Assembly (NCBI GenBank): GCA_947457925.1
Contig: CANGYA010000007.1
Coordinates: forward strand, 1 to 52,094
Direction of reading: 5' to 3'
DNA from: Cytophagales bacterium
GTDB taxonomy: Bacteria; Bacteroidota; Bacteroidia; Cytophagales; Thermoflexibacteraceae
Length of the DNA stretch: 52,094 nucleotides
A program made the translations under genes and the position numbers. The notes under the pieces were generated by a model. That model made no database searches, was not told the DNA's origin, and was given only the letters and a program-made list of their open reading frames with translations. This document shows, one piece after another, positions 1 through 52,094 of the stretch (positions are counted from its first letter, which is position 1; the number at the start of each line of letters is the position of its first letter).

Positions 1-2082
1 ACAGTAACGTGGACAATACAAGAAACAGCCCAACAACTCGACGAAGTTGTGGCATTAGGCTATCAAAGTGCCAATGAAAAACCTGTAACTATAGGCAAAA
101 TTGGAATTAAGCCGATGGATTTACCACAAAGTGTAAGTATCTTAAACAGACAAGTTTTAGAAGACCAAATGGTGGTACGCATGAGTGATGTTTTGATGAA
201 TACTAATGGTGTCTATATTTCAGGAGCTACGGGAGGTTATCAAGAGGAAATTTCGGGGCGTGGCTTTGCTTTTGGCAGTTCCAATACCTTCAAAAACGGT
301 GTCCGTTTCTTCAATGGTATGATGACCGAATTGAGTGGCGTAGAAAAAGTAGAAGTTTTGAAAGGAAGTGCAGCTATTTTGTTTGGCAATGTGGCTGCGG
401 GTGGTGTCCTCAATTTGGTTACGAAAAAGCCCAAATTCAATTTTGGAGGCGAAATAGACCTAAAAATAGGTAGTTTTGGCTTAATCCGTCCTTCTTTTGA
501 TGTGTATGGAGGTATAGGTAAAGGCGAAAAAGTAGCATACCGCCTCAACGGTAGCTATGAATCGGCAAATAGTTTTAGAAATGGCGTGAGTTCAGAAAGG
601 TATTATTTCAATCCTTCTTTGTTATTCAATATCACTAAAAAAACTTCTTTGGTCGTAGAAGTTGATTATGTAAATGATAGACGTACTCCAGATTTTGGGG
701 CTGGTATCATCAATTACAACATTGTGAATGTACCAAGAGAGAAGTTTTTGGGTGTTTCGTGGAGTTATTTCAAAGCTCAACAAGCTGCTGCTACAGCTAC
801 TTTGACACACCAATTTAATGAAAATTGGAAAATTTCGGCAATAGGTGCTTATCGTTATTATGCTACAGACTTATTCTCGAATACTAGACCAAATACAGGC
901 ACTGCCATCACAAAAGAAGGTTTGTGGATTCGCAACTTGCAACGCAGCGAAGTAAATGACAAATATTATTTTGGACAAATTGATGTTACAGGCAGATTTA
1001 AAACAGGTTTTATTCAACATCAGTTGTTAGTGGGTGGAGATATTGACCAATATTATACAGATACGGAGAATTACAACGCATTCAATCGTTATGATACGGT
1101 CAATGTTTTTGGCACAAAAGAATACAAAGTGCGTACAGATATACCTACACTTACTCGCAACACTCGTACTTCTGCACCTATCAATCGGGTGGGTGTGTAT
1201 GCACAAGATTTATTGAGTATTACGCAGTATATCAAGTTATTAGCTGGTTTGCGTTATACTTACCAACAAACCAACAGTGAGGTTTATACCTATAGCACAC
1301 AAAAAACAACAACATCTACAGCTTTTGATGGTGCTTTTACGCCTCGTTTGGGATTGGTGGTACAACCGACTAAAAATCATGCTATTTTTGCAAGCTACGC
1401 CAATTCGTTTACGTTAAACACAGGTGTTGATGTAAATGGGAAAGCCCTTGCACCTTCTTACATAGACCAAATAGAAATTGGTGTAAAAAATGAATTATTA
1501 AAAGGTAAATTATCTTTAAACGCAACTATTTATCAAATTACAAACAGCAATCTTGCACAAATGTCTTTGGCAAATGGCAATACCAACTCAAATATCAGAG
1601 AATTGGCAGGCGAAGTACAAAGCAAAGGTGTAGAAATAGATATTGTTGGTCGTCCTTTGAGCAATGTATCTGTAATGGCGGGTTATAGCTACAATGAAAC
1701 TCGTTATGTCAAAAGCAATACTTTTGTAGAAGGTAGTTTATTGCGTTACAATCCTAATCATACGGCAAATATCAGTGCTTTTTATCATTTTACTTCAGGC
1801 AGATTGAATGGCTTGAAAGTAGGTTTTATGGGAATGTATTTTGGTGAAAGATATGCTGGTCGTTCTACTCGTGTGCAAGTGAATAATGATACTTTCCGCC
1901 TTATTGGATTGCCAGCTTACACACAAATAGATGCAACCGTGGCATATACCTTCAAAAAGATAACAGTAAGAGGCAAAATAGCCAATATTTTCAACGAATT
2001 GAGTTACAATGTGCATGACGACAACAGTGTCAATCCAATTGCACCAACCAATTACCAATTAAATTTCTGTTACAAATTCTAA
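1..2082 (+). CDS. TonB-dependent siderophore receptor, 5' end outside the window
   Basis: Outer-membrane gated channel that takes up ferric siderophores or similar chelates using TonB energy. The frame is open from base 1, so the signal peptide and probably an N-terminal extension are missing. The first codons read TVTWTIQETAQQLDEVV, the usual lead-in to the plug domain in Bacteroidota. The plug follows (IKPMDLPQSVSILNRQ, ISGRGF, VEKVEVLKGSAAILFG, GGVLNLVTKKP), and then about 500 residues of beta-barrel ending in an aromatic residue (NFCYKF). The plug motifs match the siderophore receptor family rather than the SusC family. The PepSY membrane protein downstream fits an iron-uptake role. The substrate cannot be read from the sequence. 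A GTG at 49 is internal and is not a start. Confidence 0.9.
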   Translation, partial: TVTWTIQETAQQLDEVVALGYQSANEKPVTIGKIGIKPMDLPQSVSILNRQVLEDQMVVRMSDVLMNTNGVYISGATGGYQEEISGRGFAFGSSNTFKNGVRFFNGMMTELSGVEKVEVLKGSAAILFGNVAAGGVLNLVTKKPKFNFGGEIDLKIGSFGLIRPSFDVYGGIGKGEKVAYRLNGSYESANSFRNGVSSERYYFNPSLLFNITKKTSLVVEVDYVNDRRTPDFGAGIINYNIVNVPREKFLGVSWSYFKAQQAAATATLTHQFNENWKISAIGAYRYYATDLFSNTRPNTGTAITKEGLWIRNLQRSEVNDKYYFGQIDVTGRFKTGFIQHQLLVGGDIDQYYTDTENYNAFNRYDTVNVFGTKEYKVRTDIPTLTRNTRTSAPINRVGVYAQDLLSITQYIKLLAGLRYTYQQTNSEVYTYSTQKTTTSTAFDGAFTPRLGLVVQPTKNHAIFASYANSFTLNTGVDVNGKALAPSYIDQIEIGVKNELLKGKLSLNATIYQITNSNLAQMSLANGNTNSNIRELAGEVQSKGVEIDIVGRPLSNVSVMAGYSYNETRYVKSNTFVEGSLLRYNPNHTANISAFYHFTSGRLNGLKVGFMGMYFGERYAGRSTRVQVNNDTFRLIGLPAYTQIDATVAYTFKKITVRGKIANIFNELSYNVHDDNSVNPIAPTNYQLNFCYKF

Positions 2083-2148
2083 ATAATCTTGTGTAAGGTG
2101 CTACTAAAAAGTAGTTTTACAACAAGTCTTCATCTTTTAATTCAAAAG

Positions 2149-2197
2149 TTGTACTTCAACCTATACGGTTTTTAAAACCCTATAACTTGGAGTACAA
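2149..2197. repeat. imperfect 24-bp inverted repeat between receptor and PepSY gene
   Basis: The arms at 2149-2172 and 2174-2197 pair over 24 positions with about four mismatches and almost no loop. The repeat lies in the 144-bp gap between the receptor and the PepSY gene. It could attenuate read-through or stabilise the upstream mRNA. No strong T-run follows directly. Confidence 0.5.
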
Positions 2198-2226
2198 TTT
2201 ATTTACTTTTTTATCTTTTTTCAATC

Positions 2227-2772
2227 ATGAAATTAAACAGCAGAAACATTCACAGAGATTTAGGTTATTTTTATGTAGGGCTTATTATTGCATTTGCTCT
2301 TTCAGGCATTTTTTTGAACCACCGCCAAAATTGGCATCCCGATAAATATACTACTGAAGTCAAGGCAATTACTTTTCAAGTTCCACAAGACGAAAAAGCC
2401 ATTACAGATGAATTTGTAGAAGGAATGACCAAACAGTTGGGCATCGCAGGCAAACATCGCCGTTTTATGGTGCGTAAAGGACAACTTCGGGTGGCTTACG
2501 AAAAATATGATGTAGAAATAGACATTAAAACAGGGCAGGGAGAAATAATTTCGTTTATTAAAACTCCCGTTGTAGGGCAAATTATACAACTGCACAAAGA
2601 CACTTCGGCATGGTGGATTTACTATTCAGATGTTTTTGGTTTGTCTATGATTATCATTGCCGTTACAGGTATGTTTATTGGCAATGGGAGATTTTCTTTC
2701 AAAGAAAGAGGTTGGAAATTGGCGTTGGCAGGGCTTGTGTTTCCTCTTATATTTTTATTCTTATTGTCTTAG
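2227..2772 (+). CDS. PepSY-associated TM helix protein (181 aa)
   Basis: Small inner-membrane protein of the PepSY-associated TM family. Relatives are often found beside siderophore receptors and are thought to help reduce or release iron; that role is inferred here from the neighbour. Residues 1-20 give HRDLGYFYVGLIIAFALSG with a first membrane helix and conserved His (HRD, NHRQNWHP). A periplasmic PepSY-like region follows, then a second helix (SMIIIAVTGMFIG) preceded by LHKDTSAWW, and a third at the C-terminus (LALAGLVFPLIFLFLLS). It is much shorter than the PiuB-type iron reductases of 350-500 residues, so it is the compact form. It probably shares a transcript with the receptor and ends at a strong hairpin. 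Confidence 0.8.
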   Translation: MKLNSRNIHRDLGYFYVGLIIAFALSGIFLNHRQNWHPDKYTTEVKAITFQVPQDEKAITDEFVEGMTKQLGIAGKHRRFMVRKGQLRVAYEKYDVEIDIKTGQGEIISFIKTPVVGQIIQLHKDTSAWWIYYSDVFGLSMIIIAVTGMFIGNGRFSFKERGWKLALAGLVFPLIFLFLLS

Positions 2773-2779
2773 AGTTTTT

Positions 2780-2857
2780 GGTAGTGGTAAAATATATGGT
2801 TATCTAATTCATTATCAATAAATTAGATAACCATATATTTTACCACTACCTGTTTTT
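2780..2857 (+). terminator. perfect 30-bp hairpin followed by a T-run
   Basis: The arms at 2780-2809 and 2821-2850 are perfectly complementary over 30 bp, with an 11-nt loop, and TGTTTTTTCT follows. The position, 8 bp after the PepSY stop, fits a rho-independent terminator. The stem is unusually long and has no mismatch. Confidence 0.75.
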
Positions 2858-2919
2858 TCTTTTATACAGTAAGCTATGGTTAAAAAAGCTATATATCTAT
2901 ATGTTTTTCAATATGATTT

Positions 2920-3519
2920 ATGCAACTTAAAACACAATTATTGGCAATACTATTATTGTGGTATTATTTACCTTTACAAGCATGGGAAAAATATGATATT
3001 TTGACCCCTCTGAATAACCAAATGGTAAATAAAGGAGATAATGTAGAGCATCAACTCATTTTAAAGAATGGTAAAAAGTTTAGTCATGTAAAAAAGTGGT
3101 ATTTCTATAAAGAGCATATCATAGGCTACACTTGGAAATTTATGGGAGAACGCAAACCTGATAGTTTAACTTATTTTGTAGTGGAGGAAAGAAGTGGCAA
3201 ATCCGTAGAGTTTTACAGAGAAGATACTTGGCAGGAACATTTAAAAAAGAATGACTTAGTACCACATTATTACACCCGTTGGCACTATGATAATTGGCAA
3301 CAAAGTAACTTACTCATTAATGTTTTGTATATTATTATAGTATTATTAGCTTTTGGTATCTATTCAATGATTGGATTTTTATTAATTGTTTTTTTAGTTT
3401 ATAAATTATTAAAAGCTCGAATACTATCATTCAAAAAGATGTTTATATTTTTTTTATTATGCTTTACATTTTTAGTTATACTTGATGTCCTCACTAGGTT
3501 GTACCCACAAAGTATATAG
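2920..3519 (+). CDS. membrane protein of unknown function (199 aa)
   Basis: I do not recognise a family. A signal-like hydrophobic N-terminus (LLAILLLWYYLPLQA) is followed by about 100 soluble residues rich in Trp, Tyr and charge (KKWYFYKEHIIGYTWKF, YTRWHYDNWQQ). Two or three membrane helices then span about 128-190 (VLYIIIVLLAFGIYSMIGF; MFIFFLLCFTFLVILDVL). The exported middle domain anchored by C-terminal helices suggests an envelope protein. It is separated from the PepSY gene by the strong hairpin, so it should have its own promoter. The ATG at 2920 starts directly before the hydrophobic segment. Confidence 0.6.
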   Translation: MQLKTQLLAILLLWYYLPLQAWEKYDILTPLNNQMVNKGDNVEHQLILKNGKKFSHVKKWYFYKEHIIGYTWKFMGERKPDSLTYFVVEERSGKSVEFYREDTWQEHLKKNDLVPHYYTRWHYDNWQQSNLLINVLYIIIVLLAFGIYSMIGFLLIVFLVYKLLKARILSFKKMFIFFLLCFTFLVILDVLTRLYPQSI

Positions 3520-3623
3520 CATCTTTCGCCCAAAAACACGAATCTCTCAAACTTAACAGAAATAATTATTTGACAATTTGGCATGAGTTAATACAATTTT
3601 CAAACCTACCGTACCGAGAACCC

Positions 3624-6600
3624 TTACGCCATCTCCCTTAAATCCACTGCCACCACTCTTGAAACTCCCTGTTCTATCATGGTTACGCCATACATAATAT
3701 CCGTACTTGCCATTGTACGTTTATTATGTGTAACAATAATAAATTGTGAATTATCCGAAAATTTACGAATAATATTATTGAATTTATCAATATTGGCATC
3801 ATCAAGCGGAGCATCTACCTCATCAAAAATACAGAACGGTGCAGGGCGTAATAAGTAAAATGCAAACAAAAGAGCCGTAGCTGTTAAGGTCTTTTCTCCA
3901 CCCGATAACTGATTGATAGTCAAGGGTCTTTTGCCTTTGGGTTTGGCTACAATATCTATTTTAGACTCCAAAGGGTCATTCGGTTCTACCAACACCAAAT
4001 CACAAGTATCGTCTTCTGTAAACAGAGTACGGAAAGCATTTTGGAAATATTCACGTATCTTATGAAATGCCTCTAAAAATGTACTTTGGGCTACTGTATC
4101 TATTTCTGCAATGGTACTTAACAAAGAATTTTTGGCTTTTAGTAAGTCATCTTTTTGTGCAATAATGAAGTCGTGCCGTTCTTTTATCTCATTGTACGCC
4201 TCCATTGCCATAGGGTTAATAGAACCAATTTTTTCTAATTGTTCTTTTGTTTGTTTTAGTGTAGCCCGCAGTTCCTCCTCCGACAAAGGACTTAGCGTAA
4301 CTTCGCCTTGCATCAACTCGTCCAAATCTATTTGAAACTCTACAGAAAGCCTATCTTTTACAGAAACTAACTGCAATTTACCTTCATTCAAACTACTTTG
4401 CAGGTTCATCAACAATGTATCCAAATGGTCTTTGCTGCGTTGTGCCTCCCGAATTTGCTTTTCTACTTCAGCTATACTTTCTCGGCTGGCGTAATAGTCC
4501 GTTTCGGCTTCGCTTACCCCTTTTTCTATTGCTATTTTTTCTGCATACAAATTTTCCAATTCATCTTCCGCCACTTCGCTATGGATAGATAATTTTTCTG
4601 CCTCTTTGCTTACCCCTTCCAAATCAACTTGGTTTTGTGCAATTCTTTTTTCTCCTGCCGTAATGCTGCCTTCTTTTTGTGCAATGTCTTTACCCAAATT
4701 TTCCACCCTATTTTTTTGTTGGTAATACAACAAATTTTGTTGGTTAAAAGCATTATTTTTCTGGTTTTGCACCTCATTGCTACTCGCCAAAGCCTGTTGA
4801 GTGCTATTCACTTGTGCTTCTATGGTTTTTAGTTCTTCGGTTAATTGCTTTACAAGTGGTTCGTTATCAAGTATTTCTTCTTTTAGTTCCGTTAATTTTT
4901 CTTCAATATCTTCTTTCCGCAAAGCATTGTTGCGTAGCATTTCTGCATACTGTTCTTGTTTGGTATAAACCGCAATAATTTGCTGCTGCAAAGCTGCTAT
5001 TTGTCTTTGTTTTCGTTGTAGTTCGTCTTTTTGGGTATTAGTGCGTAGGTTTTGTAATAATTGGTTATCTTGTTTTAGTACCAAATCTTTTGCTTGCCAT
5101 TCTGTCTTGAGTTGCTGAATTTCCTCATGCAATTTTTCCAAATTTTTTGCCCTACCAATTCGTTTACCCTCAAACAACCCCACCGAACCACCCGAAAGGC
5201 TATAAGGTCTTTTGATAATTTTTCCATTTTTTGAGATTAAAGTATAAAATTCCTCTAACTCCGCAAGTGGGGTTATGCTGTCATCATCATCAATCAAAAC
5301 ATTTGACAATAACAACTCAAAAAGGCTTTTATATTTTTCGTCAAACTCTATAATTTGCAAAGCTGCCATTGTTTCTGCCAAATTGTTTGGCAACTCCGTT
5401 GGCAATGTTTGTGCGTCTTTGTTGGGTATTCTATCCAAAATAAAAAAACTTGCTTTGCCTTTCCCACTACTATCTAACAAACTAATAGCTTGCAATGCAG
5501 TTGCTTCATTATCAACTACATAGTAATTCATGTAAGGCTCTAAGAAATTCTCAATAGCTACTCTATATTGTGGCTCACAAGTCAAAATATCTGACAACAG
5601 AGGAGCATTTTTCAACTGACCACCTTCTTTTTTCAGAAACTTGATAGCCTCTGGAAAACCCTCCAAATTATCTATCAAAGACTTTGTTAAATTGTATTCA
5701 TTCTGTAAAGCATCTATTCGGCGATTGACTTTTGCCAAGTCATCTTTTTGTTGTTCTATGCTTTGTTGCTTTTCAATGATTTGTTGTTGGCGATTTTCTT
5801 CGGCTGCGGTCAGGTCTTTCAACAACTGCTCTTCGGCTGCCAATTCTTCTTTTAGGTCAATGATTTTGTCCTCAAATTCGGCTAAACCTGCACGTTGTTG
5901 CCCTTCCAAAGACGCATTTTTTTCTAATTCTTGTCGCAAAGAATTGTATTGTACTTGACTGATTTCCAAGTTTTTACGCAAACCAAATAGTTCATCTTGC
6001 TTTTTGCGAAACAAACTACTGTATTGTTGCACACTTTGTTGTAAGTTAGCCGATTGCGTTTTGCTTTCTTCAGTGGCGGTTTTTAGTGCTTCTACTTGCA
6101 CTGCCATTTCTGCCAATAGTTGTTCGGCTGCTATCTTTTCGGCTTGCAAACTTTGTAGTTGTTCTTGGTACATAGTTGTTTGTTTTTTGTCTGCAAACAA
6201 CTGGTTTTCAAGGTTTTTCTGCTTTTCTGCCAAATATTTAAGCTGTTCGGCTCTTAGTTTTTTATCACTTTCGTATTGGCGAATACGGTTGGTGTGTTCT
6301 TGCAAAGTTTTTTGGCGAGAAGTATATAACTTTTCTTTGTCCAATACTACTTTTTTAATACCTTCAATACTATTTTCTTTTTCTTCAATCTGCTTTTGTA
6401 GCTCTTGGCGTTGTTGTGTTTCTGTGTGTAGTTGGGCTTGTAGTCTTTGTACTTTTTCGTTTTGAATACTTACCACTTTTTTACCTAATTCAATACTTTG
6501 TTGTTTGTAAATCTCCTTGATTTGGTAATATTTTTCGGCTTGTTTTGCTTGCCTTTCCAAAGTTTTCATGTTTTTGGCAATCTCAAATAGCAAATCTTCT

Positions 6601-7172
6601 ACCCTTGCCAAGTCTGCATCTGTATCTTCCAGTTTTTTAAGAGTTTCTTTTTTCCGCACCTTGAATTTTGAGATGCCCGCAGCCTCCTCAAACAAGCCAC
6701 GTCTTGAATTGTTGTGGTCATTCAGTATCTCATCAATCATTTTCAACTCAATGATAGCGTAGCTGTCCGAACCGATGCCCGTATCCAAAAACAAATTGTG
6801 AATATCTTTTAAACGGCACGTAACGCCATTAAGCAAATACTCACTGTCACCTGTGCGGAACAGCTTGCGGGTAATAGTAACCTGCGAATATTCGGTAGGC
6901 AATACCGCCTTGTGGTTGTCAAAAGTCAGCGAAACTTCTGCAAGTTGGGTAGGTTTACGGTCTTTTGTGCCATTGAAAATGACATTTTCCATCTTGTCTG
7001 ACCGCAAGTTTTTGGTTTTTTGTTCGCCAAGCACCCAACGAATAGCATCGATGACATTGGATTTTCCGCAGCCATTCGGTCCTACAATGCCTGTGATGCC
7101 TTTGTCAAAGTTGATAACTACTTTGTCGGCAAAAGATTTAAAGCCTTTGATTTCGAGTTTGGTGAGTAGCAT
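3624..7172 (-). CDS. smc: chromosome segregation protein SMC
   Basis: Chromosome-condensing ATPase that forms a dimeric ring with kleisin ScpA and ScpB. At 1182 residues it has the normal full length. Seen in order: N-terminal ATPase half starting MLLTKLEIKGFKSFADK, with Walker A GPNGCGKSN at 31-39; a first long coiled coil (about 165-500); a hinge region around 505-650 (EGFPEAIKFLKKEGG; PYSLSGGSVGLFEGKRIG); a second coiled coil; ABC signature LSGGEKTLTATALL from 1089; and Walker B FCIFDEVDAPLDD from 1113. Only 10 bp separate its ATG from the stop of the upstream toxin-like gene, so no promoter of its own is visible and it is probably read from upstream. A second, partial copy of its first codons lies at 8264-8328. 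Confidence 0.97.
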   Translation of the reverse strand: MLLTKLEIKGFKSFADKVVINFDKGITGIVGPNGCGKSNVIDAIRWVLGEQKTKNLRSDKMENVIFNGTKDRKPTQLAEVSLTFDNHKAVLPTEYSQVTITRKLFRTGDSEYLLNGVTCRLKDIHNLFLDTGIGSDSYAIIELKMIDEILNDHNNSRRGLFEEAAGISKFKVRKKETLKKLEDTDADLARVEDLLFEIAKNMKTLERQAKQAEKYYQIKEIYKQQSIELGKKVVSIQNEKVQRLQAQLHTETQQRQELQKQIEEKENSIEGIKKVVLDKEKLYTSRQKTLQEHTNRIRQYESDKKLRAEQLKYLAEKQKNLENQLFADKKQTTMYQEQLQSLQAEKIAAEQLLAEMAVQVEALKTATEESKTQSANLQQSVQQYSSLFRKKQDELFGLRKNLEISQVQYNSLRQELEKNASLEGQQRAGLAEFEDKIIDLKEELAAEEQLLKDLTAAEENRQQQIIEKQQSIEQQKDDLAKVNRRIDALQNEYNLTKSLIDNLEGFPEAIKFLKKEGGQLKNAPLLSDILTCEPQYRVAIENFLEPYMNYYVVDNEATALQAISLLDSSGKGKASFFILDRIPNKDAQTLPTELPNNLAETMAALQIIEFDEKYKSLFELLLSNVLIDDDDSITPLAELEEFYTLISKNGKIIKRPYSLSGGSVGLFEGKRIGRAKNLEKLHEEIQQLKTEWQAKDLVLKQDNQLLQNLRTNTQKDELQRKQRQIAALQQQIIAVYTKQEQYAEMLRNNALRKEDIEEKLTELKEEILDNEPLVKQLTEELKTIEAQVNSTQQALASSNEVQNQKNNAFNQQNLLYYQQKNRVENLGKDIAQKEGSITAGEKRIAQNQVDLEGVSKEAEKLSIHSEVAEDELENLYAEKIAIEKGVSEAETDYYASRESIAEVEKQIREAQRSKDHLDTLLMNLQSSLNEGKLQLVSVKDRLSVEFQIDLDELMQGEVTLSPLSEEELRATLKQTKEQLEKIGSINPMAMEAYNEIKERHDFIIAQKDDLLKAKNSLLSTIAEIDTVAQSTFLEAFHKIREYFQNAFRTLFTEDDTCDLVLVEPNDPLESKIDIVAKPKGKRPLTINQLSGGEKTLTATALLFAFYLLRPAPFCIFDEVDAPLDDANIDKFNNIIRKFSDNSQFIIVTHNKRTMASTDIMYGVTMIEQGVSRVVAVDLREMA

Positions 7173-7182
7173 ATAGATAGCA

Positions 7183-7620
7183 TTAACCCAAAATACGTTT
7201 ATACTTTCTTTTTAAGAAATAACTTGCTTTTAAACAATTCATAAATTGATTAAAAGTTGTATCATCAAAAGTAGCTTGTAAATAAGTATTTGGATATTCT
7301 ACTAATAATTCCGAAGTATCATAAATATTGTCCCAGCTAAAAACCACATACGTTGTTTTATTGAAGGCAAAAGGTTTTCCATCAGGTTTTGTTCCTATGA
7401 TTTTATCTTTTTCAAAAACATACATAGAAAAATTTTGACCATCATTCACACAACCTATTTGTTTATATTCATTGGGTATGTGGGTATCTTGTGAAGTGGT
7501 AAGTGTATAAACTATTGAAGTATTGTTTTCAACAGCTAATACAAGCAATAATTTATCATTAATATTACCATTCTTAAATTCATAATGAGGAACAAAGAGG
7601 ATATTTTTAGCTGACAACAT
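7183..7620 (-). CDS. putative toxin partner of the Panacea antitoxin (145 aa)
   Basis: No family is recognised with confidence. The start is 2 bp after the stop of the Panacea-domain gene, so the two are translated together. The N-terminus (KNILFVPHYEF, then DKLLLVLAVENNTSIVYTLTTS) has the alternating short beta strands expected of a MazF/PemK-like SH3 barrel, a common RNase toxin fold. The C-terminus is basic (LKASYFLKRKYKRILG). The toxin role rests on its position: known Panacea antitoxins are encoded beside very different toxins. No catalytic residues can be named. It could instead be an unrelated passenger gene. Confidence 0.5.
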   Translation of the reverse strand: MLSAKNILFVPHYEFKNGNINDKLLLVLAVENNTSIVYTLTTSQDTHIPNEYKQIGCVNDGQNFSMYVFEKDKIIGTKPDGKPFAFNKTTYVVFSWDNIYDTSELLVEYPNTYLQATFDDTTFNQFMNCLKASYFLKRKYKRILG

Positions 7621-7622
7621 AA

Positions 7623-8207
7623 CTAATTTTTACGTAAACTTTGATGAAATTCTAAAGCATCAAATGCTGCCTTATAGATACTTTGCTTCATTTTATCACC
7701 ATCTAATAAGGTGGCAAGTTCTAATACATAATTTGATTTTCCGTTTTGTAATGAAAAAAGTAAATCTAAGTTATGTGTATTAACAGTCCTATGCCAGAGT
7801 GTATCTTTTTGATGTAATAATTCTTCCAACTTATTTCCAGAGTAGTTACCATATTCCTTAATAATAGTGTCAATTAAGTTCATTTCTGCATCACTAAATT
7901 CACCATCATCAAATTTTTTATTAGCAATAATAATACTATTATTTTTTGATGGTTTTTCAACAGAAATATACTCTTTGAAAGGCGAATTTTCTATATTATT
8001 AACATTATCAAAAATGTCTTCTGCAACGGGACCATGTACCCAAGCCTTGTATTCCAGCCAAGTTATAGGGACACCATAAGTCTTTATTGCTGTTTCATCT
8101 ATAATATACAACAACTTTAAGGCTTTGGTTTTATACAGTTTATCAACATTTTCCGCCAAATAAATGAGCAGATTACCTATTTTATCCGTTTTTAAACTTT
8201 CAAACAT
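7623..8207 (-). CDS. Panacea (SocA-like) domain antitoxin
   Basis: 194 residues when started at the ATG at 8207. The region KTKALKLLYIIDETAIKTYG..ITWLEYKAWVHGPVAEDIFDNV carries the signature of the Panacea/SocA/GepA fold (KLLY, hydrophobic-Y, xxGPV). This domain neutralises many unrelated toxins. An earlier in-frame start at 8240 is rejected because a promoter -7 element (TATCTTTG) overlaps 8230-8237. The gene is followed 2 bp later by the candidate toxin, and both lie between two copies of the smc 5' end. Its ATG overlaps the stop of the smc-remnant ORF (ATGTTTGA), which could couple their translation. Confidence 0.75.
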   Translation of the reverse strand: MFESLKTDKIGNLLIYLAENVDKLYKTKALKLLYIIDETAIKTYGVPITWLEYKAWVHGPVAEDIFDNVNNIENSPFKEYISVEKPSKNNSIIIANKKFDDGEFSDAEMNLIDTIIKEYGNYSGNKLEELLHQKDTLWHRTVNTHNLDLLFSLQNGKSNYVLELATLLDGDKMKQSIYKAAFDALEFHQSLRKN

Positions 8208-8328
8208 AAAGAGTAAGAGTTTGTATAAACAAAGATACAAAAATAAATAATGATTTTGTAGCTAAATTGATAGAAATTTTGTCGGCAAATGATTTAAAGC
8301 CTTTGATTTCGAGTTTGGTGAGGAGCAT
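8200..8328 (-). pseudogene. smc 5' remnant: 42-codon ORF beginning with the SMC N-terminus
   Basis: The first 17 codons encode MLLTKLEIKGFKSFADK, identical to the start of SMC, then ISINLATK where SMC has VVINFDKG. The remaining codons are unrelated and end in TGA inside the antitoxin start (ATGTTTGA). Over 8278-8328 against 7122-7172 the DNA differs at two of 51 positions, both synonymous (CTC/CTA and TCA/TCT). Weaker similarity continues to about 8264. The remnant ATG lies 15 bp after the nuclease-like gene, as the true smc lies 10 bp after the toxin-like gene. It is a leftover of an smc start displaced by an insertion, or the trace of an incoming copy. Whether it is translated is unknown. 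Confidence 0.7.
8230..8237 (-). promoter_or_regulatory. -7 promoter element TATCTTTG upstream of the antitoxin
   Basis: Exact match to the Bacteroidota -7 consensus TAnnTTTG on the minus strand, about 23 bp before the ATG at 8207. No convincing -33 TTG is seen. It supports the downstream start and would also serve the toxin-like gene and smc. Confidence 0.6.
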
Positions 8329-8343
8329 TTTGATGTGTAATAA

Positions 8344-8922
8344 TTATTTCAAAAAAGGCTGTATAACAGTAACTCCATTTTGCTCCTTAAAACCTTGATG
8401 TTTGTATCTTACATTGTCTTTTTCAAGTTCTGTAATATACCTTTTAACACTTTTATCAAATAAAATAGCTATTTGTTTAAAATGAGTAAGTTCATATCCA
8501 TAATACAAATTGATTAACTCAATGAAATAGGCGACAATAGCTTTTGTGCTTTTAATTTTTTCGGGAATGTGTTTTGCCTCTTCTGATTTCATTTCTATCA
8601 AAAGAATATAATTATTAGTACCAATTTTACAAAAAACCAAGTAGTCACATTTTTTATGTGCATGGTGCTTACGTTTCTCCTCTATTTCGCCTTCACAATT
8701 TCTAATTAACCCATTAGGACGTAAAAAATCTCGACGGTCTGCATCTAACTTTATAGCAGCATAAACCTCATCTATACCATTAATCTCAATAGAAAGTAGT
8801 TGAGTGTTATTATTCTCCAAAGGTTTTTCAATCAACATGAGGCTTTTAGAAGGTGCATAAAAACTTGCCCCTTCAAATGCCTCCTCATGAATAAGAACAT
8901 CAAAAATATCTTGTAATTTCAT
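8344..8922 (-). CDS. putative PD-(D/E)XK-type nuclease (192 aa) paired with an ATPase
   Basis: I recognise no named family. Residues 93-112 (DYLVF, a short gap, then ILLIEMKS) give the D...ExK arrangement (D93, E110, K112) on consecutive beta strands that is typical of the PD-(D/E)XK nuclease core. A basic stretch (KRKHHAHKK) just before it could bind nucleic acid. The start is 2 bp after the ATPase stop, so the two genes are one transcriptional unit and the protein probably works with the ATPase. ATPase plus small nuclease is a common plan in anti-phage systems; that role is inferred. The length is small for a restriction enzyme but ample for a nuclease domain. Confidence 0.55.
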   Translation of the reverse strand: MKLQDIFDVLIHEEAFEGASFYAPSKSLMLIEKPLENNNTQLLSIEINGIDEVYAAIKLDADRRDFLRPNGLIRNCEGEIEEKRKHHAHKKCDYLVFCKIGTNNYILLIEMKSEEAKHIPEKIKSTKAIVAYFIELINLYYGYELTHFKQIAILFDKSVKRYITELEKDNVRYKHQGFKEQNGVTVIQPFLK

Positions 8923-8924
8923 AG

Positions 8925-10244
8925 TTATTCTTCTTCGGGTAAGGTGTCTAAATAAGAATAATAAACCATGTCCGAAACCTCATTTTGTTGGCTAATCACC
9001 TCGTCTATACTATCCGTTTCTATGCCTTTGTTGGTAATCGGAATATTCGTAATAGTGTGGTTACCAAAGTGATAAACAGCTACTTTGTCGCCAGACAAAG
9101 TGCTGTTTTCTTGATAAGCATAGCGTTGCAACAAGTCCGTTTTGCCCTCAAAATCTCTGTTAAGGATTATCAAGGTACTCAATTCTCTCAAAATATAATC
9201 ACTATGCGTACTCACCACAATCCGAATACCTCTGTTCACCATTTTTGCCAAGAAACGGGCTATTTGGACTTGTGTTTTGGGGTGTAGGTTAATTTCGGGT
9301 TCGTCTATCATCAAAACATCTCCCTCTTGTGCCAAATGCCGTAGGTAAATCACTACACCCGACCAAGATTTGACCAAAGAAGAGGTAAGGTACAAAGGAA
9401 TTTGGCTTGCCTCCTTAGTGGGCTGAAACTGCAAATCTCCAAAAGCAGAAACCCCTACACCACCGCCTAATAGGTTTTCTAATTCGGTGGCTAAGTCTGC
9501 GAATATTGTGGGTGGGTTTAAAACGTGCTTGCGGAAATCGTAAGCAAAAAAAACATAGTCTTCTATTGCGATAGGAGCAAAAGGTGTATAAAGTTCTTTC
9601 TTTCTATGTTTTTCAGCTTGGTTTCCAACTACTTCATTATAAAACATATTAATAGCTGTTCTCTCTGCTGGTACAAAATACATTTTTAATAAACCTATCC
9701 TATTAAAAAAAAGATAAGTAATGAATCTTATTATATTTTTTAAAAAGTCATTATATTTTGTTGTTGTTATTATAATTGAAGTGCCATCGAACTTTATATT
9801 ATATTTGATAGATTCAAAAGTTATTTCTTTATCATTTAAATCCCTAAAATAATTTTTAAGCCAAGCTATGTAAAAAAGTTTTAAATATTCTATTTTATAC
9901 AGAAATTTACCTTGTAGCCCCTTAAACGCCATCTCTACAAGAATACTCGTATTATCTTTACTATTAAATCTGTCCTCGAAAAAATTAAAAATTTTACTAT
10001 TAATCTCTTCAAAATTAACTTTTATACCATTAGTTAGATTACTTGACAACTTTAGCTCTTGTGCATACTCTTCAATAATATTTATAGCATCATCTGAGGA
10101 GTCTAAAATTTTAAGTACCCCATACACCAAATAACTCATATACGACTTCCCCGAATTATTTTCGCCAGTAAAAATCGTCAATTCCTTGTCTAAAGAAATT
10201 TCGCCTTTGTGGATTGTCCCTAAATTTTCTACGGAGATTTTCAT
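8925..10244 (-). CDS. AAA/ABC-type ATPase, OLD-like (439 aa)
   Basis: An SMC/RecF/OLD-type ATPase without a nuclease domain of its own. Walker A GENNSGKS is at 27-34, an AERTAI segment (PAERTAINMFYNEV) lies mid-protein, Walker B VLMIDEPEINLHP starts near 310, and a His switch STHS near 345. The 130-residue middle insert is rich in Phe, Ile and Lys. Family members sense invading DNA or damaged ends and drive a partner nuclease; the partner here would be the 192-residue gene 2 bp downstream. The unit has its own -7 element at 10269-10276 and is separate from dnaB. The middle part is more AT-rich than smc and dnaB, which fits acquisition from elsewhere. Confidence 0.8.
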   Translation of the reverse strand: MKISVENLGTIHKGEISLDKELTIFTGENNSGKSYMSYLVYGVLKILDSSDDAINIIEEYAQELKLSSNLTNGIKVNFEEINSKIFNFFEDRFNSKDNTSILVEMAFKGLQGKFLYKIEYLKLFYIAWLKNYFRDLNDKEITFESIKYNIKFDGTSIIITTTKYNDFLKNIIRFITYLFFNRIGLLKMYFVPAERTAINMFYNEVVGNQAEKHRKKELYTPFAPIAIEDYVFFAYDFRKHVLNPPTIFADLATELENLLGGGVGVSAFGDLQFQPTKEASQIPLYLTSSLVKSWSGVVIYLRHLAQEGDVLMIDEPEINLHPKTQVQIARFLAKMVNRGIRIVVSTHSDYILRELSTLIILNRDFEGKTDLLQRYAYQENSTLSGDKVAVYHFGNHTITNIPITNKGIETDSIDEVISQQNEVSDMVYYSYLDTLPEEE

Positions 10245-10268
10245 GGTAGCTACAGTCTATTTACCCCA

Positions 10269-10276
10269 CAAAGTTA
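10269..10276 (-). promoter_or_regulatory. -7 promoter element TAACTTTG for the ATPase-nuclease unit
   Basis: TAnnTTTG match on the minus strand, 25 bp before the ATPase ATG. The wider context CTACTAACTTTG is the same as upstream of dnaB. No clear -33 TTG is present. Confidence 0.6.
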
Positions 10277-10352
10277 GTAGTTTGTAGCTAAATAGAAAGT
10301 TTTATATAGCACAATAGCAAGGTTTCTTGCCTTGCTACTGTCAAATTTATCA

Positions 10353-13300
10353 TTAAAACGGCACTTCGTCATTGTTGTTGCCTGCGTACCCAAACGGATT
10401 AGGTGGTAGGTTTCCATTGTCGTTGGGGCTGTCTTGGTTCATTTTGCTGCCCAAAATAATATTGCCTCCGTTGTTATCAAATTCAGAAATGCCACTGTGT
10501 TGGTTAAAAGAACTGCCGTAGTTGCCCATATCTCCGCCAGCAAAGTTTTCTGTTGCGTCTAAATCCGAAAACTTCGTGTACTTGCCAATAAACCGCAGCT
10601 TCACATTGTCCAATGCACCGTTACGGTGTTTGGCTATAATTACTTCGCCTACGCCTACGGTGGGGTTGCCGTTTTCGTCTTGGGTAATGCCGTAGTATTC
10701 GGGACGGTATAAGAATAGTACCATATCCGCATCTTGCTCTATACTATTGTGTATAATAAAATCGTTGGCTACAAAATTGTGTGTAACCTCTACTGTAGCA
10801 TCATATACATCTTCTACGCCCAAAGCTGTAATACTAGTAATTTCGTCCCAATAAATATCAGAATTTGCTAACTGTTTGATTTTAGGATTAGGTATTACAG
10901 TATATATTTTTTCTAAACGATTTCTTGATATACCTCTTGTTGTAATAGCTCCACTATAAGCTATATTCAAATTGTTAGCAAAATCTCGCCAACTCATATT
11001 TAAGTCATTCTTAGCAGGAGCAATTACAAATTGCCATGCTTCTTGTGGAATAACATCTGTATTAGGATTGTGATTTATTTCTTTTAATGCTTGGATTAAT
11101 TCAGGTACTATTTCACCTCGTTTACCATAACAACCAATTTGCTCTAAAAATGCTATTTTATTACCTACATCTTGAATTTGAACATAAAACATATCTCTAT
11201 GCTCCCCTTGCTTAATGGGTGTTACCGTTGTTTGTATTCCAAAACGTAGTAATAAATGTTGCACTTGTTGAGCCAAAATAAAACTTGTTGTACCATAATA
11301 AATAGCTGCATTATCTTTCCTTCCAGCCATTCTTTTCCAACTGATATTTCCGTCTGTTGCCCACAAATGGTGTAAAAACAAAGCTATGTGTTCATTATCA
11401 CACATAAACAAATCATCAGGTAGTTTTTTATCATAAGAACGGACTCTATTAAGAGCTAACTTTTCATACCATTTTGTGATGGGGTGTTTCACTCCATGTG
11501 TTAGATGATAAGGTGAGGTTAGATAGACATGATACCAATTCTTCTGTTGAACTATTTTTGCTTCAATACCAAATAAACTTTGTGCAGTCTGCCTCACAAC
11601 TTCTATATTCAACATATCTGCACTTGTATAATGATATGGTGTATTTGGTAATATACAACCATCTCCAAGTAAATGAGCCAATAAAATTAATTCATCTTTA
11701 CTTAATGGATTTGGTGCATTATCAATTTTCAAATTCCTTGCTACCGCAATTTTATCCCCTACCTTCAAATTATCCAATCTTGTCCAGCCTTCTAACTTAA
11801 AAAACGGGTGATTAGCACTTGCCTTAATAGTTCTTCCTGTGCGTGTTTTAAGTTCAAAAACTTGCTTTTTGCCCGAATAAAAGGCTTTAACCATACTTTG
11901 TTTGCCCAAATGCAAATTATCGTCTATAGACAAACACTGTAAAGTAGTTTGTTGGGTTCTTTCTGCCAACGTCTTAATAGGAATTAATTTGCCTGTCGTT
12001 GCATCAAGCACAAGAGTATCGCCTGTTACACAACCCGATTCTCTCAAATCCGACAACTGCGGTTTCTTATCACCACCACGCACCTCCACAGCACGGCTCA
12101 ACTGCGAAAGGGCAATCACAGGCACGTCCAATTCCTTTGCCAACTGTTTCAAGGCACGAGAAATAGACGCAATTTCTTGTTCACGATTACCGCCTGTTTT
12201 GCTGCCATCGCCACTCATCAACTGCAAATAATCTATGATAATCAACTGAATATCGTGTTGGGCTTTGAGCCTCCGACATTTTGCCCGCAACTCCAAAATC
12301 GTGAGGGCTGGCGTGTCATCTATAAAAATGGGGGCTTCGCTAAGGGTTTGTGTCTTGTGAATGACCTGTTCCCATTCGTAATCTGCCAATTTTCCACTCT
12401 TAATTTTTTCACTTTCCAACTCCGCCTCTGCCGAAATCAAACGGTTTACCAACTGCACAGACGACATTTCTAAGGAAAATATCGCCACACCTTTCTTGAA
12501 CATCACCGCAGCATTTCGCAGTGCCGACAACACAAAAGCCGTATTGTGCGTAACTGTACCGTCTGCCAACAAAAACAAATGGTTGCCGTCTATCTCAAAA
12601 CCATAATAGTCGTCTTCTTTGTCAAAATCTACCCGAATCGGACTCAAATGCCCTTCGCCTGTGCCTAAACAAGTAGATTTTTTGCCTACATTTTTAATCG
12701 GCATTTTGCGTAAATCTCCCCGAATCACACAACCAAAAGTAGATTTTCCTCTGTCGTCTTCCGTATGTGCAAAAGCCCAACAGCCCAAAGAATTGGCTAA
12801 AGTAACTATCTGATTACGCAAATTTTCGTCTGCAAACAACAAAGCATAACGGTCTAAATCCGAACTGTATAAATATTCATAATCTCCGCAAGCATCTATT
12901 AAGCCCGCCAACAATGCCAACCTATTGGCTTTGCTATTGACCAAGTAACTTGCAGGAATGTATAAATCTTCTGTTAAAGTCCAATTATTTTTAGTGGATT
13001 CGTCGTTATTTTCTACTTTTTCTTGATAGACTTTTATCAAATAATCGGCATATTCTTTCAAAGCTGGGCTTTGTTGTACTGCCGTAGCAGTGCTTTGCAA
13101 TGACGTTGGAGGAGTTTGCGTTGCGGGAACAGCCATTGTTAGTTTGGCTTGGTTCAAGACCCCCAAACAGTAACCAAACAAATAAGGCGACACTTTAAGT
13201 TTTCTTTCAGGGTATTCCACAGGCACTCTTACGCCCCAATACGAATTTCTATCTGAACGAGGAATTTGTAAAAATTCATCTACGGTCAAAGTCAATATTT

Positions 13301-14228
13301 CACCTTTTTTGTGTCTGCGAGTATCTTCGTGTACTTGCAAATACAAGATATGTTCACTGTTTACTCTATAATTTATCCCATATCTTTGGCGTACCGAATA
13401 CATTTTGTCATGTCCTTTGCCCAAAGACAAAACATGACGCGGCGTAGAGTCATCTCCCATCAAAACATCTCCAACCTGAATATCCTCTACGTTTTTGGTT
13501 GTGCCATTATATAACAAAACTTTTGTGCCTTTGCCCAAACATTTCCCCATAGCAGGGCGGGCAGCCAAAATAATCAAATCAGATTTTTGCCAACCCGAAG
13601 TGATACGGTCTAAAGCCATGAACCCTGTGGGAACTCCCGTCAAACCGTCTTTGTGGTTACGTCTGGTTTCCAACTCCATAAAGGCTTGGCTCAAAATTGA
13701 CCGCATATCTGCATAATTTTTACGGATATTCGACTCCGAAATATCAAACAAAGACTTTTCTGTAAAATCCAACAACTCAAAAACGTCTGTCGTGTCCTCA
13801 AAAGCCATGCGAAGTACCTCGTTAGATACTCGTATCAAATCTCTTTTAATGGCTTGTTCGGCTACAATTCTGGCGTGAAAAACCACGTTGGCTGAGCTGT
13901 TTACTCTGGTCGTGAGTTGCGTAATGTACGGAATCCCTCCCGACAGTTCCATTTCGCCTGTCTTGCGAAGTTCTGCCACTACGGTCATCAAATCTACAGG
14001 CTCACTCCGCCCAAATAACGAAACAATGGCTTTGTAGATGACCTGATGCCCTTCTTTGTAGAAACTTTCAGGCTTTAAAATTTCTATGACTTCGTTCAAT
14101 GCCTCTTTTTCCAACATCAATGCACCCAAAACAGCCTCCTCTAATTCGAGAGCCTGTGGTGGAACTTTGCCCATCATGGATTGTTCCAACATAGACATTT
14201 TATTGGCAAGAGAACGAAGATTTTTCAT
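10353..14228 (-). CDS. dnaB: replicative DNA helicase DnaB with two inteins
   Basis: Hexameric helicase that opens the replication fork. The product is 1291 residues. Two in-frame inteins (residues 230-562 and 733-1161) interrupt it, and removing them leaves 529 residues, a normal DnaB length. The N-terminal DnaG-binding domain starts PPQALELEEAVLGALMLE. The Walker A ARPAMGK-T is split by the first intein. Walker B is LIIIDYLQLM. SQLSRAVEVR leads to LSDLRESG-SIEQDADMV, split by the second intein. The C-terminus (from about 1235) is a Gly/Asn-rich tail ending NNNDEVPF. Splicing must succeed at both sites for an active helicase, because each intein cuts a motif needed for ATP use or subunit contact. 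Confidence 0.96.
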   Translation of the reverse strand: MKNLRSLANKMSMLEQSMMGKVPPQALELEEAVLGALMLEKEALNEVIEILKPESFYKEGHQVIYKAIVSLFGRSEPVDLMTVVAELRKTGEMELSGGIPYITQLTTRVNSSANVVFHARIVAEQAIKRDLIRVSNEVLRMAFEDTTDVFELLDFTEKSLFDISESNIRKNYADMRSILSQAFMELETRRNHKDGLTGVPTGFMALDRITSGWQKSDLIILAARPAMGKCLGKGTKVLLYNGTTKNVEDIQVGDVLMGDDSTPRHVLSLGKGHDKMYSVRQRYGINYRVNSEHILYLQVHEDTRRHKKGEILTLTVDEFLQIPRSDRNSYWGVRVPVEYPERKLKVSPYLFGYCLGVLNQAKLTMAVPATQTPPTSLQSTATAVQQSPALKEYADYLIKVYQEKVENNDESTKNNWTLTEDLYIPASYLVNSKANRLALLAGLIDACGDYEYLYSSDLDRYALLFADENLRNQIVTLANSLGCWAFAHTEDDRGKSTFGCVIRGDLRKMPIKNVGKKSTCLGTGEGHLSPIRVDFDKEDDYYGFEIDGNHLFLLADGTVTHNTAFVLSALRNAAVMFKKGVAIFSLEMSSVQLVNRLISAEAELESEKIKSGKLADYEWEQVIHKTQTLSEAPIFIDDTPALTILELRAKCRRLKAQHDIQLIIIDYLQLMSGDGSKTGGNREQEIASISRALKQLAKELDVPVIALSQLSRAVEVRGGDKKPQLSDLRESGCVTGDTLVLDATTGKLIPIKTLAERTQQTTLQCLSIDDNLHLGKQSMVKAFYSGKKQVFELKTRTGRTIKASANHPFFKLEGWTRLDNLKVGDKIAVARNLKIDNAPNPLSKDELILLAHLLGDGCILPNTPYHYTSADMLNIEVVRQTAQSLFGIEAKIVQQKNWYHVYLTSPYHLTHGVKHPITKWYEKLALNRVRSYDKKLPDDLFMCDNEHIALFLHHLWATDGNISWKRMAGRKDNAAIYYGTTSFILAQQVQHLLLRFGIQTTVTPIKQGEHRDMFYVQIQDVGNKIAFLEQIGCYGKRGEIVPELIQALKEINHNPNTDVIPQEAWQFVIAPAKNDLNMSWRDFANNLNIAYSGAITTRGISRNRLEKIYTVIPNPKIKQLANSDIYWDEITSITALGVEDVYDATVEVTHNFVANDFIIHNSIEQDADMVLFLYRPEYYGITQDENGNPTVGVGEVIIAKHRNGALDNVKLRFIGKYTKFSDLDATENFAGGDMGNYGSSFNQHSGISEFDNNGGNIILGSKMNQDSPNDNGNLPPNPFGYAGNNNDEVPF
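10746..12032 (-). other. intein 2 of DnaB (429 aa) with LAGLIDADG endonuclease
   Basis: Residues 733-1161, between RESG and SIEQ, the insertion site used by cyanobacterial DnaB inteins. The N-terminal splice block is CVTGDTLVLD (Cys1), block B is SANHPFF, and the C-terminal blocks are VYDATVEVTHNFVAND and FIIHN, with Ser as the first extein residue after it. The two homing endonuclease motifs are visible, LLAHLLGDG (about 849) and LFLHHLWATDG (about 950), each with the acidic residue, so the endonuclease may be active. Confidence 0.93.
12543..13541 (-). other. intein 1 of DnaB (333 aa) inside the Walker A loop
   Basis: Residues 230-562, inserted between GK and T of the P-loop. It starts CLGKGTKVLLYNG (Cys1), has a block B-like NSEHILYL, and ends YGFEIDGNHLFLLADGTVTHN, with Thr as the next extein residue. 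One LAGLIDADG-like motif, LLAGLIDACGDYE (about 439), is seen, with Cys where the motif usually has Asp. A second motif is not evident, so the endonuclease looks degenerate. The splicing residues (Cys1, the His of block B, HN and +1 Thr) are intact. Confidence 0.92.
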
Positions 14229-14253
14229 TGATTAGTGAGTCGATAATAGTCAG

Positions 14254-14261
14254 CAAAGTTA
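14254..14261 (-). promoter_or_regulatory. -7 promoter element TAACTTTG for dnaB
   Basis: TAnnTTTG match on the minus strand, 25 bp before the dnaB ATG, in the context CTACTAACTTTG. Confidence 0.6.
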
Positions 14262-14530
14262 GTAGGTTTCATAAAAAAAAGATAGTGAGTTTTAAGGAAA
14301 ACCTTACAAGTGGCTTACTTTGTTTAGAGTGTAATTTTTGCTAAGTATTGTCAAATAGCTAACTGTTTGATTGTCTTTTTAATACCTCAAAAGAATTGTA
14401 GTGTATTTTTTGCAAATAATTGATAATCAATTTAATAAAAATTGACGTAAGAAACCCTTTTTTTACTCCAAAGTATTCATACAAGCTATTTTTTTATCAA
14501 AAAATGAATAGTTGGGTAGAGAATAATGAA

Positions 14531-14608
14531 GTTTATGAATAACTTTTTTATTACAGCCCCACCCCACCCTCCCCATAGGGAGGGCTAAAAAAGGACTTAT
14601 TCACAAAC
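14531..14608. repeat. palindromic dispersed repeat, copy 1 (78 bp)
   Basis: The ends GTTTATGAATAA and TTATTCACAAAC are inverted repeats with one mismatch. The core contains GCCCCACCCC, CCCTCCCC and AGGGAGGGCTAAAAAAGGA. The same ends and core occur in inverted orientation at 17241-17339. No coding capacity. Looks like a REP- or MITE-like element. Confidence 0.7.
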
Positions 14609-14677
14609 CTAATCATTGACACAAAACCTAACAACATTATGCTTAACTTGCCATACACTTATACTTTTTATAGCTCT

Positions 14678-15598
14678 ATGTCCAAATTTTCTCTCTTTGT
14701 GCAGTGTTTTGTGGCTGCCTTTTTTTTGTACTTTACAAGTACCGCCCAAATTTTAGTTAGTAGAAATTACCTTATCAATCCGTTTACAGACAGTAGCAGT
14801 GTAGGGAAAGTTTTTGCTAATACGGGCTTTTTAGCAGAATTTTCGCGTGGGTATGGTTCTACAGCAGATGCCCATGCGTGGAATGCTAAGATAGCTGGTT
14901 ATTTCGAGGTCTATAGGTTTAATCCCAACTTGTCTTTTGTTTTTGTATCTGCCCATGAAGTTACGGCAGATTTATATAACAATTTGTATTTTAATCCCAA
15001 AGGGGCTATCTGGCACGAAACTTTTGCTTTGTATTATCAACGTAAAAAATTTGTGTTGGAGGCAGGCATTACACACCGTTGCAGACACAACATAGACAAT
15101 GCGGACACAGACGGAAGTTTGGACGGTAACATTAATTTTCAGAACATTACGTACAGAGTGCTGATTGTCAATGCACCTTACTTACAAATTTTTCAACCGA
15201 AAATTCGCCTACATAACAAAGTAACTTTGCAACTTGCCTTACGAGGCGAATATTTTTGGTACAGTTACGACAGCCGTTATCCGTACATAGACGATAGCCA
15301 AAGTTGGGCTACACTGCGCGGGGCATTGCAGGCACAAGCAGGGCTTACTTGGCAACTCAACAAGACTTTTGGCTTGTACGGCAAGGCATGGGTACAAAAC
15401 ATGATTTTTGATAACACCAAAGTATTTACACAAAATGCACGTTGCGAAACAGGCTTATTGATACGTGGCGAAAAGGCTCATTTACAAGTATTTGGCAGTT
15501 ATGAATATTTTTTTGACGATTACTCTCGTCATATTCCGCGTAGTTCTGGGGTGGTGTTTGTAGGGGCAAGAATAGGCGGGAAGGTTTTTGGATGGTAA
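14678..15598 (+). CDS. outer-membrane beta-barrel protein of unknown function (306 aa)
   Basis: The ATG at 14678 is preferred over 14639 because it places MSKFSLFVQCFVAAFFLYFTS, a signal peptide ending before TAQ, at the very N-terminus. The mature part is built of alternating amphipathic strands rich in Tyr, Phe and Trp (FEVYRFNPNLSFVFVS, IWHETFALYYQRKKFVLEAG, LQVFGSYEYFFDDYS). It contains a repeated shift between aromatic and polar residues and ends in GKVFGW, an aromatic end as needed for barrel assembly. I do not recognise a specific family. It may be an outer-membrane porin or assembly protein. It is followed by panD after 92 bp and could share its transcript. Confidence 0.65.
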   Translation: MSKFSLFVQCFVAAFFLYFTSTAQILVSRNYLINPFTDSSSVGKVFANTGFLAEFSRGYGSTADAHAWNAKIAGYFEVYRFNPNLSFVFVSAHEVTADLYNNLYFNPKGAIWHETFALYYQRKKFVLEAGITHRCRHNIDNADTDGSLDGNINFQNITYRVLIVNAPYLQIFQPKIRLHNKVTLQLALRGEYFWYSYDSRYPYIDDSQSWATLRGALQAQAGLTWQLNKTFGLYGKAWVQNMIFDNTKVFTQNARCETGLLIRGEKAHLQVFGSYEYFFDDYSRHIPRSSGVVFVGARIGGKVFGW

Positions 15599-15690
15599 GT
15601 CATACAGAAAACCGTCTTTGTTGTGGTATAATTCATAAAAAGCACTAAATTGCCACGCAAAATACACACACTCACCAATTCATATTTTCC

Positions 15691-16044
15691 ATGTTTATAC
15701 AGGTGCTAAAATCGAAGATTCATAGGGCAAAAGTTACTCAAGCCGAATTGAATTATGTAGGAAGTATTACGATTGACAAAGATTTGATGGAGGCTGCCAA
15801 CTTGATAGAAGGCGAAAAAGTACAGATTGTGAATAACAACAATGGAGAGAGATTCGAAACCTACGTAATCACAGGGGAAAGGGGTACGGGTATCATTTGC
15901 CTCAACGGTGCTGCTGCAAGGCGTGTGCAAGTAGGCGACATTGTGATTATCATGTCCTATTGCCTTATGGAATTTGAAAAAGCCAAAACATTTACGCCTC
16001 ATTTGGTTTTTCCAGACCAAAACAATAAGGTGGTAAAAGCATAA
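15691..16044 (+). CDS. panD: aspartate 1-decarboxylase
   Basis: Makes beta-alanine from aspartate for pantothenate and coenzyme A. It is 117 residues, the normal length. The proenzyme cuts itself between Gly24 and Ser25 (YVG-SIT), turning Ser25 into the pyruvoyl cofactor. Other known active-site positions are in place: Lys9, Arg54 and Tyr58, and the NGAAAR loop. No other pantothenate gene is adjacent. A pair of hairpins follows and separates it from the convergent gldN. Confidence 0.96.
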
Positions 16045-16084
16045 AAAAAGGGCAATAAATAACAAGTAATGCTCTAAAAGTAAA

Positions 16085-16133
16085 AAAGGTGTAATCTTTT
16101 GAAGGGTGCGACCTCTCGCAAGATTACACCTTT
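16085..16133. terminator. 14-bp hairpin after panD
   Basis: Arms 16085-16098 and 16120-16133 pair perfectly around a 21-nt loop. The loop plus first stem base holds GGTGCGACCTCTCGCA (16105-16120), which resembles a segment of the repeat at 17282-17297. Probable terminator or mRNA-stabilising hairpin. Confidence 0.6.
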
Positions 16134-16156
16134 GCATTACATCTTTAAGACTACCC

Positions 16157-16191
16157 AAAAAAGGTAACTTGTTAGCAAGTTACCTTTTTTT
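16157..16191. terminator. bidirectional terminator between panD and gldN
   Basis: A 15-bp perfect stem (16157-16171 with 16176-16190) around the tetraloop TTAG, with A-run and T-run at its ends. The shape works in both directions and sits 19 bp after the gldN stop. Confidence 0.85.
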
Positions 16192-16209
16192 GTTGGTGTA
16201 TGACTGAGA

Positions 16210-17091
16210 TTAGTTTTCCCAGAAATCACTTTCAAACTCTACTAAACCATGCTCGTATCTCATAGACTCTACGAGGGCAGTTTTACCAGAACCATAAATA
16301 TCTTCTATCATGTTGTCTTCGCTGTTCGCAAATTTTACGATATGAGCAGCAAACAGACGTAATTCAAAGGCTTCTTCTAAATTACGGTGTTCTTTTGGGT
16401 TTTGGTTATTGTACCATACCGCCATGTCGTTATCTCTGAATACGTTTTCTACCAATTCTTTGTAACTAAAGGCAGCTAAAACCTTTTCTACACCTGTTGG
16501 GTTTTTGTCGGCAGGCAAAATGATAGTAATAGCCTGAATATCATGGTACATTCTTGACCTTTTTTTGTCAAAAATCATGTCTTCACGCATTTCTAATAAG
16601 GTAAAATCTTTTGCAAAATATTCGTTGGTAGCTGCTGCTGCTGCACCGCCGCCTTCGCCGCCACCTTCGCCTTTTTCGCCACCACCCCAAGGGTCATCAC
16701 CCCAACCGTCATCAGACTCACCGAAACCCATAGCTTTTTCTTCCTCTGTCAAACCTGTTTCTTGTCCCGGTATGGTAAGGTTTTGTGTGAATTGCTCAAA
16801 AGACATACGAGTAGCCAAAGAGTCATTCATATAAGGACGCAAGATACCAGCTTTAACCGCATCTATAATCACTTTCGTAATTTCCATGTTTTTGGCAAAG
16901 AAAGGCTTGTTTTGCTTTTCTTTCAAGTCCATACGAAACCACATTGTTTTCTTAAAGAGTTGGTCATCTTTATGTATAGGACGTAGAGAGTTGGGGTTCA
17001 AGCCAAATTCATCTCTTTCTTGTGCAAATGTGGCGTTTAGCACCATACAAGACAGCAATGCCACGCCTGATAAAATTTTTTGCAGCTTCAT
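16210..17091 (-). CDS. gldN: gliding motility / type IX secretion protein GldN
   Basis: Periplasmic component of the T9SS; GldN (PorN) with GldK forms ring structures under the outer membrane that link to the GldLM motor. 293 residues with a signal peptide (MKLQKILSGVALLSCMVLNATFAQ). The family core is visible: MWFRMDLKEKQNKPFFAKN, ITKVIIDAVKAGILRPYMND, a Gly/Glu-rich linker (about 125-155), KDFTLLEMREDMIFDKKRSRMY, AITIILPADKNPTGVEK and SYKELVENVF. The gldKLM genes that usually precede it are absent: a promoter-like TAAGTTTG lies just upstream and the next gene in that direction is a different surface protein. This gene is therefore transcribed alone. Confidence 0.93.
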   Translation of the reverse strand: MKLQKILSGVALLSCMVLNATFAQERDEFGLNPNSLRPIHKDDQLFKKTMWFRMDLKEKQNKPFFAKNMEITKVIIDAVKAGILRPYMNDSLATRMSFEQFTQNLTIPGQETGLTEEEKAMGFGESDDGWGDDPWGGGEKGEGGGEGGGAAAAATNEYFAKDFTLLEMREDMIFDKKRSRMYHDIQAITIILPADKNPTGVEKVLAAFSYKELVENVFRDNDMAVWYNNQNPKEHRNLEEAFELRLFAAHIVKFANSEDNMIEDIYGSGKTALVESMRYEHGLVEFESDFWEN

Positions 17092-17118
17092 AAATAGTCA
17101 AAAGGTTAAATAATACAG

Positions 17119-17126
17119 CAAACTTA
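17119..17126 (-). promoter_or_regulatory. -7 promoter element TAAGTTTG for gldN
   Basis: TAnnTTTG match 27 bp before the gldN ATG on the minus strand. No TTG at the usual -33 spacing. Confidence 0.55.
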
Positions 17127-17240
17127 GCAAAAACCACGCAAAATGTCGTAAAATTATGAATAGTTTTTGAATGGGCTGCTTGTTTTGTTACTTTATTTCA
17201 GAAATCTCTATAATGTCAATTCTTTTTGTAGAGAAAATAT

Positions 17241-17339
17241 TAGAGTTTATGAATAATTCCTTTTTAGCCCTCCCTGTGGGCGGTGCGACGTTTCGCAGGG
17301 TTGGGTGGGGCTATAGCAAAAAATTATTCATAAACTCTA
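17241..17339. repeat. palindromic dispersed repeat, copy 2 (99 bp)
   Basis: Perfect 18-bp terminal inverted repeats at 17241-17258 and 17322-17339. The core is the reverse complement of copy 1 at 14531-14608 (TTTTTAGCCCTCCCT, GGGTGGGGCTATAGC), plus a 16-bp insert GGTGCGACGTTTCGCA at 17282-17297. No coding capacity. Confidence 0.75.
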
Positions 17340-17417
17340 TTATAAAAAACTATTGGCAGGGTCTAACGACTACTGCCAAAGTTTTTACTATTACCAAAGT
17401 TTGGATAAAATAGCTTT

Positions 17418-20400
17418 TTATTCTACAATTACTTTTTCTCTGTATTGCGACTGCTCGGTGGCAATGTGCAAGATATAAGTAGATTTAGGTAATCTCTTGC
17501 TAATCGTTACTAACTCGTTGGCTTGTGTTTTGGTAACTGTTTGAGTGTGTACTACTTGCCCCAACATATTTGTAACGGTTATTTGCAATGTTCCGACATC
17601 TTCCAAAGCTACTTTCAATTCTGTGCCTTCACCTGCGGGATTTGGGAAGACGTTAAAGAATGAATTGTTTGTGCCTTGTAAATTTATGGCTACTACTTTT
17701 GAGTAACTGAAACTGCCGTCTTTATCGACCATTTTTAAACGATAGTAGTTCAAGCCTTCAAATGGCGTATTATCTAACAAATCATAGGTTTGCAAAGATG
17801 TACTGTTGCCCGCAGCCTCCACTCGTCCTATTACTCCAAAATTAAAACCGTCTTTGCTACGTTCTACTAAGAAATAAGCTGTTTGTTTTTCTGTTACCGT
17901 TTGCCAAATGTGCTTAACTGTATTTTTAGTTATAAGTTTAGCACTGAAATTAAGCAATTCGACAGGTAGTAATACTGGCGAAGGCGTAAGAGCTGTGGCA
18001 AAATCTGAAAACCCTACCATACCCCCACGAGCTACCGAAGTGAGTGCATCATTTACGCAGAACCCCGGAATACTTACCCCCCAAGCCGCTGCACTATTCG
18101 TTCTTTTCATTACCCCACCTCTGTTGGCAGCCAAACCCGAACAAGTTACCCCTGCATTGGTATAATTGGTGTTATACAACGTAAGTGTATAAACCCCATC
18201 ACCCGAAATTTGTGTCCCTGCATTATTAAAGGCATTGATAGTCCAAAAACCATTGTTCAAGACTTGACAGTTAAAGTCCGCCCCACAAGTCATAGGCTGT
18301 CCTGACAGTGTAGGTGTTGTACTGTATTGATTAAAGTATGCTAATAAATTATCCACATTAGTTGTTGCTGTGGTGAAATTTACGTTGGCTAATTGATAAA
18401 CCATTTGCGGAGCAACACAAGTGAGGTCATAGTGATTAACCGTTGTGCCACTGCCTTCTTCAAAATTATAGTATGCTACTAAACCAGCAACATTACAGCC
18501 TGATAATGGTGTGGACATACTTGCTGTAATTTGTGCCGAAGTTCGGGCATAATTCCAGATACGTACCTCGTCTATTTCTCCATTCAAGTAACTTGTGTTC
18601 CAACGAGCAATGTAGTTCATCACTGTATTTGTATTTAAAGCCCTTGCTTGACACGTATTGAATAATGCTCCATCAATATACACACAAATTTGCGTGCCAT
18701 TAAAACTTAAGGCATAATGTGTCCATCTATTCAACAAACCTGCTCCACTATTGTAGGCAGACGTATTAAAGTCATAATCTCCTGCCCAAAACTGTGACCG
18801 CCAATTATCAGTAGAACCATTGACTCTCAAAGAAAAGTCTTGTAAATTATTTGTATTGCCAAACTGAAATAAACCTCCCGCACCAGTAAAACTACGTACT
18901 CTTGCCCATAGCTCTATGGTGCGAGGTTGTGTATTACTTAATTCTGCAAAAGCTGGCATTTGGATAAAGTCATCAACGCCATCAAAATCTAATACTCTTG
19001 TTGTGCCGATACCTGCATTGTAGTTAGCTGTTTGCCAACAAGTTGCTGTGTTCATATTGGTCAAAGTACCTGCCTTAGCAGGAACTAAAGTAGGATTAGA
19101 TTGAGGAATGGCTAAACCTACAGGATAATCGTAACTGCCTGTAGCATTGTGATAACGACGAAGTCTGCCAACTACAAATCTTGTGCTGTTATACCCACTT
19201 ACAGAGTTGGTTGCTCTGTTTTTCACTACAATTTCCCTTGTGTTTTGTGTAACAATGTAGCCGTTTTGGAAGGTTAATGTACCTGTAGGCGACACGACCA
19301 AGTTCTGATAGTTTGTGCCATCTACTATACGTAAAAACGGATACTGTGTATCACTAATTGGGGTAGTTGTATTGGCTATGATTAGATTTTCGAACTCACC
19401 GACACCTGTAGCTGTGCGTGTATAGGTTTGAGGTTGTGTGCCGATAAATGCCACTGTAGAATTGGCTTGCATCGCCAGAGTACCGTAGTGCATAAAATTA
19501 CGACATACATTCAACCTTGCTCCACTTGCAATCGTCAGTGTTGCACTTGGCTCTATGCGTACATCTCTAAAATTCCTTGTACCTGTAATGACGGGATAGG
19601 GCTTTCCGCCTGTGGTCAAAGGAATCACAATGTCCGTATTACAGTCGGGCAAGGCATTTACTCCACAAGGACGACTCCAGTTATCTACATTCGTGGGGTC
19701 ATTACCTAAATCCCCTGTCCAGACATATTCGGCTGTACCGACACATACAGTATCTCGTAATACGCAACCCGGACTTACGGTTACGGCTACATGGTAATTA
19801 CCCACCGTAAAAATAGGTACATTAATAGTTTGGGTAGTTGCACCTGTACTCCAAAGGTATGCCAAGCCGTCTGGTCCCGCATCTAAAGTAACAAATGAAC
19901 CATAGTTAATATTAATATCGGGTCCCAAATTTACAGAGTTAAAACTTGAGAAATAGCCATAACGACAGCCCGTAGATTCGCCTCCATTAATAATACCTAA
20001 GTGGAATAAGCCAGCACTATTGCTGATGATGTTTGAAGAACCCGCAGCTAATTGGGCTGTTGTAAAAGAGATACGGGCAGCCAGCCATGTTGCAGAACCG
20101 GGTATAGCCTGAAAAGCCGAAGCAGGAATATCTGTATTTTCAGCCCCTCCATTAAGACTAAAATTGCTTTCTGTACCTACTTTAGCCAAAATAGTTACGC
20201 CAAAGTAATCGCCTGTAGAACGAATAAAACGTACTCTTTTTGAGCCAGAACAATCTGTGGCAGCAGGCAACAAAGCTCCACCTGTTTCGCAACCAAAACC
20301 AGCATAGTGAAATACATAAATAGGTTTGTCTGCGATGATAGATGTGAAAGGTTGGGTATCTGACAAGGTAATTTCGGTAGTGCTACCCACTGTAGCCAAA

Positions 20401-21317
20401 TTGACATTTACAGTAGCTGTATTTGTATAAGTAATGTTTGTGTTGGCTTGTGTAGCTAACACTACTACTCTTTCGGGGTTAGTGCCATAAGTTCCACCAG
20501 AATTAAAGCCCAAAAAGCCTCTCATAATCATGTATTGTGTACCTACAATGTTCGTAGGTACTAATTGGTCGCCTACTAAATCGTAACAACCACCATAACC
20601 AGTATTTGTAAAGATAGAATCTGAAAACAACGTAACCGCAACAGGCTTATTAGCTTGCACACGAGTACCCGAAGGCATATTAGCACCTGTAGGTTGAAGA
20701 ATAGAGCCACAATATGTCTGTCCTCTGTTCAATGTAACGGTGTAAGGGACACCCGCAGTACGACCTCCCGCCAGCGTAACAGTAGGAGTTACAGTTACAG
20801 TTGTGTTATCTTCAGTGGCTACGACTAAAAAACCCGTATGGTTATCGTTTAATACTTGGCTATTCCATGTCTTTTGGAGAGGCAAATAAAAATCAGCACC
20901 CAAAGCATTAGACCCTTTTAAGGCAAAAATATCTGGGTTATTGCCTCTATTGGCTTCGTAGTAAGCAGTAATCATTTCAGTAGCTTGAATCAAGATACCT
21001 GTATTTTGAGGGGCAGGTGTAGCACCACCTGCATCAAACGGTGTTTCTACCTGTGCCAGCCGAGCTGTAAGGTCTTGACTCACAGCCGAGTTCGCAGGGA
21101 CATTCACCACTATAGGTATAAATGCAGGGTTGGCGGGCATACTAATCGTAACGGTAGAAGCCACACTAAAAGCTGCAAAACGAAACAAAATAGGTGTATC
21201 GCCATGTGAAGCACTGACATCAGGTGCTACAAACCAAAAAGTTCTATCTACCTACCCTATAACAGCAAAAGGCAATAGTAAACTTAATATTAGAAAAGAT
21301 AGAAAAGTATTTTTCAT
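17418..21317 (-). pseudogene. T9SS-type surface protein (IgGFc-binding-like, LamG), interrupted by an in-frame TAG
   Basis: The reading frame begins with a signal peptide at 21317 (MKNTFLSFLILSLLLPFAVIG), meets TAG at 21252-21254 as codon 22, and continues open in the same frame (VDRTFWFVAPDVSASHGDTP) to 17418. The mature part has an IgGFc-binding-protein-like N-terminal region (about 100-460 of the restored numbering), a PKD-like stretch (YLWSTGATTQTINV), a pectate-lyase-like middle region, a LamG-type domain (about 775-970, FDGVDDFIQMP to YNFEEGSG), and a C-terminal type A sorting domain (FNVFPNPAGEGTE to the end) for export through the T9SS. A TAG in place of CAG (Gln) would explain the break. 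A TTG start at 21188 would give a protein with no signal peptide and so no export. Nonsense mutation, read-through and sequence error cannot be told apart here. Confidence 0.75.
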
Positions 21318-21437
21318 AGAAATAGCAATTTGTCTTCAATACGCAAAAAAGAATTATGGTGTAACAGATATACTATAATTCGGATAATATTTTTAGAATT
21401 TTAAGTATATTAGACTATTAAGTACCAAAATAGCCTA

Positions 21438-23747
21438 CTATAGTACCCTAATACCCATAACCAACACATCATCTATTTGTTCATAGCCTTCTGTCCATGC
21501 TTCAAAAGTTTGTGTAATTGTTACTTTTTGGAACAACATATCTAAATGTTGAATGTCATACAACATTTCTTTGAACCGTTTTACCATGAATTTTTTATTA
21601 TGCTCACCTCCAAACTGGTCTTGGAAACCATCTGTAAACAAATAAAACGTATAATTTTTGTCTTCTTGTAACTGAATGGTATGGTTTACATACAAAATTT
21701 GGTGTGAGTTTTCGTCCAACTGCCCACCTATAGGTCGTTTGGTTGCCTTTATTTCATTAAAAACAGCTACTTCTCTATCTTTGGGTACTTCAAAGTAATA
21801 GAGAGGGTTCATTGCACCTGCGTACTCTGCCGTAATAAACTTGTCGTTTTCTTTCGTCAAAGTTAGCAGAGCCAAGTCCATGCCATCTTTATTCATCGTT
21901 TCTTGTTGTTTCAAGGCTTTGCGTATGCCTTTATGGAGTTCTGTCAAAATTTCGCTGGGTTGATAAATGTCTTTTACATTAATAATTTCACTTAAAATCT
22001 CGTTGCCTACCATACTCATAAAGGCTCCTGGTACGCCATGACCAGTACAATCTACGGCAGCTATAATGATTTTTTGTTGATGAATGTACTCATAAGGCAC
22101 TTGTTGGGCTATACGAGCCTCTACAGTTGGAATGGAATGTTGAACTTCTTGGTAATAATAAAAATCTCCTGACACTATATCTCTTGGGCGGAAAAAGATA
22201 AAACTATTAGGCAATGTCCGTTGAACTTCCTCCTCTGTGGCTAACATGGCGGTTTGTATTCGCCTTGCGTAGTTGATACTTGCCGTAATGTCTTCGTTTT
22301 TCTTTTCAATTTCTTTCTTTTGTGTATTAATGACAAGCAAAGAAGTATTGAGTTCCTCAATAGTTTCTTGCAATTCAGCCGTTCTTTCTTGGACTTTTCC
22401 CTCGAGCTGTTGGTTAGCTTCTATCTGTATTCTTTCGTTTTCTGTAAGTTGTTTTACGAGCTGTTCGGTGGCTACCAATTTATCTTGTTCTGTTAATTGA
22501 ATTTTTTTGCCCAAACCATAAGAAAAAAACAATATTTCTACAATTACCCCTATTTCTATAATAAAATTCATATCTACAATACTTATTTCTTCAGGAGAAA
22601 GAAAACCAAATGCAATTACTGAATAAAAGATAGCATTGTAAACAATTACACCTACCAACAAACTTGCACTACCATAAACAAAATATTTGGCTATGGTACC
22701 GCCTTCTTTATTCAAACGTACCATTACATAAATACTTAATAACACCTGCAAAATACCGGGTATAATGGCGATGCGTAAAATACCATTTGAGTCTGTAGTA
22801 TAAGCCAAATAAATAATGGCAAGTACACCAAACAGAAACTGAAAGCCAATGATATAACGTAAGAGTCTATCTATTTGGGGTAGCTTTTCGGCAGTATTAA
22901 AAAAGCTACGCATAAAAATAAAATAGGAGATGGTGGCTAAATTAACGGCTGAATACCAAAAATAAATATAGGCTTGGGGGTGTATGTACTCTGCAATAAA
23001 AACAGGCAAAAAGAAACTATTTCTTAGGGCAAAGTAAACAGAGGCGGTGAATAAATACAGAGCATAATAGAAGTATGACTTTTCTCTTACAGAAAAGTAC
23101 AAAAGAATATTGTAAATAATAATAATCCATAACATTCCTTGAAAAATACCTTGTTGAATATTTCGCCTATCATACTTACTTTCTTCTTCTTTCAAGTAAT
23201 TAACTTTTTCTGTCAAAAAATAACTTACAAATGTAGGATTTACATTGGAGGCATTCTGAAAACGTAAATAAATGGTTGTATAACTTGTATCTGCCTCTAA
23301 ATCAAAAACTTGCAACATACTGTTTCGCAATCCTAATTCTACTTCTTGCAAAGGTCTTAACCTGCCTGACAATTTCCGATTATACGCCATAGACGGCTTG
23401 ATAACGTACAAATCTATATAGTCTAAGCCTCTAAGGTCTTGTGGCGACAACACCCAAGAAGTTTTTTTAAAGTAGGTACTTTGAATTTTAAACTTTACCC
23501 AATAAGAGTAACTATGATTAGTCGTATATTTTATGTCAAAAGGTTTGAATTGAGCTTGTATGTGGGGCAGCATGATACTATCCAATGACTTATGACTTGT
23601 TTTGTCCTCATACACCCACGCAAAATTTCTTAGGCGGTATTTTTCTTTATGCGATAAGGTATCAATATTTAGTATTGGTTGTTGAGCAACCAGTGCAGAC
23701 GTATAGAAAAATGCTATTAGAACAAGGCAATAACGCAATGCTTTCAT
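21438..23747 (-). CDS. 7TM-DISM sensor with SpoIIE-type (PP2C) phosphatase domain
   Basis: Membrane sensor that probably controls a partner-switching or serine-phosphorylation pathway. 769 residues: signal peptide (1-22, ending ALVAQQ); an extracellular 7TMR-DISMED2-type domain (about 40-185, WVKFKIQ..WVLSPQDLRGLDYIDLY); seven membrane helices (about 200-410); a coiled coil (about 415-495); and a SpoIIE phosphatase domain (ASINYARRIQTAM, FRPRDIVSGDFYYY, AAVDCTGHGVPGAFMSMVG, KDGMDLALLTL, FLFTDGFQDQFGG). The metal-binding acidic residues of VSGDF, DCTGHG and TDGFQDQ are present. It is a paralogue of the Cache-type phosphatase at 36432-38474 over the catalytic half. Confidence 0.93.
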   Translation of the reverse strand: MKALRYCLVLIAFFYTSALVAQQPILNIDTLSHKEKYRLRNFAWVYEDKTSHKSLDSIMLPHIQAQFKPFDIKYTTNHSYSYWVKFKIQSTYFKKTSWVLSPQDLRGLDYIDLYVIKPSMAYNRKLSGRLRPLQEVELGLRNSMLQVFDLEADTSYTTIYLRFQNASNVNPTFVSYFLTEKVNYLKEEESKYDRRNIQQGIFQGMLWIIIIYNILLYFSVREKSYFYYALYLFTASVYFALRNSFFLPVFIAEYIHPQAYIYFWYSAVNLATISYFIFMRSFFNTAEKLPQIDRLLRYIIGFQFLFGVLAIIYLAYTTDSNGILRIAIIPGILQVLLSIYVMVRLNKEGGTIAKYFVYGSASLLVGVIVYNAIFYSVIAFGFLSPEEISIVDMNFIIEIGVIVEILFFSYGLGKKIQLTEQDKLVATEQLVKQLTENERIQIEANQQLEGKVQERTAELQETIEELNTSLLVINTQKKEIEKKNEDITASINYARRIQTAMLATEEEVQRTLPNSFIFFRPRDIVSGDFYYYQEVQHSIPTVEARIAQQVPYEYIHQQKIIIAAVDCTGHGVPGAFMSMVGNEILSEIINVKDIYQPSEILTELHKGIRKALKQQETMNKDGMDLALLTLTKENDKFITAEYAGAMNPLYYFEVPKDREVAVFNEIKATKRPIGGQLDENSHQILYVNHTIQLQEDKNYTFYLFTDGFQDQFGGEHNKKFMVKRFKEMLYDIQHLDMLFQKVTITQTFEAWTEGYEQIDDVLVMGIRVL

Positions 23748-24066
23748 AAAAAGTACAAGTAAGACAAATACAGAGAGGGTACAATAAAAAATAAGAACGG
23801 AAAAACAGGCTTTACAGTTCTCTCAAAAATAATGCTTTAAAACATTTTAACACAAGAAAAGAGAGAAATTATAGGCAAACTTGGCATAAAGCATTAATTC
23901 AAATTATATTAATATATCCTTTATTTTTACTCAAAAGCTATAATCACAAAGATAATTCTTCACAAATGCCCAACCCTGCCTATTGAAAATCCATGAAAAC
24001 CCACTAAATTGCCCGCCAAATAGTGTACCTCTATTGTAATTTACCAACCAATAAATACTATCAACA
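23748..24066. other. 319-bp gene-free stretch between divergent sensor phosphatase and oxygenase
   Basis: AT-rich. No reading frame, hairpin or exact TAnnTTTG element was found. Presumably holds both promoters. Confidence 0.5.
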
Positions 24067-25041
24067 ATGGCTGAAATTTTATATGACGAAGTGCCATCAT
24101 TGGACTTGGCAGACTTCACTTCTGGTGACCCTGTGCGTAAAGCTGCTTTTGTAAAAGCATTAGGACAAGCCTACGAAAACATAGGTTTTGTGGCAGTTAA
24201 AAATCATGGTTTGAGTGATGAGCTAACAAGCAATTTGTATAGTTCTGTAAAGAAATTTTTTGATTTGCCTGAAGACACTAAAAGAAAATACGAAAAATTG
24301 GAATTAGCAGGGCAACGTGGCTACATCAGCAAAGGTCGTGAAACGGCAAAAGGTTTTAAAACTCCTGACCTCAAAGAATTTTACCACGTAGGACAAGTGG
24401 TTACAGACGAGAACGACCCTGTAAAGAAAGAATACCCAGATAATATTTTCCCTACAGAATTGCCAGAGTTTGAAAAATACACCTTAGAAGCCTACCGTAC
24501 TTTGGAGCAAGCAGGTGTGATGATGTTACGTGCTATAGCCTTATATTTAGGCTTAGATGAATATTACTTTGACAATAAAGTAAAATTTGGCAATAGTATT
24601 TTAAGACCTTTACATTATCCTCCAATTCCTAATCCTGACGAATTGCCTGCCGATGCGGTACGTGCAGCAGCACATGGCGACATCAACCTCATCACTTTGT
24701 TGATGGGGGCAAGTGCAGATGGTTTGCAGGTTTTGCGTAGAGATGACAAATGGATTCCTATTACGGCACTACCAGAACAAGTTGTTGTAAATGTGGGAGA
24801 TATGTTGGAAAGATTGACTAACAAAAAACTAAAATCTACGATTCATAGAGTTGTGAATCCGCCAAAAGAACAATTACATACTTCTCGTTATTCTATTCCA
24901 TTCTTTATGCACCCCCGTTCAGAAATGGATTTGACTTGCTTACCAAGCTGTATTACACCTGAAAACCCTAAGCAGTTTACAGATACTACAGCAGGTGAAT
25001 TTTTAACAGAAAGATTAAAAGAATTAGGATTAAAAAAATAA
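24067..25041 (+). CDS. isopenicillin N synthase-like 2-oxoglutarate/Fe(II) oxygenase
   Basis: Cytosolic non-haem iron oxygenase of the IPNS/2OG family, 324 residues, full length. An N-terminal DIOX_N domain (LGQAYENIGFVAVKNHGL, FFDLPEDTKRKY) is followed by the jelly-roll core with iron ligands His203, Asp205 (AAHGDINLITLL) and His260 (STIHRVVNPP), and the 2-oxoglutarate-binding Arg274-x-Ser276 (SRYSIPFF). All catalytic positions are present, so it should be active. The substrate is unknown. The gene stands alone, with a long inverted repeat after it. Confidence 0.88.
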   Translation: MAEILYDEVPSLDLADFTSGDPVRKAAFVKALGQAYENIGFVAVKNHGLSDELTSNLYSSVKKFFDLPEDTKRKYEKLELAGQRGYISKGRETAKGFKTPDLKEFYHVGQVVTDENDPVKKEYPDNIFPTELPEFEKYTLEAYRTLEQAGVMMLRAIALYLGLDEYYFDNKVKFGNSILRPLHYPPIPNPDELPADAVRAAAHGDINLITLLMGASADGLQVLRRDDKWIPITALPEQVVVNVGDMLERLTNKKLKSTIHRVVNPPKEQLHTSRYSIPFFMHPRSEMDLTCLPSCITPENPKQFTDTTAGEFLTERLKELGLKK

Positions 25042-25060
25042 ATTAACTATCCTTTTCTAA

Positions 25061-25141
25061 TTAAGTCTGTAGCATAGACTTTAGTCTGTGCCATTCAGTT
25101 CATAATGTATGCACAGACCAAAGTCTATGCTACAGACTTAA
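25061..25141. repeat. 31-bp inverted repeat with one mismatch
   Basis: Arms 25061-25091 and 25111-25141 pair at 30 of 31 positions around a 19-nt loop. The start GTCTGTAGCATAGACT suggests an internal repeat of the AGTCT type within each arm. It lies between the oxygenase and the TrpF-like gene. It may end the oxygenase transcript, but lacks a T-run, and could be a small mobile palindrome. Confidence 0.6.
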
Positions 25142-25175
25142 CAAAATTACACAACCCTATTTTTATTTAATCACT

Positions 25176-25769
25176 ATGGCACTAAGAACTACCGTAAAAA
25201 TTTCAGTTAATAATTTAAGTGATGCCCGTTATGCAGCAGGTATGGGCGTAAATATGATAGGATTTTGTTTAGACCGAAATTCACCTGATTATGTAGATAC
25301 CCAGAAATTTTCAGCCATTGCTCAATGGATAACAGGCGTAGAATTAGTAGGCGAAATCATAAACACAACGGCAGACTGGCAAAACTATGCCTTAGATGCC
25401 CTACAAGTCAATGATTGGCAGTTGATAGACCAAATTCAAACAGATTTACCTTTGATATTATCTTTAGATATAGATAAATATACAGATGTATCTTTGTTAG
25501 CTACTATTTTACAAAAATATGCTGTTAGGGTTAAATATTTTATTTTTGAAAGCAATACAACAGCCCACGACAAAACCGAATGGTTACAAAAAGTAGGGTC
25601 GCAATATCCTATACTTTTGGGGGTAGCTATCAACGAAAGTAATTTGGAGGAAATTTTAGCCCTCAATACTGCGGGAATTTCCCTCAAAGGTGGCAATGAA
25701 ATTAGTGCAGGTTTAAAAGATTTTGATGAACTTTCAGAGGTTTTAGAATTGTTGGAAGAAGAAAATTAA
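25176..25769 (+). CDS. TrpF-like TIM-barrel protein (197 aa)
   Basis: Resembles phosphoribosylanthranilate isomerase (tryptophan synthesis) in strand order: a first strand VKISVNNLSDARYAAGMGVNMIGFCLDRNSPDYV matches the TrpF pattern KICG-ITxLEDA..A..GAD..GF..., and a last strand ALNTAGISLKGGNEISAGLKD matches the TrpF phosphate-binding end. The catalytic Cys of the K-I-C-G motif is Ser here, so isomerase activity is doubtful. No other trp gene is nearby. It may be a non-catalytic or repurposed member. Confidence 0.6.
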   Translation: MALRTTVKISVNNLSDARYAAGMGVNMIGFCLDRNSPDYVDTQKFSAIAQWITGVELVGEIINTTADWQNYALDALQVNDWQLIDQIQTDLPLILSLDIDKYTDVSLLATILQKYAVRVKYFIFESNTTAHDKTEWLQKVGSQYPILLGVAINESNLEEILALNTAGISLKGGNEISAGLKDFDELSEVLELLEEEN

Positions 25770-25816
25770 TGCTTAGATAATTCGTAATTTTTAATTCATA
25801 ATTCCAAAATTATTAT

Positions 25817-26800
25817 ATGCCTATTCTCACCCCTAAAAATTTTACGCCACCTCTCAAAACTTTGTTCAATGGTCATTTGCAAACCATTTACCCAAGTTTT
25901 TTCAGGAAAATAGCAGGTGTAAACTACCACAGAGAACGGATAGATACCGAAGACGGGGATTTTTTAGATTTGGATTGGGCGTATAGCCAGCCCCAACAAC
26001 GCAGCCAACAACTTGTCGTTGTTGCACATGGTTTAGAGGGGAGTTCACAAAGGCACTATGTCAAAGGCATGATAAAAACTTTGTTGGGCATAGGTTATGA
26101 CGGTTTGGCTATCAATTTCCGTACTTGTAGTGGCGAACTGAATAGGTTGCCTCGTTTCTATCATCATGGCGATACTCCAGATTTAGCATATATTATACGG
26201 TATGTAGCCCAGCAATGCCCTAATTATCAAACAGTTGTGTTGGTAGGTTTTAGCATGGGCGGAAGTATGGTGTTAAAATATTTGGGCGAAGGAGGCAGCT
26301 ATGTGCCGTCTATTGTGAAAAAAGCCTTAGCCGTATCTGTGCCTTGTGATGTGGCTTCGTGCAGTGATGAATTGGCAAAGCCGAACAAATGGTTTTATAC
26401 CAAAAACTTTTTGCTTACCTTAGAAAAGAAATTAGCAGCCAAAGCAGCCCGTATGCCCGAACATATTTCTGTAAGAGATTTTGATAAAATAGTGAATTTC
26501 AGGCAGTTTGATGAGGCTTATACAGCTCCGTTGCATGGTTTCCAAAATGCAGCCGATTACTATCACAAAGTAAGTTCTCGGTTCTATTTAGAGGGTATCA
26601 AAGTACCTGCCTTGTTGATTAGTGCCAAAGATGACCCTTTCCTTACGCCTTTGTGCTTCCCAACAGCCATAGCCCAAGAACACCCTTATTTTTATTTGGA
26701 AACTCCCAACTACGGTGGTCATGTGGGCTTTACGGTTCGTAATCAGGTACTTAGCTATGTAGAACAACGTGCTTTAGAGTGGTTTGGTCAAGCCAACTAA
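25817..26800 (+). CDS. YheT-family alpha/beta-hydrolase
   Basis: Soluble hydrolase of the YheT/ABHD type, 327 residues, full length. The oxyanion region HGLEGSSQRHY (71-81), the nucleophile elbow GFSMGG with Ser146, a likely acid Asp272 (SAKDDPFLT) and His302 (GGHVGF) form the triad. N-terminal NGHLQTIYPSFF is the family signature. The natural substrate is an ester but is unknown. It begins 47 bp after the TrpF-like gene and could be in its operon. Confidence 0.88.
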   Translation: MPILTPKNFTPPLKTLFNGHLQTIYPSFFRKIAGVNYHRERIDTEDGDFLDLDWAYSQPQQRSQQLVVVAHGLEGSSQRHYVKGMIKTLLGIGYDGLAINFRTCSGELNRLPRFYHHGDTPDLAYIIRYVAQQCPNYQTVVLVGFSMGGSMVLKYLGEGGSYVPSIVKKALAVSVPCDVASCSDELAKPNKWFYTKNFLLTLEKKLAAKAARMPEHISVRDFDKIVNFRQFDEAYTAPLHGFQNAADYYHKVSSRFYLEGIKVPALLISAKDDPFLTPLCFPTAIAQEHPYFYLETPNYGGHVGFTVRNQVLSYVEQRALEWFGQAN

Positions 26801-27167
26801 TGCCCAACTGTTCAACGTTTATTTTTACAAGTTCCAAAGAGTTGGTAATACCAATTATAGATTAGATACAGTCCAAAGATGTCATCTTTACGCATTGAAC
26901 TAAATGCTACTTATAATATAATTTTTAAAATTTTAAAACGTAATTATCAATATAATTATACAAAAATACACATTAAGTTAAACTTATATTGACCTTGCAC
27001 CCTGAAGGATACGGTACACACGCAGCTTATGTTATTTATTTAATTTTAACTACAATCAATTTTACTGTAGTATAGTGTTTATTTGCCCTCAAATCTTCTT
27101 TCAAACACACTATTTTCCCCCAAAAAAGCCCTATTTTTGCCCTACCAAAACCAATAAATCCGTTACT
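26801..27167. other. 367-bp gene-free stretch upstream of hutU
   Basis: Contains the hutU -7 element at the right end. Also a short palindrome TTGGTAATACCAA (26842-26854), and AAAGATGTCATCTTT (26875-26889), the same 15 bases as the left arm of the hairpin at 35552-35587. No coding frame; the in-frame extension of hutU through this part (to 27075) is untranslated leader. Confidence 0.5.
27132..27139 (+). promoter_or_regulatory. -7 promoter element TATTTTTG for hutU
   Basis: TAnnTTTG match 28 bp before the hutU ATG at 27168; it supports that start over the upstream ATG at 27075. No -33 TTG at the usual distance. Confidence 0.55.
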
Positions 27168-28832
27168 ATGGAAATTGCACACACAAACCTAAAAGCCTAC
27201 ACAGGCACAAAAATCCACTGCAAAGGCTGGGTACAAGAAGCTGCTTTGCGTATGTTGCTCAATAACTTAGACGCAGAAGTAGCGGAAAGACCAGACGATT
27301 TGATTGTGTACGGTGGCACAGGCAAAGCTGCTCGTAATTGGGAGGCTTTTGATATGATTGTAAAGTCTTTGATAGACTTGGAAGAAGACGAAACTTTGTT
27401 GATACAATCGGGCAAACCCGTTGGTATTTTACCAACACACAAAGATGCCCCCAGAGTAATTTTGTCTAATTCTATGCTCGTACCGAAGTGGGCAAATTGG
27501 GAAAATTTCAGGGAGTTAGAAGCTAAAGGCTTGACCATGTACGGACAAATGACCGCAGGTTCTTGGATTTACATAGGTTCGCAGGGCATTGTGCAAGGCA
27601 CTTACGAAACTTTTGCCGAAGTAGCCCGCAAACATTTTGGCGGTACATTACGACACACTTTGAACGTAACCGCAGGTTTAGGCGGTATGGGTGGGGCTCA
27701 ACCCTTAGCAATTACCATGAATGAAGGGGTGTGTTTAGCTGCTGAAGTAGAAGAATGGCGAATAGACAAAAGATTGGAAACCAAATACTTAGACGAAAAA
27801 TATCACGACATTGACCAAGCTATAGATAAGGCGTTGGAATATAAAAAAGATGGCAAGGCACTTTCTATTGGTGTGGTTTGTAATGCCGTAGATTTATTAG
27901 AAAAATTATTGAAACGTGGTATCGTACCTGATACAATGACAGACCAAACGTCTGCTCATGATGCCTTAGTTGGTTATTTTCCTGAAAATTTATCGGTAAC
28001 ACAAGCCAAAGTATTGCGTGAAAGTAACCCACAAGACTATGTAGAAAAGTCTTTGGACACGATGGCACACCACGTAAAACTGATGATAGAGTTTCAACGT
28101 AAAGGCACTATTGTTTTTGACTACGGCAACAACCTAAGAGGACAAGCCAAAGACAAAAGAGGTATAGAAAATGCCTTTGACTTCCCCGGTTTTGTGCCTG
28201 CGTACATTCGTCCAATGTTCTGCGAAGGCAAGGGACCTTTCCGTTTTGTAGCTTTGTCTGGCGACCCCGAAGACATTTACAAGTGCGATGAAATGTTATT
28301 GGAATTGTTCCCTGAAGACAAAAGTTTGGCTCGTTGGCTCAAAATGGCAAGAGAAAGAATTGCGTTTCAAGGTTTGCCTGCCCGTATCTGTTGGTTGCGT
28401 ATGGGCGAAAGACAAAAAGCTGCCTTAGCATTTAACAAAATGGTGAAAAAAGGCATCTTGAAAGCCCCTATCGTGATTGGTAGAGACCATTTGGACACAG
28501 GTTCGGTAGCTTCGCCAAACAGAGAAACAGAAGCAATGCCAGACGGTTCAGATGCTATTGCAGATTGGCCTATCCTTAATGCCCTCATAAATACGGCAGG
28601 AGGAGCAAGTTGGGTGTCTTTACATCATGGCGGCGGTGTGGGTATCGGTTACTCTATTCATGCGGGTATGGTGATAGTGGCAGACGGCACAAAATCTGCT
28701 AAAAAACGCCTTAAAAGAGTGTTGAACAATGACCCTGCGATGGGTGTCATTCGCCATGCAGACGCAGGTATGCCTATAGCCCTTGACTATGCTGAAAGAT
28801 TTGGTTTAGATTTGAAGAAAAGGTTGAAATAA
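27168..28832 (+). CDS. hutU: urocanate hydratase (urocanase)
   Basis: Second step of histidine degradation: converts urocanate to imidazolonepropionate using a tightly bound NAD as electrophile. The ATG at 27168 gives 554 residues, the family norm of about 555; the longer frame from 27075 adds 31 non-family residues. The NAD-binding segment [16 protein letters not shown] and the active-site Cys in [12 protein letters not shown] are visible, along with [10 protein letters not shown]. hutH, hutI and hutG are not in the window. Transcription ends at the hairpin 28856-28888. Confidence 0.96.
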
Positions 28833-28855
28833 TTTGATTATTGAGTAAAACTTTT

Positions 28856-28888
28856 AATCCCTAAGGGTTTCTGAAACCCTTAGGGATT
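28856..28888. terminator. bidirectional terminator-like hairpin after hutU
   Basis: Arms 28856-28870 and 28874-28888 pair perfectly around a 3-nt loop, between two convergent genes. The T-run is weak. Confidence 0.65.
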
Positions 28889-28895
28889 TGCAACT

Positions 28896-29459
28896 TTATT
28901 TAGTTTTTGGCTCAAATTCGGGCATAGATGGATTAGCCACAAAAGGTTTTACTGTATTTTCATCATCATCAAAACCACAAGTTTCACAAGATAACTCTTT
29001 CCAAATAATCTTGCAATTTAGTAGTTTTTCAATATCTGCTACCTTGTAAGTAACCACTACAAAGTCAATTCCCTCTGGTATTTTATTAGCTGGTAGTATC
29101 AAATTGATATAAGCACTTTCTTGATAATTGCTCAGGGTAGCACCTTTAATGTCTTTTAAGAAAAAGTTTGATAAACCATTGCTTTGAGGTAACTCCATAT
29201 TCTTAGCCACTTGCCTATAAGCTATTGTCTTCAATTTATTATTTTTCGTAGGATAATAGGCTTGTAACAGACCATCTTTGTTGGCTTTCAACAGTTTAGC
29301 TGCTAAACTCTCTATGCCTTGTCGTTTATCTTGTAGTTTGATACCTCGCCATGTTTGAGTTTTATTGGTATTTACATACATGGTTACCTCTGTTTGTGCA
29401 TAGAGTTGGGTGATGAACAAACAAAAATATAGACTCAAAGCAAGCATTAACTTTTTCAT
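28896..29459 (-). CDS. small exported protein with GldN-like features (187 aa)
   Basis: The start at 29459 (MKKLMLALSLYFCLFITQLYAQ) gives a clean signal peptide; a start at 29471 would add four residues. The mature part resembles GldN in two places: LAAKLLKANKDGLLQAYYPTK against VIIDAVKAGILRPYMND, and NLILPANKIPEGIDF against ITIILPADKNPTGVEK, in the same order and similar spacing. It may be a short paralogue or partner of the T9SS ring protein. A CETCGFDDD region near the C-terminus could bind metal, but the tail is Pro-rich and low complexity. The upstream 27-bp motif is shared with the lipoprotein gene beyond it. Confidence 0.6.
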   Translation of the reverse strand: MKKLMLALSLYFCLFITQLYAQTEVTMYVNTNKTQTWRGIKLQDKRQGIESLAAKLLKANKDGLLQAYYPTKNNKLKTIAYRQVAKNMELPQSNGLSNFFLKDIKGATLSNYQESAYINLILPANKIPEGIDFVVVTYKVADIEKLLNCKIIWKELSCETCGFDDDENTVKPFVANPSMPEFEPKTK

Positions 29460-29502
29460 GGGTTCGTACAATTAAGAGTGTTAAAATAGTTTTACTTAAA
29501 GG

Positions 29503-29529
29503 GTACGAATAAGGGTAAAAGGTTGTATG
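29503..29529 (-). promoter_or_regulatory. 27-bp promoter-like motif, copy 1
   Basis: On the minus strand it reads ACAACCTTTT, a short spacer, then TTCGTAC. It differs at one position of 27 from the motif at 30286-30312. CAACC plus CGTA with 13-14 bp between resembles an ECF-sigma-type promoter. Located about 45 bp upstream of its start codon. Confidence 0.5.
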
Positions 29530-29602
29530 AAAATCATTTTTTTTAATTAACTCTTTGTAGTTAAAATATAATCTTTGCCATAAAACTTATTTAATGTCAA
29601 AG

Positions 29603-30223
29603 CTACCATTTGCAATCTTCTCCTATACAGTAATACCAATTTGTATCAAATTTTTTTAGCTTCATAAAATAATTTTTCCACTCAATTTTGTTGATTTTAT
29701 TCAACTCTGGAACATAGTATAAATGATGATACTTAGTCAAATGAAGTGCTACAAAATTTCCATTGGTAGGCTTACTCACCACTGCATAAATACCACTTAT
29801 TTCATAGGTTGGTATTTTTAAATCATAATAACGATTAACAAGATTTATTGAGTATTCCAAACATTTTAATTTTGTAGTTGTTGGTGAAGTGCCAAAACGT
29901 TTTTGATAAATAGAGAGGTATGCAGCACTATCATTCTTTAAAAAATAATCCCAACTAACTGTATATCTTGAAGCAAAAATATAATCAGAAGTCTCAGTTG
30001 TAACGTCATAAAGTAAGAACTTATTAATCCAAGCATATTTTTTACTATTATCTTCTCCTTGCGTCCTTATAGCCTGGATTTGTGTACCATAAAAAATATC
30101 CATATTTTTATGCTTGTTAGCTTCATAAAATTTTTTACATATCTCAATATTTCCTTCTTCTGTTAGTGAAGTTGAACAACTCATAGAGAAAATAATACTA
30201 AAATAAATAAGATATGTTTTCAT
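29603..30223 (-). CDS. putative lipoprotein of unknown function (206 aa)
   Basis: I do not recognise the family. The N-terminus (MKTYLIYFSIIFSMSC) is a lipoprotein signal with the modified Cys at 16. The mature part has many Tyr and Lys (YYDLKIPTYEISGIYAVV, YHHLYYVPELNKINKIEW) and two Cys near the end (WYYCIGEDCKW). It probably sits in the cell envelope. It shares the upstream 27-bp motif with the small exported-protein gene that follows it on the same strand, so they may answer the same signal. Confidence 0.6.
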   Translation of the reverse strand: MKTYLIYFSIIFSMSCSTSLTEEGNIEICKKFYEANKHKNMDIFYGTQIQAIRTQGEDNSKKYAWINKFLLYDVTTETSDYIFASRYTVSWDYFLKNDSAAYLSIYQKRFGTSPTTTKLKCLEYSINLVNRYYDLKIPTYEISGIYAVVSKPTNGNFVALHLTKYHHLYYVPELNKINKIEWKNYFMKLKKFDTNWYYCIGEDCKW

Positions 30224-30285
30224 AGTTTTTTATTTATCTAATTAGATACAGTTATATAAGACTAAAAATAGCACTATCTAAAAGT

Positions 30286-30312
30286 GTACGAATAAAGGTA
30301 AAAGGTTGTATG
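30286..30312 (-). promoter_or_regulatory. 27-bp promoter-like motif, copy 2
   Basis: Nearly identical to 29503-29529 (26 of 27 positions), ending about 63 bp before the lipoprotein start. Outside this block the two upstream regions are not similar, so the block is conserved on its own. Confidence 0.5.
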
Positions 30313-30328
30313 CAATTTTTTATTTTAG

Positions 30329-30368
30329 AAAAGCCCTATAAAGTTCTCAAAACTTTCATAGGGCTTTT
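30329..30368 (-). terminator. terminator hairpin after the GlmU-like gene
   Basis: Arms near 30329-30345 and 30351-30368 pair (AAAAGCCCTAT, one bulge, AAAGTT) around a short loop just after the GlmU-like stop. Confidence 0.65.
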
Positions 30369-30372
30369 TTAC

Positions 30373-31572
30373 TTAACTTTGTTTGTAAATATGCTGCAAA
30401 ATATCTTTTTCTACGGCAGTAAGGCTAAGATTTCGGCGTTGCATTACCCTTTCTACCATTAAACAGAAAGAGGCAAAGTCAAATTTATCAAAGTTTTCTG
30501 CTCCGCCCCACGCAAAACTTGGCACATACTTAGGCGGAAACGCAGCCCCAAAAAGATTTGCTCCTACCCCTACTACTGTGCCTGTATTTAGCATAGTGTT
30601 GATACTGCACTTGGCGTGGTCGCCCATGAGAGTCCCACAAAATTGTTTGCCTGTGCCTACCATTTTTTGTTCGGCATAGTTCCAAATTTTCACTTCGCCG
30701 TAGTTGTTTTTGAGGTTAGACGTATTGGTATCTGCGCCCAAATTACACCATTCCCCTATTACCGAATTGCCCAAAAAGCCGTCATGCCCTTTGTTAGAAT
30801 AGCCAAAAATTACAGAGTTACTAATTTCTCCGCCTACTTTTGAATACAAACCAATCGTAGTGTCGCCTTTAATTTTTGCCCCCATATTTACCTCCGCCCC
30901 TTCGCCCAAAGCAAAAGCACCTTTAATAATAGCCCCTTCGTGTACTTTGGCGTTTTTACCAATATAAATAGGTGCTTCCTCTGCATTCAAAATAGCTGCT
31001 TTGATGCTTGCTCCTTCCTCCACAAAAATATTTTCGCTGCCATAGACTATGGTATGTTTGTCCGTAATCACTTGGCTTTTGCGGTTGTGCGTTACTAACT
31101 GAAAATCTCTAATAATTTCTTGGCGGTTTTCTGTAAATATATCGTAAGGGTATTGTATCAATGTAATTTTGTGAGAACACGCTAACTGCTGAAACTGTGG
31201 TGTATTACTCACCACCAACAAATCTTCTACAGAACCAAAGTGTTGAGTGGTTTTTAGGGCTAATAATTGGAATTGATGCCAAATAGCTGACTCATTCGGC
31301 ATATTTTGAATAGCCTCCAAAGTATTCGTGTCTGGACACAAACCGCCATTGATGTATAGTTTCGTATGCGAACTATCTTGTGAAATAGGATATTTGCTAT
31401 GTAAATAAGGCGTTGTCAAATAAAAAGTTTGGCTGTTAGCTACTTTTAAATGCTGCTGCCATTTTTCCACAATGGTCAAAATACCTACTCTACAATGAGC
31501 AATAGGACGAGTAAATGTAAGTGGCAATAAGTTTTTCCACTGTAAAGGTACATCAAAAAAAATTGTTTGCAT
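30373..31572 (-). CDS. GlmU-like putative sugar nucleotidyltransferase (399 aa)
   Basis: Bacteroidota-type GlmU-related protein: an N-terminal nucleotidyltransferase-like region (PLTFTRPIAHCRVGILTIVEKW) and a C-terminal left-handed beta-helix of hexapeptide repeats (PIYIGKNAKVHEGAIIKGAFALG; AEVNMGAKIKGDTTIGLYSKVGG). The ATG at 31572 begins the family sequence; the extension to 31662 is unrelated and overlaps the repeat region upstream. It may transfer an acyl or nucleotidyl group to a sugar phosphate for envelope synthesis. It differs from true GlmU at the N-terminus, so the exact reaction is not certain. Confidence 0.8.
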   Translation of the reverse strand: MQTIFFDVPLQWKNLLPLTFTRPIAHCRVGILTIVEKWQQHLKVANSQTFYLTTPYLHSKYPISQDSSHTKLYINGGLCPDTNTLEAIQNMPNESAIWHQFQLLALKTTQHFGSVEDLLVVSNTPQFQQLACSHKITLIQYPYDIFTENRQEIIRDFQLVTHNRKSQVITDKHTIVYGSENIFVEEGASIKAAILNAEEAPIYIGKNAKVHEGAIIKGAFALGEGAEVNMGAKIKGDTTIGLYSKVGGEISNSVIFGYSNKGHDGFLGNSVIGEWCNLGADTNTSNLKNNYGEVKIWNYAEQKMVGTGKQFCGTLMGDHAKCSINTMLNTGTVVGVGANLFGAAFPPKYVPSFAWGGAENFDKFDFASFCLMVERVMQRRNLSLTAVEKDILQHIYKQS

Positions 31573-31626
31573 GATTAGTTTGGTTAAAATTAGGAATGAA
31601 ATTAAGTTGTGTAGTGTCTTAAATGT

Positions 31627-31724
31627 CCCCACCACTGCTTTCCAACTCAGTTGCTCCCCCACAGGGGAGGGAACTTAATAATCAATAAGTTACCCCTCCC
31701 TGTGGGGAGGGGCAGGGGTGGGGC
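31627..31724. repeat. GC-rich palindromic repeat, copy 3 (98 bp)
   Basis: Two inverted halves, each with CCCCACC...CTCCCCCACAGGGGAGGGAACTTA-like sequence, meet at ATAATCAA. The core (GCCCCACCCC, CCCTCCCCAYAGGGAGGG) is shared with the repeats at 14531 and 17241, but the GTTTATGAATAA ends are missing. Confidence 0.6.
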
Positions 31725-31769
31725 TAAATTAATGCTATATAAATCACATGAACTACTAAAAACCTTAAA

Positions 31770-31806
31770 AAAAACACCTCTTACTAAACAAGTAAGAGGT
31801 GTTTTT
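31770..31806 (-). terminator. terminator after nuoL
   Basis: 15-bp perfect stem (31770-31784 with 31792-31806), 7-nt loop, with a long T-run on the minus strand just after it, 17 bp beyond the nuoL stop. Confidence 0.85.
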
Positions 31807-31822
31807 AGCTAAGCAACTATTT

Positions 31823-33745
31823 TTAAAACAAGAAACTTCTTAAAGTGAAACTGATAAATATAATAATGCCTATGACCATAGCAAAGATATAGTAGCCAAC
31901 AGAACCACTTTGTAATAAACGAATCTGCCCGCCAATGGTAACAACCATTTTACCTACACCTTCTACGACCATATTAATAGCTGTTTCTGCAATGTTATAC
32001 AATACTTCTGATAGAGAATACAATGGTTTTACAACTAATGAATCATACAATTCGTCTATGTAATATTTATTGTAAACTACTTTTGTTGCACCTTGAATTT
32101 GGCTGTCTTCTGCTGGTACATTTTTGTTATTGCCATATGTGAACCACGCTGCTGCTATAGAAATGATGGCTGCACCTGTAGAAATTCCCATTAACATATA
32201 TTCCGTACTATGCGAAACTGTGTGTGTACCAAAAGAAGGATTTACACTTTTTGACAATTCATACAAAGGCGACATGAAATTTGCCAACATATTTGTTCCA
32301 AAAACTTCGGGTAAGCCCATAAAACCACCTACCATAGACAACAAAGCCAAAATCATAAGTGGCAAAGTCATAGAAATAGGCGACTCGTGCAAATGTTCTT
32401 TTTGGTGTTTTGTACCTCTAAAATCTCCAAAGAAAGTTAAGAAAAACAAACGGAACATATAGAAAGAAGTCATCATAGAGCCTAAAATACCTAATGCCCA
32501 CATGATTTTGTTATGTTCGTAAACATGTAATAATATCTCGTCTTTTGAGAAGAAACCCGCAAAAGGCGGAATACCTGAAATAGCTATTGTACCAATAGCA
32601 AAAGTCGCAAAGGTGATTTTCAAGTCGCCTTTCAAACCTCCCATTTTGCGAATATCCTGCTCGTCTGACATGGCGTGAATAACCGAACCAGCACCCAAGA
32701 ACAACAAGGCTTTGAAAAATGCGTGGGTCATTACGTGGAACATAGCAGAAGTGTAAGACATCATGCCTAATGCCAAAAACATATAACCTAATTGGCTAAC
32801 AGTTGAGTACGCCAATACTTTTTTGATGTCGTTTTGGAACAAACCAATAGAGGCAGCAAATAAAGCCGTACACAAACCTATAATACCTACAAAATTTAAT
32901 GTATCTGGGGCTAAAGTATATAACAAATTAGAACGGACTACCATGTAAATACCTGCCGTAACCATTGTAGCAGCGTGGATAAGGGCAGAAACAGGCGTGG
33001 GACCCGCCATAGCATCTGGTAACCACGTATATAAAGGAATTTGAGCAGATTTACCCATTGCACCAATGAACAAACAGAACGTAATAAGGGCAATCGTAGG
33101 GTCGCCAACTTGTGCAGATTGAGCTACTTTTGCGAATAATTCTGTATATTCGGCTGTACCGTAGTTTATAAAGATTAAGAAAATGCCTACCAAGAAGCCT
33201 AAATCACCAATACGGTTCATTACAAAGGCTTTGCGGGCTGCATCTCCGTATTTTTCATTTTTATTCCAAAAACCAATTAACAAATAAGAACATAAACCTA
33301 CGCCTTCCCAACCAAAGAACATCACTACATAGTTAGACCCCATGACTAAGAGTAACATAGAGAACATAAACAAGTTCAGAAAAGCCATAAACTTGCCAAA
33401 ACCTTCGTCGTGGTGCATATAACCCACCGAGTAAATGTGTATCAATGAGCCAATCCCTGTAACGACCATTAACATTAACAAAGAAAGTTGGTCTATAAGG
33501 TACGAAAACTTGATGCTGACTGTACCTATGGTTAGCCACTCGAAAAGTTCGGCAGTGATAGGTTGGCTGCCTCCACTCAAAAAGGCATTGAACAGAATCA
33601 GAGATACCACAAAAGAGGCTACGGCAGAAGCTACACTAATAACACCTGCTGCACTGTTGGGGATATTGCGAAAGCCCAAGCCATTGACCAAGAAGCCCAC
33701 AAAAGGGAAAAGTGGCACTAAGGCACAGAGTAAGGTTAGTTGCAT
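31823..33745 (-). CDS. nuoL: NADH-quinone oxidoreductase subunit L
   Basis: Large proton-pumping membrane subunit of complex I, 640 residues, full length. About 14-16 membrane helices carry the antiporter-like core (FFGWEGVGLCSYLLIGFW, KSAQIPLYTWLPDAMAGPTPVSALIHAATMV, HAFFKALLFLGAGSVIHAM). The C-terminal lateral-helix region includes the typical NKYYIDELYDSLVVKP. No other nuo gene is within the window: the neighbour upstream on that strand is absent for 299 bp and ribD is divergent. It is either an isolated nuoL or a subunit of a related NADH-linked or bicarbonate-uptake complex. Confidence 0.93.
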   Translation of the reverse strand: MQLTLLCALVPLFPFVGFLVNGLGFRNIPNSAAGVISVASAVASFVVSLILFNAFLSGGSQPITAELFEWLTIGTVSIKFSYLIDQLSLLMLMVVTGIGSLIHIYSVGYMHHDEGFGKFMAFLNLFMFSMLLLVMGSNYVVMFFGWEGVGLCSYLLIGFWNKNEKYGDAARKAFVMNRIGDLGFLVGIFLIFINYGTAEYTELFAKVAQSAQVGDPTIALITFCLFIGAMGKSAQIPLYTWLPDAMAGPTPVSALIHAATMVTAGIYMVVRSNLLYTLAPDTLNFVGIIGLCTALFAASIGLFQNDIKKVLAYSTVSQLGYMFLALGMMSYTSAMFHVMTHAFFKALLFLGAGSVIHAMSDEQDIRKMGGLKGDLKITFATFAIGTIAISGIPPFAGFFSKDEILLHVYEHNKIMWALGILGSMMTSFYMFRLFFLTFFGDFRGTKHQKEHLHESPISMTLPLMILALLSMVGGFMGLPEVFGTNMLANFMSPLYELSKSVNPSFGTHTVSHSTEYMLMGISTGAAIISIAAAWFTYGNNKNVPAEDSQIQGATKVVYNKYYIDELYDSLVVKPLYSLSEVLYNIAETAINMVVEGVGKMVVTIGGQIRLLQSGSVGYYIFAMVIGIIIFISFTLRSFLF

Positions 33746-33962
33746 AATATTGAATGAATATGGTTCAGGAACAGTATTTTTTAAGCAAATACCGTTTGAT
33801 AGAAAGCTACTTTTTTACTTCAAGTCGCAAAGTAAAAAAAGAAAGTCGTTTTACAAAAAATATTTCTCTACAATATTTTTTACACTTCAAGTAAAAGTCG
33901 TTTCAAACTGTAGTTTGATGCTCTTAAGTTAAGAAAACAGTACATTCGCCTAAAAGTTTTTA

Positions 33963-33995
33963 TTTTGTGTAAACCCAAAGAATAATGTAATTTTG
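33963..33995 (+). promoter_or_regulatory. ribD promoter (-33 TTTTG, -7 TAATTTTG)
   Basis: TTTTG (33963-33967) and TAATTTTG (33988-33995) are 20 bp apart, matching both Bacteroidota promoter elements. The ribD ATG is 49 bp on. Confidence 0.7.
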
Positions 33996-34044
33996 AAAAT
34001 CTTAAAAAATACTACACATACATATTAATTAATAACAGTTCAAT

Positions 34045-35067
34045 ATGCAACAGCATCTTTCTTACATGAAACGTACCTTTGACCTTGCTCTATTGGGACG
34101 AGGACAAGTTTGCCCTAATCCTATGGTGGGTTGTGTAATTGTACATAACGATAAGATAATTGGCGAAGGGTATCATCAAAAATATGGCGAAGCTCATGCA
34201 GAAGTGAATGCTATAGCAAGTGTGCAGCACAAAGAGTTGTTGAAAGAAGCTACGGTATATGTAAATTTAGAACCTTGCTCACATTTTGGCAAAACACCGC
34301 CTTGTGCAGACTTATTGATAAAGCACCAAGTAAAAAAAGTAGTGGTTTGTAATTTAGACAGTAATCCGTTGGTGGCGGGCAAAGGTATTCAGAAACTACG
34401 CAGTACAGGAATAGAAGTAGAGGTAGGTGTATTGGAGGAAGAAGGCAAAAATTTGAATAAACGATTTTTTACGTCTATGGAACACCAACGCCCTTACATT
34501 GTGCTGAAATGGGCAGAAACGGCAGACGGTTTTATTGCTCGTGAAGACTATAATTCTCGGTGGATTAGCAATGAGTTTTCTCGTATGCTCGTACACAAAT
34601 GGCGAACCGAAGAAAGTGCTATTTGGGTGGGTAAAAATACGGCTTTGCACGACAACCCACAACTCAATGCTCGTAATTGGACGGGTAAACAACCTGTGAG
34701 AGTGGTCATGGACAGCCAACTCACTTTGCCAAGTTCCTTGCATTTGTTTGACCAAACACAAGCTACTTTGTGCTATAACCTCCAAAAATCTGCCTATCAC
34801 GAAAAACTTGAATATATACAACTAAACTCTACCAACTTCGTTAAACAAATAGTGGCAGATTTGTATGCACGCAAACTGCAATCTGTTTTGGTAGAAGGCG
34901 GTGCAATGTTGCTCAATAGTTTGTTAGAGGCGGATTTATGGGACGAAATTCGTTTGTTTAAATGTGAGGCTATTTTTGGAAAAGGAATAGCTGCCCCACG
35001 CCCAAAAGGTAAGTTGTTTAGCAAAGAACATCTACAAACAGATACTTTGTATGTGTATCGCAAGTAA
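34045..35067 (+). CDS. ribD: bifunctional riboflavin deaminase/reductase RibD
   Basis: Second and third steps of riboflavin synthesis: deaminates and reduces the GTP-derived pyrimidine. 340 residues. The deaminase half has the zinc site His51-Ala-Glu53 (GEAHAEVNAI) and Cys78/Cys87 (EPCSHFGKTPPCADLL). The reductase half follows (YIVLKWAETADGFIA, SRWISNEFSRMLVHKWR, VWVGKNTALHDNPQLNAR, LVEGGAMLLNSLL). Both are intact. No other rib gene is adjacent. Two small genes follow closely and may share its transcript. Confidence 0.95.
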   Translation: MQQHLSYMKRTFDLALLGRGQVCPNPMVGCVIVHNDKIIGEGYHQKYGEAHAEVNAIASVQHKELLKEATVYVNLEPCSHFGKTPPCADLLIKHQVKKVVVCNLDSNPLVAGKGIQKLRSTGIEVEVGVLEEEGKNLNKRFFTSMEHQRPYIVLKWAETADGFIAREDYNSRWISNEFSRMLVHKWRTEESAIWVGKNTALHDNPQLNARNWTGKQPVRVVMDSQLTLPSSLHLFDQTQATLCYNLQKSAYHEKLEYIQLNSTNFVKQIVADLYARKLQSVLVEGGAMLLNSLLEADLWDEIRLFKCEAIFGKGIAAPRPKGKLFSKEHLQTDTLYVYRK

Positions 35068-35093
35068 GTAACATTTCACAAAAATTTCCTTAT

Positions 35094-35318
35094 ATGAAAA
35101 GCATTGTTGTTGCATTGGTAGGTTGTGTTTCTTTAGTATATTTAATCAATCCCTCGGCGGGCATTATAGAAATTCTACCAGATAATCTTCCTGTTGTGGG
35201 CAATTTAGATGAAGCCACTGCTGCTGCCTTGTTGTTGTCATCTTTGCGTTATTTTGGCTTAGATTTAGCCAATTTGTTCAAAAAAGAAGATAAGAAAGAT
35301 ATTTTAAAAAAATCTTAA
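35094..35318 (+). CDS. short DUF1232-like membrane protein (74 aa)
   Basis: One hydrophobic N-terminal segment (IVVALVGCVSLVYLIN), then IIEILPDNLPVVGNLDEATAAALLLSSLRYFG, which matches the PDxxPxxGxxDD-like pattern of the DUF1232 (YkvA) family of small membrane proteins, with a Lys-rich tail. Role unknown. It starts 26 bp after ribD. Confidence 0.65.
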   Translation: MKSIVVALVGCVSLVYLINPSAGIIEILPDNLPVVGNLDEATAAALLLSSLRYFGLDLANLFKKEDKKDILKKS

Positions 35319-35339
35319 TCCCTTCATTAATAAACTATT

Positions 35340-35510
35340 ATGAAAAATTTTAGACCATTATTCGCCTTATTATTCGTAAGCACTATAGCCATTGGCTCGT
35401 TGTCATCTTGTATGAAAGCTGCCTGCCATGCCAATAAAAAACACGCCGTTAGCAAACACAAACACTATAACAGTATTCAGTATAGAAGTTATGGTAGAAG
35501 TCATCATTAA
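35340..35510 (+). CDS. small His/Lys-rich lipoprotein (56 aa)
   Basis: Begins with a lipoprotein signal (MKNFRPLFALLFVSTIAIG, then SLSSC, Cys24), followed by a short basic tail rich in His and Lys (HANKKHAVSKHKHYN, GRSHH). It starts 21 bp after the DUF1232-like gene and is followed by a good terminator. No relative is recognised. The tail could bind metal or membrane surface. Confidence 0.6.
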   Translation: MKNFRPLFALLFVSTIAIGSLSSCMKAACHANKKHAVSKHKHYNSIQYRSYGRSHH

Positions 35511-35551
35511 GAGTTTTCTAACTATTTTTTGTTAAGTTCATGATTAGTTTT

Positions 35552-35587
35552 AAAGATGTCATCTTTCCAAAAGATGACATCTTTTTT
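35552..35587 (+). terminator. terminator after the ribD gene cluster
   Basis: 14- to 15-bp perfect stem (35552-35566 with 35570-35584) closing on a tight loop, followed by a T-run (35582-35587), 41 bp after the small lipoprotein stop. Confidence 0.85.
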
Positions 35588-35695
35588 AATATCTTTGAAT
35601 AGGTAGAAAACAAGCAATAAATTGCTATTTTTCAGTCAAATTTTGTATTTGTACTTCATTTACAAGTAGTTATATAAATTAAAATACCAAAAACA

Positions 35696-36283
35696 ATGGA
35701 CAAACCAAACTTAACTAAAGACATCTCTCTTGCTGACTTTAATGATTTTTATTGGTTGAAACAAGAACTTGTTGATTTTTGTAAAACTGTTGGGCTTCCA
35801 ACTACAGGCGGAAAAATAGAAATAACTAACCGTATTCGCCATTATCTATCTACAGGCACAATCATTAAAAGCCAAACTGTAAAAAATAAGAGTACCTCAA
35901 CATTTGATTGGAATGCAGAGCTATTAAGCCCCGAAACAATTATTACGGATAGCTATAAAAATGGGGAAAATGTTAGACGTTTTTTCTTACAAGAAATTGG
36001 TAGTCATTTTTCTTTTAATGTAATTTTTATGAATTGGATAAAAGAAAATGTTGGTAAGACATTAGGAGAGGCAGTAATTGAGTGGCACAGAATAAATGAG
36101 TTGAAAAAAGATAAAAACTATGAGAGTGAAATAGCACCACAATTTGAGTACAACAAGTACATGAGGGCTTTTCTTAAAGACAATCCAGACTTATCAAGTG
36201 CAGACGCAATGAAGTATTGGAAATTAAAAAGTGCAAAAAGAGGCACCAATGAATATGAAAAAACAGACTTGGAATTGAAGTAA
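35696..36283 (+). CDS. SAP-domain protein with DUF6434-like region (195 aa)
   Basis: An N-terminal SAP-type helix-extended-helix (LKQELVDFCKTVGLPTTGGKIEITNRIRHYL), a fold that often binds DNA, is followed by a region starting FDWNAELLSPETIITDSYKNGENVRRFF that matches the pattern of the DUF6434 domain. The rest is helical and charged. No signal peptide or membrane helix. Function unknown; a DNA-associated cytosolic protein is the likeliest reading. It stands alone. Confidence 0.7.
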   Translation: MDKPNLTKDISLADFNDFYWLKQELVDFCKTVGLPTTGGKIEITNRIRHYLSTGTIIKSQTVKNKSTSTFDWNAELLSPETIITDSYKNGENVRRFFLQEIGSHFSFNVIFMNWIKENVGKTLGEAVIEWHRINELKKDKNYESEIAPQFEYNKYMRAFLKDNPDLSSADAMKYWKLKSAKRGTNEYEKTDLELK

Positions 36284-36431
36284 AAAGCAGTAGTAGTTTG
36301 AAATGAGTATCAATATCTTTTATGATTTGTTGATATACAACCCATTGATTTAAAACCACTGTAACATAGAGTTTACGTCCACGCAATTCTATTGTCGTTT
36401 CAAAAATGGAAATTTGCGAAAATCTTTGGAC

Positions 36432-38474
36432 ATGAACATTACTACAAAATTTACTTTGCTTTGCTCTTCGCTGGTGTTGCTGTGTGGCACTTTCTTGTTT
36501 GTGTTGGTCAATCACGAAACGCAAGAGTCTTTGGAACAAGAAATCAAGTTCAAGTTAGAAAGAGAATCTAATTATGCTATTGGCAATATAGACAGGTTCA
36601 TAGCTGAAAGACTGAATGATATTAGAATTTTGAGTAATGATGCCGTAATTACTTCTGATACAGCTACTTACAGGCAAGTTCGCCAAAGATTATCTTTGTT
36701 TAAACAACAAAATAAACTGTATGTAAGTGTTTCGTTTTTTAATAATGAAAGGGTGCGAATAGCAGACACCGAAGAAAAATCTATTGGCAAACAGCACTCT
36801 TTTTCTAAATATTGGCTCAAAGCCCAAGAAGATGACATTGTGTTAGACATTTCCTATTCAGAGTCTTTGCAGGAAGCAGTCATGCACTTTGTTGCAGTGG
36901 TGCGTAATCAACAAGGCAAACGTATCGGCTTAGTGGTGTCGAGGGTGCTAATTCGCAGTTTGTACCAAGTCTTTAGTGATGTGATAGAAGACAATCAAAC
37001 ACCAAATTTGTATGTAACTCTGTTAGACACCAATGGCGTGATGTTGTACTCTAATAAATTGAAAGACAGTGTTTTAACACAAAAACACCCGAACTTTCAG
37101 TTACTCCAGCAGCAAATTGTCGCACAACAAAGTAATAAAAAGGCATTGAGTTATTTTGAGCATGATAAACAAATTTACTTTTATACTTCCCAACAAGGCT
37201 ACCTCAATTACGAAGGACACGACTGGATTTTTGTGATGAGCCTACCCAAACAAGCAGCTTTTGCTTCTGCCAAAGACTTGCGGTACAAAATTTATTACGT
37301 TTTTGTGCCTGTTATGTTGTTTTCGGTGTTATTGGCAATTTTATTTGGTCGTTATTTTTCAAAGCCTATTGTGCAGCTAAGTCGCATAGCCAAAATTTGG
37401 GGTGCGGGGCATTTAGACACCAAATTTGCACTGCAACACCACCGAAACGATGAAATAGGCAGTTTATCCGAACAATTACAAGGCATGGCTACCCAACTTG
37501 CCCGCAAAATACGTGAACAAGACGATTTGAACAATGAATTAAGCACGACTAACGAAAAACTACAAGAGTTGTACTTTGATGTAGAAAAATACAACCAAAA
37601 TATGAAAGCAAGTATCAACTATGCCGAAAGAATACAGCAAGCTATGTTGCCAAATAAGCAACGGATACAAGGCTTCTTTCCAGATGCTTTTGTACTTTTT
37701 CAGCCTAAAAATGTAGTAAGTGGAGATTTTTACTTCTTTTACGAACTAAAATCTACCCAAAAACAGCTCCTTAGCCAAGAAGTTGCTATCAATTTGCAGC
37801 ATACAGAAAATAAAATTCTACAACATCAGTCAGTAACTTCTATTAAAAAAACACAATATCAAAAGTCGTGTATCATAGCAGCTATAGACTGTACGGGACA
37901 TGGCGTACCGGGTGCTTTAATGTCTGTGATAGGTCATAACGTATTACAGCAACTCATTGGTTACGAAGAACTTACCGAACCTGCACGTATTTTGTACCGC
38001 CTCAACGAAGAAGTACACCGTATTTTGCACCAAGAGTATAGCCGAAATAAAGATGGCATGGACGTAGCTCTTTGTCATATAGACTTTACACAAAAGCAAT
38101 TACAATTTGCAGGGGTACATCGTCCTTTCATCTATTTTTCGCCTGACGGGGAACTTTGCGAAATTAAAGGCAATAAAGTATCTATTGGTGGCAACCCTCG
38201 CCACAACAAGACTTGGCAGGTAGATAATCATGTGTTGCCATTGAAAGATTTACATAGTTTTTACCTCTATTCAGACGGCTACGCAGACCAATTTAATGAT
38301 GTGGCTTATCCTACTAAGTTCACCAATAAGGCTTTTAAAGAATTGCTCAAAAATATTTACACATTAGACATGGCTACGCAAGAACAGATTTTGCAACAAG
38401 AACATCAAATTTGGAAGGGAACAAATTGGCAAACAGATGATATTTTGGTGATTGGCGTGCAGATAAAAGTATGA
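36432..38474 (+). CDS. Cache/HAMP sensor with SpoIIE-type phosphatase domain
   Basis: The ATG at 36432 (MNITTKFTLLCSSLVLLCG) is preferred over a TTG at 36414. 680 residues: a first membrane helix (about 8-26), an extracellular double-Cache-like domain (about 35-280), a second helix (YVFVPVMLFSVLLAILFG), HAMP (SKPIVQLSRIAKIWGAG), a coiled coil, and a SpoIIE phosphatase domain (ASINYAERIQQAM, FQPKNVVSGDFYFF, AAIDCTGHGVPGALMSVIG, KDGMDVALCHI, FYLYSDGYADQFND) with all metal-binding Asp. It senses a small molecule outside the cell and probably dephosphorylates an anti-sigma-antagonist-like protein. Paralogue of 21438-23747. Confidence 0.93.
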   Translation: MNITTKFTLLCSSLVLLCGTFLFVLVNHETQESLEQEIKFKLERESNYAIGNIDRFIAERLNDIRILSNDAVITSDTATYRQVRQRLSLFKQQNKLYVSVSFFNNERVRIADTEEKSIGKQHSFSKYWLKAQEDDIVLDISYSESLQEAVMHFVAVVRNQQGKRIGLVVSRVLIRSLYQVFSDVIEDNQTPNLYVTLLDTNGVMLYSNKLKDSVLTQKHPNFQLLQQQIVAQQSNKKALSYFEHDKQIYFYTSQQGYLNYEGHDWIFVMSLPKQAAFASAKDLRYKIYYVFVPVMLFSVLLAILFGRYFSKPIVQLSRIAKIWGAGHLDTKFALQHHRNDEIGSLSEQLQGMATQLARKIREQDDLNNELSTTNEKLQELYFDVEKYNQNMKASINYAERIQQAMLPNKQRIQGFFPDAFVLFQPKNVVSGDFYFFYELKSTQKQLLSQEVAINLQHTENKILQHQSVTSIKKTQYQKSCIIAAIDCTGHGVPGALMSVIGHNVLQQLIGYEELTEPARILYRLNEEVHRILHQEYSRNKDGMDVALCHIDFTQKQLQFAGVHRPFIYFSPDGELCEIKGNKVSIGGNPRHNKTWQVDNHVLPLKDLHSFYLYSDGYADQFNDVAYPTKFTNKAFKELLKNIYTLDMATQEQILQQEHQIWKGTNWQTDDILVIGVQIKV

Positions 38475-38499
38475 AAATCAAGTATTTGTGATAAAAAAG

Positions 38500-38526
38500 A
38501 AGCTGGTATCATTAGCATACCAGCTT
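38500..38526. terminator. bidirectional terminator between the phosphatase and the biotin-carrier gene
   Basis: 10-bp perfect stem (38500-38509 with 38517-38526), 7-nt loop, with a T-run on the minus strand. Confidence 0.75.
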
Positions 38527-38554
38527 AGGTTTATTAGAATGGGTAAATTAAAAA

Positions 38555-39055
38555 CTATTGGAATTTGATGAGTAAGTGATTTTTTTCTACTCTCTCACCT
38601 TTGTTTACGGCAATTTTTTTGATAATGCCGTCCCCTTGTGCCTTCAATACGTTTTCCATTTTCATTGCCTCCAAAATCAACAAAGTATCTCCTTTTTTCA
38701 CTATATCTCCTTCATTCACAGCTATTTGTAAAATAAGACCGGGCATAGGTGCTTTCAAATCATTTACTTTTTGAGCAGACGCATTGCCCATGCCTAATTG
38801 TTCCAATAACAAGTCGAAACGGTCTTTGGCATTCATTTCTAACAATTTACCGTTTACTTTAAGTGTAAAAGTTTTGGCAGAAAAATCTATATGAACTACC
38901 TCTACATTATAAGATTGATTTTGGTAAACAATGTGGTATTGTTGAGGGGCTATTTGTACGAAATCCCATTGTATAGGTGTCTGATTAACAAGGACTTGTG
39001 TTTTGTCTTGTGAAACTTCTAAGGTTTGGGTATTATTAACCGTAACTTTTAACAT
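38555..39055 (-). CDS. biotin/lipoyl-carrier domain protein
   Basis: 166 residues with the biotinyl-lysine motif EAMKMENVL (Lys132) inside the C-terminal barrel (APMPGLILQIAVNEGDIVKKGDTLLI; GERVEKNHLLIKF). The N-terminal half has short beta strands as in the carrier subunits of acyl-CoA or pyruvate carboxylases. It resembles the biotin carrier subunit of a propionyl/methylcrotonyl-CoA-type carboxylase rather than the AccB of fatty-acid synthesis, which has a longer Ala/Pro linker. The carboxylase subunits are not nearby. A promoter lies at 39139-39172. Confidence 0.85.
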   Translation of the reverse strand: MLKVTVNNTQTLEVSQDKTQVLVNQTPIQWDFVQIAPQQYHIVYQNQSYNVEVVHIDFSAKTFTLKVNGKLLEMNAKDRFDLLLEQLGMGNASAQKVNDLKAPMPGLILQIAVNEGDIVKKGDTLLILEAMKMENVLKAQGDGIIKKIAVNKGERVEKNHLLIKFQ

Positions 39056-39138
39056 GATGGTAACGTTGAGTGTATAAAGAACAGAGGTAATTGGTTTATT
39101 CTTTGCAATAATTGTGCTGATAGCTGGAATTTTCGCTG

Positions 39139-39172
39139 CAAATTTACAAGTGTTTTTGCGAAATAGCCAAAA
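39139..39172 (-). promoter_or_regulatory. promoter of the biotin-carrier gene (-33 TTTTG, -7 TAAATTTG)
   Basis: On the minus strand TTTTG (39172-39168) and TAAATTTG (39146-39139) are about 21 bp apart. The leader to the ATG is about 75 nt. Confidence 0.65.
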
Positions 39173-39239
39173 TACTTACGTCCTTTATTTTTAGTAAAAA
39201 CTTTTGGCTAAGATTATGAGGTTTTAGGTTGCACATTTC

Positions 39240-41240
39240 TTACGCTATTTCCCCTTCCGCCACCCCATACAATTCCAATACCAACTCATCTATTTTTTCC
39301 AAAAAATATAAAGTTTCTCTGTCTATTCGTTGCTTTTCGGTAGGTAGTTGGGCGGTGTGATGCTCTGTTTTGAGGACTAATACTTTTTCTACATATTGCA
39401 CTATTTTATCATGTAAGTTTTTTTCTTTTTTATTATTAAAATCAATAGGCGGAATAGGCAGTTGCGATAGTGTATTGCGAGAATATTCATAGTAGCCGTC
39501 CCTTTTCAGTTTGCCTACTAAGGTATTGTAGAAGTTCATGAATTTGCTATTCAAGATGCCCAAAATAAATTTTAAAGCAAGAGGCACTTCTTCTTTTTTT
39601 ACTAAAATAAAAGTGTCTGTTAAAGTGTAAAAATTTTGGTGGTCTTGGCAAGTATCATAAGCAAACTTATTGCCTTTGGCGTACAAAGGTGTTAAGATTT
39701 TTTCTTTAGCAGTTTGGAATAAATGTAAATTTCGAGGCACACTTACAGAGTACCACGTACCTTGACCATTTTTAAACTCAAACCGTTGTACTAATCTATC
39801 ATAAAACTGTTCCAAATATTTCTTAGTTTTAGGATATTTATCTATTAGTGTATCTTGTAAAGTTAATATCAAATACAAGTTCCTATGACTAATATGATAG
39901 GGTTGAATATCTCTTGTTTTGACATACTTTTGTAGTAATTCTTTTTCTAATTTATTGGTTTTCAGTATTTTTTCATCTACAATAAAAACCTCATTTAAAC
40001 CAGATGTTATCCCCTGCCCCATTTCTACTAACTGACTGAGTACAGGAAAATTTGCTAACTTTTCTTGTAAATTTCTATGGGCTTGGTTGCTAAAACTCCA
40101 ATTCGCAGGGTGCAGGCTGTTGGGGTTTAAGGTGTAGGTAGTGGCAATGGTGTTGCCCAATAATTTTTTATCGGGAATAGCCCGCAACTCCTCGCCAAAC
40201 TGCATGACTTGAATAGGCTGTGGCGTATCACTTTTCACAAATGTATTGATAACGGTCAGCGTATTCACACCCTCAAAAATTTGAATGTTCTTAAAATCTA
40301 CAATTTCCTGAATTTGGTAATGCGTCTGCATAAATTTTCTAAACGACAAGGCATTTTTAGAATTAAAATAATACCTTTCATTTATCATACTTAGTATGCC
40401 ATTGGTTTTCAGCAGCTTATGAGCCATTGCCATAAAGAAAAAATAAATGTTGCTTTGGCGAGTAGCAAAGTCCGCAAACTTCTTTTCTAAGTAATCTTTT
40501 TGTTCAGTGGGCAGTGTATCCAATGAAAAATACGGAGGATTGCCTATCACAAAATCAAATCCGCCTTGTTTGATAACCGCAGGAAAGCCTTGTTTCCAAT
40601 CAAACGTATTAATTTTACGTTTTTCTATGGGTGTAAGAAAAAGACTATTTTCGTAAAAATCATGGCTAATCAACGAATTACCATCAAGCACATTGTGGTC
40701 TAAGGTCGGCAATACTCTTTCTTTAATCAGTTGGTTTTGTTCTTTTACGCTGGCGGGGGTTTCGCCCTCCAAACACTTAATCAACAAACTCAACTTGGCA
40801 ACTTCTACGGCTTGCGTGTCTATGTCCACCCCAAAAATATTGTTCAACAAAATCTGCTTTTTTACGGCACTCGTTAGTCTGTCATCTGGCGTGAGTTCCT
40901 TTACTTTTTTGCCACTTTCCTTTTGCTTGCGATAATAAGTTTCGTGATAGTTGAGCAAAAAATGGTACGTACCCAACAAAAAAGAACCCGAACCACAAGA
41001 AGGGTCTAATATTTTGAGTTGGGCTATCTGTTCGGGTGTTTGTTGGGCTATTGCCTTGCCGATGGTTTGCTGCACTATGTAGTCCACAATACATTTAGGC
41101 GTATAATAAACCCCTAATTCACGCCTTAATTCGGGAAATTGGGCTATAAAATTTTCATAGAAAGATGCCCAATCATCAGCTTTTAAAAACTCATCTTGAT
41201 GCTCCCAAAGATATTTACCCCATTCCTCTAAAAAATTCAT
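39240..41240 (-). CDS. Eco57I-like N6-adenine methylase without nuclease domain (666 aa)
   Basis: DNA adenine methyltransferase. SAM motif DPSCGSGSFLLG (79-90), catalytic NPPY (234-237) and a long target-recognition half with the C-terminal pattern of Type IIG/Eco57I enzymes. It lacks the 365-residue nuclease-bearing N-terminus of the gene upstream: before VYYTP it has only 44 residues (DDWASFYENFIAQFPELRRELG). Residues 44-237 are nearly identical to the matching part of the 935-residue enzyme, and the halves after NPPY differ. It probably modifies a different site from its neighbour. It lies 42 bp after that gene in the same direction, so the two are one unit. Confidence 0.88.
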   Translation of the reverse strand: MNFLEEWGKYLWEHQDEFLKADDWASFYENFIAQFPELRRELGVYYTPKCIVDYIVQQTIGKAIAQQTPEQIAQLKILDPSCGSGSFLLGTYHFLLNYHETYYRKQKESGKKVKELTPDDRLTSAVKKQILLNNIFGVDIDTQAVEVAKLSLLIKCLEGETPASVKEQNQLIKERVLPTLDHNVLDGNSLISHDFYENSLFLTPIEKRKINTFDWKQGFPAVIKQGGFDFVIGNPPYFSLDTLPTEQKDYLEKKFADFATRQSNIYFFFMAMAHKLLKTNGILSMINERYYFNSKNALSFRKFMQTHYQIQEIVDFKNIQIFEGVNTLTVINTFVKSDTPQPIQVMQFGEELRAIPDKKLLGNTIATTYTLNPNSLHPANWSFSNQAHRNLQEKLANFPVLSQLVEMGQGITSGLNEVFIVDEKILKTNKLEKELLQKYVKTRDIQPYHISHRNLYLILTLQDTLIDKYPKTKKYLEQFYDRLVQRFEFKNGQGTWYSVSVPRNLHLFQTAKEKILTPLYAKGNKFAYDTCQDHQNFYTLTDTFILVKKEEVPLALKFILGILNSKFMNFYNTLVGKLKRDGYYEYSRNTLSQLPIPPIDFNNKKEKNLHDKIVQYVEKVLVLKTEHHTAQLPTEKQRIDRETLYFLEKIDELVLELYGVAEGEIA

Positions 41241-41282
41241 AGCAGTTTTTCTGCAATGAAAAAAGGTTAGTCCGTAAAAGAT

Positions 41283-44090
41283 TTACGAAGTAAAATGTTT
41301 TTCTATCATTGCTATTTCTTCTGGCGAAAGTTGGTAGAGTTGATAAATTAAATTATCTAATTGATTTTCAGTAGCTTCTAAAACTCTACCGAGCAGTACT
41401 TTGTCTTGTGGTACACGAGCAGCAGTTATTTTTTGCTGCAAATCCATAAGTTTCTCAACTAACATAATTAACTGTTCGTATTGCTGTTTTTGCTGTTTAT
41501 TATTCAAATCCAAAACTTTGATAGGTAGCTGTTCTAAATAAGCTATTGGAATTTTAGGAAATAATTTTTTGGAATTTTTAAACTTGACATTCATGTAAAA
41601 AGACATCAACTTAGAGTTTAAAATACCTAAAATATATTTGAGATTAGTTGAGCCAACCGCCAATACATTATACACATCACACACATTGTAGTAATGTTGG
41701 TTGTCATAAACAGCTATTATTTCATGTCCAATACGCCTAATTAAAAGTTTTTCATTTTCATAAATACTTCTATCTTTAAAATTACTCAAATCTTTTTCAT
41801 CATAAAGTACATATTTTCCCTCAAAAGTCAAATTATACCGTTTGATACAACGACCTGCCACAATAGGCTTTGCCCCTTTTTTTGGCTTGTCCACTACATA
41901 AACAGACTGATAACCGTATTCAACCCCTCTTGCAAATTTGACTAATTGTTGTAATGGGGTAGTATGATTAGCTATTTTATATTCTATTGTTTTTTCTTCT
42001 TTTGAAGTATAAATATTAAAAATTTGTTCTGTATTTTGTAAAAAATCATCTTGTAAAAACTCTTTGTATGACATATTTTGTAAAAAATTACCCACAAAAG
42101 TTTTTATTTTATTTTCTGGTGTATAACCCTTTGAAAAAACAAAAATACAAGTATCAACAGAAGCTTGTTTAAATACATTAGCCCCTAAATCTAAAAGCAA
42201 CTCTATATTGGTTTGTGTAAGCAGTAATTTCCTAATCTTACTATAACGCAAATTAGTTAGCAAATTGCTTGGAACAATTAAACTTACAGTTGCCTGATTT
42301 TTAGTGAGTTGAATAGCTTTTTCTATAAACAACAAATAACTTTCTAACTCAATATCTGCATATTTGAACCTATTTTTTAAATAGCTTTTTTGAGGTTCTG
42401 AAAAAACAGCCCCATACGGAGGATTGCCAATCACACAGTCAAAACCGCCTTGTTTAAAGACCTCTGCAAAGCCTTGTTTCCAATCAAACGTATTGATTTT
42501 TCGCATTTCTTTGGAAGTAGGAAAAAAACCTGTGTCATAGAAATCATGATTTATCAAAGAATTTCCACACAAAATATTATTATCCAATGTAGGCAAAACC
42601 CTATCTTTAAAAAGTATATTTTGTTCTTTTACGCTGGCGGGGGTTTCGCCCTCCAAACACTTAATCAACAAACTCAACTTGGCAACTTCTACGGCTTGCG
42701 TGTCTATGTCCACACCAAAAATATTGTTCAATAAAATTTGCTTTTTTACGGCACTCGTTAGCGTATCGTCTGGGGTAAGTTCCTTTACTTTTTTGCCCTG
42801 ATTTTTGAGGGTGCGGTAGTAATCTTCATGGTAGTTGAGCAAATATTGGTAAGCACCCAACAAAAAAGAACCCGAACCACAAGAAGGGTCTAAAATTTTG
42901 AGTTGGGCTATCTGTTCAGGAGTTTGTTGGGCTATTGCCTTGCCTATGGTTTGCTGCACTATGTAGTCCACGATGTACTGCGGGGTGTAGTACACGCCAC
43001 CTGCTCGCCTTACGTCAAGTTTGGTATCTATATGTGCCGTTTTCTGTTCGTCTATCGTAATGACACTACCCAAAAACTGTTCGTAAGCAGCCCCTAAAAT
43101 TTCGACAGGAATAACAGAAAAGTCAAAACCATTTTCTGCGTACAGTTCTAAAATTATATTTTTGATAACCTTGTTATCAACTTTGAGGTGTCTGGTTACG
43201 TGGTCTTTTTTGAAATCAAACAAGCCCGAATTGTACCGTTGGTCGGCAGCGTAAAACAGTTGATAGACGTTTTCATAGATATTCCCCTTTTTCGTACACT
43301 CTTTGAGTTGGTTTTTTGACTCAATATTTCGGTCTTCAGCTATTTTCAAGAACAGTAACCTGTCTAATGTTTGTTGTACGGCATAGTTCAAATCAAATTC
43401 GTCTATTTCAGGGTTGCGTGTAACCAAACTTGTTGCCAAATAAGCTCGCCACTTTTCTAACTCCTTCAAAAACACCACTGTAACACTTTCTTTTTGGCTA
43501 AAATCTTTGGCATATTTTTGAGTGAGTTTGTCTATACTCCCCTGCATGACATTATTTTTTTCAAACGTATCCCAAAAAAAGTCAAATTCTTTAAGGTAGT
43601 CTTTGTAAGTATAATAAAGCAACCTTCCTTTTTGGGCGGTGTCTTTGTCTGTGGGTTTTCGGGTGGTGTTATACAGTGCAAACTCCTCAAAATCAGTGAG
43701 TAAGGAAATTAGCAAGCCCCCCTGCCAACCGTACAAGCGAAGTTGTTGGGCGGGGTTGCTGTCGTCTTTGATATTAACAGAAGGTTTTTTAGTTTCTACA
43801 TAAAAGAAGTTCCGATTTTCCTCTCGTCTAAACAAATAATCAGGGTATTTCGTGCTTATACCCTTCCGCAACAACGCCTCATGCACTACCTCCTTGCGGA
43901 AAGGGGCAAAGTTTTGGTCATTGTTAATGTCCCAATTCAAGGCACGAAAAAACGGATTGACAAACTCTATACGGGTTTGCGTTTCGTTGTATGTACCACT
44001 TTTGTAGTGGGGCAAAAACTCCTCAAACTTGCCTACCAACTCGGCAATGAGGGCGTAGGCTTCGGCTTTGGTGTAAATTTGGAATTGCAT
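41283..44090 (-). CDS. Eco57I-like Type IIG restriction-modification enzyme (935 aa)
   Basis: Single-chain restriction and modification enzyme. The N-terminal HSDR_N-like nuclease has the PD-(D/E)XK residues Asp84 (YPDYLF) and Glu99-Thr-Lys101 (YVETKKP). A helical linker (150-360) is followed by the methylase with VYYTP (366), SAM motif DPSCGSGSFLLG (401-412), NPPY (about 556-559), and the C-terminal target-recognition half. Complete, no frameshift. It shares a nearly identical core with the gene downstream. Both strands can be cut and methylated by such enzymes, and a self-defence role is the family norm. The recognition sequence cannot be read. Confidence 0.9.
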   Translation of the reverse strand: MQFQIYTKAEAYALIAELVGKFEEFLPHYKSGTYNETQTRIEFVNPFFRALNWDINNDQNFAPFRKEVVHEALLRKGISTKYPDYLFRREENRNFFYVETKKPSVNIKDDSNPAQQLRLYGWQGGLLISLLTDFEEFALYNTTRKPTDKDTAQKGRLLYYTYKDYLKEFDFFWDTFEKNNVMQGSIDKLTQKYAKDFSQKESVTVVFLKELEKWRAYLATSLVTRNPEIDEFDLNYAVQQTLDRLLFLKIAEDRNIESKNQLKECTKKGNIYENVYQLFYAADQRYNSGLFDFKKDHVTRHLKVDNKVIKNIILELYAENGFDFSVIPVEILGAAYEQFLGSVITIDEQKTAHIDTKLDVRRAGGVYYTPQYIVDYIVQQTIGKAIAQQTPEQIAQLKILDPSCGSGSFLLGAYQYLLNYHEDYYRTLKNQGKKVKELTPDDTLTSAVKKQILLNNIFGVDIDTQAVEVAKLSLLIKCLEGETPASVKEQNILFKDRVLPTLDNNILCGNSLINHDFYDTGFFPTSKEMRKINTFDWKQGFAEVFKQGGFDCVIGNPPYGAVFSEPQKSYLKNRFKYADIELESYLLFIEKAIQLTKNQATVSLIVPSNLLTNLRYSKIRKLLLTQTNIELLLDLGANVFKQASVDTCIFVFSKGYTPENKIKTFVGNFLQNMSYKEFLQDDFLQNTEQIFNIYTSKEEKTIEYKIANHTTPLQQLVKFARGVEYGYQSVYVVDKPKKGAKPIVAGRCIKRYNLTFEGKYVLYDEKDLSNFKDRSIYENEKLLIRRIGHEIIAVYDNQHYYNVCDVYNVLAVGSTNLKYILGILNSKLMSFYMNVKFKNSKKLFPKIPIAYLEQLPIKVLDLNNKQQKQQYEQLIMLVEKLMDLQQKITAARVPQDKVLLGRVLEATENQLDNLIYQLYQLSPEEIAMIEKHFTS

Positions 44091-44279
44091 AGTGCAAAAA
44101 TAGAGTTTTTATTGATTTTTTAGCCTCAAAATCTACTTAGGTTTTCTGGTGTCATGCTATAAATTATTATACAAAAAGTGTTTAGCTCTACTATTTCTTC
44201 GAGAATTTTTAAGACAGTTCGTTAGTTCTTCTATAGTTTTTAAGGCACGATACTAATGCACCACAGCCAAAGTTTCTTT

Positions 44280-45341
44280 TTAAGGTGCTTTTTTAACACA
44301 AACCTGCCTTTGTGCCTCACAACAACAGCCGTTTTGTTGGTGCAACTGCCTGAATAGCTGCATAGCTGTAGTTTCGTGGGGACGAGCCTGAATCGTAGGA
44401 TTAGGCGTACTGTTTTGTTCTTGTTGAATTTCTTGTAAATCTTCGGGGTTAAAACTTTGTGGAATGAGGCTTTGCAAATCGGGTTGTCCTGCATCTACCC
44501 AGCAAGTGTACCAAAAATCTGCTACCATTTGAATAGAAGCACGCATACGCCGTTCTACCTGCCCATTGAGGCGTTGGTGGTAGGCTTGCGAAAAGTCTTT
44601 TGAATAGACTCTTGTAGGAATATTGTTTCGAGTTTCAAAACCAAATTTACGGTCTTCGCCCATAGCTGCGGTGAGTTCTTTTTCGAAACGCAAGACAGAA
44701 TCTAAGGCAAAATGAGCATTACTTACTGCCTCCCAAGCCGTATTCAAAGGATTGTCTAAATATTGAGCTTTGCGGTCAAATAAAAAATCGTATTGCGAAG
44801 AAAATAATTCGGGCAGCCGAGATTCCCAAAAACCATGTATGCCTATCTGCCCTGTTTTTTGTCCATTATAATTTTCGGTAGTGTGTAAAGGCACATTTGC
44901 ATCTCCTATATAATGCCCAATGTCTGCGGATACCAACAAAATTTTTTTGACATTTTTCTCCTTAAAGGCTTCTGTCAGTTGGAATTTCATCTTGTAAATG
45001 TGCCAAGGGACTATGCCGTAGGCTTGCAGCGTATCTTCTGTATATTTTTCTATAGCTTTTTTCCAAGTGCGAGGCATTTTGTATATTGCAGAGTCGCCAT
45101 AAATATCTATGTCTATATAATGGCGTTGAGCTTCGCCTTCTACGGCATAACGGCGTTTGTCGGGGTTCACAGCATTTTCGGTAATAAACTGAATATGGTA
45201 TTTGTAAAAGCCCAACATTTCGGGAGGTAACGTAAAAACCGCCATTCTGTTGATAAGTTGATGCCCAAAAAAGCCCCAACATTGGGCTACAGTAGGCAAT
45301 AAACACACTACGAATGTGAGAAAGTAACGTAATAATTGCAT
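44280..45341 (-). CDS. exported S1/P1 nuclease / zinc-dependent phospholipase C-type hydrolase
   Basis: Periplasmic or secreted trinuclear-zinc hydrolase. Signal peptide 1-21 (ending VAQC), then WGFFGH, in which the mature N-terminal Trp22 and His27 are spaced as in the S1/P1 family (Trp1, His6). RHYIDIDIY and ADIGHYIGDANVPLHTTENYNGQ give further zinc ligands and IHGFWES the last. It cleaves nucleic acids or phospholipids; the spacing favours S1/P1. It ends in a Cys-rich tail (CCCEAQRQVC). A TAACTTTA element sits only 6 bp before the ATG, so the transcript may be leaderless. Confidence 0.75.
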   Translation of the reverse strand: MQLLRYFLTFVVCLLPTVAQCWGFFGHQLINRMAVFTLPPEMLGFYKYHIQFITENAVNPDKRRYAVEGEAQRHYIDIDIYGDSAIYKMPRTWKKAIEKYTEDTLQAYGIVPWHIYKMKFQLTEAFKEKNVKKILLVSADIGHYIGDANVPLHTTENYNGQKTGQIGIHGFWESRLPELFSSQYDFLFDRKAQYLDNPLNTAWEAVSNAHFALDSVLRFEKELTAAMGEDRKFGFETRNNIPTRVYSKDFSQAYHQRLNGQVERRMRASIQMVADFWYTCWVDAGQPDLQSLIPQSFNPEDLQEIQQEQNSTPNPTIQARPHETTAMQLFRQLHQQNGCCCEAQRQVCVKKAP

Positions 45342-45422
45342 ACAAATAAAGTTAGTAGGTAAGCTATGTGTTAAATATAACAGCAGTTATCTCAAAGATA
45401 TTGATAGACAAAACTAAAAAAC

Positions 45423-45451
45423 ACTTTCCAAGTCTTTTAGACTTGGAAAGT
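45423..45451. repeat. 12-bp hairpin in the divergent spacer
   Basis: Arms 45423-45434 and 45440-45451 pair perfectly. It lies between two divergent genes, so it is not at a gene end. It may be a leftover terminator. Confidence 0.5.
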
Positions 45452-45602
45452 TTGTGAAGTACTATCAACACTTTTACAACTACCAATATAACATTTTTTG
45501 AAGAACTATTCATCAACGCTATGTTTAGAAATAAAAACATTTTTTTTACTTTGTGCAACCCTTCACTTTTTTCTTTGTCTTTCTACCAAATAAAAGACCT
45601 CT

Positions 45603-46199
45603 ATGGATATAGCTGTTCATTTATCATCTTTGTCAAAATCTTCCTTAGCGGTGAGTTTCTCGCCATCACCACAAGCACTTTCTTTAGTAGAAAGATGTTT
45701 GGCGGGAGATAGAAAAGCACAATTTGACTTGTACCAACAGTACGCCAAAGCCATGTATAATTGTTGCTTGCGAATAGTAAACCACGACACAGAGGCAGAA
45801 GATGTATTGCAAGAAGCCTTTTTGTTGGCTTTTAGGCGGTTGGGCGAATACCGCAAAGAGGCAGAATTTGGGGCTTGGTTGAAACGAATTGTCGTGAATA
45901 CCGCCATTAATCACATTCGGAAACGTAGAATGGATTTGCTACCCATAGAAAATGCCAAAGGGCAATTAGACGATACCGAGCAAGACCGCCAAAGAGATGC
46001 CAACTTGAGCTATGAAGTAGAAAAAGTGAAAAGGGCTATTCAACAACTGCCAGACGGTTTTCGTGTTGTAACTACTTTGTACTTATTAGAGGGCTACGAC
46101 CATGTAGAAATTGCAGAAATTTTAGGCATTTCTGAATCTACCTCTAAGTCGCAATACAACAGAGCAAAGGCAAAATTGAGAGAAATTTTAACTAACTAA
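45603..46199 (+). CDS. ECF-family RNA polymerase sigma factor (198 aa)
   Basis: Alternative sigma factor of the extracytoplasmic-function type. Region 2 (QFDLYQQYAKAMYNCCLRIV, EDVLQEAFLLAF, FGAWLKRIVVNTAINHIRK) and region 4 (LPDGFRVVTTLYLLEGYDHVEIAEILGISESTSKSQYNRAKAKLR) are complete. The gene for its likely anti-sigma factor begins 6 bp after its stop. A TGCAACC...GTC pair lies upstream at 45554-45579; its CAACC block resembles the motif upstream of two exported-protein genes at 29503-29529 and 30286-30312. That shared element may be its own promoter, giving autoregulation. Confidence 0.92.
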   Translation: MDIAVHLSSLSKSSLAVSFSPSPQALSLVERCLAGDRKAQFDLYQQYAKAMYNCCLRIVNHDTEAEDVLQEAFLLAFRRLGEYRKEAEFGAWLKRIVVNTAINHIRKRRMDLLPIENAKGQLDDTEQDRQRDANLSYEVEKVKRAIQQLPDGFRVVTTLYLLEGYDHVEIAEILGISESTSKSQYNRAKAKLREILTN

Positions 46200-46205
46200 A
46201 TAGCT

Positions 46206-46799
46206 ATGGAAACAAAAGATAATTTAGAAAAATTTGTGTTACAAAACAGAGAGGCTTTCGACGACAAAGCCCCCTCGATGGACTTGTGGAACAAATTGGC
46301 AGATGAGTTAGCCAAAGAAGATTTACAGAAGACTTCGCAACGCCCACAAAAAATGTTGCCAGTCCGCAAAGTATGGCAAATGGCTGCGGGTTTTGCTGCG
46401 GTGATGCTCTTGGGTTGGTTGTTGCAGTGGAAATACTTGCAAAATCCTGCTACTGTTTCGCAAGATACGGTACAAGCCCAGCCTTCTTTTCAAAAAATAG
46501 CCCCAGAAATAGCCGAAGCCGAAACGTACTATTTTATGCAAATCAATCAGCTACAAAGCAACTTGAAAAAGTACAATAGTAAGACAGTAGGCATAGAAAA
46601 TTCGGAAGTGAGCCAAGAAGTAGAAAAATTGGATACGGTGTATCAAAACCTTAAAAAAGATTTTTATTCTTCTGGTGGACAAGAAGAAGTAGTAAGGGCG
46701 ATGATACAAAATTTACAACTACGCCTCCAATTACTCCAACAACATTTGGACGTGGTAGAAAAAGCCGAAAAACTCAAAAAAGGCGAAGTAGCTTTATAG
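46206..46799 (+). CDS. probable anti-sigma factor (membrane-anchored, 197 aa)
   Basis: N-terminal about 60 residues are cytosolic and helical, as in sigma-binding domains (EAFDDKAPSMDLWNKLADEL). One membrane helix (VWQMAAGFAAVMLLGWLLQW) follows, then a periplasmic helical region (EAETYYFMQINQLQSNLKKYN, LQLRLQLLQQHLDVVEKAEKL). The position immediately after the ECF sigma and the layout are those of an anti-sigma factor; no zinc motif is seen. A terminator follows at 46834-46870. Confidence 0.8.
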   Translation: METKDNLEKFVLQNREAFDDKAPSMDLWNKLADELAKEDLQKTSQRPQKMLPVRKVWQMAAGFAAVMLLGWLLQWKYLQNPATVSQDTVQAQPSFQKIAPEIAEAETYYFMQINQLQSNLKKYNSKTVGIENSEVSQEVEKLDTVYQNLKKDFYSSGGQEEVVRAMIQNLQLRLQLLQQHLDVVEKAEKLKKGEVAL

Positions 46800-46833
46800 A
46801 GGCAATTTTTAATTAGTAAATTTTAAATTAATC

Positions 46834-46870
46834 AAACCCTACAAGTTTCCTATAAAGCCTTGTAGGGTTT
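46834..46870 (+). terminator. terminator after the sigma/anti-sigma pair
   Basis: 12-bp perfect stem (46834-46845 with 46859-46870), 13-nt loop, followed by ATCATTTTTG. Confidence 0.75.
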
Positions 46871-46945
46871 ATCATTTTTGTTAATTTTAAAAATTGATTA
46901 TTTAGCTTAGTATTGTATTTTTCTTTTAATATTCACAGTAATTTC

Positions 46946-46975
46946 TTGGTTATTTTTTATCAAAAAGTATCTTTG
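46946..46975 (+). promoter_or_regulatory. promoter of the receiver gene (-33 TTG, -7 TATCTTTG)
   Basis: TTG (46946-46948) and TATCTTTG (46968-46975) are 19 bp apart, the usual Bacteroidota spacing. The ATG at 47001 is 25 bp on. Confidence 0.7.
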
Positions 46976-47000
46976 TTCTAACAACTACACATGAACCAAT

Positions 47001-47402
47001 ATGAAAAAAATTTATAAGACTTTTGTAGTAGAAGATAACCGTACCGAAGGGTTATTATTACAACTTGCCCTATCAGAAATTTTGAATCTTGAGGTAAAAA
47101 TGTTCCCAACGGCACAATCGTTGTTAGAACATTTGGTAGAAAACCCCGCCATTGTAATTGTAGATTTGAATCTTCCTGATATGATGGGTTTGGAGTTAAT
47201 TAAGATTATAAGAGAAAAATATCCCAAAATACGCATAGTAGTAGTATCTGCCCAAAGAGATATGGATATGTTGGCAAAAGTTCAAGCTATGGGTATTTAC
47301 AACTATTTGGTAAAAAGTGAGGACTGCTTGGTTTATTTACATAAAGTTATTGAAGAATTATTAATTATCTTAGAATATCAACAAACTTTCAATACACATT
47401 AA
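47001..47402 (+). CDS. single-domain response regulator (CheY-like)
   Basis: 133 residues made only of a receiver domain, with no output domain. Acidic pair Glu11/Asp12 (VVEDN), phosphorylated Asp55 (IVDLNLPD), Ser near 84 (VVVSAQ) and Lys (YLVKSED) complete the site. An earlier ATG at 46991 is out of frame and stops after eight codons, so 47001 is the start. It is followed 42 bp later by a lone CheB domain, suggesting that the two act together. Confidence 0.88.
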   Translation: MKKIYKTFVVEDNRTEGLLLQLALSEILNLEVKMFPTAQSLLEHLVENPAIVIVDLNLPDMMGLELIKIIREKYPKIRIVVVSAQRDMDMLAKVQAMGIYNYLVKSEDCLVYLHKVIEELLIILEYQQTFNTH

Positions 47403-47444
47403 TCCTATTCACTTCTTTTACTTCAAAGTTTAACAGATAATTAC

Positions 47445-48029
47445 GTGGCAACGGATAAAAAATACTCAGCTTTAGTCATGGGTGGCTCGGCAGGGAGCAT
47501 CAAGGTCATCAAACAAATTTTGGGTGATTTGACTTTTGTGCCTTCTGTACCTATTTTTATAGCACTACATAGATTACAGTCTGATAAAAACTCTAAATTA
47601 CAAGAAGTTATCCAATATGCTACGCCTATTCCTGTGATAGAACCTACTCATGGGCAACGTATAGAGGGTGGGAAAATCTATTTAGCTCCCGCAGATTATC
47701 ACTTAGTAGTTACCCCAGAGCTAACTTTTGAATTGTCGGGCAGTCCTTTAGTACACTATTCTCGTCCTTCTATAGATGTGCTATTTCTATCTTCAGCAGA
47801 TATTTTTAAACACAATTTAATAGGCGTTTTGGTTACAGGAGCAAACCGTGACGGAGCTTTGGGCATGAAAGCCATAAAAGAACAAGGTGGGCATACGATT
47901 GTGCAAGACCCTAACGACAGTTTTGTGGCAACCATGCCCAAAGCAGCCATACAACTTAGTAAAATAGACCATGTACTAAATAGCAATGAAATAGCCTCGC
48001 ACTTAAATAGATTAGGTCACTTATTGTAA
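47445..48029 (+). CDS. stand-alone CheB-type methylesterase domain (194 aa)
   Basis: Starts at GTG. The catalytic triad of chemotaxis methylesterase is in place: Ser15 (GGSAGS), His42 (ALHRL), Asp136 (GANRDGALG), along with the ending QDPNDSFVATMPKAA. The receiver domain usually fused in front is absent; the receiver gene just upstream may replace it in trans. No CheR, CheA or chemoreceptor is present nearby, so it may act outside classical chemotaxis. It could be fused to CheR elsewhere in the genome as in some regulators. Confidence 0.88.
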   Translation: MATDKKYSALVMGGSAGSIKVIKQILGDLTFVPSVPIFIALHRLQSDKNSKLQEVIQYATPIPVIEPTHGQRIEGGKIYLAPADYHLVVTPELTFELSGSPLVHYSRPSIDVLFLSSADIFKHNLIGVLVTGANRDGALGMKAIKEQGGHTIVQDPNDSFVATMPKAAIQLSKIDHVLNSNEIASHLNRLGHLL

Positions 48030-48039
48030 GTTTATCTAT

Positions 48040-48630
48040 CTATTCTTCAAAAACGTCCTCCACATTTACTTCCAAATCTGGAAAAAGAATGGGCGAAAAA
48101 GTATCTTCTTTCACATAAATCCCTTTGAAAACATACTTTTCGTTTTCTAAATAAAACTGTTCTATGGTGTTTTCGCTGGGGCGGACTATCCAATATTCTA
48201 ACACGCCATTTTCTTGGTACAATGCAAATTTATCTTTCACATCTGTTTTGGTACTACTTGGCGATACAATTTCTATAATCAAATCTGGCGAACCTAAACA
48301 GCCTTGCGTGTCCAATTTAGCCCTATCACAAATTACACAAATATCGGGCTGTACCACTGTATAAATGTCTTTTTCGGTCTTGCCCGCAGGGTTTTTCACG
48401 AGTTTGACATCAAAAGGGGCATGAAAAACTCGACACGTTTTCCCTCTAAAATAACTTGAAAAATCTCTGTGCAAATTGCCAGAAACAGTTTGATGATAAC
48501 GGTTAGGGGCTGACATTTGGCGAATATAACCCTTGAGTAGTTCTACTCTTTCTATGAATTGCCAAGTGATATAGTCTGCATAAGAATAGACTGTATTTGG
48601 GTTGAGTTGGTCTATAGAAGTGATTGTCAT
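48040..48630 (-). CDS. Uma2 family protein (DUF820)
   Basis: PD-(D/E)XK-fold protein of the Uma2 family, 196 residues, full length. YADYITWQF..VELLKGYIRQMSAPN is the family start, followed by VVQPDICVICD (core Asp), DLIIEIVSPSS (core Glu), DVKDKFALYQENGVLEYWIV (Lys), with the order as in other members. The family is common in Cyanobacteria and Bacteroidota; its role is not established. It is convergent with the CheB gene at a 10-bp gap. Confidence 0.88.
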   Translation of the reverse strand: MTITSIDQLNPNTVYSYADYITWQFIERVELLKGYIRQMSAPNRYHQTVSGNLHRDFSSYFRGKTCRVFHAPFDVKLVKNPAGKTEKDIYTVVQPDICVICDRAKLDTQGCLGSPDLIIEIVSPSSTKTDVKDKFALYQENGVLEYWIVRPSENTIEQFYLENEKYVFKGIYVKEDTFSPILFPDLEVNVEDVFEE

Positions 48631-48984
48631 ACTACTGCATCTTTTTAGTAGGCTAAAATAAGCATTGTTACGTAATCTTACAACTATTTCAGTGATTAAG
48701 CATAATGTGATTAATTAACGTAAAAAACCTATGTTAAATCCGCCTAATCTGTGTTAGCTGTGTGCTTAGAACAGAAAAAGCCACTTCTACAAGAAGCAGC
48801 TTTTATCACACTAAACATTAAAACAAAATGAAAACAAAAATTCTTTTTCTTTATTGAGCAAAGTTACGGAAATATTAACAAATACTGAATTTATCGTAAA
48901 AAAATGTCAAAAACAATTTAACCCTGTAATAGGGTTGCAATAATGCGACTTTTTTTATAGTTTTAGCAAAAAAATTCACTACGA
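48631..48984. other. 354-bp gene-free stretch between divergent Uma2 and M16 genes
   Basis: Contains a 13-bp hairpin with two mismatches (48776-48804, AAAAAGCCACTTCT... GAAGCAGCTTTT), which has the form of a terminator although no gene ends there. A possible 9-codon ORF (MKTKILFLY, 48828-48857) lies just after it. A remnant of a lost gene end is possible. No clear TAnnTTTG element. Confidence 0.5.
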
Positions 48985-50226
48985 ATGATACATTACGAAC
49001 ATTTTCAGTTAGAAAACGGACTGAATGTCTATGTCCACGAAGACCATACCACACCCATCGCCGTACTTAATCTTTTGTATGGTGTAGGTTCAAGAGATGA
49101 GGACGAAAATAAAACGGGCTTTGCCCACTTGTTCGAGCATTTGATGTTTGGCGGTTCTGTTAATATTCCTATTTATGACGAACCATTGCAACGGGCTGGT
49201 GGCGAAAACAACGCCTTTACTTCGCCAGACATTACGAATTATTACGTAACTATTCCCTCAAAAAACTTAGAAACGGCTTTTTGGTTAGAGTCAGACCGTA
49301 TGTTGAGTTTGGCGTTTAGCGAGGAGTCTTTGGAGGTGCAAAGAAAAGTAGTGATAGAGGAATTTAAACAACGGTATCTGAACCAACCTTACGGAGATGT
49401 TTGGCTCAAATTAAACCCTTTGGTTTATACACAGCACCCTTACAAATGGTGTACGATTGGCAAGGATATTAGCCATATAGAAAATGCCACGATGGAAGAT
49501 GTAAAATCATTTTTCTCAAAATATTACGTCCCCAATAATGCCCATTTGGTGGTGGCAGGAGATGTAACGTTGGTACAAGTAAAGAGGCTATGCAAAAAAT
49601 GGTTTGCACCTATAGCAAAAGGAGCAGTTCCGCCACGCAATTTGCCCAAAGAGCCACGCCAAACAGAAGCCCGTTTGTTGGAAGTGGAGGCAGATGTACC
49701 TGCATCTGTGCTATACAAAGTGTACCCGATGTGCAACCGTACTTCTTTGCAGTACCACCCTACCGACTTGTTGAGTGATTTATTGGGAAGAAGTAAATCT
49801 TCAAGGCTTTATACCAAATTGGTGCAGCAGCAACAGTTGTTCAGTTCGGTAAGTGCTTCGGTTACAGGGGCTTTAGATGATGGTTTGTTGGTGGTTTCGG
49901 GTAGGGTGAATAAGGGTGTGGATATGAAGGTAGCTGATGAAGCCGTAAGTGAAATTGTGGAGGAATTTAGACACCATTTAGTAGATGAACATGAGCTTCA
50001 AAAGGTAAAAAATCAGGCGGAATCTACCTTGATTTTTAGTGAAATGGAGTTGCTTAACCGTGCTATGGGTTTGGCGTATGCTGCCTTTGCAGGTGATGTG
50101 GACTTGATTAACCAAGAATCTGCCCGCATACAAGCCGTTACACCTGCACGCATACAAACTGTGGCGTATGATGTCTTGCGAGCTAATAATTGTACGACAA
50201 TGTACTACAAGAGTAAGCAAAGTTAA
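48985..50226 (+). CDS. M16 family zinc metallopeptidase (413 aa)
   Basis: Pitrilysin/insulinase-type peptidase. The zinc motif HxxEH is His48-x-x-Glu51-His52 (AHLFEHLMFGG), with the distal Glu in the EEF helix (VQRKVVIEEFKQRY). The length of about 413 is the single-repeat form, which usually pairs with a second, inactive homologue; none is in the window. No signal peptide, so cytosolic or delivered otherwise. It ends at the bidirectional terminator 50270-50302, convergent with hisB. Confidence 0.9.
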   Translation: MIHYEHFQLENGLNVYVHEDHTTPIAVLNLLYGVGSRDEDENKTGFAHLFEHLMFGGSVNIPIYDEPLQRAGGENNAFTSPDITNYYVTIPSKNLETAFWLESDRMLSLAFSEESLEVQRKVVIEEFKQRYLNQPYGDVWLKLNPLVYTQHPYKWCTIGKDISHIENATMEDVKSFFSKYYVPNNAHLVVAGDVTLVQVKRLCKKWFAPIAKGAVPPRNLPKEPRQTEARLLEVEADVPASVLYKVYPMCNRTSLQYHPTDLLSDLLGRSKSSRLYTKLVQQQQLFSSVSASVTGALDDGLLVVSGRVNKGVDMKVADEAVSEIVEEFRHHLVDEHELQKVKNQAESTLIFSEMELLNRAMGLAYAAFAGDVDLINQESARIQAVTPARIQTVAYDVLRANNCTTMYYKSKQS

Positions 50227-50269
50227 TAGGTGAGAAAAGTTATATAGTAACTGACCTGAGTATTGTAAT

Positions 50270-50302
50270 TTGTGGTAAAAAATCATACATTTTTTACCAC
50301 AA
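50270..50302. terminator. bidirectional terminator between the M16 gene and hisB
   Basis: 14-bp perfect stem (50270-50283 with 50289-50302), 5-nt loop CATAC, T-rich arms on both strands. Confidence 0.85.
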
Positions 50303-50315
50303 CCTACTACCCAAA

Positions 50316-51446
50316 CTACAACATTCCCTTCGTACTTGGCAAATTCATGTTATTCATATCACGTTTTACTGCCATACCTATAGCCTTTGCCAAAGCCTTA
50401 AAGATACCTTCTATTTTGTGGTGTTCATTTTGCCCTTCCGCCTGAATATTGAGATTGGCTTTTGCCCCATCTGCAAAAGATTTGAAGAAATGCTCAAACA
50501 TTTCGGTAGGCATTTCGCCTATTTTCTCCCGTTTAAATTCGGCTTTCCACACCAACCAACTTCTCCCGCCAAAATCTAAGGCTACTTGTGCCAAACAGTC
50601 GTCCATAGGCAAGCAATAGCCATACCGTTGAATACCTTTTTTGTCTGCCAATGCCTTCGCAAAAGTTTCGCCTAAGGCAATCGCCGTATCTTCTATAGTA
50701 TGGTGTTCGTCTATGTGCAAATCTCCTTTGACCTTAATCGTCAAATCAACGCCAGAGTGTCGGGCTAATTGGTCGAGCATGTGGTCAAAAAAGCCTAAAC
50801 CTGTGTGAATATTGGCTTTGCCTGTACCGTCGAGGTTCAGTTGGATATGAATATCCGTTTCGTTGGTAGTGCGTTGGTAGCTGGCATTTCTGCGTGGGAG
50901 CAACAAAAATTCGGCTATAGCCAACCAATTTTGAGCATCTAAAGCCAAATGTGCCTGCAATTCTTCGGGGACTTCAAGGTGTTGGTTGTCTGTATGACGA
51001 ATAAGAATACCCTTTGCCCCTAAATTTTTTGCCAACTGAATATCCGTCAATCTATCACCAATGACATACGAATTAGGTAAGTCATACAAGTCTGGATTTT
51101 GAATAAACTTAGTGAGCATACCCGTATTTGGTTTACGCGTAGGGGCATTTTGCCATTCAAAATGTTCATCTATGTACGTTTCATCAAACACAATACCCTG
51201 ACTTGCCAACAATTCAGTCATTTTGTTGTGAGATTCCCAAAAACTTTCTGTCGGGAAACTCTCCGTTCCCAAACCGTCTTGGTTCGTAACCATCACAAAT
51301 TGATAAGGCAATTTTTGGCGAATGAGATGTAACGCATGAATGACATTGGGCAAGAAATTTAATTTAGACAATTTGTCAATCTGATAGTTGTCTTGTGGCT
51401 CGTGAATCAACGTACCATCTCTATCTATGAACAGCACTTTTTGCAT
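50316..51446 (-). CDS. hisB: bifunctional histidinol-phosphatase / imidazoleglycerol-phosphate dehydratase
   Basis: Two histidine-synthesis enzymes in one chain, 376 residues from the ATG at 51446; the frame to 51509 adds 21 non-family residues. The N-terminal HAD phosphatase begins [13 protein letters not shown] (Asp8, Asp10). The C-terminal dehydratase has the metal-binding [13 protein letters not shown] and [16 protein letters not shown]. The fusion is known in enterobacteria and some Bacteroidota. It stands alone, without the rest of the his operon. A TTACTTTG element close to the promoter consensus lies about 40 bp upstream. Confidence 0.95.
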
Positions 51447-51959
51447 AAAGAGTATATAATTTATGGTATTTCGCCTATTTTGGGCGGTATATGCACAAAG
51501 TAAAGGCATTTGCCTGTAAAGTTACAGCCTAAATCTCTGTTTTTGATGTTATGATATGGTTAAAATAATTTGTTAATAGTAAAGCTCCTTAGCTATGTCT
51601 GCACATTGCTCAAAAAAAAATCTCTTAATTTCTAATCAAATTTGTAAAAAATTCTTAATTTCATTATTGTTTTATTAAATAATTGTTGCAAACTTTAAGG
51701 CGTAGCTAAGTGCTACTTGTGGGCTTGTGTTCTTTGAATAGCTGTTTTACTTTTTCACCTTAACCATTTATTAACCTATGACATAAAACTATCGAGTAAA
51801 TAACTTTTTCCAATCATTTATAGCATTATCGAGCTTGTAAATGAGTAGCAATTACGATTTGATAAACTTATTGAATTTTTGCTATTTTTTCGTTCTTTCT
51901 TGTAAAGAACTATTTTTGGTTTCAATGAAAATGAAAATTAAAAACAACACACAAAAAGT
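51447..51959. other. 513-bp gene-free stretch upstream of the SusC-type receptor
   Basis: AT-rich with no frame above 40 codons that looks real. At the right end is a -7 element for the receptor (51911-51918) and a 12-codon ORF (51928-51963, starting MKIKNN, ending at the receptor's ATG, TATGA overlap). Long leader of the type used for regulation of outer-membrane protein genes, but no riboswitch or attenuator is recognisable. Confidence 0.5.
51911..51918 (+). promoter_or_regulatory. -7 promoter element TATTTTTG for the SusC-type receptor
   Basis: TAnnTTTG match 42 bp before the start codon at 51960. No -33 TTG at the usual distance. Confidence 0.5.
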
Positions 51960-52094
51960 ATGAACAAAATTCGCAATCTATGGAGATTGTCATTGACGTT
52001 GGCACTTTCCCTATGTTTCACCACTTTACTTTTCGCCCAAAAAACGGTATCGGGCAAGGTAACAACGAAAGAAGAACCTAATGGCGCGCCAAGT
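51960..52094 (+). CDS. SusC/RagA-type TonB-linked outer-membrane protein, N-terminus only
   Basis: 45 codons are visible before the window ends. A signal peptide (MNKIRNLWRLSLTLALSLCF, ending FAQ) is followed by KTVSGKVTTKEEPNGAPS, the start of the carboxypeptidase regulatory-like domain that precedes the plug in SusC/RagA proteins. The substrate cannot be determined. Confidence 0.75.
   Translation, partial: MNKIRNLWRLSLTLALSLCFTTLLFAQKTVSGKVTTKEEPNGAPS

Follow-up and report, generated by a model that had tools for sequence, protein, structure and literature searches.

We found that the two adjacent genes at positions 8344-10244 of the window (the whole stretch of 52,094 nucleotides that was analysed) belong to the already named PD-T4-4 family of defence systems, of which they are a strongly diverged member and not a new class. 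Judging from the intact sequence, they probably form a functional defence pair of the PD-T4-4 type. We consider it likely that this pair is an anti-phage system in which an ATPase sensor licenses a PD-(D/E)XK nuclease, presumably with abortive infection as the outcome. PD-T4-4/WonAB-type defence would thereby be extended to a genome with two copies. This genome appears to belong to the Bacteroidota, as suggested by a GldN gene and by relatives found on named contigs. Both genes are on the minus strand with the ATPase first, and their main features are as follows:

8925-10244, minus strand: OLD-like ABC ATPase, PD-T4-4_A-like, 439 aa, proposed sensor or regulator (profiles and conserved residues)
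10143-10166, minus strand: Walker A motif GENNSGKS, ATPase residues 27-34 (sequence; G27 and K33 in 18/18 sequences)
9294-9314, minus strand: Walker B motif LMIDEPE, ATPase residues 311-317 (D314, E315 and E317 in 18/18)
9204-9206, minus strand: H-loop histidine H347 of the ATPase, within STHSD (18/18)
8344-8922, minus strand: small putative PD-(D/E)XK nuclease, PD-T4-4_B-like, 192 aa, proposed effector (profile, residues and model)
8587-8646, minus strand: active-site stretch D93...E110-x-K112 of the nuclease (sequence and alignments)

The two reading frames and the 2-bp gap between them are as described in an earlier note, which had proposed an ATPase-plus-nuclease module as a defence candidate. 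That proposal was reasonable and agrees with both the anatomy and the PD-T4-4 profiles. When we searched PADLOC, the ATPase gave its best match to PD-T4-4_A (PDLC04033, 5e-74, residues 1-430 of 439), the next system being PDC-M47A at 6.6e-53. Regarding the nuclease, the best match was PD-T4-4_B (PDLC04037), modest and partial at 5.2e-9 over residues 88-186, followed by PDC-M47B at 5.1e-6. PDC-M47, a PADLOC candidate system, therefore comes second to PD-T4-4 for both proteins, and the two families overlap. PD-T4-4 was obtained by functional anti-phage selection in the E. coli pangenome (Vassallo et al. 2022, PMC9519451), where it sits in an ICE-like element together with PD-T7-2. It has the same two-gene order, ATPase and then nuclease, and a review table lists it as AAA_15 plus a PD-(D/E)XK nuclease (PMC10952713). 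Since both genes have PD-T4-4 as their best match and the published table gives the same domains, the further statement of the earlier note that the pair matches no named system is wrong.

The divergence within the family is considerable. The full-length ATPase is 29% identical to a PD-T4-4_A-type ATPase from an E. coli plasmid, and the nuclease is 16% identical to a Klebsiella plasmid protein that itself fits PD-T4-4_B at 3.6e-93. Partners of related ATPases at two other loci (L097 and L101) match PDC-M47B better than PD-T4-4_B, so the nuclease signature is common to a family wider than PD-T4-4.

Conserved residues and predicted folds

In Pfam the ATPase matches AAA_15 at 4.6e-18 and also AAA_21, and no TOPRIM family matched either the ATPase or its small partner at E<=1, which bears out the description of an OLD-like ATPase without a nuclease of its own. 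An ABC ATPase of the OLD/PtuA type is likewise found in OLD, Gabija, PARIS and Septu. OLD, GajA and AriB are described as using a TOPRIM nuclease and Septu an HNH nuclease, whereas the small partner found here carries D...E-x-K instead and matched nothing in Pfam at E<=1 or in NCBIfam at E<=0.1. Among the NCBIfam matches listed for the ATPase (25 of 53), all score far under their cut-offs.

Residues K33, R195, D314, E315 and H347 are invariant in all 18 aligned ATPases, with E315 of the Walker B motif as the presumed catalytic residue. The AlphaFold2 model of this protein is weak (pLDDT 67.6, pTM 0.70). It lies about equally near to UvrA, PtuA, SMC and Rad50 heads (Z of about 11 to 12.6), its fold matches including PtuA of Septu and retrons (Z of about 12); the model resembles ABC heads in general. 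When the ATPase gene was divided into blocks of 30 codons, third-position GC was 0.13-0.27 in the middle of the gene and 0.40-0.53 over the last five blocks. A similar mid-gene dip was seen in the second copy of the same genome and in another locus (L036). We do not claim domain swapping as its cause, because third-position GC also drops in the middle of Smc.

As for the nuclease, we aligned 20 sequences including that of the window, the other 19 being 15-40% identical to it. This set includes the partners of ATPases encoded on plasmids of E. coli, Klebsiella, Enterococcus, Bernardetia and cyanobacteria, as well as one from a phage of Vibrio. No sequence departs from D60, which the earlier note does not mention, from D93 or from K112; at position 110, 17 sequences have E and the other 3 have D. 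The residues D93...E110-x-K112 had been correctly read before, with the motif kept across 20/20 sequences, and a search for active-site variation among homologues gave none beyond this D for E at position 110. In two narrower alignments, one of 7 sequences (the window, its own genome and relatives) and one of 8 (the window plus 7 genome-contig loci), C92, D93, E110, K112 and S113 are all invariant. The D...(D/E)-x-K motif is therefore more than a chance occurrence, as far as alignments can tell.

The AlphaFold2 model of the nuclease is fair (pLDDT 76.5, pTM 0.79). In it, D93 comes directly ahead of one strand (94-100), and E110 is close to where the following strand (103-111) ends, after which there is a long helix (119-141). 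Such a placement of active-site residues relative to strands and helix is what a PD-(D/E)XK fold is expected to show. Foldseek gave no match at E<=0.001 for this model, and its rows mix nucleases with gelsolin-like proteins. In the VIA comparison, restriction-type nucleases such as McrC, Can2, BsmI and BspD6I occupy most of the top 20 rows and unrelated folds appear lower down; the best Z is 5.5, and values up to this one are too low to exclude a common arrangement. Besides, no solved structure matched the nuclease profile by sequence at E<=10. Given that the structural matches are weak, the assignment depends mainly on the conserved residues and the order of the strands, and we propose a PD-(D/E)XK fold for the small protein tentatively.

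Distribution and neighbouring genes

Among 98 relatives, 6 carry the nuclease, and so do 2 out of 395 genomes of the phylum; both counts take in its own genome. It was absent from the one further member of the genus covered by the search. A scan of genome contigs yielded 7 loci. The ATPase-then-nuclease pair occurs on an Enterococcus plasmid and on contigs labelled as Bacteroidota, Gammaproteobacteria and Cyanobacteriota. Searching with the nuclease led to 14 distinct loci, counting the window, and at 12 of them an ATPase gene lies immediately upstream. At L043 the nuclease is accompanied only by a 3' remnant of the ATPase gene, judged by eye (no tblastn match), and at L045 a transposase-like gene, recognised by reading, lies between the two.

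Searching with the ATPase, we obtained matches in 37 plasmid and phage records (34 + 3) and opened six of them; in all six, a gene of 176-210 aa carrying D...(D/E)-x-K follows directly downstream of the ATPase. That these relatives sit on mobile elements follows from the choice of collections, so it does not count as independent evidence. The diverged partners on plasmids and in phage were reached only through the ATPase, as tblastn of the nuclease against the phage and plasmid records gave nothing at E<=0.01, and viral contigs scanned for patterns from the nuclease alignment and from the ATPase yielded no confirmed match. According to these counts in genomes, plasmids and phage, the pair is accessory and widely scattered. 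The phage example is a PD-T4-4-like pair in a Vibrio Peduoviridae phage (L100, 4116-6147), flanked by a CI repressor and an annotated DNA breaking-rejoining enzyme.

The second pair of the window's own genome is diverged from the first and lies on another contig (C14; L030, 5734-7631). Its ATPase again has PD-T4-4_A as best match, and its nuclease fits PD-T4-4_B (8.8e-13) about as well as PDC-M47B (1.4e-12). A more distant ATPase (PD-T4-4_A, 1.8e-30) is present on contig C74 of this genome (L031, 6426-8751); the gene behind it encodes a protein of 247 aa that contains an E-M-K motif and had no PADLOC or Pfam match at E<=0.01 and no NCBIfam match at E<=0.1; these two genes are possibly another variant of the ATPase-plus-partner plan.

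We then analysed the genes next to the pair at 13 loci (L043 was omitted), where 24 genes of 100 aa or more directly adjoin it; 20 of these were scanned. The four unscanned flanks were non-defence by eye: copies of a gene of ~1250 aa (L033 and L042), dnaB in the window and a small transporter-like gene (L039). An earlier neighbour scan, picked by eye, was excluded from the count. At E<=1e-10 in PADLOC, 7 of the 20 flanking genes matched, versus 2 of 20 control genes, all taken from the window's own genome; the difference is not significant (Fisher p 0.13). Five of the seven are AbiLi-like, PDC-S02, an Mrr-like type IV enzyme, SoFic/PDC-S04-like and PDC-M15A. The other two, an ABC-transporter-like ATPase and a TnpB-like protein (by reading), are probably generic matches, and with generic matches set aside by eye the counts are 5/20 versus 1/20 (p 0.18, not significant). 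The trend is in the right direction and proves nothing. A fixed location in core genomes with no link to defence genes had been named beforehand as an argument against a defence role. On this point the outcome is mixed, as the pair is not core, but four loci (L033, L034, L042 and L043) share one site, upstream of what is apparently the same ~1250-aa gene, and the link to defence genes is non-significant.

Comparison with WonAB and alternative mechanisms

The closest studied relative is WonAB from Vibrio cholerae WASA-1, which also combines an OLD-like ABC ATPase with a PD-(D/E)xK nuclease and which its authors connect with both PD-T4-4 and 'OLD-ABC ATPase + Novel REase' (PMC12137116). WonB is a protein of 16.1 kDa with catalytic K71, against 192 aa and K112 in the nuclease described here. 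Variants of WonA K34, R182, E300 and H333 each abolish protection, as does WonB K71A (PMC12137116). Mapped by motif, K33, R195, E315 and H347 of our ATPase would correspond to these four WonA residues in kind and in rough spacing. Together with D60, D93, E110 and K112 of the nuclease, they are clear targets for mutagenesis picked out by the alignments. Overproduced WonB is toxic only together with a WonA whose ATPase works; under overproduction, translation stops while genomic DNA stays intact (PMC12137116). In infected cells, phage DNA is still replicated, the defect being 2.7-fold, with capsid assembly mostly missing, and the authors propose rRNA or tRNA as the target (PMC12137116).

By analogy with WonAB, the mechanism that we find most likely for the pair is one in which the ATPase acts as a sensor of infection and then licenses the nuclease, leading to abortive infection. 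The OLD-like ABC ATPase would probably dimerise via its ATP sites, and its variable insert region would detect a sign of phage infection. The small nuclease would be held in check by the ATPase and activated upon infection. Abortive infection would most likely result from cutting RNA needed for translation, as proposed for WonAB, or from cutting DNA. For this particular copy, the anti-phage activity is inferred, as are the formation of a complex, its trigger, the kind of nucleic acid that is cut and the abortion of infection.

The main rival keeps the family assignment and replaces abortive infection by direct restriction: phage DNA would be cut in an ATP-gated manner as it enters or replicates, and the cell would not be sacrificed. 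DNA endonucleases (McrC, BsmI, BspD6I) are frequent among the weak structural matches of the nuclease, at one locus (L035) a gene for an Mrr-like type IV restriction enzyme overlaps the nuclease gene by 4 bp, and ATPase-gated DNA cutting is established in other systems. Nevertheless, we judge direct restriction to be rather unlikely in view of the published observations on WonAB: this closest studied relative permits phage DNA replication, spares genomic DNA and halts translation.

One could also argue that the pair serves chiefly its own maintenance, with the ATPase as antitoxin and the nuclease as toxin. Its two tightly packed genes adjoin a SocA/Panacea toxin-antitoxin-like module, relatives are found on small plasmids, and one such record has a Txe/YoeB pair nearby. 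However, WonB is non-toxic without WonA, on which grounds the WonAB authors exclude simple sequestration, and PD-T4-4 was isolated as a defence system; a toxin-antitoxin pair is thus very improbable in our opinion. Even harder to credit is a housekeeping role in DNA repair for this ABC ATPase and nuclease. The closeness of the ATPase model to UvrA, SMC and Rad50 heads, as great as that to PtuA, shows a shared ABC fold and nothing more, while the rarity of the pair (just 6/98 relatives and 2/395 phylum genomes, own included) and the occurrence of its relatives on plasmids and in one phage speak against it. An ATPase sensor that licenses a nuclease during infection remains our preferred reading of the pair.

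The smc 5' end and other neighbours of the pair

Downstream of the nuclease gene, we detected an incomplete copy of the smc start, whose ATG is 15 bp past the nuclease stop codon. It is a neighbour of the system and lies outside it. Two further genes, which form a separate module, sit between this partial copy and the intact smc:

8264-8334, minus strand: partial copy of the smc start, first ~22 codons (87% over 71 nt to 7108-7178)
7623-8240, minus strand: SocA/Panacea antitoxin-like gene (Pfam SocA_Panacea, 1.7e-24), part of the separate module
7183-7620, minus strand: 145-aa partner of the SocA/Panacea gene (adjacency in relatives), part of the separate module

The family of the 145-aa gene is present in 8 of 194 genomes of the order, own included. 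A Panacea-like gene lies directly upstream in 6 of the 7 loci from other genomes, and in the seventh the 145-aa gene itself starts close to the beginning of the contig.

The other member of the genus that was searched (L029) has a 77-nt copy of the smc start upstream of smc, 92% identical (4132-4208 and 5020-5096). Between copy and smc it carries a different two-gene module, possibly a toxin-antitoxin, one gene of which has a weak YafQ-like NCBIfam match under the cut-off. The smc start was found at E<=1e-5 in 137 of the 194 genomes of the order, with a second partial copy in only these two; the remaining 57 could not be judged. Scanning 400 kb of the window's own genome (20 stretches of 20 kb) revealed no other gene with such a 5'-copy arrangement. 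The scan covered 591,235 bases in total, as it also included the window and other, partly overlapping loci, and besides the smc copies (window/L068 and L029/L017) it gave a single match, a paralogue-like one in another genome (L033).

The arrangement suggests a cassette landing site at smc. A fuller account would be that the smc 5' end is a recurrent site in the genus at which cassettes of two genes, for immunity or addiction, accumulate or replace one another and bring no integrase with them. Each would leave behind an incomplete copy of the 5' end and give smc a new start; the PD-T4-4-like pair would count among the residents, with the SocA/Panacea module having come later. We hold this account as improbable. 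The finding at the smc 5' end may in any case be of interest for research on the mobility of small defence and addiction modules.

Finally, the product of the dnaB gene on the other side of the pair (window 10353-14228) has 1291 residues and seems to contain two inteins, with matches to Hom_end_hint at residues 230-306 and to Intein_splicing at 749-1161, the latter with LAGLIDADG_3.
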